Below, in pieces: positions 1 to 64,000 of a stretch of DNA of 64,000 nucleotides. The stretch covers positions 1,240,001 through 1,304,000 of the forward strand of contig NZ_CP034145.1 of the NCBI RefSeq assembly GCF_003856835.1, given 5' to 3'. The stretch comes from Haloplanus aerogenes. GTDB taxonomy: Archaea; Halobacteriota; Halobacteria; Halobacteriales; Haloferacaceae. The position numbers were made by a program, and so were the translations under genes. Under the pieces are notes generated by a model, which saw only the letters and a program-made list of their open reading frames with translations, was not told the origin of the DNA and ran no database searches. The first letter of the stretch is position 1. Every line of letters starts with the position of its first letter.

Positions 1-310
1 TCGAGTTGATAGTGATCAAGTCACCGTCAAGCCGCTCCCGCAGTTTTCGAGCGAGACGCTCGTTCCCGCCCGTTAGTTCTCCGATTTGATAGCCCACGAT
101 GAGGAGTTCGATTATCGGGAGGATTTCGATCCAATTGAAAGCAAAGCCTGTGTCGCTCTCGTCACCCTTCATCTCCTGCGTTGGGTCGAACGATTCGAAC
201 CATACACTTGGAGAACTCCTACGTGAGTCTGTCAGCTCGTCCTGAATCTGTTGCAGATCATCCTCAGTGAGTTCTGTCGCTGGCGAAAGCACGAGGTACT
301 CGTCTCTCAT
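1..310 (-). CDS. hypothetical protein, C-terminus cut off by window edge
   Basis: The reading frame opens at the ATG ending at base 310 on the minus strand and runs off the left edge after 103 codons, so the C-terminus is missing. The N-terminus begins MRDEYLVLSPATELTEDDL. A hydrophobic stretch near residues 65-80 (EILPIIELLIVGYQIGEL) could be one membrane-associated helix, and charged residues follow. A TATA-like box lies about 28 bases upstream, which supports a leaderless start. The gene is less GC-rich than its neighbours and has more A/T-ending codons, as accessory genes often do. I do not recognise the family and assign no function. Confidence 0.6.
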   Translation of the reverse strand, partial: MRDEYLVLSPATELTEDDLQQIQDELTDSRRSSPSVWFESFDPTQEMKGDESDTGFAFNWIEILPIIELLIVGYQIGELTGGNERLARKLRERLDGDLITINS

Positions 311-331
311 ATCGATCTAGTTGCCAGTGTG

Positions 332-345
332 TCATGTTATATCTT
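332..345 (-). promoter_or_regulatory. TATA box for the partial gene at 1-310
   Basis: Read on the minus strand this is GATATAAC within an A/T-rich patch. It is centred about 28 bases before the ATG at 310, the usual haloarchaeal spacing for a leaderless transcript. Confidence 0.5.
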
Positions 346-500
346 CTCGTGGAAATCGGTAGCAAACATACGATAGAAGATAACCCCAATGAGATCCGAC
401 TATGTGGCCCTCGATGATCCTCAGTCAAGAGTTTGAAATTGGGTGTTTCGAATGGATCCCTCGCACAGCGACGGTACTTCACTGTGACCGGCAGGGGGAT

Positions 501-529
501 AGAGTCCGTTTTCGGCGGGTTCGGACTCT
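501..529 (-). terminator. hairpin downstream of the surface glycoprotein gene
   Basis: Bases 501-508 (AGAGTCCG) and 522-529 (CGGACTCT) are perfect 8-base inverted arms with a 13-base loop. They lie about 130 bases past the stop of the minus-strand surface glycoprotein gene. A weaker TCAC/GTGA stem follows near 555-575. There is no T-run, so a terminator role is a guess. The rest of the gene-free stretch 311-655 holds only the promoter of the partial gene and nothing else I can identify. Confidence 0.3.
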
Positions 530-655
530 CCAGAGGCGTCTTTGCTCTCTCTCACCTCACTTCGTTCGGTGAAACTGCACTGTGAGCGGCTACTGCACCA
601 GTTTTCCTCCGACCGGACACGACGGACGACCGAGCCGGCCGCGGTCGTCACCTGC

Positions 656-3619
656 TCAGGCGTCTCGCCGAGCGGCCAGTAGTGCAGCCGCGACGAGCGC
701 GATAACCGCGACGACGGCCCCGAAGCCGGCACCACCCCCTTCGGTGGGCGTCGGTGTGGGCGTCGCAGTCGGCTCGGGCGTGGGTTCGGGTGTCGGCTCC
801 GGCGTGGCTGTCGCAGTCGGCGTGGGTTCGGGCGTCGCCGTCTCCGTCGGCGTCGGCCGCTCGGTCGGTGTCGGCTCGGGCGTCGCCGTCTGTCGGGTTT
901 CGACGATCTCTACCTCGACCGTGTCGGTGTTGTAGGAGTCGTCCACTTCGAGCGTGTACGTGCCCGGCTCCACCTCCACGTCGTCGAGGTCGAGCGCGAT
1001 CCGGTACCTGCCGTCGTAGCCCCACTCGTCGGTCGTCGTGAGGGCGACGGAATCGCCGTCGTCGGTCAGTAACTCGACGGTGATCGAGTTGTCGCCCGGC
1101 CGCAGGTTGGTCGTCCCCTCGATGATCATCGTGTCGTCGATGGCGATCGGATTGACGCCTGTGGCCGGTGCCCCCTGCGGGTAGACGTTTCCGATCGTGG
1201 ATCGGGAGTCCGCGAGCCGGAAGGTCGTCGTCACCATCCGGTCGTCGCTCGCGGTCGCTTCGGTCGTCGCATCCAGGAGGCGCGCGCGGACCTGAGCACC
1301 CGTCAGCGACTGCTGATCGAGGTTGGTCGCGAACTGCTGGAGATCCGAGTACGCGTCCCCGCTCGTGAGCGCACGCAGGCCGCCGTTCCCGAACTGGCCG
1401 TCGCGTCCGGCGGTGAGTGCCATGGCGATGACCGGCCCTTCCTCGAGATCCTCGCCGATGTTCAGGTCGTCTTCCTCGAACGTGTTGTCGGAGTCGATCC
1501 GTACGTCCGTGTACTGGACGTTGCCGCGTTCGTCGACGAACAGGAAGGCGACGGTCTGCGAGCCGAGCGACGTGCCGGACACGCCGATCACGCGGTCGTC
1601 GACGGACACCTGTCCGCCGACCGACTGGAAGGTGGCGCTCAGTTCCGTGTCGGTCACGCGGAGCGACCGCTGGAAGCTCGTCCCGGTCGTGAACTCGGAG
1701 ACGCTGAGACTCCGCGCGATGTTCCCGCGCCCGCCGGCGTCGGCCGCGTCGATCACCCCGAGGCGGTACGTGCCGGGCAGGGAGAGGAGGTCGTTACCGT
1801 CCTCGTTCCCTTCCGAGAGGACGATCTCCTCCTCCTCGAACGTGCCGTCGGCGTCGACGGAGAGCGTCGCCTGCGTGCCACCGGAGGCCGAACTGTCGAG
1901 ATCCAGAAGCTGGTAATCACCCTGTCGGCGCACGTAGAAGGCGACGTCGTCGACCCCGCTCGACGCCGTCCCGTTCAGGGTAATCTCGCTGCCGATGGCG
2001 TACGTGTCGCGCGGGTTCGTGATCGAGACTTCGCCCTGTCCGACCGTCATCGAGGGGTCGTCGACGACGCTGAGACTGCCGAGGTCGGCGTCGACGTCAG
2101 CTTCGCTGGTGGGCCGATCCGGCGAGGCCCGGTAGAGGTCGATGTCGATACTGCTGTCGTCGAGGTTGGTCGTGTCGATCTGGCCGACGCCGAGGCCCGT
2201 GTCGTCGTCGATCTCGACGACCGCGTACGCCACGTCTCGTTGCTCGGAGTACCCCGTGAGCACGGTGTCACCGACCCGTCGGAAGATCCGCTCTCGCTGG
2301 GCGGTCGAGAGACTCCCCGACCGGAACTCGTCCTCGGCGATGGTGACGATGTGGTACTCGCCGGCGCTCGACCCGCGAATCCGGAAGCTCACGTCTTCGC
2401 CCCGCGTTACGGTTCGACGGTTGAGGACGAGTCGCACGTCGTCGTCGCCGGTGACGGTGATGGTCGCGCTCCGGCTGGCGGTCCCGAAGTCGAGGTCGTC
2501 CGTGCCGGCGAGCGTGACCGTGAACGTCCCCGTGTTGAGGTCCGAGAGATCCATGTCCCACCGGACCTCGCCGTTGGTCACGTCGGATGCCTGCTTGGTC
2601 GCCGGGTCGCCGGTCGATCCTGGCGATTCGACGATGGCGTCGCCGGTCACGTCGAGACCGTTGTTGTTCCGAACGGTGACTTCGAGGTTCTCGGCCTGCT
2701 GGTAGTTCCAGGCGCCGGCGACGGTGAGTTCGCCGGATCCGCTGGTGGCACTGCCCTGCCGAACCGATCCTCCAGCGATGTCGACGCCACGGATGTTCTC
2801 GATGTCGAGCGTGGTGACGCGCGGCGTCGTGACCGTCACGCCGGGTGATCCCCTGTCGCCGTCGGTCGTGTAGCGGCCGATGGCCTGATCTTGCGGGACG
2901 TTCGGCGTTTCGAGAGGCACGCCCTCGGCGTCGCCGGCCGTCTTCACGACGCCGCCGGAGAGCGAGCCGCCGAGTTCGATCCCGGATTCGCCCTGGAAGA
3001 CGGTCGCGCCGTCGTAGACGACACCCTCGCCGTCGACGGTGTCGAACGGACCGCTCCCACCGGGACCGGAACGGGTCGTCCCGCTCGGTCCGGCGACGTC
3101 CTCGACGGTCACCGACGCGAGCGTCGTGGAGCCGAGATCGTCACTACCGCTGTCGGTGAACCGGTACGTGATGGTCCCAGTCTGGTCGCTGGTCACCGAT
3201 CCCCAGGTGACGCGAATCGTCGCGTCGACGGTGAGATCGACGTCGGTGTTACTGGACCCCGACAGATCCTGTGTCGCGTTGATGTACGCCGTTCGGCCGA
3301 CGACGTTGGTCGTCGAACTGACGGTCGTGGTGTTGTTCGTTACGGTTGCACTGGTGATCGTGGCGCCAGTCGCCGTCGACGGAAGTGTCACCGCGAACGA
3401 ATCGGTGCCGCTGTCTGCCGTAACGTCGGTCACGGTGACGGTGAAGTCGTGTGAGACGGTCGATTGTTCGTCGACCGTCGTCGGCGACAGTGCGCTGTCG
3501 ATGGAGAGTCCACTCGCCGCGACGCCCGTCTGGGAGAGGGCGACGACGCCAGCGATCGGTGCGACCACGACCAGCACCGCGAGGAGTACTGCTCGAACGT
3601 GTTCTGTATCAGATCTCAT
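656..3619 (-). CDS. haloarchaeal surface glycoprotein, BGTF/DUF7827-like, with PGF-CTERM-like tail
   Basis: A 987-residue exported protein, probably a cell-wall or S-layer-type glycoprotein outside the membrane. I chose the ATG at 3619 because it is followed by a charged stretch and a hydrophobic signal segment (VLLAVLVVVAPIAGVVAL); the frame is open 31 codons further upstream but that part is not signal-like. The body is Thr/Ser/Asp-rich with many N-x-S/T sites and several beta-sandwich-like repeats. Residues roughly 185-300 resemble the BGTF-type domain (DGEGVVYDGATVFQGE). A Pro/Thr/Glu stalk follows near 905-955, then one membrane helix and an ARR basic end. This matches archaeosortase substrates, except that the tripartite motif reads AGF where PGF is usual. 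A TATA box near 3720 implies a leader of about 75 bases. Confidence 0.85.
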   Translation of the reverse strand: MRSDTEHVRAVLLAVLVVVAPIAGVVALSQTGVAASGLSIDSALSPTTVDEQSTVSHDFTVTVTDVTADSGTDSFAVTLPSTATGATITSATVTNNTTTVSSTTNVVGRTAYINATQDLSGSSNTDVDLTVDATIRVTWGSVTSDQTGTITYRFTDSGSDDLGSTTLASVTVEDVAGPSGTTRSGPGGSGPFDTVDGEGVVYDGATVFQGESGIELGGSLSGGVVKTAGDAEGVPLETPNVPQDQAIGRYTTDGDRGSPGVTVTTPRVTTLDIENIRGVDIAGGSVRQGSATSGSGELTVAGAWNYQQAENLEVTVRNNNGLDVTGDAIVESPGSTGDPATKQASDVTNGEVRWDMDLSDLNTGTFTVTLAGTDDLDFGTASRSATITVTGDDDVRLVLNRRTVTRGEDVSFRIRGSSAGEYHIVTIAEDEFRSGSLSTAQRERIFRRVGDTVLTGYSEQRDVAYAVVEIDDDTGLGVGQIDTTNLDDSSIDIDLYRASPDRPTSEADVDADLGSLSVVDDPSMTVGQGEVSITNPRDTYAIGSEITLNGTASSGVDDVAFYVRRQGDYQLLDLDSSASGGTQATLSVDADGTFEEEEIVLSEGNEDGNDLLSLPGTYRLGVIDAADAGGRGNIARSLSVSEFTTGTSFQRSLRVTDTELSATFQSVGGQVSVDDRVIGVSGTSLGSQTVAFLFVDERGNVQYTDVRIDSDNTFEEDDLNIGEDLEEGPVIAMALTAGRDGQFGNGGLRALTSGDAYSDLQQFATNLDQQSLTGAQVRARLLDATTEATASDDRMVTTTFRLADSRSTIGNVYPQGAPATGVNPIAIDDTMIIEGTTNLRPGDNSITVELLTDDGDSVALTTTDEWGYDGRYRIALDLDDVEVEPGTYTLEVDDSYNTDTVEVEIVETRQTATPEPTPTERPTPTETATPEPTPTATATPEPTPEPTPEPTATPTPTPTEGGGAGFGAVVAVIALVAAALLAARRDA

Positions 3620-3713
3620 TTTCGTTTCGTGTGTTTGGGTGGGAGCTGCTGGGCCAACTTCTGGTTCGATACGACACCTACCGCTGGTTGCTGTCGCCAA
3701 TATGTTTTCCACC

Positions 3714-3728
3714 TATAATAAAATAGCT
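3714..3728 (-). promoter_or_regulatory. promoter of the surface glycoprotein gene
   Basis: On the minus strand this A/T-only patch reads TATTTTATTATAGG. It is the strongest TATA element in the first 5 kb and lies about 100 bases upstream of the glycoprotein ATG. The transcript would therefore carry an untranslated leader of about 75 bases, unlike the leaderless genes nearby. Confidence 0.55.
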
Positions 3729-3821
3729 TACCACTCTGTGTCGGTCGGGGCATCGACCCGTCGTGCTTCCGGACGCGGCCGTCTCGATTCGCTCGTCTGC
3801 CCGGCCGTTACCCCTGCCGAC

Positions 3822-4073
3822 GTGGCGGCGACGAGTGAAGCAATTACCCCTTCGATTTATCTCACACACTCGGCCACGCGGAACACGACGTGTGAACGAA
3901 ACGGTCGTGCGATACGTCGGCGGCGGTGGGGTTGGGCTGCTGTTCTCCTCCTGGCGATCCCCGTCTTCGGGATTCCATCGGCGTTCGTTTCGTTCGCTGC
4001 CCGCACGATCACGACCACGATCGCGGCATCGCTGCTCGGTATCTGGCTGTTCGACCGGTATCTCGACTGGTGA
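3822..4073 (+). CDS. small membrane protein, start uncertain
   Basis: An open frame with haloarchaeal codon use ends at 4073. Its last 60 codons encode a basic patch (RRRRWGW), a hydrophobic helix (AAVLLLAIPVFGIP), a polar turn and a second hydrophobic helix (ITTTIAASLLGIWLF), ending DRYLDW. This is a typical two-pass small membrane protein. No ATG lies in the right place. The GTG at 3822 is the best available start and gives 83 residues, but the first 25 are not convincing. The next gene, also membrane-bound, begins 50 bases later on the same strand. Family and function are unknown. Confidence 0.4.
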   Translation: MAATSEAITPSIYLTHSATRNTTCERNGRAIRRRRWGWAAVLLLAIPVFGIPSAFVSFAARTITTTIAASLLGIWLFDRYLDW

Positions 4074-4122
4074 CACTAGGCAGAAACAGCACAGTTATGA
4101 TCGACTCGACGGAGGAACGGCC

Positions 4123-4464
4123 ATGACTCCGGTCGTCCTCCTCGGGTCGTTCGTCGCTCCCCTCGTCGCGGGACTCGTGTATCTCGACGCGACCCGGCGA
4201 AACTTCTCGCGATCGGTGCGCCTCCGGTGGACCGTCGGCGTCGCCCTCGTCAGCGTCGGCGGATTTCTCCTCCCGCTGTTCGTCGGTGACGCGCTCGTCC
4301 GTGCGTACTTGCTGTGGACGAAACCGGCGCCCGTGGTCACGTCGCCGCTCGAACGCCTCGGACTGCACGCTGCTGTCGGACTGGCCGTCACCGGGGTGGC
4401 GCTCGTCGGCTACGGGATCGGGACGGTCGCCGTTCGACGCCGTGGCGGGCCGAGCGACCGGTGA
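4123..4464 (+). CDS. small three-helix membrane protein
   Basis: A 113-residue protein starting at the ATG at 4123, chosen because the hydrophobic first helix (VVLLGSFVAPLVAGLVYL) starts directly after it. Two more helices follow near residues 35-57 and 80-100, and the tail RRRGGPSDR is basic. It resembles the short uncharacterised membrane proteins common in haloarchaea. It ends 7 bases before the stop of the convergent pilin gene. I cannot name a function. Confidence 0.65.
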   Translation: MTPVVLLGSFVAPLVAGLVYLDATRRNFSRSVRLRWTVGVALVSVGGFLLPLFVGDALVRAYLLWTKPAPVVTSPLERLGLHAAVGLAVTGVALVGYGIGTVAVRRRGGPSDR

Positions 4465-4471
4465 CGGCCTT

Positions 4472-5005
4472 TCAGACTCGGAACTCGGCGATCAGGTTGG
4501 CGTCGTCGCCGGTCACCGTTCCGGGATTACCCCCCTCGATCGGCTCGGTGTTCCAGTAGATGCTGATCGTCACGCCCTCGGCCGTCCCTTCGGGATCGAG
4601 ATAGATCGTCTCGCCGGACTCCCACTGCTCTCCGATGCCGACCTGCGGCGGATTGTCGCCCGCGGCTTCGACGAAGTTCTCCCTGTCGCTGGCGTACGTC
4701 TCGTCCGCCGGCGTTCCGCTTCCGGGTGCGCCGCCGATGTCCAGCGGCTTCGACCCGGTGACGTAGAGTTGGTCGGTGTCGACGGCGTTGCCCCCCTCTA
4801 GCGTCACGGCGATCGTCCGTTCGTCCCCGTCGGACACCAACTGGTGCGAGACACTGATCTGTGGGGCCGGCGGTGGGAGGTCCGGATTGTCCACGAGGAC
4901 GAACGCCGACACCGTGGTCGCGAGAACGACGGCGAACGCGACGAGTATCGTCACCGCGATGACCGGCGCGACGCCTCGTCTCTCCCTACCGAGATCCCTT
5001 GACAC
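4472..5005 (-). CDS. type IV pilin / archaellin-like protein (Pilin_N, DUF1628 type)
   Basis: A 177-residue class III-signal pilin. After the GTG start at 5005 comes a short basic leader (SRDLGRERRG), then VAPVIAVTILVAFAVVLATT, the haloarchaeal prepilin pattern: cleavage by the PibD-type peptidase after Gly, leaving a hydrophobic N-terminal helix for filament assembly. The C-terminal 130 residues are an acidic beta-rich head containing conserved-looking WESGETIYLDPEG. The GTG start is preferred over longer frames because a TATA box lies 27 bases upstream. Surface adhesion pili are the known role of the family; the specific function of this paralog is unknown. Confidence 0.85.
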   Translation of the reverse strand: MSRDLGRERRGVAPVIAVTILVAFAVVLATTVSAFVLVDNPDLPPPAPQISVSHQLVSDGDERTIAVTLEGGNAVDTDQLYVTGSKPLDIGGAPGSGTPADETYASDRENFVEAAGDNPPQVGIGEQWESGETIYLDPEGTAEGVTISIYWNTEPIEGGNPGTVTGDDANLIAEFRV

Positions 5006-5026
5006 AGTGGTATTTTCAGCAGCATG

Positions 5027-5037
5027 AATTAAAAACG
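5027..5037 (-). promoter_or_regulatory. TATA box of the pilin gene
   Basis: The minus strand reads TTTTTAATT, centred about 27 bases from the GTG at 5005. This spacing fixes that GTG as the likely leaderless start. Confidence 0.55.
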
Positions 5038-5091
5038 CTACCGCTCGGACCGTCCCCCGATGCTTTTGCTCGTGGCTACCTGACGCCCCGT

Positions 5092-5334
5092 ATGGCGTCG
5101 TCATCCGACGCGGCCGGCTCGGCCGGGCGCCCGTCCGCGACCAATCCCGGATCGTTCCTGAGCTGGTATCACCACGCAGTCGCCGTCGCGTACAGCGTCA
5201 GCGCCGCCGTCTCCGCGGAGTCGATGCCGCTCGACCGGTTGGCGCTCTACTTCGCCGGTTCCCTGCTCGGTGCGTACGTCGTCGTCGTCGTCCTGACGGT
5301 GATCTGGCGACGCCTTATCCCGCGTCTGCTGTAG
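5092..5334 (+). CDS. small haloarchaeal membrane protein
   Basis: An 80-residue protein from the ATG at 5092. It has a Ser/Ala-rich polar N-terminus, a moderately hydrophobic segment (YHHAVAVAYSVSAAVSA) and a strong C-terminal helix (LYFAGSLLGAYVVVVVLTVIW) followed by a basic end RRLIPRLL. It is divergent from the pilin gene, with only 86 bases between the two starts, so the promoters share this gap. I do not recognise the family. Confidence 0.6.
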   Translation: MASSSDAAGSAGRPSATNPGSFLSWYHHAVAVAYSVSAAVSAESMPLDRLALYFAGSLLGAYVVVVVLTVIWRRLIPRLL

Positions 5335-5440
5335 CCGATCCGTGTACAATGGTGGCCTATGGCAATCGTCGAACCACCCCTTCGACAATATATTGCCACG
5401 AACACGCAGGTTTTTATTCCGTTCGTCCTTCACTCGATAT

Positions 5441-6604
5441 ATGAGAAGTCCACCCGAGACGAGCGAACTCGATACACCGTCACGCATTCTGATGGGCCCC
5501 GGCCCGAGCATGATCCACCCGCGCGTCCTCCGCGCGATGTCGACACAGGCGCTCGGCTACATGGACCCGTCCTTCCTGGAGATTATGGACGACATCCAGG
5601 AACTCCTTCGCTACACGTTCCAGACCGACAACGAGTGGACGCTCGCGACGAGTGGTACCGGCACGGCTGCCATGGAGACGGCCATCGGCAACATCGTCGA
5701 ACCCGGCGACACGATGCTGGTGCCCACCAACGGCTACTTCGGCGACCGGATGGGGAAAATCGCCCGCCGCGCCGGTGGCGACGTGGTGACCGTCGACGCG
5801 CCGTGGGGTGAACCCCTCCAGCCCGCGGACGTGGCCGACGCCTTCGACGAACACCAGCCCGACGTGTTCGGCTTCGTCCACGCCGAGACCAGTACCGGCG
5901 TCCGCCAGCCGAACGTCCCCGAACTCACCGACATCGCCCACGACCACGACGCGATCACCATCGCCGACTGTGTCACCTCGCTCTCCGGCGTCGAACTCCG
6001 AATCGACGACTGGGGCATCGACGCCGCCTACGGCAGCCCCCAGAAATGTCTCTCCTGTACGCCCGGCGCGACGCCACTGACCATCGGCGAACGCGCCCGC
6101 CAGAAGATTCAGAACCGCGAGGAAGACACCGGCTCCTGGTATCTCGACCTCGACCTCGTCATGGAGTACTGGGGCGACGAGCGTAACTACCACCATACGG
6201 CGCCGACGACGAACTTCTACGGCCTCCGCGAGGCGCTCCGCCTCGTCGCCGAAGAAGGACTCGAGAACCGCTGGGAGCGCCACCTCGACATCGCGGGCGA
6301 ACTCCGCGAGGGCCTCCAGAGCCTCGGCCTCGACCCCGCCGCCGAGAAGGAGTACTGGCTCCCCAGCCTGAACTCCATCGAAGTGCCCGACAGCGTCGAC
6401 GACACCGCCGTCATCGAGTACCTGATGAACGAGTACGACATCGAGATCGCCAGCGGCCTCGGCGCTCTCGAGGGCGACATCTGGCGCATCGGTTGCATGG
6501 GCTACTCCGCCCGCCGACAGAACGTCGCCTGCCTCCTCGCCGCGATGGAGGACGCCCTCGAAGCGCAGAACTTCGACGTGGACGAACCGGCTATCGAGGC
6601 CTGA
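5441..6604 (+). CDS. class V aminotransferase (alanine-glyoxylate / serine-pyruvate type)
   Basis: A 387-residue PLP enzyme of the class V aminotransferase family, cytosolic, moving an amino group between a small amino acid (alanine or serine) and an oxo acid such as glyoxylate. The signature GPGPSMIHPRVLRAM opens the fold. TSGTGTAAMETA forms the phosphate-binding loop. ADCVTSLSG carries the Asp that contacts the pyridine nitrogen, and YGSPQKCLS holds the Schiff-base lysine at about residue 202. Length and motif order match the family. The start is the ATG at 5441, with a T-rich TATA element near 5410. Substrate choice cannot be read from sequence. Confidence 0.88.
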   Translation: MRSPPETSELDTPSRILMGPGPSMIHPRVLRAMSTQALGYMDPSFLEIMDDIQELLRYTFQTDNEWTLATSGTGTAAMETAIGNIVEPGDTMLVPTNGYFGDRMGKIARRAGGDVVTVDAPWGEPLQPADVADAFDEHQPDVFGFVHAETSTGVRQPNVPELTDIAHDHDAITIADCVTSLSGVELRIDDWGIDAAYGSPQKCLSCTPGATPLTIGERARQKIQNREEDTGSWYLDLDLVMEYWGDERNYHHTAPTTNFYGLREALRLVAEEGLENRWERHLDIAGELREGLQSLGLDPAAEKEYWLPSLNSIEVPDSVDDTAVIEYLMNEYDIEIASGLGALEGDIWRIGCMGYSARRQNVACLLAAMEDALEAQNFDVDEPAIEA

Positions 6605-7384
6605 TTACTCGCTCTCGACTTCTCTCGCCGTCTCGCCTATTTCGACCGCCGTCCCCCGGTGTCGGCACTCCTCTAACGCGTGTTTTGCCGTCATGCCGGC
6701 GGCGTGGGCGTCCTCACCCCGCCCGACGCCGACCTTGAGGTCGACCCCGACCGCCTCCTCGACGTGGTCGATGGCGGCCTGATAGTCGCTCGCGTCGATG
6801 TCGGGCATGACGGCGATGATGTTGTCGCCGCCGACGAAAAAGGAGAGCCCGCCGTGTTCCTCACGGAGGTAGCGCATCAACGCGGCGTACCCCTGTTCGA
6901 TCTGGATGAAGGAGTCGAACTCGTTGAGTTGGTCGGTGTACTTTTCGGTCGCGTCGTTCACGTCGAAGTGGGCGATGGCCACGTCGTCGGCCGACGGATC
7001 GGCGACCGGCGTTCCGGTCAACACTTCCCGTCTGTCGCCGTCCTGTGCGCTCCCGGCCCCCTGGAGTCCCTCGGTCGCCCGTTCCAGCGCGACCGCCGGG
7101 TTCGGGTCGACGCCGATGCCGAGGCTGACGGTCACTGGGTAGCGGTTCCCCGTCGACTCCTGCAGGAGTCGGTGGTCGTCGAGGTCGAGGCCGTTCGTCA
7201 CCGCGACCATGTTGTCGAAGCGGGTGAAGAAGGCGTAGCCACCCCGGTGGCCGACGAACTGCGCGAGGTCGGCGAACAGGCGCGACTGGAGCGTCTGTAG
7301 GTCCATCTCGCGGCGCGGCTCCGGCGTCACCGTCCAGGGTCCGTAGTTGTCGATCTGAACGAGCGTCAACTGCGTGTTCGTCAC
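6605..7384 (-). CDS. gch3: GTP cyclohydrolase III (archaeal, arfA type)
   Basis: A 259-residue cytosolic enzyme matching archaeal GTP cyclohydrolase III, which opens GTP to a formylamino-pyrimidine nucleotide, the first step toward riboflavin and the F420 deazaflavin in archaea. The N-terminus TNTQLTLVQIDNYGPWTVTP is the family hallmark. Two GGDEF-like palm halves follow, seen as FTRFDNMVAV in the first and FFVGGDNIIAVMP in the second, each with acidic metal-binding residues. Length is normal for the family. The stop falls immediately after the stop of the convergent aminotransferase gene (6604/6605). Confidence 0.93.
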   Translation of the reverse strand: MTNTQLTLVQIDNYGPWTVTPEPRREMDLQTLQSRLFADLAQFVGHRGGYAFFTRFDNMVAVTNGLDLDDHRLLQESTGNRYPVTVSLGIGVDPNPAVALERATEGLQGAGSAQDGDRREVLTGTPVADPSADDVAIAHFDVNDATEKYTDQLNEFDSFIQIEQGYAALMRYLREEHGGLSFFVGGDNIIAVMPDIDASDYQAAIDHVEEAVGVDLKVGVGRGEDAHAAGMTAKHALEECRHRGTAVEIGETAREVESE

Positions 7385-7458
7385 GGTATCGGACCGTGGG
7401 GCGGCGACCCAATGGCTCTTTGGTTCTGTGGCGGGCGGGAGAACAGTGGACCGACGCG

Positions 7459-9045
7459 CTACGCCGAGTCGTAGAGCGACTGGACTTCGCTCGCGGAGAG
7501 GGCGCGCGAGTAGATGCGCACGTCGTCGGCGTCGCCGGAGAGATTTCGGTTACCGTAGTGTTGCATCATGCCGAAGAACGAATCCCCGTCCCGGATGGCG
7601 ACATCTCCGGGGAAGGCGAGAGTCTCTTGGAGCGTGCCGTCGATGTAGAACCGCACCTCGTCGGCGTCCGCGTCCCGGACACCGGCGTAGTGGTGCCAGG
7701 TGCCGTCGAAGGCCGGTTCGTACGCGCCCGTTTGAGCGTTGTTCGACCGGTTTGCGTCCCTGACCCAGAAGAACATCCCGTCGCCGTCGTTCGTCCCGAT
7801 GGCGAAGAAGCCGTCGTGGCTGGTGTCGACGTAGTTGCTGAAAGCGAAGTGGTTCTGACCCACGGACTGGCTGGGAAGCTTGAGCCAGCCGGCGACGGTC
7901 AGCGACTCGTTCGCGCTGCCGACGTTCAGGCTCGTCGTGACCAGATCCGCGTCGCCGTCGAACGACGCCGCCTGCCCGACCGGCCCGCTCGTGAACGACG
8001 TGTTGCCCACGAGCGTCCCGTCGTACCCGTTGCCGCTCACGTCGTCGGCGCTCCCTTCGAACGGGTAGTACGCGACGAGATCCGTTTCGCCGTCGTTGTG
8101 GCGGCACTGCTCGGTGTAGAAGCCGAGGTCGAACGTCACGCTGTCGGACTGCACCTGATTGCCGTGGTCGATGGGAAGCCACCAGACCACGCTCACCTCG
8201 TGGACGCTCGGCTCCTCGGGGTTGCCTCCCGAGAAACAGCCCTGCTCACCCGTCCCACCGCCAATTTCGGCGTCGATGTCGCCGTCCAGCGCGATGCCAC
8301 CGCCATCGAGCATCGCGAGGAACTCGCGGAGGGTGTACTGCTCGACGGGCTGGAAACCCGCGTCGGTGTCCTCGAAGGCCGACGTGTCGCCGTTGATCGG
8401 CCCGACGCCGTAGGCGACCTGCACCTCGTCTAAGAGTTCGACTCCCTCACCCTCGTCGGGGTCGTCACCTTCGGGTTCGGTCACGCCGTTCTCGCTGGCG
8501 CTCTCGAGTCCCCCGGTGAGCCAGACGTAGCCGGGGTTGTCACAGAGTTTGAACGCGAACTGCGCCCCCCCGAAGTCGCCGGGCTTCACGTCGCCGATGT
8601 CGATGATGACCGGCCCGTCGGCGTCACTTTCGGTGCCACAGAGTCCGCCCGCCGCGGCCGCCATCCCACCGTTGACGCGGTTGTACGGGTTGCCGTCCGC
8701 GTCCGTCGAGATGGCGTCGAAGAAGTTGGCGTAGTTGTCGCCGTCGATATCGATGGCGATGTCCTGTGCGTCGGACTGCCCGTCACCTGCCGGTAGACGG
8801 ATGTCCGTCGAGGCTTCGTCCGTCGCCATACCCGCGTACTCGGCCTCGTCGGCCGACCAGTCGGAGTAGTACTCCGTCGCGGTTACCTTCATGTCCAGCG
8901 TCCCCGCGGTAAGCTGGTTGTTCTCGAACGTCTCCTGATCGCTGAAGTACGCACTCGTTCCCAGTCCTGCACCGGCCGACGCGACACCGATACTGCCGAG
9001 AGCAGCCAGCGTCTTCCGTCTCGTGAGTTCGAAGCTGTCGTCCAT
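7459..9045 (-). CDS. SipW-type exported protein with C-terminal LamG (concanavalin-like) domain
   Basis: A 528-residue secreted protein. The N-terminus (LTRRKTLAALGSIGVASAGA followed by GTSAYFSDQETF) is the SipW-dependent signal type found in archaeal and bacterial matrix proteins of the TasA group. Residues roughly 40-330 form a Camelysin/TasA-like beta domain rich in Asp. Residues roughly 355-525 form a LamG-like jelly-roll: it opens LVAYYPFEGSADDVSGNGYD, contains VAGWLKLPSQ and EVRFYIDGTLQ, and ends in DDVRIYSRALSASEV. Such domains bind sugars or proteins outside the cell. No signal peptidase gene lies next to it. Confidence 0.85.
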   Translation of the reverse strand: MDDSFELTRRKTLAALGSIGVASAGAGLGTSAYFSDQETFENNQLTAGTLDMKVTATEYYSDWSADEAEYAGMATDEASTDIRLPAGDGQSDAQDIAIDIDGDNYANFFDAISTDADGNPYNRVNGGMAAAAGGLCGTESDADGPVIIDIGDVKPGDFGGAQFAFKLCDNPGYVWLTGGLESASENGVTEPEGDDPDEGEGVELLDEVQVAYGVGPINGDTSAFEDTDAGFQPVEQYTLREFLAMLDGGGIALDGDIDAEIGGGTGEQGCFSGGNPEEPSVHEVSVVWWLPIDHGNQVQSDSVTFDLGFYTEQCRHNDGETDLVAYYPFEGSADDVSGNGYDGTLVGNTSFTSGPVGQAASFDGDADLVTTSLNVGSANESLTVAGWLKLPSQSVGQNHFAFSNYVDTSHDGFFAIGTNDGDGMFFWVRDANRSNNAQTGAYEPAFDGTWHHYAGVRDADADEVRFYIDGTLQETLAFPGDVAIRDGDSFFGMMQHYGNRNLSGDADDVRIYSRALSASEVQSLYDSA

Positions 9046-9207
9046 AGTCTCTCCCGGATCGGGACGCTCGACGGCGTCCCCCTCCTTGGTACTGCGATCC
9101 TCACCACCTACCCCGTTAACTAATGACGCCTTGTGCCACCTAATGGGTCGTTAACGGCGTTCAGGCCGAGCGCGAAGTTCAACTGCCTCGCGTTCGTACC
9201 CCCGTCG

Positions 9208-9987
9208 ATGAGTTATCGCGGAGTCGTCCTCGACGTGGACGGAACGGTGGTGCGTGGCGACGAGCCTATCCCCGGTGCTGCCGAGGGGCTCGACCGACTG
9301 TCCGCGGCGGGGCTCCGTCGCCTCTTCGTCTCCAACAACCCGACCAAGCGCCCGCCGGCCTACGCCGACCGGCTCCGACGGGCCGGTTTCGACGCCCACC
9401 CCGACGAAATCGTCACCGCCGGGACGATTACCACCGCCTACCTCGCGGAGCGCCACCCCGACGACGCGCTGTTCGTCGTCGGCGAGAACGCCCTCGTCGA
9501 GCAGTTGACCGACGCCGGCCTGACCGTCGTGACCGACGAGGCCCGCGCCGACACCGTCGTCGTCTCCATCGACCGGTCGTTCGACTACGACCGGCTCTGT
9601 GCGGCGCTCCGCGCGTGCGACGACGAGGACGTGACGCTCGTCGGCACCGATCCCGACATGGTGATCCCCGCCGCCGAGGGCGACGTGCCCGGGTCGGGCG
9701 CGATCATCAACGCCGTCGCGGGCGTCGTCGGCCGTAAGCCGGACGTGGTACTCGGGAAGCCCTCCAAGCCGGCTCGTCGGATGATTCGCGACCGCCTCGA
9801 CCTCCCGCCGCGCGACTGTCTGGTCGTCGGCGACCGTCTCGACACCGACATCGCGCTCGGCGAGCGGGCGGGCATGACGACGGTGCTCGTTCGCACCGGC
9901 GTCACCGACGACCGCGACCTCGAACGGAGCGACGTGACGCCAGATTACGTCCTCGATTCGCTGGGCGATGTCGGATCGATCCTCTAG
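9208..9987 (+). CDS. HAD-superfamily hydrolase, subclass IIA (NagD / nitrophenylphosphatase type)
   Basis: A 259-residue cytosolic phosphatase. Motif I is VVLDVDGTVVRGD with the Asp nucleophile. RLFVSNNPTKRP is the subclass IIA motif II. The lysine of motif III is in VLGKPSKPARRM, and the acidic motif IV is VVGDRLDTDIALG. The C2 cap between residues about 80 and 180 fits class IIA. The start is the ATG at 9208, chosen because the fold begins there. Its stop overlaps the stop of the convergent TrkA-like gene by four bases (CTAG). The natural substrate is not predictable; other members act on p-nitrophenyl phosphate, sugar phosphates or phosphoglycolate. Confidence 0.85.
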   Translation: MSYRGVVLDVDGTVVRGDEPIPGAAEGLDRLSAAGLRRLFVSNNPTKRPPAYADRLRRAGFDAHPDEIVTAGTITTAYLAERHPDDALFVVGENALVEQLTDAGLTVVTDEARADTVVVSIDRSFDYDRLCAALRACDDEDVTLVGTDPDMVIPAAEGDVPGSGAIINAVAGVVGRKPDVVLGKPSKPARRMIRDRLDLPPRDCLVVGDRLDTDIALGERAGMTTVLVRTGVTDDRDLERSDVTPDYVLDSLGDVGSIL

Positions 9988-10631
9988 CCCCGCAGCAGGT
10001 TCATCACTTCGTCGGCCACGTCCGGTTCGACCGCGATCACGTAGCGCTTGCCCGGCGTGAGCGTCGTCTCCGGCCGGGCGACTCGCTCGCCGTCGTCGTC
10101 CGAGATGACGAGCGTGCCGGCGGGGAACCGCACGGACTGCAGTGCCTTGCCCGCCGCTGGCGCCCCTTCTTGAACCCGGATCTCCATGATGTCGAGCGTT
10201 CCCGTCACGTCGGCAAGCGTCCGTACGTCGCTCCCCTCGATTTCGTTGGCGGCCACGCGCGCGCCAGCCCCTTCGGGGAAGACCGTCTCGTCGACGAACT
10301 GGCCGTAGCCCTCTTGATTGCGGTTCCCGATGCGCGCGACCGTCCGAATCTCGGCGTTCATCTCTTTCGCTTCCATACAGATCGCCAGATTCAGCCCCGG
10401 TTCACCCGTCACCCCGGCGATCACGTCGCTTCTCGCCACGTCCGCCTGCCGGAGGATGTCCGGGTCCGAGGCGTCGCCACGGATGATCGTCGCCATGTAC
10501 TCGTCGGCGAGGTCGTCACAGCGCGCCGCGTCGGGTTCGACGACCGTCACGTCGTGCCCCCGGTCGTCGAGGAGGACCGCTGTCTCGAAGCCGACACGTC
10601 CACCGCCCGCGATGATAATGTCGAGTGTCAT
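9984..10631 (-). CDS. trkA: TrkA-family RCK protein (KTN NAD-binding + RCK_C)
   Basis: A 215-residue cytosolic regulator. Residues 1-120 are a Rossmann KTN domain (IIIAGGGRVGFETA, then VVEPDAARC and GDASDPDILRQADV). Residues about 130-215 are an RCK_C ligand-binding domain ending KRYVIAVEPDVADEVM. Such subunits gate K+ transporters in response to NAD(H) or nucleotides. Here the gene begins two bases after the stop of an amino-acid permease on the same strand, so the two are almost certainly cotranscribed. It may therefore regulate that permease and not a Trk channel. No trkH-type gene is in the window. Confidence 0.85.
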   Translation of the reverse strand: MTLDIIIAGGGRVGFETAVLLDDRGHDVTVVEPDAARCDDLADEYMATIIRGDASDPDILRQADVARSDVIAGVTGEPGLNLAICMEAKEMNAEIRTVARIGNRNQEGYGQFVDETVFPEGAGARVAANEIEGSDVRTLADVTGTLDIMEIRVQEGAPAAGKALQSVRFPAGTLVISDDDGERVARPETTLTPGKRYVIAVEPDVADEVMNLLRG

Positions 10632-10633
10632 TG

Positions 10634-12094
10634 TTACTGTGGTATCGTTGCGTCGTCCGGTTCGTCCGTCTCCTCGCTCGACCCCAGTCGGGTGTAGATG
10701 CCGTACGCCACGACCCCGAGCAGGATCCAGCCGACGCTGAGGACGAGCGCCAGCACGTCGGTTCGGAGCAGGTACGTCACCAGTACCCCCGTCAGGATCA
10801 GATTGAGGACGATTCCGAGGATCGGTGGGATCGGATAGTACGGCATCTCGTACGGTCGGTTCATGTCCGGGCGCTCCCGTCGGAGTTTGATCACCGACCC
10901 GTTGACGACGATGAAGGAGAGCAGGAAGAAGAGACTCGACATGTTGCCGGCGCTCTGAGTGGGGAGCGCGACGGAGCCGAGCATCACCACTCCGCTCGCG
11001 AGGATGGCGACGAACGGCGTCCCGTAGCGATGGTGGAGTTGGCCGAAGGAGGGGAGGAGTTGATCCTCCCGCCCCATCGAGAACGCCACCCGCGAGGAGG
11101 CGATGACGACGGCGTTCAACGCCGTCAGCGTCGAGAAGACGGCGCCGAAGACGATGATCGCGCCCCCGTTCTGGATGATCGGCAGGCCCGTCGGCATGAA
11201 CTGCGTCGCGGCCTGTGCGATCCCGGCCTCTCCCGCCTCGGCGAGTCCCTCGGCGCCGAGCGTCCCGACCGCGACGCCAACCACCGCGAGGTAGACGAGC
11301 ACCGTCACCCCGAGGCTCACGAAGATGGCCTTCGGAATGTTCTCCCGCGGGTTCTCCACCTCCTCCGTCACCGTCGTGATGAGGTCGTACCCTTCGAACG
11401 CGATGAACGTCAGCCCCATCGCGGGGAGGATGCTGAGGGGGCTGGCGCCACCCGGAAAGAGCGGCTGGAATTCGGCCGTCGCGAACATGGGCGACGTGGC
11501 GCCGAAAGCGACGAAGATCACGAGGATGCCCACCTTGACGAGCGTGAAGATGGTCTCGACGCTCCCGCTCGCGGCCGTCGAGAGGGCGTTCAGCGTGACC
11601 AGAAAGAGGACGGCCACGAACGCGAGGGCGACGGCGGCGGGCACGCCAGCGTCGATCACGGGGAGGGCAATCGCACCCACCTGATTCGGCGCCGGTGTCA
11701 CGTCGTAGACGTGCAGGAGTTCGAGGAAGTTCGGCGCGAACCCCAGCGCGTACAGGCCGCCGGCGATCATGTAGGCGAACCACAGCATCCACCCCATCAC
11801 GAACGAGGGGAGGTCGTCGAACACCTCGCGCACGAAGGCGTAGCCGCCGCCGCTCTTGGGAATCGACGCCGCGAGCTCCGCGTACGAGAGGCCGGTGAAG
11901 GCCGTCACGACGCCGTTGAGCAAAAAGACGAGGATCGCCGCAGGGCCGGCAATCTCCGCCGCGAGGCCGGTCAGGACGAAGATCCCCGCGCCGATCATCG
12001 CTCCCATCCCGATCATCGTCGCGTCGAGCAGTCCGAGGTTGGCCTCGGGCGCTCGCTCGCCGTGTCCGCTCACGGCATCCTCCGCCGTCCCCAT
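10634..12094 (-). CDS. APC-superfamily amino acid permease
   Basis: A 486-residue integral membrane protein with about twelve hydrophobic helices. The start of helix 1 carries the APC signature (GMGAMIGAGIFVLTG) and helix 2 to loop 3 carries ELAASIPKSGGGYAFVRE. The unwound helix-6 region reads TFIAFEGYDLITTVTEE. These place it in the cationic/neutral amino-acid transporter branch. The C-terminal cytosolic tail is short and acidic, with no fused UspA domain. The TrkA-like gene follows directly downstream and is the likely regulatory partner. Upstream it is divergent from the 47-residue gene at 12332. Confidence 0.87.
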   Translation of the reverse strand: MGTAEDAVSGHGERAPEANLGLLDATMIGMGAMIGAGIFVLTGLAAEIAGPAAILVFLLNGVVTAFTGLSYAELAASIPKSGGGYAFVREVFDDLPSFVMGWMLWFAYMIAGGLYALGFAPNFLELLHVYDVTPAPNQVGAIALPVIDAGVPAAVALAFVAVLFLVTLNALSTAASGSVETIFTLVKVGILVIFVAFGATSPMFATAEFQPLFPGGASPLSILPAMGLTFIAFEGYDLITTVTEEVENPRENIPKAIFVSLGVTVLVYLAVVGVAVGTLGAEGLAEAGEAGIAQAATQFMPTGLPIIQNGGAIIVFGAVFSTLTALNAVVIASSRVAFSMGREDQLLPSFGQLHHRYGTPFVAILASGVVMLGSVALPTQSAGNMSSLFFLLSFIVVNGSVIKLRRERPDMNRPYEMPYYPIPPILGIVLNLILTGVLVTYLLRTDVLALVLSVGWILLGVVAYGIYTRLGSSEETDEPDDATIPQ

Positions 12095-12298
12095 CGCTCT
12101 CGATCCATCCCGGCGTCGATTCGGTCGTGACCGTCGTCGGTCGTATCGCTACGATCCATCCCGATGTATCGGATACGATGGAAACGGCGCACAAGAAAGT
12201 ACGGTGACGTTCCCGCCCGACGGCAACGCCGTCCGAGCGACTCGACGCCGGCTGGCAGGAATCCGGCGCGACACGGCGTCACACTGCCGTCTGACGTA

Positions 12299-12311
12299 AC
12301 TTTATTTATGT
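12299..12311 (+). promoter_or_regulatory. TATA box for the 47-residue gene
   Basis: ACTTTATTTATG is a strong TATA element centred 27-28 bases before the ATG at 12332. The divergent gap 12095-12331 also holds a 12-base palindrome, CCGATGTATCGG, at 12161-12172, which could be an operator for the permease. Confidence 0.6.
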
Positions 12312-12331
12312 GTGGGAGCGTACCACGGTGT

Positions 12332-12475
12332 ATGTCACCGAACAACAGCCCGTACGTCTTCCGCGAGGAGGTCGAAGACGAGGTGGATGACGCCGACGAG
12401 CGGTCGACGACCGAGGGACAGGAGGTCGTCATCGTCGACGGCCGAGCGATGAGTTACCGCTGGTACCGCCGCTGA
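12332..12475 (+). CDS. 47-residue acidic hypothetical protein
   Basis: A complete small gene: ATG at 12332, 47 codons, TGA at 12473. The strong TATA box 27 bases upstream argues that it is transcribed as a leaderless message. The protein starts MSPNNSPYVFREEVEDEVDD, has an acidic middle (DADERSTTEGQEVVIVDG) and ends in a basic aromatic YRWYRR. It has no membrane segment. It looks like a conserved haloarchaeal microprotein, but I do not recognise it. Confidence 0.6.
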   Translation: MSPNNSPYVFREEVEDEVDDADERSTTEGQEVVIVDGRAMSYRWYRR

Positions 12476-12531
12476 ACGGTCGTTTTCGGCGTGGTCGTCC
12501 ACCGTCCGTGAGCGGCGGCGCCGGGCCGATC

Positions 12532-12930
12532 TCAGAAGGCGTCGCCGTAGACGTCGACCTCGGCCGCGAGGCCGTCACGGAGCGCCGCATGGACGTGACA
12601 GATGTCCTTGGCGCGCTCGACGATTTCGTCGAACGTCTCGTCGTCGAGGTCGGCGGCCACGTGGATCGCGAAGTGGATCGAGGCGAGGTCGTCGTCCTCG
12701 TCGAGGTCGGCGCTCGCGTCGATCTGAATCTTTCCGAGGTCGTCGTGACCGTGCTGTTGACCGCCGACGCGGAACGCCGGCAGGAAACAGGAAGCGTACG
12801 TCGCCACGAGCGCCGCGTTCGGATTCGGCCCTTCCTCGTCGGTGGCGTCGACCGTGAACTCGAAGTCGCCGACCTGGTTGACACACGCGAATCCTTCGTC
12901 GCTGACGGTGATCGTCTCGATATCGCTCAT
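12532..12930 (-). CDS. OsmC-family protein (peroxide/thiol stress)
   Basis: A 132-residue OsmC/Ohr-fold protein. The two redox cysteines expected for the family are present: Cys48 in ATYASCFLPAF and Cys111 in AKDICHVHAAL. Family members reduce organic hydroperoxides with thiols and work as dimers in the cytosol. The protein is strongly acidic (DASADLDEDDDLAS). A TATA-like GATTTAGAC about 30 bases upstream suggests its own promoter. Whether it is OsmC or Ohr in function cannot be told from this alone. Confidence 0.85.
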   Translation of the reverse strand: MSDIETITVSDEGFACVNQVGDFEFTVDATDEEGPNPNAALVATYASCFLPAFRVGGQQHGHDDLGKIQIDASADLDEDDDLASIHFAIHVAADLDDETFDEIVERAKDICHVHAALRDGLAAEVDVYGDAF

Positions 12931-12970
12931 TGCATCCGTCGACTCGGGACGCGGCGTCTAAATCCTGTCC

Positions 12971-13702
12971 CTACTCCTCGGCGTACGGCCGCTCGAACGC
13001 GAAGCTCTCGTCGCCGTCGAGGACGTGGACCGTCGCAGTCGATCCGGTCGCCGCCACCTCGCGTTCGAAGTCCCCCACGTCGATCTCGATGGGCGGGAAC
13101 GTGTCGTAATGCATCGGGAAGACGTGATCGACGTCGAGCCAATCGGCCGCGATGGCGGCCTGTGCCGGCCCCATCGTGTAGTGGTCGCCCACCGGGAGCG
13201 CCGCGGCGTCGGGTTCGAGGAACGGCCCGATCACGTCGCGCATCTCGCTCATCAGCCCCGTATCGCCCGCGTGGTAGAACGCGAAGGCGTCCTCGTCTGT
13301 CTCCTGCGTGGGGACCGTGTCGCCGATGATGTAGCCCGCCGGCGGCCCGGCGCTGTACTCGTAGTCGGTGCCGATGCCGTTCGTGTGATCGGCACGGTGC
13401 ATCGTCACGTACGCGTCGCCACACTCGACGGTGCCGCCCATGTTCATCCCGACCGTGTCGTCGGCACCGTGTTCGTCGGCAACCCACGCCGTCAGCTCCG
13501 GGGTGCCGACGATCGTCGCGTCGGTGAACGCGCCCACGTCGCCGATGTGGTCCGCGTGGCCGTGGGTCAGGAGAACGTAGTCCGGATCGAGATCCGACGG
13601 ATCGACGGCCGTAAACGGGTTGCCGAAGAACGGGTCGATCAACAGGGACGTGTCGTCGACGGAGGCGTGCCACGTGGAGTGGCCGTGCCAGGTAAGCTCC
13701 AT
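12971..13702 (-). CDS. metallo-beta-lactamase-fold metal-dependent hydrolase (UlaG/UPF0173 type)
   Basis: A 243-residue cytosolic hydrolase. It starts [20 protein letters not shown], typical of the UPF0173/UlaG-like branch. The metal motif is HGHADH at residues 47-52, and further ligands are likely in [18 protein letters not shown] and [10 protein letters not shown]. It should bind two metal ions and cleave a phosphoester, lactone or similar bond; the substrate is unknown. It lies 40 bases from the OsmC gene on the same strand, close enough for an operon. Confidence 0.85.
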
Positions 13703-13794
13703 GGTTCCGGTACAAGTTGTCCGGATTCGAACATCAATCTTGCTCCCCAGCCTAACGAGGAAGGCTTATTTCGCCCGCGGATGAGCCCTCTCCC

Positions 13795-14526
13795 ATGCGA
13801 CGCGTCAGATTCCGCGATCCTGCAGGTATGGTTCGGACGGGCGAATGGCACGGCGACAGCGTCAGTTTCGCCGACGCTACCTACGATCTCGACGAGGTAG
13901 ATGTCCTCGCCCCCTCCGAACCCTCGAAGATCATCTGCATCGGCATCAACTACGCCGACCACGCCGAGGAGACGGGCATCGCCGTCCCCGACCGCCCGAT
14001 GCTCTTTCTGAAGACGCCGAACACCGTCGCCGCCCACGGCGACACCATCACCCTCCCCGAGGGCAAAGAGCAGGTCGACTGGGAGGCCGAACTCGGCGTC
14101 GTCATCGGCGAGCAGTGCCGGAACGTCGACGCCGAGGACGCGGAGTCGGTCATCGACGGCTACACCGTCGTCTGTGACATCTCCAACCGCGACGACCAGC
14201 GCGAAGAGCAGAACTGGGTGCGCGGCAAGGCCTTCGACGGCGCCGCCCCGATCGGACCCGTCGTCGCCGACCCCGAACACCTCTCCGACGACGCGGCCGT
14301 CTCTCTCCGCGTCAACGGCGAGACCAAGCAGTCCTCCGACATCTCACAGCTCATCTTCTCCGTCCCCGAACTGATCGAGGAGATTTCCTCGTACATGACG
14401 CTCGAACCCGGCGACGTCATCTCGACCGGCACCCCCTCGGGCGTCGGCGGCCTCGAAGACGGCGACGAGGTCGAAGTCGAGGTGGAAGGCGTCGAGACTC
14501 TCCAGTTCACCGCGCGGCGCGACTGA
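13795..14526 (+). CDS. fumarylacetoacetate hydrolase (FAH) family protein
   Basis: A 243-residue protein of the FAH superfamily, which hydrolyses, decarboxylates or isomerises dicarbonyl acids (for example acylpyruvates or homoprotocatechuate-pathway intermediates) with a bound Mg2+ or Mn2+. The family core CIGINYADHAEETG is clear, and the acidic metal ligands lie in DWEAELGVVIG. FDGAAPIGP and VISTGTPSGVG are also characteristic. A TATA box (GGCTTATTTCG, near 13767) lies 27 bases before the ATG. The stop codon runs straight into a palindromic repeat element. The specific reaction is unresolved. Confidence 0.85.
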   Translation: MRRVRFRDPAGMVRTGEWHGDSVSFADATYDLDEVDVLAPSEPSKIICIGINYADHAEETGIAVPDRPMLFLKTPNTVAAHGDTITLPEGKEQVDWEAELGVVIGEQCRNVDAEDAESVIDGYTVVCDISNRDDQREEQNWVRGKAFDGAAPIGPVVADPEHLSDDAAVSLRVNGETKQSSDISQLIFSVPELIEEISSYMTLEPGDVISTGTPSGVGGLEDGDEVEVEVEGVETLQFTARRD

Positions 14527-14602
14527 TACGGAGTGTCGTAACTGATCGTCGGCGGTTCGCCGTGTCGTGTCGACGAACCACTTCCAACGATCTGTACGAG
14601 AC
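14526..14602 (+). repeat. palindromic intergenic element, copy 1
   Basis: This starts in the stop codon of the FAH-family gene with ATACGG, then GTCGTAACTGATCG. The outer part pairs with its own reverse complement: GATCGTCGG near 14544 against CCAACGATC at 14584-14592, and GGTTCG against CGAACC inside. Copy 2 (19709-19772) shares GATCGTTGGAAGT (reverse complement here) and GGCGGTTCGCCGT. Confidence 0.6.
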
Positions 14603-14645
14603 TGCGGTTCGCGGGTTCTTTTTCCACGCCGCCAGAGGACAAGCC

Positions 14646-14665
14646 ATAAATTTAGGCTCCCCTAA
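14646..14665 (+). promoter_or_regulatory. TATA box overlapped by a DtxR-like palindrome
   Basis: ATAAATTTA at 14646-14654 is the TATA element, about 27 bases before the ATG at 14676. It runs into TTAGGCTCCCCTAA (14652-14665), a perfect 5-base inverted repeat with a 4-base spacer. TTAGG/CCTAA half sites are typical of metal-dependent repressors of the DtxR/IdeR family. A repressor bound here would cover the TATA box and start site of the following dehydrogenase operon. Confidence 0.5.
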
Positions 14666-14675
14666 TCCGGTCCCG

Positions 14676-15215
14676 ATGAACCTGAGTCGACGGGACGCGC
14701 TCGCGGCGCTGGCGACGGCCGGCGCCGTCGGCGTCGCGGGGGCGACGGCCCTCGGTGACGAGGGGAGTCCCGACACCACCGTCTCCGACGACACCCTCGC
14801 CATCCTCGTCGCCGTCGCGGAGGCGGTGTATCCCGCCGAGGCAGAGGGGATCGAACCCTTCGTCGAGACGTACGTCGCCGGCCGCATCGCGGACGATCCG
14901 GCCCACCGCGAAGGCGTCGTCACGGCCGCCGCCGACCTCGACGCCACGGCCCGCGACTGGCGCGGCGCACCGCTCACCGACCTCGACCGGTCGGCGCGCG
15001 ACCAACTTCTCCGCGATCTCAGCGTCGACGTGGCCGACCCCGACCCCGACGGCAACCTCGCCGCGCAGGTGCGATTCTACCTCGTGAACGAACTCCTCTA
15101 CGCATTCTACGCCTCCCCGACCGGCGGCCGTCTGGTCGGCATCGAGAACCCCGTCGGCTACCCCGGCGGCACCGAGAGCTACCAGAAGGCCCGGATGGAG
15201 GACGAGGATGGCTGA
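14676..15215 (+). CDS. gluconate 2-dehydrogenase subunit 3-like, Tat-exported small subunit
   Basis: A 179-residue partner of the GMC oxidoreductase encoded next. The N-terminus MNLSRRDALAALATAGAVGV is a twin-arginine signal, so the mature protein acts outside the membrane. The body matches the subunit 3 family (TLAILVAVAEAVYPAEAEGI early; FYLVNELLYAFYASPTGGRLVG late). In bacterial enzymes this small subunit escorts the flavoprotein through the Tat pathway. The start at 14676 fits the TATA spacing. Its last codons overlap the start of the next gene, ATGGCTGA, showing translational coupling. Confidence 0.82.
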   Translation: MNLSRRDALAALATAGAVGVAGATALGDEGSPDTTVSDDTLAILVAVAEAVYPAEAEGIEPFVETYVAGRIADDPAHREGVVTAAADLDATARDWRGAPLTDLDRSARDQLLRDLSVDVADPDPDGNLAAQVRFYLVNELLYAFYASPTGGRLVGIENPVGYPGGTESYQKARMEDEDG

Positions 15216-16827
15216 GGATCGGTCGCCCGAACCGGACGCCGACGTGTGTATCGTCGGCGCCGGTCCCGCGGGCGCCATCGTCGCCGCACGGCTCGCCGAG
15301 GCGGGACACGACGTGGTCGTCCTCGACGCCGGGCCGCGGTTCGACCTCTCGGAGCGGGAAGAACAACTCGACGCCCACCTCCGCCCCGGTGTCGAAGGTG
15401 AGGCGTCTGGGGGAGGCGGCGTCGACGGGCTCTGGGGCATGGGCGGCGAGCGCGACGCCTACACCTCCAGCGGCTCGAAGGGCTACCCCCTCAACGCCGC
15501 GCGCGTGAAGGGAATCGGCGGCTCGACGCTCCACTGGCAGGGGATGGTGATGCGCCTCCACGAGCGCGATTTCGAACTCCAGTCCCGCCACGGCGTCGGC
15601 GCGGACTGGCCCATCGACTACGCCGACCTGCGCCCCTACTACGCCGAGGCGGAACGCGAACTGGGCGTTGCCGGCGCCGCCGACAACCCTTTCGCACCAC
15701 CCCGCGAGGAACCGCATCCCCTCCCCGCCTTCCCACCCTCGCACAGCGACTCCATCTTCGCCGACGCCTGTGAGGCGCTCGAACTCCCCATGCACTCCGT
15801 GCCGAACGCGCGCAACTCTGAACCCTACGACGACGCCTCGGCCTGTGTCGGCTACGGTACCTGCAAACCCGTCTGTCCGTCGGGGGCGAAATACACCGCG
15901 GAGCGCCACGTCGCCCGCGCGGAGGCCGCCGGCGCCCGCGTTATCGACCGCGCGCCCGTCCAGCGTCTCGACCATGGCCCGGACGGCGAGCGCATCGAGG
16001 CCGCCGTCTACGCCACGCCCAGCGGCGAGGAGCATCGGCAAGAGGCCCGTGCCGTCGTCCTCGCCTGCGGCGGCGTCGAGAACGTCCGCCTCCTCCTGCT
16101 CTCGGCGTCCGACGCCCACCCCGACGGCCTCGCCAACTCCTCCGGCGCGGTGGGACGATACTTCATGGACCACTGCTTCGCGGGCGTCGGCGGCCGGATC
16201 GACCGCCCCACCCGCCAGAACCACGTCGGCTTCAACACCAGCGAGTGTCACGCCCTCTACGACGGCGAGGACCCCCTTCCGGGGGTCAAACTGGAGTTTC
16301 TGAACTACGCCGGCCCGTCGCCGGTGATCGAAGCGCTCCACGCCGACGACTGGGGCGACTCCCTCCTCGACACCCTCCGCGAGTCCTACGGCACCCACCT
16401 CGCCGTCGGCGCCCTCGTCGAGCAGTTCCCGCGCGCCGAGAACCGCATCACGCTCGACCGATCCACGACCGACGACCACGGCAATCCCGTCCCCGACGTG
16501 CGCTGGTCGGTCGGCCCGGAGACGCGACAGGCCATCGAGCGCGTCAACGAGGTCCAGCGGGCAATCTTCGAGGAACTCGACGCCGACATCGACTGGGTCG
16601 TCGGCCCCGACGGGACGGGACCCGCCTTCCACCACATGGGGACGACCCGGATGGGCACCGATCCCGCGGAGAGCGTCGTTGCGCCCGACTGCCGCGCCCA
16701 CGACTGCGACAACCTCTGGATCGCCGGCAGTAGCGTCTTCCCCACTGGCGGCGCGATGAATCCCACGCTCACCATCGCGGCGCTCTCCTGTCGGATCGCG
16801 GAGCGCCTCGACTCGTGGCTCGGCTGA
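15208..16827 (+). CDS. GMC-family oxidoreductase (gluconate/sugar dehydrogenase flavoprotein subunit)
   Basis: A 539-residue FAD enzyme. The Rossmann motif is VCIVGAGPAGAIVAARLAEAG at residues about 13-33 and the GMC signature near 100 reads GIGGSTLHWQGM. A cysteine group, CVGYGTCKPVCPSG, lies near residue 212. The C-terminal active site has the His in FHHMGTTRMG and the Asn in GGAMNPTLT. It probably oxidises a sugar acid or polyol and passes electrons to the membrane. It has no signal of its own and should be carried through Tat by the small subunit. A cytochrome c subunit, present in many bacterial complexes, is absent from this locus, so the acceptor may be a halocyanin or quinone. Confidence 0.85.
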   Translation: MAEDRSPEPDADVCIVGAGPAGAIVAARLAEAGHDVVVLDAGPRFDLSEREEQLDAHLRPGVEGEASGGGGVDGLWGMGGERDAYTSSGSKGYPLNAARVKGIGGSTLHWQGMVMRLHERDFELQSRHGVGADWPIDYADLRPYYAEAERELGVAGAADNPFAPPREEPHPLPAFPPSHSDSIFADACEALELPMHSVPNARNSEPYDDASACVGYGTCKPVCPSGAKYTAERHVARAEAAGARVIDRAPVQRLDHGPDGERIEAAVYATPSGEEHRQEARAVVLACGGVENVRLLLLSASDAHPDGLANSSGAVGRYFMDHCFAGVGGRIDRPTRQNHVGFNTSECHALYDGEDPLPGVKLEFLNYAGPSPVIEALHADDWGDSLLDTLRESYGTHLAVGALVEQFPRAENRITLDRSTTDDHGNPVPDVRWSVGPETRQAIERVNEVQRAIFEELDADIDWVVGPDGTGPAFHHMGTTRMGTDPAESVVAPDCRAHDCDNLWIAGSSVFPTGGAMNPTLTIAALSCRIAERLDSWLG

Positions 16828-16886
16828 TCGCCCCCTCTGCCGCCCCGGATAGCTTCAAGAGCCTCGCCGGCGTGTAGCCGTGTGTA

Positions 16887-16949
16887 ATGGTAACGAACGT
16901 GACATTCGTCGACGCGGCGACGACGCCGCTGGAGCGGAGTGATGCCTGA
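16887..16949 (+). CDS. possible 20-residue leader peptide overlapping the tail-tube gene start
   Basis: ATG at 16887 opens 20 codons (MVTNVTFVDAATTPLERSDA) that end in TGA at 16947-16949, just inside the start of the tail-tube-like gene at 16942. The overlap would couple translation of the two. It may instead be chance or a remnant of a longer lost gene. No homology is recognised. Confidence 0.25.
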   Translation: MVTNVTFVDAATTPLERSDA

Positions 16950-17562
16950 CCGACATGGCCCGTTCCGGATGGCCCGCTTTCTCGTCGAAATCGACGGCAT
17001 CGCGAAAGCCGGGTTCAACTACTGTCGGCTCCCTACCTCCTCGACCGCTGTCGTCGAGTATCGCGAGGGCAACGACCGGCCCACGCCCCGGAAACTCGCC
17101 GGCCTGAACGAGTACGGCCCGCTGGAGTTGCGGTACGGCGTCACGATGGACGGCATCGAACTCGCCGAGTGGTGCCGACTGGTCCAGCAGGGCACGGTCG
17201 ACGAGGCGCGGCGAGCCATCGCCGTCGTCCTCCTCGACGAGGAGGGAGCGTCGGCGGCACGGTGGGAACTCCGGAACGCGTGGCCCGCCCGATACGAGGC
17301 CCCGACGCTGGACGCCGACCGCTCCGCCGTCGCCATCGAGACGCTCGAAATCGTCCACGAAGGGGTCGAACGCGTCGACATGGGCGGCGAGACTGACGGC
17401 GGAGAGCGACGGGACGAGGGTGAACGGGAGACGGCGGACGAACCGGACGAGCCGGAGACGTATCAGACGAAACACGAGAAACCGGAGACACGACGGACGG
17501 AACACGAGAAGCCCGAGACGCGACGGACGAACCACGACAAGCCACCGAAGCGGACGAAATGA
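16942..17562 (+). CDS. phage T4 gp19-like tail-tube protein with repetitive basic tail
   Basis: A 206-residue protein. Residues about 1-150 match the gp19-type tail-tube family of contractile phages and injection systems: FLVEIDGIAKAGFNYC, VVEYREGND, RKLAGLNEYGPLELRYGV, then IAVVLLDEEG, WELRNAWPARYEAP and VAIETLEIVHEG. The C-terminal 55 residues are charged and contain near-tandem units of about ten residues based on HEKPETRRT. ATG at 16942 is preferred over the adjacent GTG at 16939. The stop overlaps the start of the next gene (ATGA). No sheath, baseplate, spike or AAA+ gene is nearby, so the product may be a leftover or a repurposed tube subunit. Confidence 0.75.
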   Translation: MPDRHGPFRMARFLVEIDGIAKAGFNYCRLPTSSTAVVEYREGNDRPTPRKLAGLNEYGPLELRYGVTMDGIELAEWCRLVQQGTVDEARRAIAVVLLDEEGASAARWELRNAWPARYEAPTLDADRSAVAIETLEIVHEGVERVDMGGETDGGERRDEGERETADEPDEPETYQTKHEKPETRRTEHEKPETRRTNHDKPPKRTK

Positions 17563-18062
17563 CCGACCGCCCTGTCGATCCCTACGGCCGTCACCGGTTC
17601 GACGTCGACCTCGGTGACGACCGTCCACCGCTCGGCTTCACCGAGGTCAGCGGCCTGTCGGTCCGCGTGCAGGCGCGACCGGCGGACGACGCCCCCGAGG
17701 ACGACAATGTGGACTGGTTCGACTGGGGCGACCGTCTCGGGCGTGCGGTCGGCCGCGTGCCATCCGCCCCACGACGGCGGACTGTCTCACCGACGCTCAC
17801 GCTTCGGCGGGGTGTCACCGACGACCGACGGCTCTGGGACTGGCTTCAGGACTGGGTGGCGGGGATCGTCGATCCGCGGACGGTGCGGGTGTTTCTCCTC
17901 GACGCTGCAGGCGAGCGAGCGCGGGGGTGGCGCTGTGTCGACGCCACACCGGTCCGGTGGGACGGGCCGGAACTGGTGGCCGACCGGCCGGCCGCCGCCA
18001 CCGAGACGCTGGAACTGGCTCACGAGGGCATCGAGGCGATCACCGGCGACGGCGATGAGTGA
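17559..18062 (+). CDS. second phage T4 gp19-like tail-tube protein
   Basis: A 167-residue protein of the same gp19 tail-tube family, more diverged: YGRHRFDVDLGD, LGFTEVSGLSVRVQ, TLTLRRGVTDDRRLWDWLQDW, VRVFLLDAAGE and AATETLELAHEGIEAI. It lacks the repetitive tail of its partner and has an Asp-rich insertion after residue 40. The ATG overlaps the preceding stop by four bases, so the two form an operon. In contractile injection systems, two or more tube paralogs commonly stack in the inner tube, which fits a pair but not a complete machine. Confidence 0.72.
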   Translation: MTDRPVDPYGRHRFDVDLGDDRPPLGFTEVSGLSVRVQARPADDAPEDDNVDWFDWGDRLGRAVGRVPSAPRRRTVSPTLTLRRGVTDDRRLWDWLQDWVAGIVDPRTVRVFLLDAAGERARGWRCVDATPVRWDGPELVADRPAAATETLELAHEGIEAITGDGDE

Positions 18063-18101
18063 TCAATCACGCTTAAGCGTCGTCGTCCGCATCATCCGGC
18101 C

Positions 18102-19184
18102 ATGCAACCACGGGACCTCTCCGACCTCTCGCCGTACGTCCCCGGTCGCGGCGCCGAGGAGGTGGCCCGCGAACTCGGGATGGACCCCGACGACCTCACG
18201 AAACTCTCGTCGAACGAGAATCCGCACGGCCCGAGTCCGGCGGCCGTCGCGGCCATTCAGGAGACCGCGCCGCGCGTCGGCGTCTATCCGAAGGCCTCCC
18301 ACACCGATCTGGGGGAGAAACTGGCCAACCACTGGGACTGCGCGCCCGAACAGGTGTGGGTGACACCCGGCGCCGACGGCGCCATCGACTACCTCTCGCG
18401 GGCGTTTCTCGACCCCGGCGACCGCATTCTCGCGCCCGAACCCGGCTTCTCCTACTACCGGATGAGCGCCCGGTACCACCACGGCGACGTGGCGACCTAC
18501 GAACTGTCGAAGGCCGACGACTTCGCGCAGGCGCCAGCCACCGTCCTCGACGCTTACGACGGCGAGCGCATGGTCTACCTCACGACGCCGCACAACCCCA
18601 CGGGCGCGGAGTTCTCCCGCGAGGCCATCGTCGAGTTGGCCGAATCGGTGAGCGAGGACACCCTCCTCGTCGTCGACGAGGCCTACGCCGAGTACACCGA
18701 GGCGCCGTCGGCCATCGACCTTCTCGACGACTACGACAACCTCGCCGTCCTGCGGACGTTCTCGAAGGCGTACGGCCTCGCGGGCCTCCGCGTGGGCTAC
18801 GGCGTCGTCCCCGAATCGTGGGCGGACGCCTACGCTCGCGTCAACACTCCCTTCGCCGCCAGCGAGGTGGGCTGTCGGGCCGCTCTGGCCGCCCTCGACG
18901 ACGACGACCACCTCGACACGACCGTCGAGACGGCCCGGTGGGCGCGGGCCTACCTCCGCGATAACCTCGACGCCCCGACGTGGGAGAGCGGCGGCAATTT
19001 CGTCCTCGCGGAGGTTGGCGACGCCTCGGCGGTGGCGGAGGCCACCCAGCGACAGGGGGTCATCGTCCGCGACTGCTCCAGTTTCGGCCTGCCGGAGTGC
19101 ATCCGCGTCTCGTGTGGCACGCGCGAGACCACGCCCCGCGCCGTCGAGACGATCAACGACGCACTCGCGGAGGTACGGGTATGA
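18102..19184 (+). CDS. hisC: histidinol-phosphate aminotransferase
   Basis: A 360-residue class I/II PLP enzyme of histidine synthesis, converting imidazole-acetol phosphate and glutamate to histidinol phosphate. The N-terminus (DLSPYVPGRG, then LSSNENPHGPSPAA) is the HisC pattern. TPGADGAIDYLSRAF binds PLP phosphate and VVDEAYAEY holds the conserved Asp and Tyr. TFSKAYGLAGLRVGYG contains the Schiff-base lysine at about residue 222. A TATA box (GCTTAAGCG near 18073) sits 27 bases before the ATG, so hisC has its own promoter. It overlaps the following kinase gene by four bases. No other his genes are in the window. Confidence 0.92.
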   Translation: MQPRDLSDLSPYVPGRGAEEVARELGMDPDDLTKLSSNENPHGPSPAAVAAIQETAPRVGVYPKASHTDLGEKLANHWDCAPEQVWVTPGADGAIDYLSRAFLDPGDRILAPEPGFSYYRMSARYHHGDVATYELSKADDFAQAPATVLDAYDGERMVYLTTPHNPTGAEFSREAIVELAESVSEDTLLVVDEAYAEYTEAPSAIDLLDDYDNLAVLRTFSKAYGLAGLRVGYGVVPESWADAYARVNTPFAASEVGCRAALAALDDDDHLDTTVETARWARAYLRDNLDAPTWESGGNFVLAEVGDASAVAEATQRQGVIVRDCSSFGLPECIRVSCGTRETTPRAVETINDALAEVRV

Positions 19185-19702
19185 GCGACGCCGACGAGGT
19201 CGACTACCGCGTCGCCGTCACCGGCACGCCCGGGACCGGCAAGACCTCCGCCACCACGCTCCTCGACGGTCCGGTCATCCACCTCAACGAACTGATCCGG
19301 GAGGCGGGCCTGTGGTCCGAACGCGACGCGGACCGCGACTCGCTCGTGGCCGACCTCGACGCCGTCCGCGAGTCGCTGGGCGACTGGTCGGGCGTCGTGG
19401 AGTCACACCTCGCGCACCACCTCGACGCGGACAGGGTGGTCGTCCTCCGGTGTCGGCCGGACGTACTCGAAGACCGCCTGCGCGACCGCGGCGCCGACGA
19501 GACGAAGGCGACGGAGAACGCGGAGAGCGAGGCGCTCGACGTGATCCTCTCGGAAGCGGTGGATCGCCACGGGCTGGAGCGGGTGTACGAAATCGACACC
19601 ACGGACCGAACGCCGGCCGACGTGGCCGAGGCAATCGAGGCCGTCGTCGCTGGCGACCGAGAACCGAGCGCCGGCGACGTGGACTTCACGGACTACCTGT
19701 GA
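19181..19702 (+). CDS. AK6/Fap7-type adenylate kinase
   Basis: A 173-residue P-loop kinase. Walker A is TGTPGTGKTSATTL at residues 14-27. IHLNELIREAGLW and VVLRCRPDVLEDRLRDRG are the NMP-binding and lid-region signatures of the archaeal/eukaryotic AK6 (Fap7) family, which interconverts adenine nucleotides and in eukaryotes also assists small ribosomal subunit maturation. Its ATG overlaps the hisC stop. A palindromic repeat element starts a few bases after its stop. Confidence 0.82.
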   Translation: MSDADEVDYRVAVTGTPGTGKTSATTLLDGPVIHLNELIREAGLWSERDADRDSLVADLDAVRESLGDWSGVVESHLAHHLDADRVVVLRCRPDVLEDRLRDRGADETKATENAESEALDVILSEAVDRHGLERVYEIDTTDRTPADVAEAIEAVVAGDREPSAGDVDFTDYL

Positions 19703-19708
19703 TAATGA

Positions 19709-19772
19709 TCGTTGGAAGTCATTACCGGCGGTTCGCCGTACCGTGCCGGCGAACAACCGGGAAACAGTTACA
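19709..19772 (-). repeat. palindromic intergenic element, copy 2
   Basis: It begins 6 bases after the AK6 stop. The minus strand reads GATTGTAACTGTTTCCCGG, then TTCGCCGGCACGG...CGGCGAA, ending in ACTTCCAACGATC. It shares two blocks with copy 1 and the GTAACTG core with all other copies. A GGTAATGACTT block is also present in copy 5. Confidence 0.55.
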
Positions 19773-19781
19773 ATCACCAGT

Positions 19782-20390
19782 ATGACGCTGGATCGCCTCC
19801 GCCCCGTGGCCGAACTCGTCCTCGATCCGATGGTCGCCGCGGCCGATCGGATCGGCCTCACGCCAGACGGCGTCAGCGTGGTCGCCTTCGGGTTCGCCGT
19901 CGCCGCCGGCGTTGGATTCTACCTCGCCACGCCGCTCGGCTACGTCCTCGGCGCGCTCTGTGTCCTCGCGAACGGCTGGCTGGATCTGCTCGACGGCGCC
20001 CTCGCGCGCACCCAGAACGTCGACTCCCGTGGCGGCGACCTGCTGGATCACGTGCTGGATCGCTACGCCGATATCGTCCTCGTCGTCGGGTTGGCCGCCG
20101 GCACCGGTCGGTACGACCTCGGCCTCCTCGCTGTCACCGGCGTCCTGATGACGTCCTACCTCGGGACGCAGATTCAGGCGGTCGGCCTCGGCCGCGAGTA
20201 CGGCGGCCTCGTCGGCCGCGCGGACCGCCTCGCCCTCATCGGCGTCGTCGCCGTCGTCGCCGCCGTCGTGGGCGGGCCGGTCGGCCCGCTCTCGCTCACC
20301 GTCGTCGGCTACCTCCTCGTCTTCTTCGCCATTATCGGGCACTTCACCGCGCTCCAGCGGTTCTGGGGCGCGTGGTCCGATCTGACGTGA
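19782..20390 (+). CDS. CDP-alcohol phosphatidyltransferase family protein
   Basis: A 202-residue integral membrane enzyme of archaeal phospholipid headgroup synthesis, exchanging CMP of a CDP-activated lipid for an alcohol phosphate. The complete catalytic motif is visible at residues 68-93 as D-x2-DG-x2-AR-x8-G-x3-D-x3-D (WLDLLDGALAR, then GGDLLDHVLDR). About six hydrophobic helices surround it. The likely substrate is an inositol or glycerol phosphate attached to archaetidic acid; sequence alone does not decide. It is followed 7 bases later by another palindromic element. Confidence 0.85.
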   Translation: MTLDRLRPVAELVLDPMVAAADRIGLTPDGVSVVAFGFAVAAGVGFYLATPLGYVLGALCVLANGWLDLLDGALARTQNVDSRGGDLLDHVLDRYADIVLVVGLAAGTGRYDLGLLAVTGVLMTSYLGTQIQAVGLGREYGGLVGRADRLALIGVVAVVAAVVGGPVGPLSLTVVGYLLVFFAIIGHFTALQRFWGAWSDLT

Positions 20391-20396
20391 GGCGGG

Positions 20397-20465
20397 CCGT
20401 TGTCGGTCGTTTCCGGCCGTCGCCACCCCGAGGTCGGCGACGGCCGGGACACAGCTACAACGGGC
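20397..20465 (-). repeat. palindromic intergenic element, copy 3
   Basis: The core is a perfect hairpin: CCGGCCGTCGCC at 20413-20424 against GGCGACGGCCGG at 20436-20447. The flanks continue the symmetry; the minus strand reads CCCGTTGTAGCTGTGTCCCGG. That is a diverged form of the TTGTAACTGTT.CCGG core of the other copies. It lies between the transferase stop and the mbf1 promoter. Confidence 0.55.
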
Positions 20466-20513
20466 TGGATGAGGGGCGCACCTTTTATCCCCCGCCGTCC
20501 GCTACGGAGGAGT

Positions 20514-21047
20514 ATGCCCCAGTGTGAAATGTGTGGAGCCGAGAGTTCGTCGCTCACCACGACGAAAGTCGAAGGGGCCGAACTGGAACTCTGCGACGAG
20601 TGTTCGGACTTCGGGACCGAGGTCCGCACCGAGTCGAGCAGTTCGTCCTCGACGAAATACTCCACCTCGTCGTCTTCGTCCTCGTCGAGTGGCGGGTCGA
20701 GTTCGTCGTCCGGCGGGTCGTCGAGCGGTGGCGGCAGTTCGCGCCGCCGGCGCGACATGTTCGACGACATGGAAGAAATCGCGACCGACTACGACGACCG
20801 TATCCGCACGGCCCGCGAGGACCGCGGCCTGACCCAGGAGGAGCTCGCACAGGAACTCAACGAGAAGGCGAGTCTCATCCGCAAACTCGAACGTGGTGAC
20901 GTCCTCCCGAGCGACGAGGTACAGACGAAACTCGAACGCAAACTCGACATCTCGCTGTCCGAGGGTGCGGGCGACGAGGACGCCGAGTGGTCCGGTGGCT
21001 CCTCGACGACGACGACGCTCGGCGACGTGGTCAAGCGCAAGGACTGA
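20514..21047 (+). CDS. mbf1: multiprotein bridging factor MBF1 (archaeal type)
   Basis: A 177-residue regulator. The N-terminal zinc ribbon has CEMCGAE and CDECSDFG. Residues about 42-75 are an unusually long Ser/Gly linker with runs of up to eight serines. Residues about 90-150 form the conserved helix-turn-helix (DRIRTAREDRGLTQEELAQ, then LIRKLERGDVLPSDEV). Archaeal MBF1 associates with the ribosome and may also bridge TBP and activators. A TATA box (CCTTTTATCC) lies 27 bases upstream. The length is normal apart from the linker. Confidence 0.92.
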   Translation: MPQCEMCGAESSSLTTTKVEGAELELCDECSDFGTEVRTESSSSSSTKYSTSSSSSSSSGGSSSSSGGSSSGGGSSRRRRDMFDDMEEIATDYDDRIRTAREDRGLTQEELAQELNEKASLIRKLERGDVLPSDEVQTKLERKLDISLSEGAGDEDAEWSGGSSTTTTLGDVVKRKD

Positions 21048-21118
21048 TCGCTCGCCGTCTCCTTTCTCGCCTCGCACGCTCGACAGCTACATGGGCTCGG
21101 CCTGCGAACGGCCCGGCC

Positions 21119-22234
21119 ATGGCTCGTGACCGTGACGTAGCCGAGTCGTTCACGCTCGGTGCCGCTCAGATCGAACCCGTCTACCACGACGCCGAGGCGA
21201 CCCTCGACAAGACCTGCCGGTGGATCGAACGCGCCGGCGACCGTGGCGTCGATATCCTCGTCTTCCCCGAGACGTACTTCCCCGGCTACCCCTACTGGCG
21301 ACGGAGCACCTCCATCGCTCGGTGGACCGACCTGATGGTCGACCTCGGGGCGAACAGCCTCCACGTCGACGACGACGCCGTGGCGACTATCGGCGAGGCC
21401 GTCGCCGACGCCGACCTCCATCTCGTCCTCGGCACGAACGAAGTCGACGACCGCCCGGGAAGCGAGACGCTCTACAACTCGCTCTTTTTCTTCGACCGCT
21501 CGGGGTCGCTCGTGCGCCGGCACCGGAAACTCATGCCCACCCACGACGAGCGTGCCATCTGGGGCCGTGGCGACCCCGAGAGCCTCGCCGTACACGACAC
21601 CGACGTTGGTCGACTCGGTGGCCTCATCTGCTACGAGAACCACATGACACTCTCGAAGGCGGCGCTCTGTGCGCAGGGTGAGGAGATTCACGCCGCCGTC
21701 TGGCCGGGGTTCTGGGAACAGCACGGCCACCCCGGCGACAAGACCCGTGCCGACTCGGCCGCGGCCCGCGACACCTGTGACATCTACCCCGCCGTCCGCG
21801 AGTACGCCTTCGAGACGCAGTCCTTCGTCGTCTCGTGTTCCGCCTACATGAACGAGGGCGTCCCCGACGGCTTCGAGGAGGGCGAAATCGGTTTCGGTGT
21901 CGGGAACGGTGGAAGCATGCTCGTCAACCCCGCGGGCATCGTGAAAGCCGGTCCCGTCATCGGCGAGGAGACACTCCTGACTGCCGAATTCGACCGCGAC
22001 GAGCGTCGGGCGACCAAGGCCTACTTCGACGCCATGGGGCACTACAGTCGCTGGGACGCGGTGAATCTGGAGGTGAACGACGGGCGTCTCGACCCGATTC
22101 ACGACCACCACGGCGACGACGCCGCTTCCGCTCCGTCCCTCTCTCCCGCCGCCGCCCAGTCCCTCGCCGAGGAGTACGATGTCGATGTGGAGACCGTCGA
22201 GGCCGTCGCGGACGCCATCGCGGACGCCGAATAA
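21119..22234 (+). CDS. nitrilase-family carbon-nitrogen hydrolase
   Basis: A 371-residue cytosolic enzyme of the nitrilase branch. The Glu-Lys-Cys triad is present: Glu51 in VFPETYFPGYP, Lys137 in RHRKLMPTHDER and Cys171 in GGLICYENHM. PTHDERAIWG and WPGFWEQHG-type motifs and the length of about 370 favour a true aliphatic/aryl nitrilase over an amidase. It would convert an organic nitrile to the carboxylic acid and ammonia. The start is the ATG at 21119, where the fold begins. Its substrate and role in this organism are unknown. Confidence 0.85.
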   Translation: MARDRDVAESFTLGAAQIEPVYHDAEATLDKTCRWIERAGDRGVDILVFPETYFPGYPYWRRSTSIARWTDLMVDLGANSLHVDDDAVATIGEAVADADLHLVLGTNEVDDRPGSETLYNSLFFFDRSGSLVRRHRKLMPTHDERAIWGRGDPESLAVHDTDVGRLGGLICYENHMTLSKAALCAQGEEIHAAVWPGFWEQHGHPGDKTRADSAAARDTCDIYPAVREYAFETQSFVVSCSAYMNEGVPDGFEEGEIGFGVGNGGSMLVNPAGIVKAGPVIGEETLLTAEFDRDERRATKAYFDAMGHYSRWDAVNLEVNDGRLDPIHDHHGDDAASAPSLSPAAAQSLAEEYDVDVETVEAVADAIADAE

Positions 22235-22270
22235 CCACGTTTTTTCACCTCACCCCACGCTTGCCCCGGT

Positions 22271-22915
22271 ATGTTCGTTCTCGTCAACCTGAAGGCGTAT
22301 CCGTGTGATCCGGTCGAAGTCGCCGAGGCGGCCCGCGACGTAGCCGACGCGAGTGGCGTCCGCATCGCCGTCGCCCCGCAGGCCGCCCACCTCGACCGCG
22401 TCGCCGCCACCGGCGTCGAGACGTGGGCGCAGCACGTCGCGCCGGTCGCCCACGGCAGCCACACCGGCCACACGCTCGCCGAAGCCGTCGCGGATGCCGG
22501 CGCCGAGGGAACCCTGCTCAACCACTCCGAACACCGCCTGAAACTCGCGGACATCGACGGCGCCCTCGACGCCGCCGACCGCGCCGGTCTGGAGACGGTC
22601 GTCTGCGCCAACAACCCCGATCAGGTCGGCGCGGCGGCCGCCCTCGGCCCCGACGCCGTCGCGGTCGAACCCCCCGAACTCATCGGCGGCGACGTGTCCG
22701 TCAGCACTGCCGACCCCGGCATCGTCGAGGGCGCCGTCGCCGCCGCCAGCGCCGTCGACCCCGACGTGGACGTGTACTGCGGTGCCGGCGTCTCGACCGG
22801 TGAAGACCTCGCCGCGGCCGCCGACCTCGGCGCCGAAGGGGTGTTGCTCGCGAGCGGGGTCGCCAAAGCCGACGATCCGCGGGCGGCGTTAGAAGATCTG
22901 GTGTCTGGCGTTTAG
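22271..22915 (+). CDS. tpiA: triosephosphate isomerase (archaeal short form)
   Basis: A 214-residue TIM-barrel enzyme interconverting dihydroxyacetone phosphate and glyceraldehyde 3-phosphate. Asn6 and Lys8 of the catalytic set are in LVNLKAY. The catalytic His is in [10 protein letters not shown], and the Glu is in [11 protein letters not shown]. The phosphate loops are [11 protein letters not shown] and [12 protein letters not shown]. The length is that of the archaeal short form, not the 250-residue bacterial one. It overlaps the convergent HerA-like gene by four bases at the stop (TTAG). Confidence 0.93.
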
Positions 22916-24966
22916 AGAATCTCCGCGTCGGTTCGCGAGTTCGGGTCGTCACCCTCGCCGCTCCCCGACGCCATCTGCTGTCGCGTCGCGTGATCCGCCG
23001 AGGCGGGCGTCTCGCCCCCGCCCTCGACGAAGACGGCGTCCTCGTCGACGAACCCGTCGTCGCCAGCCACGTCGTCGTCGACGACTTCCACCTCGTCGCG
23101 TTCGTCGGGTACGCGCACGTCCTTCGCCTCGGCGGCGAGCGTCTCCCCGTCGACGAACGCCTCCTCTACCTCCCGGACGACTTCGTCCAGTGTCTCGTCG
23201 TCGAGATGTCCGTCGAACGCCTCCGCGACGCGATCCGGGAGCGCGTACCGGTAGCGGTCCTCCTCGACGTGTTCGACGAACCCACCCGTCCGAAGGGGCC
23301 GGTTCCGCCCGTACGCCATCGGTTGGTCGGGCGTCCCGCCGGCGGCGACGTGCGCGTCGACCGGATCGGCCTCCCGCTCGATCCGGTAGTGGGCGAGCAT
23401 CTGCTGGGAGAGAGCCGGCAGGTCGCGAATCTGCCCTCGGAGTCGGGCCACGACCGCCTCGCGGGTTCCGGGGGCCGCGCTGGACGTGCGGGTCGAGGTG
23501 GGCGTGTCGGTGTCAGCCGTGGGATCGGCGTCGTCGTCCGCTTCGGGCGCCGTGTCGTCCCCGAATGTCACGTCGGTCTGTTCGTCCGCCGACGGGGCGC
23601 TGGCGTCGGTGTCCGTGATGTCGTCTGCGCTGGCGTCCTCGTCGGCGTCCGCGCCCTCCGCGCTCGCCACAGTATCGGGCGTCGGCCAGTCGTTCGGTTC
23701 GATTTCGGGGCGGTCGTGATCGGCGTCCGTCACCGCTTCCGCGTTCGCGTCTGCGGGGTCGTTCCCGTCCGACTCGGTCGTCGCGTCCGCGTCCTCGTCC
23801 CCGCGCTGCTCCGTCCGCTCCCGCTCGTACTCGTGCAGTTCGGCCTGATCGTCCGCGACGGTTCCCGCGCGGGCGAGGTTGCGACCCCCGCCGCCGCGGT
23901 ACGGCGCCTCGGCCTTCTGGAGCATCGCCTGCGCGAACCGGTCGGCCATCCGCGAGAGGTCGCGGGCCTCCTCCAACTCGGCTTCGAGTTCGCGGATGCG
24001 TTGCTCTTTCTTGTCCAACTCCTGACGGAGGTCCGCGAGTTCGCTCTCCCGACGCTCCTGTTCGTCGCTGATCTCGCGGAGGTCGGAGACCAGGTCGTCA
24101 CTGATCGACTTGAGTTCCGGACGCTCGAAGTCGTCGAGCCCCGGCGTCGCCCCCGCGTCGAAGGTGCGTTTGCGGTGGAACTGCACCCGCCGCACCGACT
24201 CGCTCCAGTCGGTCATAAGGAAGGCTTCGCCGTCGCCCAGATCCTCGACGGCGTTGGCGTGTTCGGCGTCGATGATCCGACTCACGACGTTCGTGTCGTT
24301 GTTCCACGTCAGGCGGTGCCACACCAGCCAGTCACACTGCGTGATGAAGTCCTTCTTCACGTCCGCCGGTCGCTGACTGATGCCGACGATCCCGAGACCG
24401 TGTTTCCGGCCCCGCTTGCCGATCTTGATCAGCATCTTCCCCGTCTCGTCGAGGCCGCCGCCCTCGGGGATGTACTCGTGAACTTCCTCGACGAGCATCA
24501 GGAAGGGCTTTTTCAGTTTCTTCTCCTTGGCGAACAGGTGGCGGGCGACCGACAGCAGGAGTTCCTTCGCCTCGTCCTCGTCGAGATAGCCCGACACGTC
24601 GAGGATGATCGGCACGTTACCCTCCAGCGCCAGCGACGCGATTTTCTCGGCGTGTTCCGGGCTGACCTGAATGTCACACTCGTCGTCCGCGCCCGCGTGC
24701 AGGAGTTCGAACTCCTCTTTCAGGCCGTAATACTCCCCGTCCGTGTCGACCACGAGAACGGGAAAGTTGTTCTCCAGCAGGTTCTCCACGAGTACCGACG
24801 CGGTGTTCGACTTGCCCGATCCGGACTTCCCCGTGACGAACCCGCGACCGGTGAGCAGTTCGACGACCGGAAGGTCGACCGGCGTCCCCGGATCGGCGTC
24901 GGCGTCGCCGCCGGGACCCTCGCTCACGTCCGCGACCGTGATGGTTTCCGTCTCCGTGTCCGTCAT
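22912..24966 (-). CDS. HerA-like DUF87 ATPase with coiled coil and acidic linker
   Basis: A 684-residue hexameric-type ATPase. Walker A ([15 protein letters not shown]) is at residues about 42-56. Walker B is [14 protein letters not shown] near 150. [19 protein letters not shown] is the sensor/arginine segment typical of HerA-FtsK motors. Residues about 280-345 form a coiled coil, and about 375-510 a very acidic Asp/Ala/Thr-rich linker. The C-terminal domain includes [15 protein letters not shown] and a [12 protein letters not shown] segment. HerA proteins act with NurA nuclease in DNA end processing, but neither nurA nor mre11 is adjacent. The start at 24966 is preferred because the sequence upstream looks non-coding. 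Confidence 0.82.
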
Positions 24967-25027
24967 TGGTCTGTGAGAGTGTCCCGGCCCCCATAGTTCC
25001 GCGTCAGACGGGCGTCCTACGGATCGA

Positions 25028-25072
25028 TAGGGTTCATCGGAAGTCATCTATGAACAGTTACGATAATCCCTA
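25028..25072 (-). repeat. palindromic intergenic element, copy 4
   Basis: The minus strand starts TAGGGATTATCGTAACTG and ends TGACTTCCGATGAACCCTA, which are imperfect inverted arms. Its first three bases are the stop codon of the DNA polymerase IV gene. It shares GATTAT.GTAACTGTTCA with copy 5. Confidence 0.55.
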
Positions 25073-26338
25073 GAAATCGGTCAGCGACGACTGGCCGTCC
25101 GAGGACGACGGCCGGGAGGTGTCGTCGTCGGTCGCCGTCCCCGTCTCGCTACTGCCCCACCCATCCAGCCGCGCCTGCGCCGCCGCCTCGAACTGGAGGT
25201 TCGACACCCGAACCCCGAGTTTGCGGATCGGATCTCCCTCGAACTCCGCGAGGAGGTCGAGCGCCACCTCCCGGACCAGGTCGGCGTCGGCCACGGGGCC
25301 GGGGAGCGACCGTTCGCGCGTGTTCACGTCGTACGGCGGCGTCACGGCCTTGATCCCGATAGTGCGATAGAGGGCGTCTTTCCCCTCGGCTCGCTCGGCC
25401 ACGTCCGCTGCCAGCCCGTCGACCGTCTCGCGCTGACGCTCGGGGTCGGCCGTCGCCTCGGTGAACGCCGACTCCCGCGAGAGGCTCTTGGGTCGGCCAG
25501 TCGGCCGGACCTCGCGGTCGTCGTGGCCGCGGGCCCGATCGTAGAGCGTCCGCCCGCGCTCCCCGAACCGCTCCCGGATCGCGCCGGACTCGGCGGCGGC
25601 GAGGTCGCCCGCCGTCTCGATCCCCATCTCGCCCAGTTTCCGTGCCGTCACCGGACCGACGCCGTGAACCGCCTCGACCGGCAGGGGATCGAAAAAGTCG
25701 CGCACGTCGCCGGGTTCGACGACGACTAGCCCGTCGGGCTTGTCGTGGTCGCTCGCCACCTTCGCGGCGCTCATGGTGGGCGCGACGCCGACGCTCGCGG
25801 GGACGCCCACCTCGCGCGCGATCCGGTCCTTGATGTGTCTGGCGTAGCCCTCCGCGAGGGGTCGGCCGTTCACGACGGTCCACCCCGTCCGCTCGGTCAC
25901 GTCGAGATACGCCTCGTCGACGCTCACCTCGCGCACCCGGTCGGCGCACTCGTGGAGGATGTCCTTGATCGCGCTCGCTATCTCGCGGTAGTACTCCAGA
26001 TCGACGGGCCGGTAGTGGGCTGCGTCCGCGGGATCGAGGTCGGGGTCGTCGCGGGCGACGTCTTTCCGGGGCAGACGGTCGAGCGCCTGCGAGATGGGCT
26101 GGGCGCTCTCGACGCCGTACGCGCGCGCCTCGTAACTCGCCGTGGCGACGGCGCCGTGGGGTTCGCCCGATTCGTAGCCCATCCCCACCACTACCGGTTC
26201 GCCGTGGAGGTCGGGTTCGCGCAGGCGCTCACAGGAGGCGTAGAAACAGTCCATATCGACGTGGCAGACGATGCGGTCGTCCTCGTCCGCGTCGTCTACC
26301 CCTGCGCCGGGGAGTCGCTCGCCTTCGCCGCCGACCAT
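25070..26338 (-). CDS. dinB: DNA polymerase IV (Y family) with C-terminal PCNA-binding motif
   Basis: A 422-residue translesion polymerase. Catalytic acidic residues lie in IVCHVDMDCFYASCE and in REVSVDEAYLDV. SVGVAPTMSAAKVASDHDKPDG is the Y-family palm/finger motif, given here only in part. A helix-hairpin-helix thumb segment (VHGVGPVTARKLGEMGI) follows. The little-finger domain ends at about residue 385 with RKLGVRVSNLQ. The last residues, GQSSLTDF, form a PIP box (Q-x-x-L-x-x-F) that binds the sliding clamp. It lies downstream of the Lrp gene on the same strand, 42 bases away. Confidence 0.92.
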   Translation of the reverse strand: MVGGEGERLPGAGVDDADEDDRIVCHVDMDCFYASCERLREPDLHGEPVVVGMGYESGEPHGAVATASYEARAYGVESAQPISQALDRLPRKDVARDDPDLDPADAAHYRPVDLEYYREIASAIKDILHECADRVREVSVDEAYLDVTERTGWTVVNGRPLAEGYARHIKDRIAREVGVPASVGVAPTMSAAKVASDHDKPDGLVVVEPGDVRDFFDPLPVEAVHGVGPVTARKLGEMGIETAGDLAAAESGAIRERFGERGRTLYDRARGHDDREVRPTGRPKSLSRESAFTEATADPERQRETVDGLAADVAERAEGKDALYRTIGIKAVTPPYDVNTRERSLPGPVADADLVREVALDLLAEFEGDPIRKLGVRVSNLQFEAAAQARLDGWGSSETGTATDDDTSRPSSSDGQSSLTDF

Positions 26339-26380
26339 GCCACGTCTCGGGTGCCGACGACCCTCAATATTCCGCTACTG

Positions 26381-26809
26381 CTACTTCAGCCGTTCCTGCA
26401 GGAAGGAGGGGTGTGTCGCCGTCACGCCGTCGATGTCGAGGATGGTGTCGTTGATCACGTCGCCGAGGGCGTCGCCGTCGCGGGCGCGGACTTCGGCCAT
26501 CAGCATGTGGTCGCCGGAGGAGGTGTAGAGGGCTTCGACCGCGTCCATCCCCTTGAGCGCGCGGGTGACCTCGACGTAGCGCTCGCTCTCGACTTCGATG
26601 CCGACGATAGCGATAGACTGCCCGGAGAGCTTCTTGGGATCGACCTCCGCCGAGTAGCCGACGATGACGCCGTCCTCCTCCATCTGCTGAATGTACTTTC
26701 GAACCGTCGGCTTCGACACCCCGGCACGATCGGCAATCTCTCCGTAGGACGCTTGGGCGTCCTCTTCGAGGACGGAGAGAATTCGACGTTCCGTATCGAG
26801 CGTACCCAT
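26381..26809 (-). CDS. Lrp/AsnC-family transcriptional regulator
   Basis: A 142-residue regulator. The N-terminal winged helix reads RRILSVLEEDAQASYGEIADRAGVSKPTVRKY (only part of a continuous helix-turn-helix, residues about 8-40), followed by the MEEDGVIVGYSA wing. The C-terminal RAM domain (IVGIEVESERYVEVTRAL, SSGDHMLMAEVRA) binds amino acids and forms octamers. A TATA box at 26831-26842 sets the leaderless start. The gene follows porBA on the same strand and is a candidate regulator of pyruvate or amino-acid catabolism, by position only. Confidence 0.88.
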   Translation of the reverse strand: MGTLDTERRILSVLEEDAQASYGEIADRAGVSKPTVRKYIQQMEEDGVIVGYSAEVDPKKLSGQSIAIVGIEVESERYVEVTRALKGMDAVEALYTSSGDHMLMAEVRARDGDALGDVINDTILDIDGVTATHPSFLQERLK

Positions 26810-26830
26810 ACACTTCCGTTTCGGTCCACG

Positions 26831-26842
26831 GAAAAAATATGT
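26831..26842 (-). promoter_or_regulatory. TATA box of the Lrp-family gene
   Basis: The minus strand reads ATATTTTTTCC, 27 bases before the ATG at 26809. It shows the regulator has its own promoter besides any read-through from porB. Confidence 0.6.
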
Positions 26843-26881
26843 TGCGAAGACGAAAATCGATTCGTGGTCCCGCTTCGGCGT

Positions 26882-27820
26882 CTACTTGTGACGGTCGAGG
26901 AACATGTCGTGGGCCCGCTCCCACTCGTAGTCCTCGTCGAAGTAGCGCTCCGCGAGCGGTTCCTCGGGCATCTCGCCGATGGCCTGCTTCTCCTCGGAGT
27001 AGGACAGCCGGTCGCTGTCGACGTAGAACCGGCCCGTCAGGACTTCGCCCTCGTAGAGCGACTGCTCGGCCTCGGTCGCCATCGCGGCTGCCTCGTCCTT
27101 GTTCGTCGGGTCGAAGTCGTAGTCGTCCGACTCGTTCACGTCGATGTAGGGGACGTACTGCCGCGCGTCCTTGTTCCAGGTCGGACACTGGGTGAGGAAG
27201 TCGATGTGGGCGAAGCCGTCGTGTTGCATCGCCTCGACGAGGATTTCCTTGGCCTGATTGGGGTTGACCGCCGCCGTCCGCGCGACGTAGGAGGCGCCGG
27301 AGGTGAGCGCCAGCGAGAGCGGGCGGATGGGGTCTTTGGCGCTCCCGTGGGGCTGGGTCTTCGACTTGTGGCCCTTCGGCGACGTGGGCGAGGTCTGCCC
27401 TTTCGTCAGGCCGAAGATTTCGTTGTCGAAGACGATGTAGGTCATGTCGTGGTTCTCGCGGGCGGTGTGCATGAAGTGGTTCCCGCCGATGCCGTAGCCG
27501 TCACCGTCGCCGCCGGCCGCGATGACCTCCAGTTCGGGATTGGCGAGTTTGGCCGCGCGCGCGATGGGGAGCGACCGGCCGTGGATCGAGTGGTAGCCGT
27601 AACACTCGAAGTAGCTGTTCAGCTTGCCCGAACAGCCGATACCGGTGACCAGCAACACCTCGTCGGGGTTGCGGCCGATTTCCGGCATCGCCTGTTTCAG
27701 CGCCTTCAGGACGCCGAAGTCGCCACAGCCCGGACACCACGTCGCCTGTGGCTCCAGCGTGGGCGTGAACTCTTCGCGGTCGATCTCTCGGTCTTCGCCG
27801 ATGGCTGAGAATGCACTCAT
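26882..27820 (-). CDS. porB: pyruvate (2-oxoacid):ferredoxin oxidoreductase, beta subunit
   Basis: A 312-residue thiamine-pyrophosphate subunit. TWCPGCGDFGVLKALKQAMP gives two of the cluster cysteines, with another in VTGIGCSGKLNSY. GGDGDGYGIGGNHFMH is the TPP/Mg motif. With the alpha subunit it decarboxylates pyruvate to acetyl-CoA, passing electrons to ferredoxin, the haloarchaeal replacement for pyruvate dehydrogenase. The 312/628-residue pair matches the pyruvate enzyme known in Halobacterium better than the shorter 2-oxoglutarate enzyme. It starts 3 bases after the alpha gene's stop, so they are cotranscribed. Confidence 0.85.
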   Translation of the reverse strand: MSAFSAIGEDREIDREEFTPTLEPQATWCPGCGDFGVLKALKQAMPEIGRNPDEVLLVTGIGCSGKLNSYFECYGYHSIHGRSLPIARAAKLANPELEVIAAGGDGDGYGIGGNHFMHTARENHDMTYIVFDNEIFGLTKGQTSPTSPKGHKSKTQPHGSAKDPIRPLSLALTSGASYVARTAAVNPNQAKEILVEAMQHDGFAHIDFLTQCPTWNKDARQYVPYIDVNESDDYDFDPTNKDEAAAMATEAEQSLYEGEVLTGRFYVDSDRLSYSEEKQAIGEMPEEPLAERYFDEDYEWERAHDMFLDRHK

Positions 27821-27823
27821 TGG

Positions 27824-29710
27824 TTAGTCACCTGCCGCGGGGACGTAGGTCGTCTGCTGGTCGGGGACGTCCTGCCCCTCGATGCTCGCCTCGAACCCGG
27901 TGACGATTTCGGCGGGTTCGAACGGTTCGCCGTTGTACTTCAGGAGGCTCGACAGTTTGTCGCCGAACCGGCCGAGTTCCTTCTGCGTGAGGCCGCGGAA
28001 CTGCCCCGAGGAGTTCATCTCGACCACCAGCGCCTCGTCGACGCTCTCCAAGAACTCGGTCATCTCCTCGACCGGGTACGGCATCATGTCGCTGACGCCG
28101 ATGCCTTTCACCGAGTGGCCGGCGTCGTTGAGGCGGTCGACCGCCTCGGCGACCGTGCCCTGCTGACTCCCGAAGGTGATGAGGCCGTACTGGGCCTCGT
28201 CGGGGCCCATGTACGTCTGGGTGGATTTGTCGTCGAGGAACTCGCGGATAGCGTCGAGTTTCGACGCCCGACGCTCCACTTGCGTGACGCGGTTCGTCGG
28301 ATCTTCGTCGATGTGGCCGGCCGGGTTGTGTTCATTGCCGGTTACGAGGAAGTGCCCGCCCTTCTGGCCGGGGATTGCCCGCGGGCTGACGCCGTCTTCG
28401 GCGTCGTAGCGGTAGCGGTGGAACTTCCCGCCCGGACCGTGGGGGGCGTCTTCGAGTTCTTCCTCGGTCGTCACCGCGCCCAGATCGGGGTTGGGCTCGC
28501 GGTCGAAGTGACTCGCGGGCACGTTCATCAGTTCGCCGCCGATCTTCTGGTCGTACAGCAGGATCGCCGGGATGTTGTAGCCGTAGGCGAGCTGGAAGGC
28601 GAGGCGGGACTGTTCGTACGCCTCGGCGACCGTCCCCGGTGCCAGCACGACCCGGTTCGAGTCACCCTGACTCGTGTAGAGGACGTGTTCGAGGTCGGCC
28701 TGTTCGGGCTTGGTCGGCAGGCCCATCGAGGGACCGGCGCGCATCGCTTCGACGAGGACGACCGGCGTCTCGGACATCTCCGCGAGGCCGAGCGGTTCGG
28801 ACATGAGCGCGAACCCGCCGCCGGACGAGCCCGACATCGACTTGACGCCGGCGTGGGAGGCGCCGAGCGCGAGCGCGGCCGCCGCAATCTCGTCTTCGAC
28901 CTGTTCGGAGATGCCGCCCAGCTGCGGCAGCGCCTGGGACATGATGGTGAACACCTCGGTCCACGGCGTCATCGGGTAGCCGGCGATGAATCGACAGCCC
29001 TCGTCGATGGCGCCGTAGGCGATGGTGTCGCTGCCCGAGAGGAGCACCTGTTCCTCGTCGTGGCTTCCCTCCGGCACTCGGAGGTCGTGGGTGAACTCGA
29101 ACTCCTCTTTCACCATGTCGTGGGTGTAGTGGAGGATTTCCTTGTTGGGTTCGAGGATGTCCTCGGGCATCGACTCGGCCATCAGTTCCTCGAAGTACGC
29201 GAGGTCGATCCCCAGCAACGCGGCCGTCGCGCCGACGCCGGCCGTGTTCCGCATCACTTCCCGTCCGTGTTCGCGGGCGATCTCTCGCAGGTTGATCGGG
29301 TAGACGTGCCAGTCGTTCTCCTCGGCCCGTTCCTCGAAGTCGGGAATGTCGTCGGCGTCCAGCAGGCCGGTGTCGTAGACGATGACACCGCCTTCGTTGA
29401 GTTCGTCGAGGTTCTCCGACAGCGGCTTCACTTCCTCGTCGCCGTAGTAGGCGCCTTCTTTCGGGTTGCGTGCGAAGGAGTCGCCAAGCGCGAGTAGACA
29501 GTTGAACCCGTCACCTCGGGAGCGTACGGGTTCCGTGTCGGCACGTACCTCGGTGTACGTATGACCGCCGCGAATCCGCGACGGATAGTGTCGATGCGTA
29601 AAGACGTGTAGGCCCGCTCGCATCAGGGCCTTGGCGAAGTTCTGGCTGGTCGACGCGATGCCGTCGCCGGAGCCACCAGCGATTCGCCACATGAGCTCGT
29701 GGTCAGTCAT
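27824..29710 (-). CDS. porA: pyruvate (2-oxoacid):ferredoxin oxidoreductase, fused gamma-alpha subunit
   Basis: A 628-residue fusion. The N-terminal gamma part (WRIAGGSGDGIASTSQNFAK, then HRHYPSRIRGGHTYTEVR) spans residues 1-190. The alpha part begins near 220 with LLSGSDTIAYGAIDEGCRF and GYPMTPWTE, and the TPP-contacting EDEIAAAALALGASHAG follows. The transketolase C-like domain carries GSQQGTVAEAV and VVEMNSSGQFRGLTQKELG. It forms the heterotetramer with PorB in the cytosol. The start at ATG 29710 has a TATA-like CTTTAG about 55 bases upstream. Substrate assignment to pyruvate rests on subunit lengths. Confidence 0.85.
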   Translation of the reverse strand: MTDHELMWRIAGGSGDGIASTSQNFAKALMRAGLHVFTHRHYPSRIRGGHTYTEVRADTEPVRSRGDGFNCLLALGDSFARNPKEGAYYGDEEVKPLSENLDELNEGGVIVYDTGLLDADDIPDFEERAEENDWHVYPINLREIAREHGREVMRNTAGVGATAALLGIDLAYFEELMAESMPEDILEPNKEILHYTHDMVKEEFEFTHDLRVPEGSHDEEQVLLSGSDTIAYGAIDEGCRFIAGYPMTPWTEVFTIMSQALPQLGGISEQVEDEIAAAALALGASHAGVKSMSGSSGGGFALMSEPLGLAEMSETPVVLVEAMRAGPSMGLPTKPEQADLEHVLYTSQGDSNRVVLAPGTVAEAYEQSRLAFQLAYGYNIPAILLYDQKIGGELMNVPASHFDREPNPDLGAVTTEEELEDAPHGPGGKFHRYRYDAEDGVSPRAIPGQKGGHFLVTGNEHNPAGHIDEDPTNRVTQVERRASKLDAIREFLDDKSTQTYMGPDEAQYGLITFGSQQGTVAEAVDRLNDAGHSVKGIGVSDMMPYPVEEMTEFLESVDEALVVEMNSSGQFRGLTQKELGRFGDKLSSLLKYNGEPFEPAEIVTGFEASIEGQDVPDQQTTYVPAAGD

Positions 29711-29794
29711 ATTTACATCACGGCCCTCCGCGGGCCACTACCGAGACGGTTGACCACGGTTCGACTAAAGCCTTTGCTATACGTTACCAAGCAA

Positions 29795-29826
29795 AAATGA
29801 TGTAAGACCGCCGATTTCGGCGGTCT
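29795..29826 (-). terminator. strong stem-loop with T-run, minus strand
   Basis: Bases 29805-29814 (AGACCGCCGA) and 29817-29826 (TCGGCGGTCT) are perfect 10-base arms. Read on the minus strand the stem is followed by TACATCATTTTTGC. It lies 70 bases past the stop of the broken DICT-domain gene and would insulate porA from it. It is the most convincing intrinsic-type terminator in the window. Confidence 0.6.
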
Positions 29827-29893
29827 AGCGGTTCGATACTGTGCCGGTTTGTGCCCCGTTCTGGGCGGAACGAGTCGGTCGCACACACCGCGC

Positions 29894-30516
29894 TCAGAAC
29901 GACCGGTCGAGATAGCCGTCGACTTGGGTGACCGTCTCGGGGTCGTACGTCCAAAATCCTCGCCACCGGTTCGGCTCCTGCTGATTGGCGAGTAGTGCTG
30001 CGCCGCCGTCGTCGGGCGGCTGAAACACCACACACCACGAGCTTCGGTATTCGTCGCTGGTGCCGCGATGGACTGTCACGTCCAGTTTCTCCGGGTTGCT
30101 GTCGGGCACGCCGTAGACGTGCACGTCGATCGTCCATCCCGCGAGCCGTTCGTACACCGTCCGGGTGCCGAACTCGTCTTCGAGCCGCGAGAGCCGCTGG
30201 AACGTCGACCGCAGTCGTCCCTCGCCCGTCTCGTACGCGAGCCGCTCGATGTGTTCACCAGCAGGAACGATCGCATCACCTCGGTCAACGACGAGATGGC
30301 GCTGACCTCGCCATCCTTGCGCAACGCGACGAGATCGTCGTCCTCTCGGGGTAACGACCGTTCGACCAGATCGATCGACTGCGTGCTGAATGCGTCAGCG
30401 AGTAACTCCTGTACCGGCCTCGGCTGCGCGCGATTGATCGTGACGAGTGAGACCGCCCCGCCGCTCACGTCGTCGAAGAAATCCCGGAGACTGGATGGGC
30501 TAGCGTCGGCGGCCAT
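29894..30516 (-). pseudogene. broken DICT sensory-domain protein (internal deletion and frameshift)
   Basis: The first frame, starting at ATG 30516 behind a TATA box (GATATATTCC near 30545), gives SLRDFFDDVSGGAVSLVTIN, DDLVALRKDGEVSAISSL and MRSFLLVNT, the N-terminal half of a DICT-domain protein. At about 30245-30258 the frame changes. The second frame continues IERLAYETGEGRLRSTFQRL, SRLEDEFGTRTVYERLAG, VDVHVYG-like and NRWRGFWTYDPETV, the C-terminal half. About 45-55 residues normally found between LLVN and HIERLAY are missing, so one deletion both removed the middle and shifted the frame. Intact relatives are haloarchaeal light/redox-type sensors often next to transducers. The halves may still be transcribed, given the intact promoter and terminator. 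Confidence 0.75.
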
Positions 30517-30582
30517 CTGAAACAACTGGAGGACTGCACCGGAATATATCCCCGGGACAAGCTATCAATCCTGAGAGGGGAT

Positions 30583-31791
30583 CTACGAGTCGACGTTCTC
30601 CGGGCTCCGCGGGTGGTAGTCGGTCTCGTACTCGCCCGGCTGGTCGTCCATCCGGTCGGGATTGATCCGCCCACCGAGGAGCATGAAGTCCACGAGCGTC
30701 AGCGCGAGCATCGACTCGACGACCGGCACGCCCCGCGGCGGGAGAACGGGATCGTGACGACCGACGACCTGAATCTCCTTTTCTTCTCCAGTTTCCCAGT
30801 CCACCGTCGTCTGCGTCTTGGGGATCGACGTGGGCGCGTGGAGCGTCACCTCGCCACGGATCGGCTGGCCGGTCGTGATCCCGCCCTGAATCCCACCGTG
30901 GTCGTTGCCGACGGGGATGGGGTCGCCTCGCGCTCGCGGCTCGTCGCCGCTCGCGTCTTCCGAGGCACCCTGTGCCTCGCTCTCGTCGAACGTCCAGTCC
31001 TCGTTGCGCTCCGATCCCGTGTAGCGGCGCGCCTCGCGTCCGAGGCCGAACTCGAACGCCGTCGCCGCCGGCACCGACATCATGGCCTGTCCGAGTCGCG
31101 CGGACACCGAATCGAAGCGGGGAGCGCCGAGGCCGCGGGGGACGCCCCGCGCCTCGAACTCGATGGCGCCGCCGATGGAGTCGCCTTCCTGCTGGTACTC
31201 GTCGATCCGGTCGCGCATCTCTTCGGCCGTTTCGGGATGCCCACACCGAACCTCGTTGTCCTCGCTGTGTTCCAGCATCTCCTCGAAGCTCACCTCGGGC
31301 GCCTCGATGTCGCCGATCTGGTTGACGTGGGCCTTGAGTTCGACCCCGTTCTCGTTCAGGATCTTCTTCGCCACCGCGCCCGCGGCGACCCAGTTCACCG
31401 TCTCCCGGGCCGAGGAGCGTCCGCCCCCACCCCAGTTGCGCGTGCCGAACTTCGCGGAGTAGGTGAAGTCACCGTGGCTGGGTCGCGGGGCGGTGACGAA
31501 GGGTTCGTACTTGCCCGAGCGGGCGTCCTTGTTCTGGATGACCATCCCCAGCGGCGTGCCCGTAGTGTAGCCGTCCTGCAGGCCGCTGTGGATGCGCACC
31601 TCGTCGGGTTCGCCGCGGCTGGTCGTGATCATCGACTGTCCCGGCTTGCGCCGGTCGAGGTCGCGCTGGATATCCGCCTCTTCCAGTTCGAGACCGGCCG
31701 GACAGCCCGAGACGACGACGCCCATCGCGTCGCCGTGGCTCTCGCCGTAGGTCGTCACCTGGAACAGACGACCGAATCGGTTACCGTTCAT
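30583..31791 (-). CDS. aroC: chorismate synthase
   Basis: A 402-residue enzyme making chorismate from EPSP with reduced FMN. The N-terminus [20 protein letters not shown] and [20 protein letters not shown] are family signatures. Others are [20 protein letters not shown] and [17 protein letters not shown]. An acidic insertion (residues about 275-300) lies between [12 protein letters not shown] and GNDHGG, as in haloarchaeal forms. The start at 31791 lies inside the end of aroA (11-base overlap), so translation is coupled. It is the last gene of the aroA-aroC pair. Confidence 0.93.
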
Positions 31792-33073
31792 GCTCGTCCA
31801 GTTCGACCCCGAGGTCATAAAGCACGTCGAAGAACCCCGGGAAGGACACGTCGACGTGATCGGCACCCTCGATGGTGGTCGTTCCCTCCGCGACGAGGCC
31901 AGCGACGGCGAGCGACATGACGATCCGGTGGTCGTCGTGGCCCGCGACCGCCGCCCCCCGAAGGTCGCTCTCGCCGCCGTGGATCGTCAACACGTCTTCT
32001 TCCTCCGTGACCGCGCCGCCCAGTTTCTCCAGTTCCGTCGCCATCGCGCGCACCCGATCGGTCTCCTTGTACCGGACGTGTTCGCAGTTGACGATCCGGG
32101 TGTCGCCGTCCGCGACGGCCCCCAGTACCGCGATGGTCGGCAACAGATCGGGGGTGTCGCCCACGTCCACCTCGACGCCCGAGAGGGCGCTCCGGCGGAC
32201 CGTGATCTCGCCCGCGTCGCGGTCCCACGCGATGTCTGCGCCCATCCGCTCTAGCACGTCGACGATGGCGCTGTCGCCCTGCGCGCTCGGATACGCGCCC
32301 TCGACGACGACGCCGTCGTCGTCGCCGGCGACCGCGCCCGCGGCGAGGAGATACGACATCGACGAGAAGTCGCCGGGGACGGGATAGGCCTCGTCGCGGC
32401 CGTAGGACTGGCCGCCCGGGACACGGTAGCCGTCACTCGTCTCCGCGGCGTCGACGCCGAACGCGTCGAGCACTTCCAGCGTGATGTCGACGTACGGTGC
32501 CGACTTCAGTTCGGTTTCGAGGTCGATGTCGATCCCCTCGTCGGTCACCGCACCCGCCATCAACAGGGCGGTGATGTACTGAGAGGACACGTCGCCGGGA
32601 ATCGACACCGCGCCGCCGTCGACGTGGCCACCGATCACCAGCGGCGCCTGTCCGTTGCCGCGCGTGCTCTCTGCCCGTCCGTCGAGTTGCTGAATCGCAT
32701 CCAGTAACGGTCCCTGTGGCCGCGACCGGAGCGAGTCGTCACCCGTCAACACCGTCAGTCCGTCCGCGAGCGCCGCGCAGGCGGTTACGATGCGCGTGGT
32801 CGTCCCGCTGTTCGCGCAGTCGATCACGTCGTCGGGGACGCCGGGTCGGCCGTCGAACCCGGCGACGTCGAGGCGGCGCTCGTCCCGGTCGACGTGTCCG
32901 CCGAAGGCCTCGACGGCCCGCATCGTCGCCCGCGTGTCCGCGCTCACGAGCGGATCGGCGACGACGGCGCCGTCGCTGTACCCCGCGGCGAGAATCGCCC
33001 GGTGGGTGTAGCTCTTCGACGGCGGCGCGCGCGCTCGCCCCCCGACCCGCGATCGGCTGATATCCACGTCCAT
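31781..33073 (-). CDS. aroA: 3-phosphoshikimate 1-carboxyvinyltransferase (EPSP synthase)
   Basis: A 430-residue enzyme joining phosphoenolpyruvate to shikimate 3-phosphate. Conserved segments are [20 protein letters not shown] near residue 17 (substrate lysine), [13 protein letters not shown] near 95, and [14 protein letters not shown]. Further ones are [15 protein letters not shown] and [17 protein letters not shown], with [15 protein letters not shown] near the end. The start is the ATG at 33073; the frame is open upstream but non-conserved. It overlaps aroC. Together with shikimate kinase at 55.8 kb and chorismate mutase at 56.6 kb it forms most of the late shikimate pathway, split over two loci. 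Confidence 0.93.
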
Positions 33074-33213
33074 GGGCGACCCGTCGGACGGCCGCCGTAT
33101 CAGCGTACCGAACCCGGCGGCTCCGTCCCCGGCCGTCGACTCGTCGGGACTCGGTTCGCTCGTCACTCCCCACTGCCAAAAGGTTAGGTAAGTAGCACGC
33201 GTCAACACGATTT

Positions 33214-35004
33214 GTGGCTCCATCTGACCCCGAGACACCTCGTATCGGTCTCGTCGACGGGGGGGATCGGCTCGAAGAGCGATTCGCGCCCACGTTCCTC
33301 GACGCTGGCTACGCCGTCACGACGGTCGATTCGGCGGGCGACTGTCTCGGTCTCGTCGCCGATGGAAATCTCGACGGCATCGTGAGCGGCTACGACCTCC
33401 CGGACCTCGACGGCGTGCGCCTCCTCCGGTCGGTTCGGGTCACCCACCCTGCCCTCCCCTTCCTCCTCGTACCCGCGGCCGGTTCGGAGACCATCGCCAG
33501 CGAGGCAGTCGACGCGGGGGTGAGCGGCTACGTCTCTGCCGACGCCGACGCGCTGACGGTCCTCGAGCGACTCGAAAACGCCTTCGACCGACAGGGGACG
33601 TGGAGCGACGCGGAACACCAGCGGCGGTACCGCCACCTCATCCAGATATCGCCCGTCGCGGTCAACCTGTTCGACGAGACCGGCGAGTCGATCTGGTGTA
33701 ACGACGCCACCCTCGACTTGCTGGGACTGGACGGGCGCGGCGACTTAATCGGCCGACAGATATTCGAATTCATCCACCCCGACGACCACGACACCGCACG
33801 ACGGGAGATGGAGTCGGTCATCGGACGGAAGGTGTCCGTCGGCCCGACCCAGCTACGGCTTCGGCGAGCGGACGGCACGGTTCGCTTCGTACAGGTAGCG
33901 ACCGCAATCGGCAGTTTCCTCGGGGCGGATATCGGACAGGCCATCATCGTCGACGTCACGCCGCTCCGCGAGGCGCAAGAAGAACTCCGGAACGAACGCC
34001 GGTTCGTCGACGGGGCGCTCGATGCGCTTCAGGACGTGTTCTACGTCGTCGACGCTGACGGTGACCTCCTGCGGTGGAACGAGGCGCTGACCGAGGTCAC
34101 CGGCTACGACGACGACGAACTGGCGTCGATGAACGTCTCGACGCTCGTCTCCGAGGCCGACGCGCCGCGACTGCTGGTGTCCATCGAGACCGCTATCGAG
34201 GAGGGAGCCGACGTGACCGAGGCGACGCTCGTCACCGAGCGCTGCCTCCGACTCCCGTACGAGTTTCGCGCTCGGCGATTGACCGAGGCGGAAGACGACG
34301 GCGAACCCCGCGTCGCCGGCATCGGCCGTGACGTCACCGAGCGAAAGGAGCGCAAGCGGCAGCTACAGGCGCTCGAACAGTGGCTCAGACACAACATCCG
34401 AAACGACGTGAACGTCATTCAGGGCACCGCCGAGGACGCGCTGGCGGGGAAGATCGACGACGTCGACGAGGGCTTGCGTCGCATCGAGCGCTACGCGGAG
34501 CACCTCCTCGAACAGGCCAACCGCGAGCGACGAATCGTCGAAATCCTCACGACGCCGCCCGACCCCGTGTCGGTCGACCTCGAGACGGTGGTCCGACGGC
34601 TCCTCGGCGACCTCCGCGAGCGGCACCCGAACGCCGACATCGACCTCGAGCGGGTGGACTCGGTCGTCGTCGTCGCCATCCCCGACATCTCGGCCGCCGT
34701 CGAGGAACTCGTCGATAACGCCGTCGCGTACGCCGACAGCGAGACGCCGACGGTCCGAATCGCCGTCGTCGCCGACGACGCTCGGGGACTCGTCCGCGTG
34801 TCGGACGACGGCCCCGGTATCCCGGCGCTCGAGCGGAACACGTTGCGGATCGACCACGAAATCGACTCGCTCCACCACGGCTCCGGACTGGGACTGCTGT
34901 TCGTCTACTGGGTGGCGCGTCTCTCCGGCGGGGACATCACCATCGACGACGACGACGACGGTAGCACCGTCACCCTCTCGTTCCCGATGGCTCACGAGAG
35001 GTGA
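33214..35004 (+). CDS. sensor histidine kinase with degenerate receiver and two PAS domains
   Basis: A 596-residue soluble kinase. Residues about 8-125 have a receiver fold (PRIGLVDGG, then [19 protein letters not shown]). However, the phospho-acceptor position, Asp in SDYDLP of relatives, is Gly59, and no C-terminal Lys motif is clear. PAS domains follow at about 135-240 ([20 protein letters not shown]) and 265-375 ([20 protein letters not shown]). The dimerisation/phosphotransfer box is [11 protein letters not shown] with His393. The ATPase region has [20 protein letters not shown] and [12 protein letters not shown]. There are no membrane helices, so it senses inside the cell. The start is a GTG. 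No response regulator is adjacent. Confidence 0.85.
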
Positions 35005-35059
35005 TCGTTTTTCGGCGTCGACCCTCAGCTACTAAAGGATCAGGTCGAGTAGGGAATCT

Positions 35060-36109
35060 ATGTTCGACAAGTCGACGTGGATCAAACTCCCGCGGAACGT
35101 AGTCGTGGGCCACGACGTTCTCTCGGACCTCGGCGCCGTCGTCGACGACCTCTCCGTGGCCGGGCGGCCGCTGGTCGTCACGAGTCCGACGCCGAACCGA
35201 CTCGTCGGCGACCGGGTCCGCGCACAGCTCGGGAGCAACCCTGCGACAGTCACCGTCGAGAAAGCCGGCTTCGACGCCGTCGAGCGCGTCGTCGAGGCTG
35301 CGAAGGCCGAGGAGGCGACGTATCTGGTCGGTCTCGGCGGCGGCAAACCCATCGACACGGCGAAGATGGCGGCCGACCGCCTCGGCTTCGGCTTCGTCTC
35401 CATCCCCACCGCCGCCAGCCACGACGGCATCGTCAGCGGCCGGTCGTCGATCCCCGAGGGCGACACCCGGCACAGCGTGGCGGCCGATCCGCCGCTCGCC
35501 GTCGTCGCCGACACCGAAGTCGTCGCGGCCGCGCCGTGGGAACTCACCACCGCTGGCTGTGCCGACATCGTCTCCAACTACACCGCCGTCGAGGACTGGA
35601 AACTCGCCTACCGGCTCCAGAACGTCGAATACTCCGAGTACGCGGGCGCGCTCTCCCGCATGACTGCCGAGATGCTGGTCGAGAACGCCGACTCGATCAA
35701 GCAGGGGCTAGAGGAGTCGGCGTGGGTGGTCGTGAAGGCGCTCGTCTCCTCCGGCGTCGCCATGTCCATCGCGGGCTCCTCGCGCCCCGCCAGCGGCGCC
35801 GAACACCTCTTCTCCCACCGCCTCGACCGCATCGCCCCGGACCGCGCGCTCCACGGCCACCAGGTCGGCGTCGGCGCCATCCTCGTCGCCTACCTCCACG
35901 AGGGCGAGAAGGGCATGTGGCGGAACATCCGCGACGCGCTGGCGGTGATCGGCGCGCCGACGACCGCCGCTGACCTCGGCTTCGACGACGAGACGGTAAT
36001 CGAGGCGCTGACGACCGCCCACCGCATCCGCGACCGGTACACCATCCTCGGCAACGGTATCAGCGAGGCGGCCGCGCGCGAGGCGGCGACGAAGACGGGC
36101 GTGATCTAG
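35060..36109 (+). CDS. egsA: sn-glycerol-1-phosphate dehydrogenase
   Basis: A 349-residue enzyme reducing dihydroxyacetone phosphate to sn-glycerol 1-phosphate, the committed step of archaeal membrane lipid synthesis. The dinucleotide motif is VGLGGGKPIDTAKMAADRL, and FGFVSIPTAASHDGIVS follows. Likely Zn ligands are Asp169 (GCADIVSNYTA), His249 (SGAEHLFSHRLD) and His267 (ALHGHQVGVG). The TATA element CTACTAAAGG lies 27 bases before the ATG. It is diagnostic for Archaea. Length is as expected. Confidence 0.95.
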   Translation: MFDKSTWIKLPRNVVVGHDVLSDLGAVVDDLSVAGRPLVVTSPTPNRLVGDRVRAQLGSNPATVTVEKAGFDAVERVVEAAKAEEATYLVGLGGGKPIDTAKMAADRLGFGFVSIPTAASHDGIVSGRSSIPEGDTRHSVAADPPLAVVADTEVVAAAPWELTTAGCADIVSNYTAVEDWKLAYRLQNVEYSEYAGALSRMTAEMLVENADSIKQGLEESAWVVVKALVSSGVAMSIAGSSRPASGAEHLFSHRLDRIAPDRALHGHQVGVGAILVAYLHEGEKGMWRNIRDALAVIGAPTTAADLGFDDETVIEALTTAHRIRDRYTILGNGISEAAAREAATKTGVI

Positions 36110-36172
36110 CGCCGGCCCCGTCGTCCCGCTCCGAAACGGAAGACGCATGGCGGTGCGGTCCAACCCTCCGCT

Positions 36173-36799
36173 ATGGCAACGGCCAGCGCCAGCGGCCCGG
36201 TCAAGGACCATCCCGCCGCCGTCACGTTCGTCCTCTCCGTCGTCGGGTACACCCTCGTCGTCGGCACCTTCCTCGGCGTCGTTCCGGGATCGATCTTCCC
36301 CGACCTCTCGCTCCAGCAGGTGAACCGCCTCTCGGACGCCATCGCCGTCGTCAACACGCTCGCGACGCTCTCGCTCGTCGCCGGCTGGCGGTGGATTCGC
36401 CGCGACGAGGTGAAAAAGCACGCCGCCGCCATGGTGACCGCGTTCGGCCTCATCCTCGTCTTCCTCGTCCTCTACCTGACCAAAATCGGCGGCGGCGGCA
36501 CCAAGGAGTTCGTCGGCCCGCAACTCGTCTACTACGCCTATCTCGCGATGCTCGCCATCCACATTATCCTCTCTATCGTCTCCGTCCCCGTCGTCCTCTA
36601 CGCCATCGTCCTCGGCGCGACGCACACGCCCGCGGAGCTCCGTGACACCGCCCACGCCCGCGTCGGGCGCATCGCCGCCGGTTCGTGGATCCTCTCGCTT
36701 TCGCTCGGCGTCGTCACTTACCTCCTTCTCAATCACGTCTACAGCTGGGAGTTCGTGGAGGCGGCCGTCGTCGTCGCGGCGCCGGGGCTCCGTAGCTAG
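36173..36799 (+). CDS. DUF420 membrane protein (cytochrome oxidase assembly-like)
   Basis: A 208-residue protein with six likely membrane helices. HPAAVTFVLSVVGYTLVVGT opens it, RRDEVKKHAAAMVTAFGLI marks the conserved His-containing loop, and YYAYLAMLAIHIILSIVSVP and HARVGRIAAGSWILSLSLG follow. This is the DUF420 family, related to CtaM-type factors for terminal oxidase assembly. No oxidase genes are next to it, so the role is inferred from family only. Its stop overlaps the stop of the convergent UspA gene (CTAG at 36796-36799). Confidence 0.82.
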   Translation: MATASASGPVKDHPAAVTFVLSVVGYTLVVGTFLGVVPGSIFPDLSLQQVNRLSDAIAVVNTLATLSLVAGWRWIRRDEVKKHAAAMVTAFGLILVFLVLYLTKIGGGGTKEFVGPQLVYYAYLAMLAIHIILSIVSVPVVLYAIVLGATHTPAELRDTAHARVGRIAAGSWILSLSLGVVTYLLLNHVYSWEFVEAAVVVAAPGLRS

Positions 36800-37233
36800 T
36801 CCCACTCCCCGCGGACGACGAGCGTCGGCACGTCGGTTCGGCGGACGACTCGTTCGGTCACGCTCCCGACCAGATAGCGATCCATCCCCCGGCGGCCGTG
36901 AGTCCCCATCACGATCAGATCGATTCCTTCCTCGTCGGCGTAGTCGACGATGATGTCCTCGGCTAACCCCTCGACGACCGCGGTCGTCACGTCGACGCCG
37001 CGGTCGTCGCCGCGTTCCGCGACGGCCGCCGTCGCCGTCTTTCCCTCCTGTCTGAGTGTGTCACGGAGGGTGTCGAGAGTCAGCCCCGGCGCCTCGTGCG
37101 CGATACCGTCGACGTCGACGATGTACAGCGCGTGGACCGTCGCGTCGAAACGCTCGGCGATCGTCAGCGCGTGGTTCGTCGCCGTCGACGCCGGATCGCT
37201 CCCGTCGGTCGGGACCAGAATACGGTCGTACAT
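36796..37233 (-). CDS. universal stress protein (UspA family)
   Basis: A 145-residue cytosolic protein. MYDRILVPTDGSDPASTATN opens the Rossmann-like fold, and the ATP-binding loop is VMGTHGRRGMDRYLVGSVTE. The length is that of a single-domain Usp. Members bind ATP and dimerise under stress; the target is unknown. The start at 37233 fits the family N-terminus exactly. The gene is convergent with and overlaps DUF420, and is divergent from the glycosyltransferase gene. Confidence 0.9.
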   Translation of the reverse strand: MYDRILVPTDGSDPASTATNHALTIAERFDATVHALYIVDVDGIAHEAPGLTLDTLRDTLRQEGKTATAAVAERGDDRGVDVTTAVVEGLAEDIIVDYADEEGIDLIVMGTHGRRGMDRYLVGSVTERVVRRTDVPTLVVRGEWD

Positions 37234-37348
37234 GGGCGACCGTTCGATCGATTGCGCTACAAATCCGACGGCCGTTCCCGGGATCCGAGAACGCCGGTCC
37301 ACCGACCGACGGAAGGACTTTTTGTCCCCCCGTCGCGTGGTCGTGCGT

Positions 37349-38413
37349 GTGCGTGTCGCGTTCGTGTCGCTGACGACGGCCCACGACGGCGACGACTGGT
37401 ACGCCCGCCGGATGCGAGCGGTCGCCGAGCGACTGGTGGCCCGTGGTCACGACGTGACCATCTGCTGTACGCAGTGGTGGGACGGCGACCACCCCGCCTT
37501 CGATTTCGAGGGCGTCACGTACCGCCGCGTGACGGCAGAGCCAGCACCCCAGGCGTTCGTCGCCAAACTCCCGTTCGTCCTCAACAGCGTCCGTCCCGAC
37601 ATCGTCCACGTCGCCACCAACCCGCACCTCGCGGTGCCTGCCGCCCGCGTCACCGGCCGCCTTCGGCGCATCCCCGTCGTCGCCGAGTGGTGGGCCCAGC
37701 CCGACGACGAGACGACGACGTCGTGGCACCGCCGCTGGGCCGCCCGGTCGCCGGGTCGCGTGCTCGTCCCCTCCCGTACCGTCGGGACGGCGGTCCGGGA
37801 GTGTGGCGCCGACGCCGACGATGTCGAGGTCGTTCCCGACAGCGTCGACATGGCGGCCATCCGAAGCGCGTCCGTCGACCAACGCGCCGACGTGGTGTAC
37901 GCCCGGCCGCTCGACGACCACGCCAACGTCGAGGAGTTCCTCCTCGCGCTGGCGGAACTCCGGCAACTGGAGTGGCGGGCGGCGGTCATCGGCGACGGCC
38001 CGGCCCGCCCCGACGCCGAGCGCACCGCCCGTGACCTCCGCATCGCGGACCGCGTCGAGTTCCTCGGGGCCCTCGATCCCGCCGACCAGGTGCCGATCCT
38101 CAAGGGTGCCCACGTCTTCGCCCAGACAGCCACGTGGGAGCCGTTCGCGACGAACCTGTTGCGGGCGCTCGCGTGTGGCTGTGTGGGCGTCGTCGAGTAT
38201 CAGGCCGACTCGGCGGCGCACGAACTCGTCGAGGAGGAACCTCGCGGCGCCTTGGTGACCTCTCCCCGCGAACTCGCGGACGAAATCGTCGACGCCGCGG
38301 AGATGGAACGGTGGACGGTCAACGAGGCGTACGCACCCTACGACCACGACGCGGTGCTCGACCGCTACGTCGACTGCTACGAGCGCGCCATCGACGACTA
38401 CGGCTTTTTCTAA
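37349..38413 (+). CDS. GT4-type glycosyltransferase
   Basis: A 354-residue GT-B fold enzyme. The N-terminal domain begins RVAFVSLTTAHDGDDWYARR and has LVARGHDVTICC. The C-terminal domain has VVPDSVDMAAIR, VIGDGPARPDAE and VEFLGALDPADQVPILKGAH. WEPFATNLLRALACGCVGV is the GT4 Glu-x7-Glu-like region, with the expected Pro-Phe turn. It uses a nucleotide sugar to glycosylate a lipid or protein. The start is the GTG at 37349, chosen because a T-rich TATA element (CTTTTTGT) lies about 27 bases upstream and homologs begin MRVAFV. The target is unknown. Confidence 0.82.
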   Translation: MRVAFVSLTTAHDGDDWYARRMRAVAERLVARGHDVTICCTQWWDGDHPAFDFEGVTYRRVTAEPAPQAFVAKLPFVLNSVRPDIVHVATNPHLAVPAARVTGRLRRIPVVAEWWAQPDDETTTSWHRRWAARSPGRVLVPSRTVGTAVRECGADADDVEVVPDSVDMAAIRSASVDQRADVVYARPLDDHANVEEFLLALAELRQLEWRAAVIGDGPARPDAERTARDLRIADRVEFLGALDPADQVPILKGAHVFAQTATWEPFATNLLRALACGCVGVVEYQADSAAHELVEEEPRGALVTSPRELADEIVDAAEMERWTVNEAYAPYDHDAVLDRYVDCYERAIDDYGFF

Positions 38414-38456
38414 CGCTTTCGGAACGCTTTTCCCCCCGATACGTCCACGATTTCCC

Positions 38457-38717
38457 ATGAGCGACGACGTTGCGGCCGAGCTCCGCGAGCAGTTCAGGAC
38501 GGCGTTCGAGGGCGCCGACTTCCCGGTTACCGACCAGATGGATCTCGTCCCGGCGCTGCCGAACGGTCCCGGAACCCGCTTCGAGGCTGGCGACGTGTCT
38601 TTCTCCGCCATGGAACTCGCCGCGACCCTCGACGGTCATCAGGAGTTCCCCTACGAGTCCGTCGACGAACTCGTCGACGACGTGATGGTGGCGCTGGAAG
38701 CCGAAGGGCTCATTTAG
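38457..38717 (+). CDS. MTH865-family small protein
   Basis: An 86-residue acidic protein with the MTH865 pattern: LREQFRTAFEGADFPVTDQM at the front, then LVPALPNGPGTRFEAGDVSF and FPYESVDELVDDVMVALEAEG. The family is an EF-hand-like helical fold of unknown role found across Archaea. A weak TATA element (CGCTTTTCC) lies 27 bases before the ATG. It sits alone between a glycosyltransferase and a peptidase on the same strand. Confidence 0.8.
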   Translation: MSDDVAAELREQFRTAFEGADFPVTDQMDLVPALPNGPGTRFEAGDVSFSAMELAATLDGHQEFPYESVDELVDDVMVALEAEGLI

Positions 38718-38764
38718 GGCCGTCGGGGGGAACACGTTTTGGTCACCCCCGACCAACGGCCCGT

Positions 38765-40594
38765 ATGTTCGACATCGAGCGGTATCTCAATGTACGGAGC
38801 GCCCACGGCGTCTCCGTCGGCCCGGACGGCGACCACCTCTCATTTCTCATGGACACCACCGGCGTCCCGCAGGTGTGGACGCTCGATTCCCCCGGCGGGT
38901 GGCCCGAACAGCGCACCTTCTTCGACGACCGCGTCACCTTCGCCTCGTGGTCGCCCGAACGCCTCGAACTGATCGTCGGCCGTGACCGCGGCGGCGACGA
39001 GAAAGAGACGCTCTACCTGCTCAGCGTCTCGGACGGCTCGATCACCGACCTGACCGAACATCCCGACGCGAAACACTGGTTCGGCGGGTGGAGCCCCGAC
39101 GGCGAGCGCTTCGCCTTCGCCTCCAACCGCCGCGATCAGTCCGTCTTCGACGTGTACGTGCAGGACCGTGACGCCACCGGCTCGGACGCCGAACGCGTCT
39201 ACGAGGGTGACGGCTGGTTCTCCGTCGCCGGGTGGAGCCCCGACGGCGACCGACTCCTCCTCACCGAATCCCACTCCAGTTTCGACCAGGACGTGTACGT
39301 CCTCGACGTGGAGACGGGATCACGCCGCCACCTCACGCCCCACGAGGGGACGGTCCGCCACCTCAGCGCCAACTGGGGGCCGGCGGGCGAGAACGTCTAC
39401 CTCGTCACCGACCGCGACACCGATACGCTCCGTCTCTCGCGGATCGACCTCGCGACCGACGAGCTGTCGCCGGTCGAGGCGGCTGGCGACGACACGCTCG
39501 CCGACGACGAGTGGAACGTCGACGGCGTCGCCGTCGATCAGGACTCCCGCCGTCTCGTCTACTCCCGGAACGCCGATGGTTACACCGAACTCGGCGTGGG
39601 CGAACTCGTCGCGCCCGGCCGTCTCGACCACTTCCCGACGCCCGACCTGCCCGACGCCGTCGCCGGCGGCGTGAGTTTCGGCCCGGACGGCGACCGCTTC
39701 GCGCTCACCGTCACCCGGAGCGACGACACCGCCAACGTCTACGTCGTCGACGTGACGAGCGGCGAGGCGACGCGCTGGACCCGCGCCTCCACCGCCGGCA
39801 TCCCCCGCGACTCCTTCGTCGCCCCGGAGCTCGTCCGCTACCCCTCCTTCGACGGGCTAGAGATTCCGGCCTTCTTCTCCTTGCCCGAGACGGACACCGG
39901 GCACGGCGAGACGCCGGTCGTCGTCGACGTCCACGGCGGTCCCGAGTCGCAACGGCGGCCCTCCTTCGGCCGCGTGAAACAGTACCTCCTCTCGCGGGGC
40001 TACGCCGTCTTCGAACCCAACGTCCGCGGATCGACGGGGTACGGCAAGGCCTACACCCACCTCGACGACGTGGAAAAGCGGATGGACTCGGTCGCGGACC
40101 TGAAGGCCGGCGTCGATTGGCTCCACGACCATCCCGCCGTCGACCCCGACCGCATCGCCGTCATGGGTGCCTCCTACGGCGGGTTCATGACCCTCGCCGC
40201 GCTGACCGCTTACCCGGATATCTGGGCGGCCGGCGTCGATATCGTCGGCATCGCCAACTTCGTCACCTTCCTCGAGAACACGGGTGACTGGCGGCGCGAA
40301 CTCCGCGAGGCCGAGTACGGGTCGCTCGCCGAGGATCGCGAGATGCTGGAGTCGATCAGTCCCATCAACCACGTCGAGGACATCGCCGCGCCCCTGTTCG
40401 TCCTCCACGGCGAGAACGACCCCCGGGTGCCCGTGAGCGAGGCCCACCGCATCGTCGAGGGCGCCCGCGAGGCGGGCGTCCCCGTCCGCGAACTCGTCTT
40501 CGAGGACGAGGGCCACGGCTTCACGAAACTCGAAAACCGCATCGAGGCGTACTCCGCTATCGTGGAGTTCCTCGACACGCACCTCGCAGAATAA
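38765..40594 (+). CDS. S9-family (prolyl oligopeptidase/acylaminoacyl) peptidase
   Basis: A 609-residue cytosolic serine peptidase. Residues 1-345 form a WD40-like beta-propeller with repeated WSPDGER/FGPDGDR units. The alpha/beta hydrolase domain carries the triad Ser470 in GASYGGFM, Asp552 in GENDPRVPV and His584 in EDEGHGF. The oxyanion-hole region is VVVDVHGGPESQ. It clips oligopeptides or acylated N-terminal residues. Codon use is typical of the genome. A palindromic element lies 17 bases after the stop. Confidence 0.9.
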   Translation: MFDIERYLNVRSAHGVSVGPDGDHLSFLMDTTGVPQVWTLDSPGGWPEQRTFFDDRVTFASWSPERLELIVGRDRGGDEKETLYLLSVSDGSITDLTEHPDAKHWFGGWSPDGERFAFASNRRDQSVFDVYVQDRDATGSDAERVYEGDGWFSVAGWSPDGDRLLLTESHSSFDQDVYVLDVETGSRRHLTPHEGTVRHLSANWGPAGENVYLVTDRDTDTLRLSRIDLATDELSPVEAAGDDTLADDEWNVDGVAVDQDSRRLVYSRNADGYTELGVGELVAPGRLDHFPTPDLPDAVAGGVSFGPDGDRFALTVTRSDDTANVYVVDVTSGEATRWTRASTAGIPRDSFVAPELVRYPSFDGLEIPAFFSLPETDTGHGETPVVVDVHGGPESQRRPSFGRVKQYLLSRGYAVFEPNVRGSTGYGKAYTHLDDVEKRMDSVADLKAGVDWLHDHPAVDPDRIAVMGASYGGFMTLAALTAYPDIWAAGVDIVGIANFVTFLENTGDWRRELREAEYGSLAEDREMLESISPINHVEDIAAPLFVLHGENDPRVPVSEAHRIVEGAREAGVPVRELVFEDEGHGFTKLENRIEAYSAIVEFLDTHLAE

Positions 40595-40611
40595 GGGGTC
40601 GCGGCCGGGTC

Positions 40612-40661
40612 ATACGGATTATTGTAACTGTTCACCGGTAATGACTTACAATAAACCGTAT
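40612..40661 (+). repeat. palindromic intergenic element, copy 5 (best-preserved)
   Basis: Arms ATACGGATTATTGTAA (40612-40627) and TTACAATAAACCGTAT (40646-40661) match at 15 of 16 positions around an 18-base centre (CTGTTCACCGGTAATGAC). It fills the gap between two convergent genes and touches the stop codon of the minus-strand gene. It is the reference copy for the family. Confidence 0.7.
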
Positions 40662-41299
40662 CAGGTCGCCCGCTGGTCGTCGGGGTTCTCGGCCCGGTTC
40701 CGCACCGTGTTCTCCTCGCCTTCACGGCGGCGTGGGTCGGCCATCTCGGCCACGGCCTTGGTGGACATGTCGTCGCCGCCCTCGTCGTCCTCCTCGGCTT
40801 CCGATTCTTCTTCTTCGGCTTCCGCTTCGTCTTCCTCGGCCGCGTGATCCGCCGGGTTCTCGGCGCGGTTCCGCACTGTGTTCTCCTCGCCTTCACGGCG
40901 GCGCGGGTCGGCCATCTCGGCCACGGACTTGGTGGACATGTCGTCGCCGCCCTCGTCTTCTTCCTCGGCTTCGGCTTCGTCTTCCTCGGCTTCGGCTTCC
41001 TCGGCGGCCGCGTGATCCGGCGGATTCTCCGCCCGGTTCCGCACTGTGTTCTCCTCGCCTTCACGGCGGCGTGGGTCGGCCATGGCGGCCACGTCTTTGG
41101 TGGGAACGTCGTCGCCGCCTTCCTCTTCTTCCTCGGCCTCCGCTTCTTCGGCCTCCGGTTCAGCCGTCTCTTCCGCGACCGTCTCCTCGGCCGCCTCGGC
41201 CGCCTCGGCCGCCTCGTCCGGCGTCGACGCCCGGGACGTGTCGCTCGACTGCGACCCGCCGCCACCGAACAGCGACAGGATCTTGTCGATCAGACCCAT
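40661..41299 (-). CDS. acidic protein with three near-identical ~56-residue repeats
   Basis: A 212-residue protein unlike any family I know. It starts with a short amphipathic helix (MGLIDKILSLFGGGG), then an Ala/Glu-rich segment. Three copies of a unit start at GGDD at residues 61, 117 and 174, spaced 56 and 57 residues apart. Each reads GGDD, TK.VA.MADPRRREGEEN, then TVRNRAENP, separated by Glu/Ala/Asp runs. The repeats are near-identical at DNA level too, so they arose by recent duplication or are kept alike by conversion. The basic DPRRREGEENTVRNR block contrasts with the acidic spacers and could be a binding module. It overlaps the upstream membrane-protein gene by 10 bases (operon). Confidence 0.7.
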   Translation of the reverse strand: MGLIDKILSLFGGGGSQSSDTSRASTPDEAAEAAEAAEETVAEETAEPEAEEAEAEEEEEGGDDVPTKDVAAMADPRRREGEENTVRNRAENPPDHAAAEEAEAEEDEAEAEEEDEGGDDMSTKSVAEMADPRRREGEENTVRNRAENPADHAAEEDEAEAEEEESEAEEDDEGGDDMSTKAVAEMADPRRREGEENTVRNRAENPDDQRAT

Positions 41300-41499
41300 G
41301 CGGACTCACCTCCGTTCTCGTGGCCGCCGTCCGCGGCGGGTGCTGGCGTCGATGTGACTGTCGTCTCGGCCCACTCCGTCTGGTCGGCGTGTACCGCGAG
41401 AATACCGCGGGTCAGTGCGAGAACGGTGAGGACGATGCTCGTTACGGCGGCGGCGACCACCTCGGCCCCCTTGCCGACTGTCGGTATCAATCGGTGCAT
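41290..41499 (-). CDS. small single-pass membrane protein, partner of the repeat protein
   Basis: A 69-residue protein (start ATG 41499, MHRLIPTVGKGAEVV) with one membrane helix (AAAVTSIVLTVLALTRGILAV) and a polar tail (HADQTEWAETTVTSTPAP, ending GGESAWV). The internal ATG at 41499 is preferred to 41514 because the TATA box TTTTATAAC lies 28 bases before it. Its stop overlaps the start of the repeat-protein gene, so both come from one promoter. Function unknown; it may anchor the repeat protein at the membrane. Confidence 0.6.
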   Translation of the reverse strand: MHRLIPTVGKGAEVVAAAVTSIVLTVLALTRGILAVHADQTEWAETTVTSTPAPAADGGHENGGESAWV

Positions 41500-41523
41500 G
41501 TCTATCGTTAACATTACGGTCTG

Positions 41524-41550
41524 TTATAAAAGTAGGTCACGGTCGTGACC
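41524..41550 (-). promoter_or_regulatory. promoter with upstream palindrome for the repeat-protein operon
   Basis: On the minus strand TTTTATAAC (41524-41532) is the TATA box. Immediately upstream is the palindrome GGTCACGGTCGTGACC (41535-41550; 7-base arms, GT centre). A site directly upstream of BRE/TATA usually serves an activator in Archaea. Confidence 0.55.
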
Positions 41551-41661
41551 GAAGATTGTCACGATGGCGGCGCTTCGCCGGCCTGACGAGTGATTTCCGG
41601 TCGCTCCGCGTCGACGCGTGGCTCCGTTAGAGTCAAACGGACGCACGGTGAACGGTAACGC

Positions 41662-42075
41662 ATGAGTACGGGGCAGGAACAGCGAACCATCCGGTGTCTC
41701 GTCGCCAAAGTCGGCCTCGACGGTCACGACCGCGGCGCGCACGTCATCGCTCGGGCCTTCCGCGACGCCGGGTTCGAAGTGATCTACTCCGGCCTACACC
41801 GCGCACCCGAGGAGATCGTGCAGGCCGCGGTACAGGAGGACGTGGACGTCCTCGGCATCTCCATCCTCTCGGGGGCACACAACACGCTCGTCCCGAAGGT
41901 GATCGAGGGGCTGAAGGAGTACGGCGCGTTCGAGGACACCCTCGTCCTCGTGGGCGGCATCGTCCCCGACGAGGACCGGGACGACCTGAAGGATGCGGGC
42001 GTGGCCGAGGTGTTCGGCCCCGGGACGCCGATGCAGGAGACGATCGATTTCGTCCGCGAGAACGTCCAGCGATGA
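41662..42075 (+). CDS. mcmA2: methylmalonyl-CoA mutase, cobalamin-binding (C-terminal) subunit
   Basis: A 137-residue B12-binding domain encoded as a separate subunit. VAKVGLDGHDRGAHVIAR contains the D-x-H-x-x-G motif, with His22 as the lower cobalt ligand. LGISILSGAHNTLVP and VLVGGIVPDEDRDDL complete the fold, and EVFGPGTPMQETIDF ends it. With the large catalytic subunit, encoded elsewhere, it interconverts methylmalonyl-CoA and succinyl-CoA in propionate and odd-chain/branched metabolism. It overlaps meaB by four bases, a classic pairing. Confidence 0.92.
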   Translation: MSTGQEQRTIRCLVAKVGLDGHDRGAHVIARAFRDAGFEVIYSGLHRAPEEIVQAAVQEDVDVLGISILSGAHNTLVPKVIEGLKEYGAFEDTLVLVGGIVPDEDRDDLKDAGVAEVFGPGTPMQETIDFVRENVQR

Positions 42076-43130
42076 GCGAGGCGCGTGTCGACGACCTCGT
42101 GGCCGGCGTCCTCGACGGCGAACACCGGGCGCTCGCCCGCGCCATCACGAAAATCGAGAACCGCGAGCCCGGTTACCGCGACCTGGTGTCCGCGCTCCAC
42201 GCCCACACCGGCGACGCGGAGGTGATCGGTGTCACCGGCAGCCCCGGCGCCGGCAAGTCCACGCTGGTCGACAAACTCGCCAAACGGTACCGCGATCGGG
42301 GGCTCACCGTCGGCGTCGTCGCCGTCGACCCCTCGTCGCCGTACTCCGGCGGCGCGGTCCTCGGCGACCGCATCCGCATGGCCTCGAACGTCGGCGACAT
42401 GGACGTGTTCTTCCGGTCGATGAGCGCCCGCGGCCAGTTAGGGGGACTGTCGACCGCTACCGCGGACGCCATCACCGCCCTCGACGCCTTCGGCAAGGAC
42501 CGCATTATCGTCGAGACGGTCGGCGCCGGCCAGAACGAGGTGGACGTGGTCCGCACCGCCGACACCGTCGTCGTCCTCGTCCAGCCCGGAAGTGGCGACG
42601 ACGTGCAGATGCTCAAAGCGGGCATCTTGGAGATTGGCGACGTGTTCGTCGTCAACAAGGCCGACATGGACGGCGCCGCGACCACCGTCTCCGACCTCCG
42701 GGAGATGCTCCACATGCGCGACGGATCGCCGGCGAGCGCTGGCGCTGCCGGCCATCACGGCATGGGGTCGATGGCGGACGGCGACGACGACGTGGCCGAA
42801 GACAGTGCCGACGACTGGGATCCTGTCGTCGTCGAAACCGTCGCCACCGAGAACACCGGCGTCGAGGACCTGATCGACGCCCTCGACGACCACTACGCCC
42901 ACCTGCGGGAGACGGGCGAACTCGACCGGCGGGAGCGCGCCCGCTACGCCGAGGGGATCCGCCAACTCCTCCGCTCGGACACCGCGGACCTGCTCGAAGA
43001 CGAGATTGCCCGTCACGGCGGGATGGACGCGCTCGTCGACGCGGTGCAGGCGCGGGAGGCGGACCCCTACACCGTCGCGGATCGGATTCTGGACCCGCTT
43101 GCCGACTGCGTCGACCGCCGCCGAGAATAA
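42072..43130 (+). CDS. meaB: methylmalonyl-CoA mutase-associated GTPase MeaB (ArgK)
   Basis: A 352-residue G3E-type GTPase that guards and reloads the B12 mutase. Walker A is VTGSPGAGKSTLVDKLA at residues 55-71. Switch motifs VAVDPSSPYSGGAVLGDRIRM and ETVGAGQNEVDV follow. NKADMDG is the guanine-specificity motif. A His/Gly/Asp-rich insertion near residues 225-250 is unusual for the family and fits halophilic loop growth. The ATG overlaps the mutase subunit stop (ATGA). Confidence 0.92.
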   Translation: MSEARVDDLVAGVLDGEHRALARAITKIENREPGYRDLVSALHAHTGDAEVIGVTGSPGAGKSTLVDKLAKRYRDRGLTVGVVAVDPSSPYSGGAVLGDRIRMASNVGDMDVFFRSMSARGQLGGLSTATADAITALDAFGKDRIIVETVGAGQNEVDVVRTADTVVVLVQPGSGDDVQMLKAGILEIGDVFVVNKADMDGAATTVSDLREMLHMRDGSPASAGAAGHHGMGSMADGDDDVAEDSADDWDPVVVETVATENTGVEDLIDALDDHYAHLRETGELDRRERARYAEGIRQLLRSDTADLLEDEIARHGGMDALVDAVQAREADPYTVADRILDPLADCVDRRRE

Positions 43131-43154
43131 GGCGACGGCGTCCGACGAGTACGT

Positions 43155-44081
43155 ATGAAACTCAGACGCCTCGGCCTCGCCGCCGCGGGCCTCGCCGGCG
43201 GGGTCGTCGCCGGCGACAGACTCCTTCGTGACGCTGCTGGCGAACTCGAACCCGCCCTCGACGCGACCGAACGGACGTATCGCTGGCGCGGGATGGACGT
43301 CGCGTACGCCGAACTGGGTGACGCCGCCGACCCGACGCTCGTCTGCTTCCACGGCATCAACGCCGCCGGCTCGTCCGGTGAGTTCCGCGAAGTCGTCGAC
43401 GCCCTCGCCGAGACACACCACGTCGTCGTTCCAGACTACCCGGGATTCGGACGCTCGGATCGCCCGCCGCTTCGCTACTCCGCGGCGCTCTACGAGGACT
43501 TCGTCGCCGACTTCCTCGCGGAGTACGAATCCCCCGCCGTCGTCGCCTCGTCGCTCTCGGCCGCCTACGTCGCCCGCGCGGCCGACGACCGCCGGGTGAC
43601 GCTCGACTCCCTCCTGACTATCTGCCCCACGACCGTCGCTGGCCCCGCCCCGCCGAAGACGTGGCTCCGCGAACTCCTCCGCGCCCCCGTCGTCGGCACG
43701 GCCCTGTTCGACGCCCTCGTCTCCAAGCCGTCGATCCGCTACTTCAACGCCGACCACGCCTACGCCAACCCGGCCGCCGTCTCCGACGACTGGACCGACT
43801 ACCAGTGGCGGACCACCCACCAGCCGAACGCTCGCTTCGCCGTCGCCTCCTTCGTCGCCGGGCACTGCAACTCGGACATCGACCTCGGCGCCGCGCTCCG
43901 TACCTGCGACGCCCCCGTCACTCTCGTCTGGGGACGCGACGCGACCCTCCCGCCGCTCTCCCGTGGACGGGATCTGGCCGACGAGGCGGACGCGCGGCTC
44001 GTCGTCTTCGATCACGCCAAACTCCTGCCGCACGTCGAGCATCCGGACGCGTTCGTCGACGCGGTGCGCGAGGCTACCTAG
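43155..44081 (+). CDS. alpha/beta-fold hydrolase
   Basis: A 308-residue hydrolase. A hydrophobic N-terminus (RRLGLAAAGLAGGVVAGDRLL) could be a membrane anchor. The core has LVCFHGINAAGSSGEFREVV (oxyanion region), VVPDYPGFGRSDRPP and the nucleophile elbow VVASSLSAAYVA. The acid is likely in WGRDATLPP, and the His in LLPHVEHPDAF. The elbow reads S-S-L-S-A where G-x-S-x-G is usual. It follows meaB by 24 bases on the same strand. Its last 8 bases overlap the convergent OB-fold gene. Substrate unknown; related enzymes split esters or C-C bonds. Confidence 0.8.
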   Translation: MKLRRLGLAAAGLAGGVVAGDRLLRDAAGELEPALDATERTYRWRGMDVAYAELGDAADPTLVCFHGINAAGSSGEFREVVDALAETHHVVVPDYPGFGRSDRPPLRYSAALYEDFVADFLAEYESPAVVASSLSAAYVARAADDRRVTLDSLLTICPTTVAGPAPPKTWLRELLRAPVVGTALFDALVSKPSIRYFNADHAYANPAAVSDDWTDYQWRTTHQPNARFAVASFVAGHCNSDIDLGAALRTCDAPVTLVWGRDATLPPLSRGRDLADEADARLVVFDHAKLLPHVEHPDAFVDAVREAT

Positions 44082-44448
44082 CCCGCAGGATGAGGAGGCC
44101 CTCGCCGGTCGTCCGGTTGGTGCCGACCCGCGCCTCGACGGGCATCCCGACCGTCACGTTCTCGGGGTCGGTGCCGCGGACGACGCCCGTCAGGCGAACG
44201 TCGCCGAAGTCGACGATTGCGGTCGCGTACGGCTCCTCGTCCTCGAAGTCGGGACCGCCGACGTAGCAGATGGTGAACGTCTCGACGGTGCCCGTCGACG
44301 GTAGGCTCGCCCGTTCGAGTTCCGACGACCCGCAGTGGGGACACACCCGACGCGGCGGGAGCGCGCCGTGGCCCTCGTCGCACTCGAGGTAGTAACCCTC
44401 GCCGTCGTCGATGGCGTCCAGCCACTCGTCGTAGCCGGCGTCGGTCAT
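44074..44448 (-). CDS. Zn-ribbon OB-fold protein (DUF35 type) partnered with thiolase
   Basis: A 124-residue protein. The rubredoxin-like zinc ribbon has CDEGHGALPPRRVCPHCGSS. The OB fold follows (GTVETFTICYVG, EEPYATAIVDFGDVRLTG, VGMPVEARVG). DUF35 proteins bind acyl-CoA-handling thiolases; in Archaea such a partner bridges acetoacetyl-CoA thiolase to HMG-CoA synthase. The thiolase gene just upstream in the transcript overlaps it by four bases, so the two act as one complex. Confidence 0.87.
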   Translation of the reverse strand: MTDAGYDEWLDAIDDGEGYYLECDEGHGALPPRRVCPHCGSSELERASLPSTGTVETFTICYVGGPDFEDEEPYATAIVDFGDVRLTGVVRGTDPENVTVGMPVEARVGTNRTTGEGLLILRAR

Positions 44449-45611
44449 CGGTCCACCTCCAAGACGTGGACGACCGCAGAGGCCACGGTCCCGCCGGCGT
44501 TGTGCGTGACGCCGAGCGTCGCGTCCTCGACGTGTTCGCTGTTCGGGTGGTCGCCGCGGAGCAGGCGCGTCATCTCCGCGATCTGACTGCCGCCAGTGGC
44601 GCCGACGGGGTGGCCCTTCGCCTTCAGGCCGCCCGAGAGATTGACCGGCAGTTTGCCGGTCGCCGTCGTCTCGCCGCGGCGCGCGGCGCCGATACCCTCA
44701 CCGGAGTCGTAGAAGCCCAGCCCTTCGAGCGCCAGCACTTCCGCGATAGTGAAGCAGTCGTGAACCTCGACGAGGTCGACGTCGCCGGCTGTACAGCCGG
44801 CGTCGTCGTACGCCTCGGCTGCCGCGCGCTCGGTTGCCGGCGTGACCGCGAGGTTCTCGCGGTCGTGGAGCGCGAGGTTGTCGCCGCCCTGTCCCGACCC
44901 GGTGATCGACACCGGCGCGTCGAGGTCGTGTTCCTCGGCGTACTCGTCGCTGACGAGGACGATCGCGCTCGCGCCGTCCGTGACTGGGCAGGCGTCGAGC
45001 AGGCCGATGGGGTCGGAGACCATCGGCGCGTCGAGCACCTCGCCGACGGTGATGGCGCGGTGGAACTGCGCGTACTCGTTGGGGAGGGCGTTGTCGTGAT
45101 TTTTCACCGCAATGTGTGCGAGATCCTCCCGTTCCCCGCCGAACTGTTCGAAGTACGCCCGCGCCATCAGGGCGTACGCGCCGGGGAAGGTCATCCCGGC
45201 GCGAATCTCGTAGAGTTCGTCGGCCGCCGTGGCGAGGGCCTCGGTCACGTCGGCGGTCGAGAGATTGGTCATCCGCTCACAGCCGCCGGCGAGAACGACG
45301 TCGGCCTCGCCGGAGCGGACGGTCCGGACCGCTTCCCGGATCGCGACACCGGCGGACGCACACGCTTCCTCGTAGCGCGTCGCCGGACACTGGAGGCCGG
45401 CCATCTCGGCCATGAGGGGCGCCTGGTGGCCCTGCCGCTCCGCCAGCGACCCCATGAAGTTTCCGTAGTTGATCGACTCGATATCTTCGGGAGGGACGGC
45501 CGACTCCTTGCGGGCGGCGAGGGCGGCTTCACCGAACAGATCGCGCCCGGTCCGTTCCGGATGTCGCCCGAACTGCGTCAAACCGACGCCGGCGACACGT
45601 ACGCCTGTCAT
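44445..45611 (-). CDS. thiolase-family acetyl-CoA acetyltransferase (SCP2-thiolase-like)
   Basis: A 388-residue thiolase. The reactive Cys is in RYEEACASAGVAIREAV. The second active-site segments are VEVHDCFTIAEVLALEGLG, GGLKAKGHPVGATGGSQ (His) and the final GVTHNAGGTVASAVVHVLE. This Cys/His arrangement with HDCF is the SCP2-type thiolase branch, common in Archaea. It condenses two acetyl-CoA, or cleaves a 3-oxoacyl-CoA, with the DUF35 partner. A TATA box (CTTTATCC at about 45637) is 27 bases before the ATG. Confidence 0.88.
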   Translation of the reverse strand: MTGVRVAGVGLTQFGRHPERTGRDLFGEAALAARKESAVPPEDIESINYGNFMGSLAERQGHQAPLMAEMAGLQCPATRYEEACASAGVAIREAVRTVRSGEADVVLAGGCERMTNLSTADVTEALATAADELYEIRAGMTFPGAYALMARAYFEQFGGEREDLAHIAVKNHDNALPNEYAQFHRAITVGEVLDAPMVSDPIGLLDACPVTDGASAIVLVSDEYAEEHDLDAPVSITGSGQGGDNLALHDRENLAVTPATERAAAEAYDDAGCTAGDVDLVEVHDCFTIAEVLALEGLGFYDSGEGIGAARRGETTATGKLPVNLSGGLKAKGHPVGATGGSQIAEMTRLLRGDHPNSEHVEDATLGVTHNAGGTVASAVVHVLEVDR

Positions 45612-45684
45612 GGGTTCACATAGGCGGACGAGCGGATAAAGACCTGCCGGATTCGGAAGCTCTCGGGCCCGGTATCGGCCGTTT

Positions 45685-45730
45685 GACGTTCGACAGTTGT
45701 GCGTCGGGTGATCGACGTTCGACGTTCGAA
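45685..45730. repeat. three GACGTTCGA iterons upstream of the thiolase operon
   Basis: GACGTTCGAC occurs at 45685-45694 and 45714-45723, and GACGTTCGAA at 45721-45730. They lie in the gap between the divergent thiolase and M28 peptidase genes, about 45-90 bases upstream of the thiolase TATA box. They could be a regulator's binding sites for either gene. Confidence 0.4.
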
Positions 45731-45785
45731 CTGCCCCGGCCCCGCCGACCGAAACGATTAGCCGCGGGGACGCACACGCAGGGGC

Positions 45786-47084
45786 ATGGAGTGGATCGGC
45801 GAGACGTTCACCAGCGACGTGGGGTGGACGCATCTGGAGCGCTTGGTCGACATCGGGAACCGAATGACGGGGAGTCCGGGCGAACGCGAGGCGTTGACGG
45901 CGACACGCGATGCCCTCGACGCCGTCGGCGCCCGAAACGCCCACGTCGACGACTTCGAGATTCAGGGCTGGATCAGGGGGACGAGCCGGATCGACACGCC
46001 CGACGGCGAGGCCGACTGCATCGCCCTCCCGCGCAGTCCCGCGGCGACCGTCTCGGGACCGCTCGTCGACTGCGGCGACGGTCTCCCCGAGGATTTCGAA
46101 GACGCCGACCTCGACGGCGCTATCGCCCTCGTCTCCTCGACCGTTCCCGACCACTACGACCGCTTCATCCACCGTCGTGAGAAGTACTACCGTGCCGTCG
46201 AGGCCGGCGCGACGGGCTTCGTCTTCCGGAACCACACGCCGGGCTGTCTCGCCCCCACCGGGAGCGTCGGCACCGACGACGCTCCGGTCGGCCCCATCCC
46301 CGCCGTCGGCGTCAGTCGGGAGGTCGGCCTGCGTCTCGCCCGCCGGCACGACGGGGAGCGCGTCTCCCTCTCGGTCGACTGCGAGACGCCCACGGCCGAG
46401 AGCGGCGTCGTCCGCGCCGACATCGGCCCGGAGACCGACCGCGCCGTCTACCTGACCAGCCACGTCGACGCCCACGACATCGCGGAGGGGGCCGTCGACA
46501 ACGGGGCCGGGACCGCGACCGTCCTCGAAGTCACGCGCGCCCTCCTCGCGCGCGAGACGCCCCTCGACCGTCGGGTTCGGATCGTCTGCTTCGGCGCCGA
46601 GGAGGTCGGCCTCCGTGGCTCGAAACGCGAGGCCGACCTGGTCGACCCCGACGCGGTGCAGGCGGTCGTCAACTGCGACGGCGTCTGCCGCGGCCGGACG
46701 CTCCAGTACTACACCCACGGGTTCGACGAACTCGGCGCGGCGGTCGACCGCGTGGCCGACCGATTCGGTCACCCCGTCTCCCTCCGCCCGACCCAGCATC
46801 CCCACAGCGACCACTGGCCCTTCGTCGCCCGCGGCGTGCCCGCCATCCTCGTATCGAGCGACGACGGCGACCGGGGACGGGGCTGGGGACACACCCGCGC
46901 GGACACGCTCGACAAACTGGAGCGTCGCACGCTCCGCGAGGCGGCCATCCTCCTGACGGGATTGGTGGCGGACCTCGCCGCCGCCGACCGCATCCCCCGC
47001 CGCGACCCCGCCGACGTCGCGGCCGACCTCGAACGCGAGGATCTGGCCGCGGGGATGCGCGCCACCGGCGACTGGCCGTTCTGA
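45786..47084 (+). CDS. M28-family metallopeptidase with inserted PA domain
   Basis: A 432-residue Zn aminopeptidase-like protein. The N-terminal part (DIGNRMTGSPGEREALTATR) is typical of M28. Residues about 85-210 form a protease-associated insertion (DHYDRFIHRREKYYRAVEAG, TGFVFRNHTPG). Zn ligands are expected in LTSHVDAHD, EGAVDNGAGTATVLEV (Asp), CFGAEEVGLRGS (Glu pair) and HPHSDHWPF (His). No signal peptide is seen, so it is probably cytosolic. Its substrate is unknown. Confidence 0.85.
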   Translation: MEWIGETFTSDVGWTHLERLVDIGNRMTGSPGEREALTATRDALDAVGARNAHVDDFEIQGWIRGTSRIDTPDGEADCIALPRSPAATVSGPLVDCGDGLPEDFEDADLDGAIALVSSTVPDHYDRFIHRREKYYRAVEAGATGFVFRNHTPGCLAPTGSVGTDDAPVGPIPAVGVSREVGLRLARRHDGERVSLSVDCETPTAESGVVRADIGPETDRAVYLTSHVDAHDIAEGAVDNGAGTATVLEVTRALLARETPLDRRVRIVCFGAEEVGLRGSKREADLVDPDAVQAVVNCDGVCRGRTLQYYTHGFDELGAAVDRVADRFGHPVSLRPTQHPHSDHWPFVARGVPAILVSSDDGDRGRGWGHTRADTLDKLERRTLREAAILLTGLVADLAAADRIPRRDPADVAADLEREDLAAGMRATGDWPF

Positions 47085-47131
47085 TCGCGGACGTTCTGAC
47101 CGAGGAGATTTTTAACGCCGTAGGTCGACGT

Positions 47132-47860
47132 GTGTCGCATGACACGGACCGGAGGCGGGCGACGGTGAACGTCGCCGTCCGCGGCGGCGACGATGCGGTG
47201 GCGTCGGCAGTGGGCGTCGGCGGCGCCACGGTCGTCGCCGAGGACGACGATCCGGATCTGGTCGTCGCCGTCGGTGACGAGGCCATCCAGTCGGCCGTCA
47301 CGACCCCACCGAACGTCCCCTTGCTCCCGGTGACCGCCGAGGGCGGACGCCACCTCGTCGCCCGCGACTCGCTCGACGCCGCCATCGCCGCCGTCGCTGC
47401 CGGTGACCGCCGCGTCGACACCCACCCGATCCTCGGCCTCCGCGACGGCGACGCCGTCGTTCGTGCGCTCCGCGACGTGACGCTCGTCACCGACGCGCCC
47501 GCGAGTATCTCCGAGTACGCCGTCACCGTCGGGGAGGAACGACTGGGATCGGTTCGGGCCGACGGCGTCGTCGTCGCGACACCGCTGGGCAGCGACGGCT
47601 ACGCCGCGGCGGCGGGTGGCCCCGTCGTCGAGGCCGGCGCTGGCGTCGCCGTCGTCCCTATCGCCCCGTTCTCGACGACGGCGTCGCGGCGGGTGGTCGA
47701 TCCCGACGCCCCGCTCACCGTCTCCGTCGAACGCGACGGGGCCGTCGCCGTCGTCGTCGACGGCGTCCGTCGGGACGTTGTCGACCGGGGGGCCGACCTG
47801 CAGGTCGAGCGCGTCGATTCGCTCGACGTCGTGACGCCGACCCGAACGGAAAACTTCTAA
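47132..47860 (+). CDS. NAD kinase-like protein lacking the GGDG motif
   Basis: A 242-residue protein with the second half of the ATP-NAD kinase fold well preserved (VTLVTDAPASISEYAVTVGE, VVVATPLGSDGYAAAAGGPV, VVPIAPFSTTASRRVV). In the first half, where true kinases have a GGDGT phosphate-binding motif, it reads VVAVGDEAIQSAV. Catalysis is therefore doubtful, and it may be a regulatory or repurposed paralog. The start is a GTG behind GATTTTTAACG; a second GTG at 47165 is possible. It lies in a codirectional run from the peptidase to the membrane protein at 47885. Confidence 0.75.
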   Translation: MSHDTDRRRATVNVAVRGGDDAVASAVGVGGATVVAEDDDPDLVVAVGDEAIQSAVTTPPNVPLLPVTAEGGRHLVARDSLDAAIAAVAAGDRRVDTHPILGLRDGDAVVRALRDVTLVTDAPASISEYAVTVGEERLGSVRADGVVVATPLGSDGYAAAAGGPVVEAGAGVAVVPIAPFSTTASRRVVDPDAPLTVSVERDGAVAVVVDGVRRDVVDRGADLQVERVDSLDVVTPTRTENF

Positions 47861-47884
47861 TGAGTCTGCGCGTGAGTTCAGGGT

Positions 47885-48325
47885 ATGCAACCGCTACAGT
47901 TCGCCGTCCCGGTCGGCGCCCTCGACGCGCTCGAACCGTACATCGCCCACGTGGTGCTGGCGCTGGTGCTGGTGAATATGTTCACGCGGATTCGCGCGCA
48001 CTCGGTCCACCAGCAGCAGGTCGATGACGGGGCCGACGAACTGAGTCGGTATCTCCCGCACTCGATCACGACGGTCCTGCTGGTGCTCGCCTCGTTCGTC
48101 TTCCTGATCGTCGAACCCCACGGCGGCATGGTGATGTCGGTCCTCGCCATCGGCCTGTTCCTGACCGACTTCTTCGAGTTCGAATCCCGGCAGGTCGAAG
48201 CCCGGAACGACATGACGTTCGAACGGCCGAAAGGCGCCGTCGCGGCGTCGCTGCTCGCCTTGCTGTACGCCGGCTACCAGAGCCTGTTCGTCTTCATCCA
48301 GCCGGTCTGGAACGCCATCGTGTAG
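47885..48325 (+). CDS. haloarchaeal membrane protein, DUF7313-like
   Basis: A 146-residue protein with four likely helices (PYIAHVVLALVLVNMF, ITTVLLVLASFVFLIV, MVMSVLAIGLFLTDFF, VAASLLALLYAGYQSLFVF). It has a polar loop with RIRAHSVHQQQVDDGADE. It begins 24 bases after the NAD-kinase-like gene and is convergent with the respiratory cluster. Short proteins of this kind recur beside haloarchaeal cytochrome b genes, but the exact role is unknown. The family label is from memory. Confidence 0.65.
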   Translation: MQPLQFAVPVGALDALEPYIAHVVLALVLVNMFTRIRAHSVHQQQVDDGADELSRYLPHSITTVLLVLASFVFLIVEPHGGMVMSVLAIGLFLTDFFEFESRQVEARNDMTFERPKGAVAASLLALLYAGYQSLFVFIQPVWNAIV

Positions 48326-48416
48326 GCCGGTCGGCGTCGCTGGTTTCTGCTCTCTTTCCACACACGGACCGATACCTATCGAACGCAGTCTCGCGGAAAA
48401 AGATCGTCAGCGTCGC

Positions 48417-48695
48417 TTACGCACTCCGGTTTTCCATCGCCTTGCGGGCCTGTCGAACGGCCGGCAGGACGATCCAGAACGCCAGTGGGCCGAGGAGGGC
48501 GAACCAGAAGAGCACGTCCATCAGCATGATGCCGAGCAGGTTGAACATGTCGGCGCTCGCCGGACTGGGAGAGGCCGGACTCACGAGCTGGCGCGTGCTC
48601 TCGAATCCCGGCGTCCGGTACCACCCAGCGAGCGTGAGCCAGCCGAGCCCCGCACCCGTGAAGATGCCGAGCCCTTTGATGAATTCGTCAGCCAT
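48417..48695 (-). CDS. small membrane protein of the cytochrome b cluster (DUF7314-like)
   Basis: A 92-residue protein with an N-terminal hydrophobic segment (IKGLGIFTGAGLGWLTLAGW) and a second helix (NLLGIMLMDVLFWFALLGPL), ending in a basic VRQARKAMENRSA. It overlaps the next upstream gene by 8 bases and is the last gene of the respiratory operon. It may be a small structural subunit of the complex; no cofactor motif is present. Confidence 0.7.
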   Translation of the reverse strand: MADEFIKGLGIFTGAGLGWLTLAGWYRTPGFESTRQLVSPASPSPASADMFNLLGIMLMDVLFWFALLGPLAFWIVLPAVRQARKAMENRSA

Positions 48696-49068
48696 TATCC
48701 GAAGATTCGTCGGCGTCCTCTTGAGGGTTTCCCATTCCGCGAGCGCGGAATCGCGTCCCGAGCACGTAGACGCCGGCGCCGAAGGCGATGGACGCGAGGC
48801 CGAGGACCGCGAGGATGGCGCTCAGGACGGTCGCGGGCGGCGAGACCCCGACCATCTGGAGCGCGCCGATCACGAGGCGACGCAGGAGGCTGAGTCTGAT
48901 CGTCGCCGCGTCGAGCAAGACGAACCCGAAGACGACGGCGACGACGGCGATGAGCGTCGAGAAGACGGTGACGGTCTTGTACAGGCGCATCGGGACGACC
49001 ACGTCGCGGCCGCCCTCGTCGGCACGGACGCTCCCCTGCGTATCGGTGCGGTCGTCGGAAGAAGACAT
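48688..49068 (-). CDS. two-helix membrane protein of the cytochrome b cluster (DUF7315-like)
   Basis: A 126-residue protein with a polar N-terminus (SSSDDRTDTQGSVRADEG), then two membrane spans (TVFSTLIAVVAVVFGFVLLD and LSAILAVLGLASIAFGAGVYV). Between them lies RLSLLRRLVIGALQMVGVSP. It has an acidic C-terminal tail. It is located 11 bases after the cytochrome b C-terminal subunit gene and overlaps the following gene. Likely an accessory subunit; no cofactor residues are visible. Confidence 0.7.
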   Translation of the reverse strand: MSSSDDRTDTQGSVRADEGGRDVVVPMRLYKTVTVFSTLIAVVAVVFGFVLLDAATIRLSLLRRLVIGALQMVGVSPPATVLSAILAVLGLASIAFGAGVYVLGTRFRARGMGNPQEDADESSDNG

Positions 49069-49079
49069 TTGACGTTACG

Positions 49080-49850
49080 TCACTTCGGCGGTCGGAGCCG
49101 GTAGTACCGCCGGTTGAGGTCGTACATGTACCCCTCGCGCATCGTCTTCAGCACCGCGTAGGTGACCGTCGTCGCCACGATGGGCAGGAGGAAGGTCAGG
49201 TCGAAGAGCAGGTGGACGTCCATCGGCATCAGGTTCTTGACCGCCAGCAGGCTGATGGTGAGCGCGAAGACGACGCCGCCGACGCCGACGGCCGACCAGA
49301 ACGGCTGCTCGACCGGCCGCCGGGCCGATCCCTTGTTCAGGAAGGGAACGATGGCGATGAAGCCGACGACGACGACGTTCGCCAGCACACCGTAGGTGCG
49401 GTCGGCGGTGAGCTTCTGCCCGCCGAGGATGGCGAGGTCGGGGTTCAGCGGGCCGAGCTTCAGCAGGCCGAACGACCAGTAGAGATACCAGTCGGGCAGG
49501 ATGATCGCCGGCGTCGAACTCGGATTGGCCGGCGCGCCGATGTGCGGCGGCATCGTCGCCGAGAGGAAGAAGATCATCCCGGTGAAGAAGGACGCGATGG
49601 CGAGGTTACGGACCGTCTCGTGGGGCCACGTCGGGAACGCGAGCACGTCCCGTTCGACGTAGTCCGACTCGGTTCGCAGGTCCTGGTCCTCGCGACGGGC
49701 GCGCTCGAAGTACTCGTACGTGAGCCGCGAGAGCCCCGTCGTCCGTTCCTTGCGCTCGCGCCACGTTGGCGTCTCGTCGTCCGGGGCGACGATGCCCGGG
49801 CTGCCGCCGTCGGTGCGCGTTTCGTCCGTGGTGGATTCGTTCTCGCTCAT
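49080..49850 (-). CDS. petD: cytochrome b C-terminal subunit (petD / subunit IV-like)
   Basis: A 256-residue membrane subunit of a bc-type quinol oxidoreductase. A long soluble N-terminus (residues 1-75, DETPTWRERKERTTGLSRL) precedes HETVRNLAIASFFTGMIFFL. The Qo-site motif is LPDWYLYWSFGLLKLGP, PDWY in place of the mitochondrial PEWY. Two more helices follow. It is encoded next to the heme-binding half, a split arrangement like cytochrome b6/subunit IV. It works in the cytoplasmic membrane, oxidising menaquinol. Confidence 0.87.
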   Translation of the reverse strand: MSENESTTDETRTDGGSPGIVAPDDETPTWRERKERTTGLSRLTYEYFERARREDQDLRTESDYVERDVLAFPTWPHETVRNLAIASFFTGMIFFLSATMPPHIGAPANPSSTPAIILPDWYLYWSFGLLKLGPLNPDLAILGGQKLTADRTYGVLANVVVVGFIAIVPFLNKGSARRPVEQPFWSAVGVGGVVFALTISLLAVKNLMPMDVHLLFDLTFLLPIVATTVTYAVLKTMREGYMYDLNRRYYRLRPPK

Positions 49851-49853
49851 GGT

Positions 49854-50648
49854 TTAGTGGGGTTCCGCGATGCCCTGAACCCAGACGATGCCGATGTGGA
49901 TGGCGATCAGCGTCGTCACGACGAACGGGAGCAGGAACACGTGGATGATGTACATCCGCTGGAGCGTCGCCTGACTCAGGGTGAAGCCGCCGAACAGGAG
50001 CTGGGCGATCCACTCGCCGGCCAACGGGATGGACAGCGACATCTCGACGCCGATCTGTCCCGCCCAGAAGGCGAGCTGGTCCCACGGGAGCAGGTAGCCC
50101 GTGTACCCGAACACCATCGTCAGGCTGATGAGCACGATGCCGAGCAGCCAGTTGAGTTCGCGTGGCTCCTTGTACGCTCCCGTGAAGTACACGCGGAGCA
50201 TGTGGAGGAACACGGCCGCGACCATCACCTGTGCCGACCACCGGTGGATGGATCGCAGCATGAACCCGAACTGGAGGTCCGTCATGATGAACGTGATCGA
50301 GTTGTACGCCGTACTCGGATCGCCGGTCTGTGCCGGGGCGTAGTAGAACCCGAGAAGGGCACCACTGACCGCGGCGACGATGTACGCCAGCGTCGAGAAC
50401 GATCCGAGCGCGTACAGCGGGTACCAGTACCAGAACTTGTTGTCGAGGTCGTACTGCTCGGTGTGGCTCTTCGGCATCTGGAGGTTGACCTTGTAGTACA
50501 GGTTCTCCAGCAACTCCAGGTAGTCGACGATCCGGAGCCGCTTGTCCATCCAGATGAGGGCCGTCAGGAAGGTGGACTCGACGGGTGTCAGATCCTTCCG
50601 CTTCATCCACCCCTCGTGGTCCATGTCGTCTTTCTTTTCTAGGCTCAT
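49854..50648 (-). CDS. petB: cytochrome b N-terminal subunit (petB / b6-like)
   Basis: A 264-residue di-heme subunit. Heme ligand pairs are visible: His in RSIHRWSAQ and in FLHMLRVYF (13 residues between), then His in YIIHVFLLP and in AIHIGIVW (14 residues between). The 13/14 spacing is that of cytochrome b6, not mitochondrial cytochrome b (13/13). GYTGYLLPWDQLAFWAG is the conserved Qo-region helix. The N-terminal 50 residues are soluble. The gene is separated by 3 bases from the next, so it is tightly cotranscribed with subunit IV. Confidence 0.9.
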   Translation of the reverse strand: MSLEKKDDMDHEGWMKRKDLTPVESTFLTALIWMDKRLRIVDYLELLENLYYKVNLQMPKSHTEQYDLDNKFWYWYPLYALGSFSTLAYIVAAVSGALLGFYYAPAQTGDPSTAYNSITFIMTDLQFGFMLRSIHRWSAQVMVAAVFLHMLRVYFTGAYKEPRELNWLLGIVLISLTMVFGYTGYLLPWDQLAFWAGQIGVEMSLSIPLAGEWIAQLLFGGFTLSQATLQRMYIIHVFLLPFVVTTLIAIHIGIVWVQGIAEPH

Positions 50649-50651
50649 TGC

Positions 50652-51038
50652 TTATCGCTTGTAGTACGGGTAGACCGCGCGTTTGACTGTGTCCCACGCC
50701 CCGTCACCGAGAGTCTCGCCGTCCACGTCCTCCTCGCGGATGTAGAGGTCCTCCCACTTCCGACGCCGTTTCTTGACGATGACGACGTCGGGGAGGAACT
50801 CCTTGCGGTACAGCGCGAGGATGAACGCGAGGTCGACGAAGATCACGGCCAGGATCGCTCCGAGGAACATGTTGCCCGTCTCGCTGAGGCCCCACCCGCT
50901 CACGAGGCCGTAGGCGAACATGAACACGAAGACGACTTCGATGACCGTCAGGAGGACGATCGTGATGGCCGCTGCCGTGCTCTCTCGGGCCGGTTCGTAT
51001 CGGTGAATGTCGCCGTAGGTGCTTCCACTCGATGACAT
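50652..51038 (-). CDS. membrane protein of the cytochrome b cluster (DUF7318-like)
   Basis: A 128-residue protein with two helices (AAAITIVLLTVIEVVFVFMFAYG in part, and MFLGAILAVIFVDLAFILALY) and a basic cytosolic tail (VIVKKRRRKWEDLYIREED). It sits between the halocyanin and cytochrome b genes with 0-3 base gaps, so it is very likely a subunit or assembly factor of the complex. No metal-binding motif is present. Confidence 0.75.
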   Translation of the reverse strand: MSSSGSTYGDIHRYEPARESTAAAITIVLLTVIEVVFVFMFAYGLVSGWGLSETGNMFLGAILAVIFVDLAFILALYRKEFLPDVVIVKKRRRKWEDLYIREEDVDGETLGDGAWDTVKRAVYPYYKR

Positions 51039-51680
51039 TTACTCTCCTCTCCCAGTTCCGGTGTGTGGTGACTCGCCGTATTTCAGCACGTAGAAGCTGA
51101 ATATCAGCGAGACGATGATGCCGAGGATCGTCGCGGCACCGACCCAGTGGGCCTGAATCGGCACGCCGAGCGTGTGGAGGTCGACTTCGCCGCCACCACC
51201 GCCTTCGCCACCACCGCCACCGCCGCCGCCGCCGGAGTCGGGCATCGCGCCGACGACGACGACGCCTTTCATGCCGAGCGCGCGGTGGGGCTGGCAGAAG
51301 TACTTGATCACACCTTCGGACTCGAAGGTCTGTTCGAACGTGAAGCCGGCTTCGGCGGTGAGTTCGCTCTCGAACTCGCCACCTTCCTCGGCGACGACGT
51401 TGTGTTGACCGCCTTCGCCGTTCCACTCCCAGATGATGGTCGTCCCGGGATCGACCTGGACGGCCGGCGGGCCGAACGCGAAGTTCCCGCCGTTGCCCTG
51501 GGCACCGACCGTGATCGTCACTTCACTCTGTCCGGTCGCGTCGGCCACTTCGCTGTAGTTGCCAACGTCGCTCATCCACCCGTCGAACGACGCCTGCGCG
51601 GCGGCCGGCGTCGCCGTGGCGGCAGCCGTTCCGACGGCGGCGGACCCACCGGCCACTCTCAGGAAGTCCCGCCTCTTCAT
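51039..51680 (-). CDS. halocyanin: Tat-exported, membrane-anchored type 1 copper protein
   Basis: A 213-residue blue copper protein. A Tat signal (KRRDFLRVAGGSAAVGTAAA) exports it. The plastocyanin-like domain has copper ligands His93 (GGQHNVVAEE), Cys129 and His132 (YFCQPHRALGM) and Met137. A Gly-rich linker (residues about 145-165) leads to one C-terminal membrane helix (ATILGIIVSLIFSFYVL). The copper domain is therefore tethered outside the cell. As the first gene before the cytochrome b genes, it is the probable electron acceptor of this complex, in the place where a Rieske or cytochrome c protein would be expected. Confidence 0.9.
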   Translation of the reverse strand: MKRRDFLRVAGGSAAVGTAAATATPAAAQASFDGWMSDVGNYSEVADATGQSEVTITVGAQGNGGNFAFGPPAVQVDPGTTIIWEWNGEGGQHNVVAEEGGEFESELTAEAGFTFEQTFESEGVIKYFCQPHRALGMKGVVVVGAMPDSGGGGGGGGGEGGGGGEVDLHTLGVPIQAHWVGAATILGIIVSLIFSFYVLKYGESPHTGTGRGE

Positions 51681-51736
51681 ACGGTCGAATCTCAGGAAGG
51701 AACGCGCTTAAACCCACCGACTCCCCGTCGACTGCC

Positions 51737-52624
51737 TCACGCGCGGTCGTCGCTCGAATCGGCCGTTTCCGACGCATCCGCGGCCGACTCGTCCAGCGGC
51801 GGGAGGAAGTCCGGTCGCTCGCCGTCCTCGATGCCCACGGCTCGCAACCGGTCGCGGAACTCCTCGGCCCGGAACCGGTCCGAGAGCCGAGCGTTGGCGA
51901 CGACGGCGAAGAGGAAGATGCCGATGCCGACGAACACGAGCGCCGTCAGGGGCGCCACGAGGTCGACGTACCCCCCCGGCGTCGGAATGGCGTCGGTGAA
52001 TAGCCAGACGCCGAGCAGTCCGAGGCCGACCAGAATCTGCGCGGCCGCGATGAGTTGCAGGAGGTTGTTCCCCAGTTGACCCGTTCCCTCGGGTACGTCG
52101 TCGGGCGACGGCAGCGACACCTCGTCGGGAGCGTCGGGCACCTCGTAGGAGTCCATCGAACACAGCGCGACGGTGGGTTTCACGTCGCGCAGGACGGTTC
52201 CCTGTCCCTCGACGCTTCCGTCGGGGGCGACGATGGCGTATCCCTCGTCGGAGTAGGCGACTAGCCGCTCCTCGCCGTCCTCTTCGAACCGTTCGAGGAC
52301 GGCGAACACCTCGCGGCGCTGGATGCGGCTCTTGAGATCCTGTTCGACCCGGTCCAGCAGTTCGGCGCCGACGATCCACGTGTCCGGATCGAACGCCGCC
52401 TCCCACTCCTCGACGCTCATCTGGGCCATGTCGCTCGGGCCGAAGTCGTCGAAGTCGTACTTCTCCTCGACGTCACGACGGAGGGCGTCGATATCGGCGT
52501 CGGCGTCGGCCGATGATCGGTTGCCCGAGGAGCCCCGCTCCTCGTCGTCCGCCTCGGCCTCGTCCGCGGCCGTGTCCGTCGCGTCGGCTGTCCCGTCGGT
52601 CGACGACGGTGACGAATCAGCCAT
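51737..52624 (-). CDS. two-helix membrane protein with acidic N-terminus (DUF7319-like)
   Basis: A 295-residue protein. The first 65 residues are an Asp/Glu/Ala/Ser-rich disordered region. Residues about 70-200 form a soluble domain (DDFGPSDMAQMSVEEWEAAF, REVFAVLERFEEDGEERLVA). Two helices (LLQLIAAAQILVGLGLLGVW and APLTALVFVGIGIFLFAVV) follow. The C-terminus is cytosolic and acidic. The start at 52624 gives MADSSPSS; a longer frame from 52651 is less likely. It is codirectional with the halocyanin gene, 57 bases upstream, so probably of the same cluster. Confidence 0.7.
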   Translation of the reverse strand: MADSSPSSTDGTADATDTAADEAEADDEERGSSGNRSSADADADIDALRRDVEEKYDFDDFGPSDMAQMSVEEWEAAFDPDTWIVGAELLDRVEQDLKSRIQRREVFAVLERFEEDGEERLVAYSDEGYAIVAPDGSVEGQGTVLRDVKPTVALCSMDSYEVPDAPDEVSLPSPDDVPEGTGQLGNNLLQLIAAAQILVGLGLLGVWLFTDAIPTPGGYVDLVAPLTALVFVGIGIFLFAVVANARLSDRFRAEEFRDRLRAVGIEDGERPDFLPPLDESAADASETADSSDDRA

Positions 52625-52741
52625 CGACCGACGTTGGGTCCACAGCGGCATACGCTTTCCGACCTCATACTGTCGGCTGTACGTCGATAGTATCGCCCTT
52701 GAGTCGGGTTCGTTTTAACGCCGCCATCCTAACTTCCGTCG

Positions 52742-53221
52742 ATGGTGAGCGAGGCGACGGTGGCGACGCTCGCGGGCATCTCGGTGACTGTGAGTTTCCC
52801 CTTCTACCTCTACGGTGCGTGGATCGTCATCGACACCGAGACCGTGACGTGGGCCGTTCTCGTCCGACACCTGAAGTACATCCTCGTCGGTCTCGTGCTG
52901 ACGACGGTTCCCGTCGTGGGGTGGATGATGCCCCGCCTGATGGACCAGTTCGGCGGCCTCGCCGTCCTCCACGCCGTCCTCGGCCTGCAGGCCTACGCCA
53001 TGCTCGCGTTCGCGCTGACGGGCATCGTCCGCATCTTCCAGGCCAAACACGCCGCGAGCCTCTACCGTGAGCCGGGACAGGACGTGGATCTGAACGACCT
53101 CCACGAGAACATGAGCGCGTGGCGCGGCCGCCTCCGAATCGGCGTCTTCGGCTACGTCCTCTTCTGGCTGGGTGCGTACCTGATCGGTGTCGTCCGGTAC
53201 GTCCAGTTACATCTGGCCTAA
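52742..53221 (+). CDS. four-helix membrane protein of the cytochrome b region (DUF7321-like)
   Basis: A 159-residue protein with four hydrophobic helices (LAGISVTVSFPFYLYGAWIV, HLKYILVGLVLTTVPVVGWM, AVLHAVLGLQAYAMLAFALTG, RIGVFGYVLFWLGAYLIGVV). His residues near RHLKY, LHAVLG and AKHAAS could bind heme, a cytochrome b561-like hint only. A TATA box (GTTTTAAC near 52714) lies 28 bases upstream. It is divergent from the cluster and overlaps the convergent nth gene by four bases. Confidence 0.65.
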   Translation: MVSEATVATLAGISVTVSFPFYLYGAWIVIDTETVTWAVLVRHLKYILVGLVLTTVPVVGWMMPRLMDQFGGLAVLHAVLGLQAYAMLAFALTGIVRIFQAKHAASLYREPGQDVDLNDLHENMSAWRGRLRIGVFGYVLFWLGAYLIGVVRYVQLHLA

Positions 53222-53904
53222 CCCCACGCCTCGCCGCTCGCCAGATCCGTCTCTGAATCCAGTTTCGACGAGGGACAGATATCTTCGAGGACGCACGCGT
53301 CACAGTCGGGGGTCCGGGCGTCACACACCGCGCGCCCGTGGCTGATGAGCAGGTGGGTGAGCTGTTGCCAGTCGTCCTCGGGCACCACGTCCATCAGGTC
53401 GTCTTCGATCTTCTCGGGCGTCTCCTCGGTCGTGAGGCCGAGGCGCCGCGAAAGTCGCTGGACGTGCGTGTCGACGACGATTCCTTCCACCACGTCGTGG
53501 CCGTGCTGGAGGACGACGTTCGCCGTCTTGCGCCCGACCCCCGAGAGGTCGGTGAGCGCCGACATGGTGTCGGGCACCTCGCCGCCGTGTTCCTCGACGA
53601 GCGTCTCGCCCATGGATTTCAGGTAGCCCGCTTTGTTGTTGTGGAAGGTGATGCCGTAGATGTCCTCGGCGAGTTCCGCCTCGTCGGCGTCGGCGTAGTC
53701 CTCGGCGGACGTGTACTTCTCGAAGAGGTCGGCCGTCACCTCGTTGACGCGCTCGTCGGTACACTGCGCCGAGAGGACGACGGCGACGAGCAGTTCCAGC
53801 CGATTCGAGTAGTTGAGCGAGATGGTCGCGTCGGGATACTCCTCGTACAGCCGATCCAGCACTTCCTCGACCTGGCGTTCCCGGGAGTCCAGTGGCGTGC
53901 CCAT
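53218..53904 (-). CDS. nth: endonuclease III
   Basis: A 228-residue base-excision repair glycosylase/AP lyase for oxidised pyrimidines. The helix-hairpin-helix is LSGVGRKTANVVLQHG with catalytic Lys126, and Asp145 is in IVVDTHVQRL. The 4Fe-4S loop is complete: Cys194, Cys201, Cys204 and Cys210 (C-x6-C-x2-C-x5-C). QCTDERVN near residue 48 is also conserved. Length and order match the family. It shares four bases with the convergent membrane-protein gene. Confidence 0.95.
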   Translation of the reverse strand: MGTPLDSRERQVEEVLDRLYEEYPDATISLNYSNRLELLVAVVLSAQCTDERVNEVTADLFEKYTSAEDYADADEAELAEDIYGITFHNNKAGYLKSMGETLVEEHGGEVPDTMSALTDLSGVGRKTANVVLQHGHDVVEGIVVDTHVQRLSRRLGLTTEETPEKIEDDLMDVVPEDDWQQLTHLLISHGRAVCDARTPDCDACVLEDICPSSKLDSETDLASGEAWG

Positions 53905-54018
53905 GTGACGCGATGGGGAGCGGCCCCCGTTGAGTCTGTCGACCCGCTTTCGTCCCTCGCTCTCATCGCTGATTCTTAGGCCGGACCTTATTTATCGGGC
54001 GCTCGCTTTGACGCGCCC

Positions 54019-55251
54019 ATGGACTTGACACGTCGGACACTGCTGGCGACCGGGACCGTACTCGGTCTGACCGGCTGTCTGTCGTCCGGCGATTCGAACG
54101 TCTCCTACCCCGAGACGGCGACGCGGACGCCACCGCCGACGGAGACGCCTGCCGACGCCGCTATGGCCGAAGCGGAGTCGGAGCCGGCCGCCGTCGACGA
54201 GGAGGAGGTGCAACAGACCGAGCCGTCGGTACCCAACCGGCAACTGGCGACCGAGGTCGGGCGGGTGTACGGCGAAATCGAGTGGTTCGCCACGTCGTAC
54301 GACGACGCTATCGACACGCACCAGCGCGTCCTCGGCAACGCGATGGCCGCGGTCACGCGCGTCCGCGACGCGGCCGAGTTCGACGCCAACAGTCTCGGAC
54401 TGGTTCGCGGGGCGACCGATCGGGCCGTCAGGACGGCCGAAGCGGAACTCGGCGGTCACTTCGGTATCCCCGAGCAGATGCGCGAGCAGATCGACCACCA
54501 CCTCGCGACGACCCGACGCTTCGCCAACCGGGGGGATCTGGACCGCGTCGACGAGGAACTCGAACGCCTCCACGACTACCTCGCGGGCATCCGGAGCGAC
54601 CTGTTCGTCAGGCGGGTGCTCTCCGACCGCCAGGTCGACGCCACGCTCTATCGCAACCTCCACGACGGGACCGCGGATTCGGACGACAGTGACGACGATG
54701 ACGACGACGAGGCCGCCCCCGGTCTCTTCGAGTGCTACCACTCGACGGGCTACGCGGGCTACGCGTACGCCGGGCCGCGATATATCGAGCGTGAGCCGTT
54801 CGGCGACGCCCCCGGCGACGACATAAACGAGGGCCAAGAACTCCTCGCACGGCAGCGACTCCACTTCGACGCCGTCGGCGAGTCGACCGGTCGGAACGGC
54901 TTCGCGTACGTCGTGAGCTACGCCGTTCCGGAGGCGGACGAGCAGCCCACCGACCTGAATCCCCTCGACTACCCGCACACGTCCCTGTTCGTCCAGCACT
55001 ACGACGGCGTACAGGCCGCGACCGACGCCGCCGAGACGCTGTTCGACACCTCGGTCAGTCGGGAGGGGACCTACTCGTTCGGTCGAGACGAGTGGCATCA
55101 GGTGTACTACCACGCCGACGGCGACGTGTCGTACGCCTACCTGATCCAGGCCGGGCCGTACGTCGTCGTCGCCGCGCCCTCCGAAGTCGCGTGGGAGGAG
55201 CGCGTCGACTGGACCGACCCGCTCGACCGCCTGTGGCTGTGGAGACCGTAG
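54019..55251 (+). CDS. Tat-type lipoprotein of unknown function
   Basis: A 410-residue exported lipoprotein. The signal MDLTRRTLLATGTVLGLTGC has twin arginines and an LTGC lipobox, so Cys20 is probably lipidated. A Thr/Pro/Glu-rich linker (TRTPPPTETPADAAMAE) follows. Residues about 75-215 are helical and charged. A stretch of Asp (DSDDSDDDDDDE) separates a C-terminal domain rich in Tyr and Gly (ECYHSTGYAGYAYAGPRYIE) that looks beta-structured. A strong TATA box (CTTATTTATCGG, near 53990) lies 29 bases before the ATG. It is followed directly by a membrane-protein gene. I do not recognise a family. Confidence 0.75.
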   Translation: MDLTRRTLLATGTVLGLTGCLSSGDSNVSYPETATRTPPPTETPADAAMAEAESEPAAVDEEEVQQTEPSVPNRQLATEVGRVYGEIEWFATSYDDAIDTHQRVLGNAMAAVTRVRDAAEFDANSLGLVRGATDRAVRTAEAELGGHFGIPEQMREQIDHHLATTRRFANRGDLDRVDEELERLHDYLAGIRSDLFVRRVLSDRQVDATLYRNLHDGTADSDDSDDDDDDEAAPGLFECYHSTGYAGYAYAGPRYIEREPFGDAPGDDINEGQELLARQRLHFDAVGESTGRNGFAYVVSYAVPEADEQPTDLNPLDYPHTSLFVQHYDGVQAATDAAETLFDTSVSREGTYSFGRDEWHQVYYHADGDVSYAYLIQAGPYVVVAAPSEVAWEERVDWTDPLDRLWLWRP

Positions 55252-55252
55252 C

Positions 55253-55744
55253 GTGTCCGGGCGCAGTGCCCTCCCCTCGGTGCGCCGACAGGCCGGCCTG
55301 ATCGTCGCCGTCTTCGCCCTCGTCGGCGCCGCCCTCGGCGTCGTCGGCTTCGTCGCCGGTGACTGGGCGCGCACCCAGTTCGTCACCGCCGCCACCGGAG
55401 CACAGCCGACGACGTTCGGCCCCGTCTTCCTCGCGCTCTCCGTCTTCCAGACCACGGTGACGCTGTTTTTCGCCGGACCGGTCCTCGCCGCGGTGCTTGG
55501 CCTGCTCTCCGGCTCTCGGTTCGCCGACCCGAGCGCGGCGGCCGGCGTCGCCGCCGGCGGCGCGCTCGTCGGTTTCTTCGCCATGGCGGGGCTGGGCCTC
55601 CTCGGCCTCTCGACCCTGTCCGGCCCCGGCACCGGACAGGTCTACGCACTCCGGGCAGCTGTCGGACCACTCCTCCTCTCCGGCGTCGCCACGACGGTCA
55701 CCGGCGGCGTCGCTGGCGCCCTCGGGTCGCGGTTCGTCCGGTAA
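55253..55744 (+). CDS. four-helix membrane protein, partner of the lipoprotein
   Basis: A 163-residue protein with helices at about residues 12-35 (AGLIVAVFALVGAALGVVGF), 55-80 (FLALSVFQTTVTLFFAGPV), 93-120 (GVAAGGALVGFFAMAGLGLL) and 133-158. It starts at a GTG only 2 bases after the lipoprotein stop, so the two are one transcript. The protein is Gly/Ala-rich without charged residues inside the helices. Function unknown; perhaps the membrane partner of the lipoprotein. Confidence 0.65.
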   Translation: MSGRSALPSVRRQAGLIVAVFALVGAALGVVGFVAGDWARTQFVTAATGAQPTTFGPVFLALSVFQTTVTLFFAGPVLAAVLGLLSGSRFADPSAAAGVAAGGALVGFFAMAGLGLLGLSTLSGPGTGQVYALRAAVGPLLLSGVATTVTGGVAGALGSRFVR

Positions 55745-55782
55745 CCGGCACACATAACTGTCCGCTCCGCGCGGGGTTCGAT

Positions 55783-56634
55783 ATGCACGGCGAGGCCGTC
55801 GCACTCGGCGCGGGCACGGTCCTGAACGCCCTCGCGACGGGGATGGGATCCGCCTTCGCCATCGACGCGGAGACGACTGCCCGGGTCGAACTCGACGACA
55901 CCGGGGCGGTTAGCGGCGAGATTGCGGGCGCGCCCGACGGCGACACCCGCCTGATCCGTCGGTGTGTCGAACGCGTCGTCGAGCGGTTCGGCGACGGGGA
56001 GGGCGGACACGTCCACACCGAGAGCGACGTACCGATGGCCGCGGGGCTGAAGAGTTCGAGCGCCGCCGCGAACGCGACGGTGCTCGCGACGCTGTCGGCG
56101 CTGGACGTGGACGACGTGGACCGCGAGGAGGCCTGTCGCATCGGCGTGCAGGCGGCCCGCGACGCCGGCGTCACCGTCACCGGCGCGTTCGACGACGCGA
56201 GCGCGAGTATGCTCGGCGGCGTCACCGTCACCGACAACACCGAGGACGAACTCCTCGCCCGCGAGACGGTCGACTGGGACGTGCTGGTCTGGACGCCCGC
56301 GACGCGGGCGTTCAGCGCCGACGCCGACGTTTCGCGGTGTGAACGGGTGGCGCCGATGGCCGACCTCGTCACCGATCTGGCGCTCGACGGCCGCTACGGC
56401 GAGGCGATGACGGTCAACGGACTGGCGTTCTCGGCCGCACTCGGGTTCCCGACCGACCCCGCGGTCGAGGCGATGCCCCACGTCGACGGCGTGTCGCTCT
56501 CGGGCACCGGCCCGAGCGTCGTCGCCGTCGGCGACCGGGACGGACTGGAACGCGTACGCGACCACTGGAGTCAACGGGAGGGAGACACATGGCTAACGAC
56601 GACACGAACGGACGGCGCACGGGTGATCGAATGA
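55783..56634 (+). CDS. aroK: shikimate kinase, archaeal GHMP type
   Basis: A 283-residue GHMP-fold kinase phosphorylating shikimate with ATP; it is unrelated to the bacterial enzyme. The ATP loop is VPMAAGLKSSSAAANATVLA at residues about 83-102. TVTGAFDDASASMLGGVTVT is the archaeal shikimate-kinase region, and SLSGTGPSVVAVGDRDGL is the third GHMP motif. The N-terminus AVALGAGTVLNALATGMGSA is also diagnostic. It overlaps the chorismate mutase start by four bases, pairing two steps of aromatic amino-acid synthesis. Confidence 0.93.
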   Translation: MHGEAVALGAGTVLNALATGMGSAFAIDAETTARVELDDTGAVSGEIAGAPDGDTRLIRRCVERVVERFGDGEGGHVHTESDVPMAAGLKSSSAAANATVLATLSALDVDDVDREEACRIGVQAARDAGVTVTGAFDDASASMLGGVTVTDNTEDELLARETVDWDVLVWTPATRAFSADADVSRCERVAPMADLVTDLALDGRYGEAMTVNGLAFSAALGFPTDPAVEAMPHVDGVSLSGTGPSVVAVGDRDGLERVRDHWSQREGDTWLTTTRTDGARVIE

Positions 56635-56924
56635 GCGAGAGTGACGCGACCGACGAGATGTCACTGGACGAACTCCGCGAGGAGATCGAGGAGATCGACC
56701 GCGAACTCGTCGAACTCATCGCTCGCCGCACCTACGTCGCGGGCACCGTCGCACAGGTGAAAGCGGAGCGCGACCTGCCGACCACCGACGAGTCACAGGA
56801 GGCTCGCGTGATGGAGCGCGCAGGGCAGAACGCCGAGACGTTCGACGTGGACGCGAATCTGGTGAAGGCGATTTTCCGCTTGCTCATCGAGTTGAACAAG
56901 GTCGAGCAGCGGGAGAGTCGCTAG
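56631..56924 (+). CDS. aroQ: chorismate mutase (AroQ type)
   Basis: A 97-residue all-helical mutase turning chorismate into prephenate. LDELREEIEEIDRELVELIA and RRTYVAGTVAQVKAERDLP carry the catalytic Arg and Lys. ESQEARVMERAGQNAE and LVKAIFRLLIELNKVEQRES complete helices 2 and 3. ATG 56631 is preferred over 56589 since it overlaps the shikimate kinase stop (ATGA). Its last 33 bases recur three more times downstream at toxin-antitoxin cassette borders, so the 3' end of this gene is a probable insertion site. Confidence 0.92.
   Translation: MSESDATDEMSLDELREEIEEIDRELVELIARRTYVAGTVAQVKAERDLPTTDESQEARVMERAGQNAETFDVDANLVKAIFRLLIELNKVEQRESR
56892..56924 (+). repeat. putative insertion-site repeat copy C1 (native 3' end of aroQ)
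   Basis: This is the final 11 codons of chorismate mutase (LNKVEQRESR, stop). It is the reference for the diverged copies C2, C3 and C4 downstream. Confidence 0.75.
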
Positions 56925-57104
56925 GGGACGAACGGGCGTTAGAGGACTTCTATCCGCGTATTAGGGGAATGTGGTGTCAGTATTCGATGCCACCTTTCGA
57001 ATTTGAATTCGACGAGCAGGCGGAAGATCCGACCAAGTCTGTTGCACACGTGGTCACGACGGCCATCACGGTTCGTCAACTAGTACTCTCCACTCCGACT
57101 GAAG

Positions 57105-57491
57105 TCATTCCTCGTCGGTCGGTTCGAGTGGGACTCGTTCTACCTCGACGTCTTCGTAGTCTTTCTCGGAAGAGAGTACGTCCATCCCTCGCGTTTCCGC
57201 AGTCGCTGCGTGGAACGCGTCGAATGGCGTCATCCCCTCGTCGTAGTAGTTGACGGCTTTCAGAACTACCTGTTTCTCTTCCTCGTTCCGCACAGGGACG
57301 AGTTCGAGCAGGTTCGCCACCAGCGGAACGTAGTCGAACTCGTAGCGTTCCCGGGCCAGGAGGAGTTCGAGATATGAGAACGGTGACGTTTCGATGTCGT
57401 ATTCGACAATGGCGTCCTCTGCGGAGCCCTGTAACCAATCAGTATCTTTGGCGAGTGCGAGCAAGAAATCGGTCTCGACGTACTCCGTCAT
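57105..57491 (-). CDS. PIN-domain toxin (VapC-like ribonuclease)
   Basis: A 128-residue PIN nuclease. The first acid is in VETDFLLALAKDTDWL, the Glu of the second motif in SYLELLLARERYEF, the third acid in TPFDAFHAATAE and the fourth in VLSSEKDYEDV. Such toxins cleave tRNA or rRNA when released from the antitoxin. The AbrB-type antitoxin gene lies upstream with a four-base overlap, the normal order. It is the only operon in the first cassette (56925-57868). The 180 bases between aroQ and its stop hold nothing I recognise. Confidence 0.85.
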   Translation of the reverse strand: MTEYVETDFLLALAKDTDWLQGSAEDAIVEYDIETSPFSYLELLLARERYEFDYVPLVANLLELVPVRNEEEKQVVLKAVNYYDEGMTPFDAFHAATAETRGMDVLSSEKDYEDVEVERVPLEPTDEE

Positions 57492-57733
57492 CTGTCGCTG
57501 CCGGCTTCCTCAGCCTCGTCTTTCGCCTCTGCCTCGATATCCTCTCGAATTTTCTCGACTGATGCATCGTGAAGCTCGCCTGCCGCCTCGCGGACAGCGG
57601 CGAGTGGGTCGTCCGCGACCGGAATTAGCTCGATTCTATCCTCGTACATGACTATATGATACTTCTGGCCATATTTCTCGCGCACCTCTTTCGGGATGTA
57701 CAGCCGTCCCTGCGCATCCGTCTCTGTTGACAT
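57488..57733 (-). CDS. SpoVT/AbrB-type antitoxin
   Basis: An 81-residue antitoxin. The swapped-hairpin DNA-binding domain reads TDAQGRLYIPKEVREKYGQ, then YHIVMYEDRIELIPVADDP. The acidic helical tail (ELHDASVEKIREDIEAEAKD) would neutralise the PIN toxin. The start at 57733 follows the domain boundary and is about 27 bases from an A/T-rich element (AAGATTCTTTG). It overlaps the toxin start by four bases. Confidence 0.85.
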   Translation of the reverse strand: MSTETDAQGRLYIPKEVREKYGQKYHIVMYEDRIELIPVADDPLAAVREAAGELHDASVEKIREDIEAEAKDEAEEAGSDR

Positions 57734-57815
57734 AGATAGGGCTACAGTTCCACGGACAAAGAATCTTACCACTAACGTGTGAGTGATGGTTTCCATCGAA
57801 GCATCTCAGTAGTGT

Positions 57816-57868
57816 GTATGGTGGATTTCGTCCTTTTGAACAAGGTCGAACAGCGCGAGAGTCGGTAG
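57816..57868 (+). repeat. insertion-site repeat copy C2
   Basis: Bases 57836-57868 match the 3' end of aroQ at 30 of 33 positions; all three differences are third-position silent changes. The repeat shared with C3 extends left to GTATGGTGGATTTC. It forms a mini-frame MVDFVLLNKVEQRESR, stop. It closes cassette 1 and opens cassette 2. Confidence 0.75.
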
Positions 57869-58002
57869 CCGGCTCCGTATCGTCTACCGAACAGTTCTGG
57901 CACCCGATTCAGCCGAAGTGCGTCCGTCGTATCGAAGGGAAACGACCAGAGAAATCACGTTTCTCACGAACAGAAAGCTGACGACCGTCGTCGGGAGGAT
58001 TT

Positions 58003-58125
58003 ATGAAGAGTATGCGCCGACTCGCCAAACCTCTCAGAGCTGGAAGTGCTCCAGTTGGAGCCGTTTTAGTCGTCAATATCGTCGAATTCGCGTTGCTTCC
58101 CGGTCAGTTTCCGGGGTCGGCATGA
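58003..58125 (+). CDS. 40-residue protein, first of two overlapping small genes
   Basis: ATG at 58003 follows a good ribosome-binding site (GGGAGG at 57993-57998). The 40 residues (MKSMRRLAKPLRAGSAPVGA, then a hydrophobic VLVVNIVEFALLPGQ) look like a short single-span membrane peptide. Its TGA overlaps the next ATG (ATGA). Lower G+C content than the core genes. It could be a toxin-like small peptide, but nothing proves this. Confidence 0.45.
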   Translation: MKSMRRLAKPLRAGSAPVGAVLVVNIVEFALLPGQFPGSA

Positions 58126-58310
58126 TTGGAGTATTCGCCCTCGCTGTCATCGGTGTTTTGGCCACGTTGTTCGCAGCGGTTGTGTATCCGTTCAGTCGTT
58201 TCTCGCGTACGACATCGAAAGCGCTCGGTACAGTTGGTCTCCTGCTCGTCTCGGGGTCAGTTCCGTTGTATTTCACGTTCGGGTGTGTCTTCTACGGATG
58301 TCCGGGCTGA
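58122..58310 (+). CDS. 62-residue two-helix membrane protein
   Basis: ATG at 58122 overlaps the previous stop. The protein has helix 1 (IGVFALAVIGVLATLFAAVV), a basic loop (SRFSRTTSKALG) and helix 2 (VGLLLVSGSVPLYFTFGCVF), ending in YGCPG with two cysteines. It uses codons rich in T and A, unlike core genes. Within cassette 2, it is convergent with the PemK toxin gene 82 bases away. Function unknown. Confidence 0.5.
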   Translation: MIGVFALAVIGVLATLFAAVVYPFSRFSRTTSKALGTVGLLLVSGSVPLYFTFGCVFYGCPG

Positions 58311-58392
58311 GATATTGTATCGACCGTTGATGGCCTCCCGAAAGCGAACGGACACTCGCTAAAATCCCACGCCAGTCCTGTTCGACCGATGC

Positions 58393-58746
58393 TTAATCGA
58401 GTCCGAGGCTCAGTTTCAATGCGTCGTCCACCTCGTTCATGGTCTCCCCACCGAGACTTCCGGCGACTGAGTGAATCCGCTTTTCGACGGATACGACACG
58501 AATTTGGTCGAGACGGATAGAGGAGTCCTTCTCGAACGGAGAGTCGTCTGCTTCGACGAGTACCTCGAAGGGGTAGCCACGGTGCGTCCCAGTTGTGGGC
58601 GCGACGATGGTCGTACTGGAATTTCGGTTTCCAACGTCGTTCTGGACGACCACCGCTGGTCGAGTCTTCTTCATCTCGTGTCCCTCGGCAGGATCGAGTC
58701 GGACTATGACTACATCACCACGTCGAATCTCCACTCCCTCGCTCAT
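58393..58746 (-). CDS. PemK/MazF-family toxin (mRNA interferase)
   Basis: A 117-residue toxin. Family signatures are IRRGDVVIVRLDPAEGHEM at the N-terminus and KKTRPAVVVQNDVGN. VAPTTGTHRGYPFEVLVEA follows, and SSIRLDQIRVVSVEKRI contains the conserved Asp-Gln. These enzymes cut single-stranded RNA at short motifs. The antitoxin gene lies upstream with a four-base overlap. It ends 82 bases from the convergent membrane gene. Confidence 0.88.
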   Translation of the reverse strand: MSEGVEIRRGDVVIVRLDPAEGHEMKKTRPAVVVQNDVGNRNSSTTIVAPTTGTHRGYPFEVLVEADDSPFEKDSSIRLDQIRVVSVEKRIHSVAGSLGGETMNEVDDALKLSLGLD

Positions 58747-58979
58747 TCATCCAGCCCAGCCCACGCTTCGCCCGACGCCTCGTCCCAGTCCTCGGCCAGC
58801 GTTTCCGCACTTTCGGAGGCCTCGCGGTACGCGGCAGCCAGTTCTTCCTCGTCGGGATGGTTGGATTCGACCTCCACGACGGCTACCGTGACGCGTTTGT
58901 TTGCGTACTCCGTTCCGAGATAGATGCGACCTCGGTCGTCCGTCTCGTTCGTTCGCAGGTCGTGGGCGTCGACTTTCAT
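58743..58979 (-). CDS. antitoxin partner of the PemK/MazF toxin
   Basis: A 78-residue protein. The N-terminal segment (MKVDAHDLRTNETDDRGRIY, then LGTEYANKRVTVAVVEVE) is AbrB-like or a small beta DNA-binding unit. The C-terminal acidic helix (PDEEELAAAYREASESAETL) would bind the toxin. The start at 58979 is set by a TATA-like GAGTTATCCC about 27 bases upstream. Two copies of a CCCACTAT.ACCCAC sequence flank that TATA box and are probably its own operator. Confidence 0.8.
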   Translation of the reverse strand: MKVDAHDLRTNETDDRGRIYLGTEYANKRVTVAVVEVESNHPDEEELAAAYREASESAETLAEDWDEASGEAWAGLDE

Positions 58980-58985
58980 CACGTT

Positions 58986-59032
58986 ACCCACTATGACCCA
59001 CTGTGGGATAACTCTTGCCCACTATTACCCAC
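58986..59032 (-). promoter_or_regulatory. direct-repeat operator flanking the antitoxin TATA box
   Basis: ACCCACTATGACCCAC (58986-59001) and GCCCACTATTACCCAC (59017-59032) match at 14 of 16 positions and start 31 bases apart, about three helical turns. One lies between the TATA box and the start codon, the other just upstream. CCCACTGTGGG (58997-59007) adds a small palindrome. This fits autorepression by the toxin-antitoxin complex. Confidence 0.55.
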
Positions 59033-59052
59033 AACGATTGTTTCGCCTCGAA

Positions 59053-59105
59053 GTATGATGGATTTCCGCTACGTGAACAGGGTGGAGCAACGAGAGAGTC
59101 GGTAG
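59053..59105 (+). repeat. insertion-site repeat copy C3
   Basis: Bases 59073-59105 match the aroQ 3' end at 27 of 33 positions; four of the six differences are at third positions. The wider 53 bases match C2 at 41 positions, including ATG.TGGATTTC in the same register. The mini-frame is MMDFRYVNRVEQRESR, stop. It separates cassettes 2 and 3. The 175 bases from here to the next gene hold no other feature I recognise. Confidence 0.7.
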
Positions 59106-59280
59106 CTCGAAATCCAGCAATACAAGTCGTATGAGGCCTGTTTAGTCCTCAAAATATTCTTCTGATTGCTGTTCTTCGATTCTGGTTCGGTCAAAAACCC
59201 ATATCCGGCCTCGGTAGCTCCGACGGATGGGGAGTGACGAGAGAACAAGCGTTTTGCACCTGCACTCACATTGTACACAC

Positions 59281-59601
59281 ATGAGTTCCGGCTCCGAGAA
59301 GAAGCGCGTCCAGTTCCGCGCACCGAGAGGATTGGTGGACCGGGCCGACGCGCTCGCGGCGGTGTTCGAGACGGACCGGACGGACATCCTCATCTCCGCG
59401 CTTCGGGAGTACCTGCGAGACGCCGCGCACTCCGACGAGGTGAAACAGGAGATTGCGGACGCCTTCTACGACGACGACATCTCGTTCGAGGAGCTGAAGG
59501 ACCTCGTCGGTCACGAGGAGGCCGCCAACTTCCGCCTCCTGAAAGAGCAACTGACCGACGAGTTCGTGGACGAAGTCGCGGAGGAACTGGGCGACTCGTA
59601 G
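59281..59601 (+). CDS. ribbon-helix-helix type antitoxin
   Basis: A 106-residue protein. The N-terminal strand and helices KRVQFRAPRGLVDRADALAA and TDRTDILISALREYLRD make a ribbon-helix-helix DNA-binding unit. The C-terminal half is acidic and helical (EEAANFRLLKEQLTDEFVDE), the likely toxin-binding part. Start ATG 59281 is chosen at the domain boundary. The PIN toxin gene follows with no gap (stop 59601, start 59602). It has a G+C content closer to core genes than the other cassettes. Confidence 0.82.
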   Translation: MSSGSEKKRVQFRAPRGLVDRADALAAVFETDRTDILISALREYLRDAAHSDEVKQEIADAFYDDDISFEELKDLVGHEEAANFRLLKEQLTDEFVDEVAEELGDS

Positions 59602-60126
59602 ATGGTGCTGCTCGTCGCCGACACGTCGGCCCTCGTGAGCCTCGGAACCGTAGTAGACAACTCACTGAACCCACTCGACCTCCTCCTCGATTCGCACACC
59701 GTGGTCGTCCCAGAACAGGTCGTCACCGAACTCACCGAGACGGCGTCCTACGACGATGCCTCGGGTGAAGCGGCGCAAGCAGTTCTCGACCGTCGCTCCG
59801 CGTTCGAGGTACGTTCCGTCGAACTGGACGAGACGTTCCCGCTGGACGACGGCGAGAACGCGGCGGTCACGCTGGCGAACGAGGTAGCCGCCGTGCAACT
59901 ACTCTGTGACGAGTTCAATCGACTCGCGCTCGTCCACGCCTCGCTGGCCGAGGTCCGACTCGTCACGACACCCAGCCTCCTCACTGCGCTGGTTCGCAAC
60001 GACGCAATCTCGCCTGACGCTGCCGAGGCGTTCCTGACCGAGATGAGTGATGCTCGCAGTTGGTCGTCGAATTCCTACGTTGCGCGGGCGAAGTCTACGC
60101 TTCGACGGCAACGCGATAACGGTTAA
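59602..60126 (+). CDS. PIN-domain toxin, long form
   Basis: A 174-residue PIN nuclease. The acids are in LLVADTSALVSLGTV, in VVTELTETASYDDASG, in PLDDGENAAVTLAN and in LLCDEFNRLALVHA. The ending (SPDAAEAFLTEMSDARSWSS) is longer than in VapC. This is the DUF3368-like branch often paired with RHH or UPF0175-type antitoxins. It starts directly after the antitoxin stop and is the last gene of cassette 3. Confidence 0.83.
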   Translation: MVLLVADTSALVSLGTVVDNSLNPLDLLLDSHTVVVPEQVVTELTETASYDDASGEAAQAVLDRRSAFEVRSVELDETFPLDDGENAAVTLANEVAAVQLLCDEFNRLALVHASLAEVRLVTTPSLLTALVRNDAISPDAAEAFLTEMSDARSWSSNSYVARAKSTLRRQRDNG

Positions 60127-60148
60127 CCCGATACGAGATGTTGTCGCG

Positions 60149-60181
60149 TTGAACGAGGTGGCGCAGCAGGAGAGTCAGTGG
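60149..60181 (+). repeat. insertion-site repeat copy C4 (most diverged)
   Basis: It matches the aroQ 3' end at 26 of 33 positions (TTGAACGAGGTGGCGCAGC and onward). The stop codon is lost (TGG). It lies 22 bases after the stop of the cassette 3 toxin and marks the right end of the toxin-antitoxin island. Confidence 0.55.
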
Positions 60182-60226
60182 TCACGAACTCGGCGCAGCT
60201 CGCTTCTCGACGAACTCCCGTTCGCC

Positions 60227-60637
60227 TCACTCCTCGTCAGTCGATTCGACGCTATCCCGAATCACCATCACTTTCACACGCCGCACGCCGTCGAAATCAC
60301 GAAGCTGGTAGGTCAGTTCGCGGATTCGCGCCGCCGCCCCGCGACAGAACAGCGATTCGAGACACCACTCTCCCTGATGGGTGTGGCTCGTGTTGAGGAT
60401 CACGTCCTGATACGCGTGCTGCACCGAGTGCAGTTCCGCGATGACCTCGTGGTGGCGGTAGTCGAACGCGACGAGTGCGACCACTTCGCCGCTCGTGGCT
60501 TCGAGACGCGAGTGAGACTCGATGTACTCCTGCATCGCTTCTCTGACCGCCCGCGACCGGTTTTCGAGTCCCTGTTCGTGCCACACGCGGTCGAACTCGT
60601 CGACGAGGTCGTCGGGGATGTTGAAACTCGTCCGCAT
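60227..60637 (-). CDS. nikR: nickel-responsive regulator NikR
   Basis: A 136-residue metalloregulator. The ribbon-helix-helix is MRTSFNIPDDLVDEFDRVW with NRSRAVREAMQEYIE. The metal-binding ACT-like domain keeps the expected Ni ligands: His in YRHHEVIAELHSVQH and the H-x-H...C set in TSHTHQGEWCLESLF. It represses nickel uptake or adjusts transport when Ni is bound. It is divergent from the Ni/Co transporter gene (start-to-start gap 107 bases), its likely target. ATG 60637 is preferred to the GTG six bases earlier. Confidence 0.9.
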   Translation of the reverse strand: MRTSFNIPDDLVDEFDRVWHEQGLENRSRAVREAMQEYIESHSRLEATSGEVVALVAFDYRHHEVIAELHSVQHAYQDVILNTSHTHQGEWCLESLFCRGAAARIRELTYQLRDFDGVRRVKVMVIRDSVESTDEE

Positions 60638-60675
60638 AGTCACCGACTCGTCGGTCGGCTACAAGAGTCCCACCG

Positions 60676-60713
60676 TATGACGATTCCCCCGTTTCGGTAT
60701 TAACAACCGTTAT
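60676..60713. promoter_or_regulatory. possible NikR half site and TAAC/GTTA palindrome
   Basis: GTATGA at 60676-60681 equals one half of the enterobacterial NikR site (GTATGA...TCATAC), but no proper second half is seen. TAACAACCGTTA at 60702-60713 is a palindrome (4-base arms) beside the transporter promoter. Both are weak candidates. Confidence 0.3.
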
Positions 60714-60744
60714 TGGCGTCGTTCGCGGACGCTCTCACAGGGAG

Positions 60745-61578
60745 ATGTTACACGGCGACGCACTCGGCCTGCTTCTCGGGGCGGTCGCGCTCGGTGCGGT
60801 CCACGGCGTCGAGCCGGGTCACGGCTGGCCGGTCGCTGCCTCGTACGCACTCGACCAGACGAACAAGTGGCTGTACGGGTTCGCAGCGAGTTTCATCCTC
60901 GGCGTCGGCCATCTCGTCAGCAGTATCGCGATGGTGGGGGCGTTCTTCTACGCGAAAAACTACTTCAGCCTCACGCAGGTCAACGAGCCGATTACGGTGA
61001 GCGGTGGCATCCAGATCGGCGGCCCCGTGAGCCTCGTTGCCGGTGTCTTGCTCATCGCGCTCGGGATTCGTGAGTACAGTCACGGGCACTCTCACGGAAC
61101 TCACGACCACAGCACCCACAGCCACGGCGACAGTGATCACTCACACGACCACGACCATTCTCACGATCACTCACACGACCACGACGAGCATTCCCACGAT
61201 CACGACGACGATGGGCTGTTCTCCCGATTGAAGGGGTTCGTCCCGTTCGTCGGCGGACATTCCCATTCGCACGCCGACCTCGACGAGGCTGCCGACCGTG
61301 GCCTCCTCGGCATCGCGTGGTTCGCGTTCCTGCTCGGCTTCGCACACGAGGAAGAGTTCGAGATTATCGCGCTCTGTGCGGGATCGAACTACTGTCTCGA
61401 ACTGATGAGTGCGTACGCCATCACCGTCGTCGTCGGTATCGTCGGGCTGACGATGCTGTTGATTGCGGGGTACCAGCACTACGAGGAGCGAGTCGAGCAG
61501 TTCACGCCGTATCTACCCGCGTTCTCGGCTGCCGTCCTCGTCGTCATGGGCCTCGGCTTCGTCACGGGGCTCCTCTGA
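60745..61578 (+). CDS. Ni2+/Co2+ transporter (NicO/RcnA-like) with His-rich loop
   Basis: A 277-residue membrane protein. Helix 1 carries GAVHGVEPGHGWPVAASYAL, with the paired His motif of the family. More helices follow (FAASFILGVGHLVSSIAM, GPVSLVAGVLLIALGI). The central loop, residues about 110-155, contains more than 20 His in HGHSH/DHDHSHD runs. The C-terminal half has GFAHEEEFEIIALCAG, a conserved metal path. It exports or imports Ni/Co across the membrane; direction cannot be told. It has a ribosome-binding site (GGAG) directly before the ATG at 60745. The adjacent nikR supports nickel. Confidence 0.87.
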   Translation: MLHGDALGLLLGAVALGAVHGVEPGHGWPVAASYALDQTNKWLYGFAASFILGVGHLVSSIAMVGAFFYAKNYFSLTQVNEPITVSGGIQIGGPVSLVAGVLLIALGIREYSHGHSHGTHDHSTHSHGDSDHSHDHDHSHDHSHDHDEHSHDHDDDGLFSRLKGFVPFVGGHSHSHADLDEAADRGLLGIAWFAFLLGFAHEEEFEIIALCAGSNYCLELMSAYAITVVVGIVGLTMLLIAGYQHYEERVEQFTPYLPAFSAAVLVVMGLGFVTGLL

Positions 61579-61584
61579 TCACGA

Positions 61585-62265
61585 TCAGTACTCCCAGAGC
61601 CGGTCGATCCGCCCCTCGATCTCCGGATGTTGCTTCCGGAGCGTTTCGGCGGCCCGCTCGCCGTCGACGTTGACGACGTGGATTTCGCCCCGCTGGCCGG
61701 GGTAGGCGTCCTGAAAGTCGTACACACAGCCGACGATATCGACCGAGTCTGGTACCTCGTCGCTCTCGCGGAGGAACGCCACCTGCCAGTCGACGTTGTA
61801 CTCGACGAGGCGGTTGATCGTCGCCGGTCGATCCAGATCCGAGGGGAGCGAGTCGAGTCCCGAGTCGAGGTGCGGCGTCAGCAAGTCGAGACAGTGACGG
61901 ACGCCCGGCGGCGCGTCGATGCCGTCGGTCAGGTCGTCGTACGCCGCCGTGACGGCGCCACAGCCCGTGTGCCCCACGACGAGGGCGACCTCGGTGTCGA
62001 GATACGCGAGCGGATAGAGTACGTCACCCGAGACGACTTCGCCCGCCTCGGTCGTCTGGACGACCCGGTTGCCGATGTTCCCACACGTGAAGATGTTCCC
62101 CGGTTCGTCGTTGCCCCACATCAGGTCCTGTAACACCCGCGAGTCGGAACAACAGACGGTGACCACGTCCGGGTGCTGACTCTCCTGTACGTCGTCGAAG
62201 TGGGAATCGTACGCGCGCGTGTGTGTCTCGTTGCCCCGTAACAACTCGACGACCGTCCGGTGCAT
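61585..62265 (-). CDS. beta-class carbonic anhydrase
   Basis: A 226-residue Zn enzyme interconverting CO2 and bicarbonate. Zn ligands are in VCCSDSRVLQDLMWG (Cys39, with Asp41 and Arg43 as the catalytic dyad) and in VVGHTGCGAVTAAY (His and Cys). NIFTCGNIGNRV is another family motif. Cytosolic. It ends 6 bases from the convergent Ni/Co transporter stop. A 12-base palindrome covers its likely TATA element. Confidence 0.92.
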   Translation of the reverse strand: MHRTVVELLRGNETHTRAYDSHFDDVQESQHPDVVTVCCSDSRVLQDLMWGNDEPGNIFTCGNIGNRVVQTTEAGEVVSGDVLYPLAYLDTEVALVVGHTGCGAVTAAYDDLTDGIDAPPGVRHCLDLLTPHLDSGLDSLPSDLDRPATINRLVEYNVDWQVAFLRESDEVPDSVDIVGCVYDFQDAYPGQRGEIHVVNVDGERAAETLRKQHPEIEGRIDRLWEY

Positions 62266-62308
62266 GACTGACCTACTACCGCGCCGGTCGCCATAGTGGT
62301 TGGTGTTT

Positions 62309-62334
62309 CCGTAACTATTAATAGTGGGGTACGG
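62309..62334 (-). promoter_or_regulatory. palindromic promoter region of carbonic anhydrase
   Basis: ACTATTAATAGT at 62314-62325 is a perfect 12-base palindrome including a TATTAATA TATA-like core, flanked by CCGTA (62309) and TACGG (62330). It is about 50 bases before the carbonic anhydrase ATG, so a leader of about 24 bases is implied. A dimeric repressor could sit on the TATA box. Confidence 0.45.
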
Positions 62335-62337
62335 CCG

Positions 62338-63126
62338 TCAGTCCTGGTACGCCTCCGCGAGGGCGTCGAGCGCTTCGTGGTGCTGGGAGCTGTGCGGAGC
62401 CGTGAGCGGCGAGACACTGACTCGGCCCTCCACGATTGCCCGACGGTCGGTTCCCTCCGGGTCGGGGAGGTCCCCGTCACGCATCCGCGCCCAGACGTTG
62501 TCGGTGAGGCTGATCCGCTCGCCCTGACGCTCGGCGCGCATGTCGTACAGCGTCGAGGGTTCGGTGATCTCCAGCGGTGCGAGGTCGTCGCCCTCGCTCC
62601 AGATGGGGGCGTTGACGTTCAGATACTCGGCCTGATCGAACACGCCGGCGCCGAGGGCGTGATCGACGAGGTACGCCGTCGCCTCGGTGGCGTTGCGGTA
62701 GTCCTCGGTCCGGTCGGCGGCGTGTTGCCACTCGCCGTCGCCGCCGGGGACGTACAGCGAGACGGCGATGGCGGGCACGTCGAAGAAGGCCGCCTCGACG
62801 GCGGCGCTGACCGTGCCCGAGCGCCCGAGGACGTACGCCCCCAGATTCGCCCCGCGGTTACAGCCCGCGATCACCATGTCCACGTCGGGACAGAGCGCCT
62901 CCAGGCCGACGACGGTGCAGTCCGCGGGCGTCCCGTGAATCGCGTAGCCGAGCTCGTGGGTCTCGACCTGGACCTCCCGCGACATCGCCCGCCCGACGGC
63001 GCTCTTGTCGCCGTTCGGCGCGACCGCAGTTACCTCGGTGAACTCGGAGAGCGCGTCGTAGAGGGCCCGGAAACCGACGGAGTCGATCCCGTCGTCGTTC
63101 GTCAGGAGGACGTGTGGCTCGTCCAT
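62338..63126 (-). CDS. surE: 5'-nucleotidase SurE
   Basis: A 262-residue stationary-phase phosphatase that removes phosphate from nucleoside monophosphates. The metal motif is HVLLTNDDGIDSVGFRAL with Asp11/Asp12. VAPNGDKSAVGRAM, IHGTPADCTVVGLEAL and VIAGCNRGANLGAYVLGRSG, with GTVSAAVEAA, are the family blocks. The ATG at 63126 is preferred to an upstream TTG. The gene is codirectional with the methyltransferase-like gene; a palindromic element lies between them. Confidence 0.93.
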   Translation of the reverse strand: MDEPHVLLTNDDGIDSVGFRALYDALSEFTEVTAVAPNGDKSAVGRAMSREVQVETHELGYAIHGTPADCTVVGLEALCPDVDMVIAGCNRGANLGAYVLGRSGTVSAAVEAAFFDVPAIAVSLYVPGGDGEWQHAADRTEDYRNATEATAYLVDHALGAGVFDQAEYLNVNAPIWSEGDDLAPLEITEPSTLYDMRAERQGERISLTDNVWARMRDGDLPDPEGTDRRAIVEGRVSVSPLTAPHSSQHHEALDALAEAYQD

Positions 63127-63168
63127 GCCCAACCCTCGGGAGGCCGACGAGAAAGGCGCACCGCTTCG

Positions 63169-63219
63169 TACGGACGGTCGTGTCCGGTCGCCGCCGGTAA
63201 ACAGTTACAACAGTCCGTA
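63169..63219 (-). repeat. palindromic intergenic element, copy 6
   Basis: Arms TACGGACGGTCGTGTCCGG (from 63169) and the reverse complement of CGGTAAACAGTTACAACAG...GTCCGTA (to 63219) pair imperfectly. The minus strand reads CTGTTGTAACTGTTTACCGG, the family core. It abuts the stop codon of the partial methyltransferase gene at 63220-63222. Confidence 0.6.
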
Positions 63220-64000
63220 TTAGCCCACCATATCCACGACCGCCTCGTCGTCGACGACGAGGTTGTACGCCCCTTCGTCGTCGTTCCAGAGCGCGAGGAC
63301 GTTCTCGAACTGCAGGACGGCGCCGTAGTCGGCGTCGCCGAGCGCGCGGTTCAGCCCCGACTCCCGGGTCAACACCGCGTAGTGCTCCAGTTGCTCGCTC
63401 CCGTCGCCCACCTTGTAGAGCGGGTTGCCGCCGTCGGAGAGGTTCCGGCTCAACTTCACCGCCAGCAGGTCGATCCGGTCGGTGACGTGGTCTTCCATGT
63501 CGACCATCCGGGCGTGTCGCGACCGGTCACCGCGCACGTCCACCCGACGCATCCCGTCGGTCCGCAGGAGCGCGTAGGAGAACTTCACCGTCTCGTTGCG
63601 GAACGTGCCGGGCTCGCCGCCGGCGTCGTCGAGGCGGCGCTGGACGTGCGGGGCCTCGATCCGCGGCCGTTCGTCGAACGACCAGCCGTGATCCGCCGGC
63701 TCCAGCCCCGGCCACAGGCGGAGCGTCGGGGCGTACACCGTCGCGCCGCGGTCGCTCACGAGTTCCCGTTCTACCTCCCGGAGTCCCGTGCTGGTTTCGA
63801 GGTCCGCAGGTGCGAGTGCGAGGAGCGTCCCGTCTTCCGCGAGGGCGTCGAGCGCCTGTCCAGCCACAGCGGTCGGCTCGTCGAGTTCGCTCAGTACGTT
63901 CGCACAGACGACGAGGTCGTACGGGCCGTCGAACGCGAACTCCTCGACGTGCTCGCGGTGGATGGTCGCCCGGAAGTTCCGCCGGGTCTCGTCCAGCAGG
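63220..64000 (-). CDS. SAM-dependent methyltransferase (Rsm22-like), N-terminus cut off by window edge
   Basis: At least 259 codons are open to the right edge, so the N-terminus and probably the SAM loop are missing. Visible are FRATIHREHVEEFAFDGPY, DLVVCANVLSELDEPTAVAG (post-I motif with the Rsm22-like ANVLSEL) and GTLLALAPADLETSTGLREV. A C-terminal region follows with WPGLEPADHGWSFDERPRIE, KFSYALLRTDGMRRVDVRG and a final domain ending VVDDEAVVDMVG. In relatives this domain follows small-subunit rRNA methyltransferases. I am unsure of the subfamily; no cysteine cluster is seen in the visible part. Confidence 0.55.
   Translation of the reverse strand, partial: LLDETRRNFRATIHREHVEEFAFDGPYDLVVCANVLSELDEPTAVAGQALDALAEDGTLLALAPADLETSTGLREVERELVSDRGATVYAPTLRLWPGLEPADHGWSFDERPRIEAPHVQRRLDDAGGEPGTFRNETVKFSYALLRTDGMRRVDVRGDRSRHARMVDMEDHVTDRIDLLAVKLSRNLSDGGNPLYKVGDGSEQLEHYAVLTRESGLNRALGDADYGAVLQFENVLALWNDDEGAYNLVVDDEAVVDMVG

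What the first reader, a model, noticed from the sequence alone, without database searches (positions are those of the whole stretch)
16887..18062. Orphan pair of contractile-tail tube proteins beside hisC
Two adjacent genes match the gp19 tail-tube family used in contractile phages and extracellular injection systems, but no sheath, baseplate, spike, AAA+ or capsid gene is near. They overlap by an ATGA, have normal G+C, and sit between core metabolic genes. They may be a relic of an injection system, or tube proteins domesticated for another use. The first carries a repetitive HEKPETRRT-based tail not typical of tube subunits.
Basis: partly seen in the sequence, partly recalled or inferred. 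Interest (0 to 1): 0.6.

Follow-up and report, generated by a model that had tools for sequence, protein, structure and literature searches.

The report
Stand-alone injection-tube gene pair
Two neighbouring genes in a salt-loving archaeon encode the two tube proteins of a contractile "molecular syringe" without any of its other parts, and the same pair is conserved in many related species that lack the syringe, so it is a working two-protein cassette put to an unknown new use and not a broken leftover.

Summary
Gene A (16942-17562) and gene B (17559-18062) both match gp19 tail-tube families. A resembles the injection-system tube protein Cis1 and B the tube adaptor Cis5. They are the genome's only gp19 proteins; no sheath, gp25 or Baseplate_J is present. 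The stated start, 16887, is out of frame for A. It opens a 20-codon leader ORF that ends inside A's start region.

The pair is neither a relic nor private to this genome. It sits beside hisC in 8 of 12 congeners (the other 4 have the site empty), and at six unrelated sites in Halorubrum/Halobellus, Haloferax, Halorientalis and three further genomes. All copies form one clade outside the injection systems (100/99). Of 170 genomes of the family, 25 carry the pair and none of these has a sheath; all 17 with syringe-type tube genes do. The cores are under purifying selection (dN/dS about 0.25); the repetitive tail is fast-evolving and dispensable. Nearly every B has lost Cis5's EGG hairpin; A keeps most Cis1 residues.

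Best reading: a domesticated Cis1-Cis5 cassette making a sheathless two-protein ring complex. Its activity is unknown. I found no published description; the published haloarchaeal survey searched with the sheath and would miss it.

The parts
16847..16859 (+). Promoter-like element GGATAGCTTCAAG, about 30 nt upstream of the leader ORF
   Evidence: Similar GGAAAGnTTCAAkAG-type element upstream of gene A in the eight congeneric pairs; promoter function is inferred
16887..16949 (+). Leader ORF, 20 codons (MVTNVTFVDAATTPLERSDA*), ending inside gene A's start region (8-nt overlap ATGCCTGA)
   Evidence: Small ORF ending -2 to +11 nt from gene A's start in 25 of 27 pair loci, with varying lengths; about 8% of other genes show this
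16942..17562 (+). Gene A: gp19/Cis1-like tube protein, 206 aa (tube domain 1-146)
   Evidence: PF06841 4.4e-38, CIS1 NF053769 5.6e-31, phmmer to 9r9h_B 4e-17, best fold match 7adz_1a; dN/dS of domain 0.26
17380..17559 (+). Gene A C-terminal charged repetitive tail (HEKPETRRT-type units)
   Evidence: TRF period 30, 4.0 copies, 75% match at 17427-17543; dN/dS 0.68; short or absent in G074, XH8, Halorubrum, Halorientalis
17559..18062 (+). Gene B: gp19/Cis5-like tube-adaptor protein, 167 aa, with a variable loop (residues ~42-72) in place of Cis5's EGG hairpin
   Evidence: PF06841 2.3e-22, CIS5 NF053770 2e-21, best fold match 7aeb_Y (AlgoCIS); loop dN/dS 0.58, core 0.24; alignment
18072..18077 (+). 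CTTAAG box about 27 nt upstream of hisC: hisC's own promoter-like element
   Evidence: Present upstream of hisC in congeners with and without the pair (CGCTTAAGCGTC; one congener has CGCTTAACCGTC), so the pair is not needed for hisC transcription (function inferred)

Best explanation
This is a domesticated, self-contained cassette derived from the cis1 (inner tube) and cis5 (tube adaptor) genes of a haloarchaeal contractile injection system (CIS). A short leader ORF begins close to a promoter-like element; its termination hands ribosomes to gene A, and in this genus A's ATGA overlap hands them to gene B, so the two are made together in a set ratio. Protein A most likely still forms Cis1-type hexameric rings, possibly a short stack. 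Protein B is a Cis5-type ring that has lost the conserved hairpin found in Cis5, so it probably caps or closes A instead of docking on a spike and baseplate. The product would be a small cytoplasmic two-component ring or barrel that cannot contract or inject. Shown: homology, single ancestry, conservation, selection, absence of sheath, gp25 and Baseplate_J, leader ORF. Inferred: coupling, ring assembly, A-B contact. Unknown: the biological task.
For: A is Cis1-like and B Cis5-like by profile, solved-chain and fold comparison. All A's form one clade next to haloarchaeal Cis1 (95/88) and all B's one clade within the Cis5 branch (100/95); concatenated pairs are one clade against CIS, 100/99. Same site beside hisC in 8 of 12 congeners, empty site in the other 4. 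Same two genes at six other unrelated sites. No sheath in 25 of 25 pair genomes of the family, sheath in all 17 with CIS-type tube genes; also none in G223, G278, G367. dN/dS 0.26 (A domain) and 0.24 (B core) against hisC 0.20. A keeps 46 of 60 Cis1-conserved columns and loses 3; B keeps 36 of 54 and loses 12, including G, G, V, N and H of the hairpin; A and B distances correlate, r 0.85. Leader ORF in 25 of 27 loci against about 8% of other genes. Short overlaps are enriched for subunits of heteromeric complexes in Haloferax volcanii (PMC10666635), where coupling was tested directly (PMC6728339).
Against: No evidence of expression, ring assembly or A-B contact. The model of A is of moderate confidence (pLDDT 69, pTM 0.54) and only single chains were modelled. 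In Halorubrum and Halorientalis A and B are about 39-65 nt apart, so coupling of B is not universal. Four congeners live without the pair, so it is not essential. No biochemical activity can be named.
Confidence: 0.66

Rival explanations
1. An interference device: A and B co-assemble with tube subunits of a competing CIS or a contractile virus and poison tube assembly, which would explain patchy spread and why no genome carries both the pair and a CIS.
For: 0 of 25 pair genomes have a sheath although 18 of 170 family members do (hypergeometric p 0.048, not corrected for relatedness); both types occur in Haloferax but never together; patchy distribution at many sites.
Against: No halovirus in the phage collection has a close tube relative (the only hits are Streptomyces phages at 28-29%); nearest viral-contig match 43%. 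No hit to any defence family. The exclusion statistic is weak.
Confidence: 0.12
2. Decaying relic of a lost CIS operon.
For: The rest of the operon is missing; four congeners lack the pair; the tail and the loop evolve fast.
Against: Intact, adjacent and under purifying selection in many species; single clade at seven unrelated sites, which independent decay of local operons would not give.
Confidence: 0.05
3. Dispersed part of a divergent CIS or T6SS whose sheath and baseplate are beyond these models.
For: Only three partner families (sheath, gp25, Baseplate_J) were searched in the genome.
Against: The sheath model finds every CIS-type genome in the family (17 of 17) but no pair genome; no other gp19 in the genome; no conserved neighbours across sites.
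Confidence: 0.07
4. Each protein works alone as a soluble cytoplasmic ring or scaffold, with no joint A-B complex.
For: Hcp-fold proteins form stable rings by themselves (general knowledge); A and B are separated by about 39-65 nt in two genera.
Against: Always together in the pair clade, co-diverging (r 0.85), overlapping in the window genus.
Confidence: 0.1

Closest known systems
Haloarchaeal contractile injection system / archaeal T6SS of Halogeometricum borinquense (PMC11566945), Cis1 and Cis5
   Same: A and B derive from this kind of tube and adaptor protein
   Different: No sheath, gp25 or Baseplate_J; cis1 and cis5 brought together as an adjacent pair; B lacks the EGG hairpin; leader ORF. 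The published survey used Cis2 (sheath) as its query, so sheathless pairs would not appear in it
T4 gp19 / Pfam PF06841 tail tube proteins
   Same: Same domain family
   Different: No phage head, sheath or baseplate; nearest phage proteins only 28-29% identical
Stand-alone Hcp proteins of bacterial T6SS
   Same: Tube-fold ring proteins encoded away from the main cluster (general knowledge)
   Different: Orphan Hcps serve a T6SS in the same cell; here no contractile system was detected, and there are always two different subunits
Tat-signal single gp19 proteins of haloarchaea (L048, L049, L051)
   Same: gp19 domain in sheath-free genomes
   Different: Single, apparently exported, and derived from another Cis1 branch

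Membership tests
gp19 tail-tube family (PF06841 / TIGR02241) | Profile match above curated cut-off over the full domain | tested here: met
   A 130.6 bits, B 79.7 bits, cut-off 28.2; TIGR02241 127.2 and 67.6, cut-off 62.4
gp19 tail-tube family (PF06841 / TIGR02241) | Tube-type beta-barrel fold | tested here: met
   AlphaFold models match CIS tube chains: 7aeb_Y 1.8e-9 (B), 7adz_1a 4.2e-8 (A); Hcp lower in both lists
gp19 tail-tube family (PF06841 / TIGR02241) | Hexameric rings stacking into a tube | not testable with these tools
   Single chains only; A keeps 46 of 60 Cis1-conserved columns
Contractile injection system (CIS / eCIS / archaeal T6SS) | Sheath (Cis2, PF04984) in the genome | tested here: not met
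   Absent in own genome and in all 25 pair genomes of the family, present in all 17 CIS-type ones
Contractile injection system (CIS / eCIS / archaeal T6SS) | Baseplate components (gp25 PF04965, Baseplate_J PF04865) | tested here: not met
   Absent in own genome
Contractile injection system (CIS / eCIS / archaeal T6SS) | Spike, cage and AAA+ genes clustered with the tube genes | tested here: inconclusive
   The nearest neighbours at the sites examined by profile or by reading are metabolic or housekeeping genes, and no gene cluster is shared between sites; spike, cage and AAA+ families were not searched elsewhere in the genome
CIS1 / CIS5 equivalogs (NF053769, NF053770) | Score above equivalog cut-off (220 / 260 bits) | tested here: not met
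   107.7 and 76.0 bits: relatives, not equivalogs
Anti-phage defence systems (PADLOC) | Match to any defence family | tested here: not met
   No hits

The most novel reading that the evidence does not exclude
A mobile, sheathless two-ring device built from CIS tube parts acts by itself in the haloarchaeal cytoplasm, either as a static barrel that holds or gates something, or as an agent that blocks tube assembly of rival injection systems or viruses. Two invariant cysteines (A C28, B C126) may serve it.
Probability: 0.2. Interest if true: 0.85.

Novelty: new variant of a known kind. Interest (0 to 1): 0.6.

Why it matters
Contractile machines are known as complete devices; tube proteins without sheath or baseplate are normally read as phage debris. 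A tube-plus-adaptor pair with one origin, held by selection at seven unrelated sites in sheath-free archaea, would be a clear case of injection-machine parts reused without contraction. It also warns that sheath-based surveys miss such derivatives. Haloferax species carry it, so it can be tested in a genus with established genetics.

Tried and rejected
Prophage or virus origin: nearest phage proteins are 28-29% identical Streptomyces phage tubes, nearest viral contig 43%, whereas gene A copies in the pair clade are about 49-76% identical to the window's over full length. Plasmid origin: only two distant plasmid hits. Tandem duplication of one gene: rejected, A groups with Cis1 and B with Cis5. 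Part of the hisC operon: rejected, hisC keeps its own promoter-like box where the pair is absent. Tail as the functional novelty: rejected, it is absent in several pairs and nearly unconstrained. Defence family match: none. Horizontal transfer shown by tree conflict: not proven, the AU test did not reject one clade of the window family's pairs (p 0.094), so transfer rests mainly on the unrelated sites. Papers: no description of orphan tube pairs found in the held library; the H. gibbonsii virus-infection RNA-seq and genome papers do not mention them in their main text.

Full report
What is there. Gene A (16942-17562) and gene B (17559-18062) overlap by ATGA. Both match the gp19 tail-tube family well above cut-off. 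NCBIfam places A nearest CIS1, the inner tube, and B nearest CIS5, the tube adaptor, though both are below the equivalog cut-offs. Solved-chain searches return CIS tube proteins for both. Single-chain models (B pLDDT 78, A pLDDT 69) match CIS tube structures best: for B 7aeb_Y, an AlgoCIS chain, for A 7adz_1a, the AlgoCIS tube. Local G+C is normal. The upstream neighbours are a FAA hydrolase, a gluconate dehydrogenase subunit 3 and a GMC oxidoreductase; downstream are hisC and an AAA_18-domain protein.

Correction of coordinates. The ATG at 16887 is not in frame with gene A. It opens a 20-codon ORF that ends at 16949 inside the sequence ATGCCTGA, which carries A's start codon. In all eight congeneric pairs a small ORF of 16-24 codons ends at exactly this point, although its start lies at different distances. 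Across all 27 pair loci examined, 25 have a leader ORF ending between 2 nt before and 11 nt into gene A. In the control, 29 of 235 genes passed, 11 of them being gene A itself, so about 8% of other genes do. The loci are related to each other, so the 27 are not independent. A GGAAAGnTTCAAkAG-like element lies upstream in the congeners. In Haloferax volcanii, translation of overlapping genes depends on the gene before (PMC6728339), and short overlaps are enriched for subunits of heteromeric complexes (45.2% against 5.6%; PMC10666635). I infer that leader, A and B are translated in a coupled way in this genus; that is not shown.

Whole genome. The two genes are the genome's only gp19 proteins. 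Sheath PF04984, gp25 PF04965 and Baseplate_J PF04865 are absent. The genome is 99.9% complete in two contigs, and the window lies on the 3.46-Mb contig.

Conservation and sites. Of 170 genomes of the family, 47 have gp19 hits. From the spacing and the neighbourhoods I sort them into 25 with the pair, 17 with CIS-type tube genes, and 5 with a single gp19. In the window genus 8 of 12 carry the pair, all beside hisC; the other four have the GMC oxidoreductase directly followed by hisC. The same two genes stand at unrelated sites elsewhere: beside a PALP enzyme and an HHH protein in Halorubrum and Halobellus captivus, beside a glycosyl hydrolase 3 in Haloferax, beside ribonucleotide reductase in Halorientalis, between topoisomerase I and gatB in archaeon XH8, and at other sites in SHRA6 and G367. 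No other gene family is shared as a partner between these sites, apart from what look like multi-copy families.

Sheath test. The sheath model finds 18 of the 170 genomes: all 17 with CIS-type tube genes plus one without gp19 (G059). None of the 25 pair genomes is among them. Pair genomes G223, G278 and G367 outside the family also lack it. The exclusion p-value is 0.048 without correction for relatedness, so I treat exclusion as suggestive.

Ancestry. In a joint tree all A's form one clade (95/88) beside haloarchaeal Cis1, and all B's form one clade (100/95) within the Cis5 branch. Concatenated pairs are one clade against CIS (100/99). Halorientalis pairs (another family) do not fall outside the others, but a single clade of the window family's pairs is not rejected (AU p 0.094). 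So one origin is well supported; horizontal spread is likely, from the different sites, but not proven by the tree. A and B distances correlate (r 0.85).

Selection. Among the eight congeners median dN/dS is 0.26 for A's domain, 0.24 for B's core, 0.20 for hisC, 0.68 for A's tail and 0.58 for B's loop. The cores are therefore under purifying selection. The tail is a 30-nt-period repeat, only about ten residues long in G074 and absent in XH8, Halorubrum and Halorientalis. It is not a defining feature.

What changed relative to CIS. A keeps 46 of 60 Cis1-conserved columns and loses 3. B keeps 36 of 54 and loses 12 (lost meaning kept in under a quarter of the pairs), among them the G, G, V, N and H of Cis5's EGGVNxxxH hairpin, replaced by a variable loop that is missing altogether in G075. 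The AlphaFold model gives this loop low confidence. C28 of A and C126 of B are invariant in all 44 pair sequences of each kind examined (some genomes counted twice); in the CIS-type and other sequences compared they occur in 9 of 37 and 2 of 35. Both positions are otherwise hydrophobic, so packing could explain them; a redox or disulfide role is only a possibility.

Mechanism. My best reading is a two-component ring or short barrel: A rings, B as an end ring that no longer needs a spike or baseplate, made together by coupled translation, in the cytoplasm (by eye neither protein begins with a signal sequence). It cannot contract. What it does is unknown; interference with other tube-building machines is the most testable specific idea.

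Literature. The haloarchaeal CIS survey (350 genomes, 41 with CIS) used the sheath Cis2 as query (PMC11566945). I found no paper in the held library describing a sheathless Cis1-Cis5 pair. The library is incomplete, so novelty is provisional.

Noticed in passing
L048:9548-10090, L049 (G127, G130, genus g21), L051:9653-10213 (G091): Single gp19 proteins with twin-arginine-like signal sequences (L051 with a lipobox-like SGC) in sheath-free genomes: apparently exported tube-fold proteins on a different Cis1 branch. A second, independent domestication.
   Followed up: partly
L046, L047 (G145, G105) and L204 (G192): Further single gp19 proteins without obvious signal sequence or sheath, grouping on the Cis5 side of the tree on long branches.
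   Followed up: partly
L199:9129-10059 (G367): Highly divergent copy of the A-B pair in another haloarchaeal family, near an ABC-transporter operon, sheath-free.
   Followed up: partly
G059:C1:490649-491095: Sheath hit (8.5e-8) in a genome of the family with no gp19 hit; possibly a provirus.
   Followed up: no
window 17427-17543 and L033:10398-10500: KPETR/HEKP repeat units of gene A's tail recur in a congener (G070), with a different length.
   Followed up: partly
window 59281-60126: Two adjacent small genes (106 and 174 aa) that look by eye like a ribbon-helix-helix and PIN-type pair, but have no Pfam match above cut-off.
   Followed up: partly
window 60227-61578: NikR-type nickel regulator next to a divergent gene that looks by eye like a nickel-transport protein; ordinary.
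   Followed up: partly
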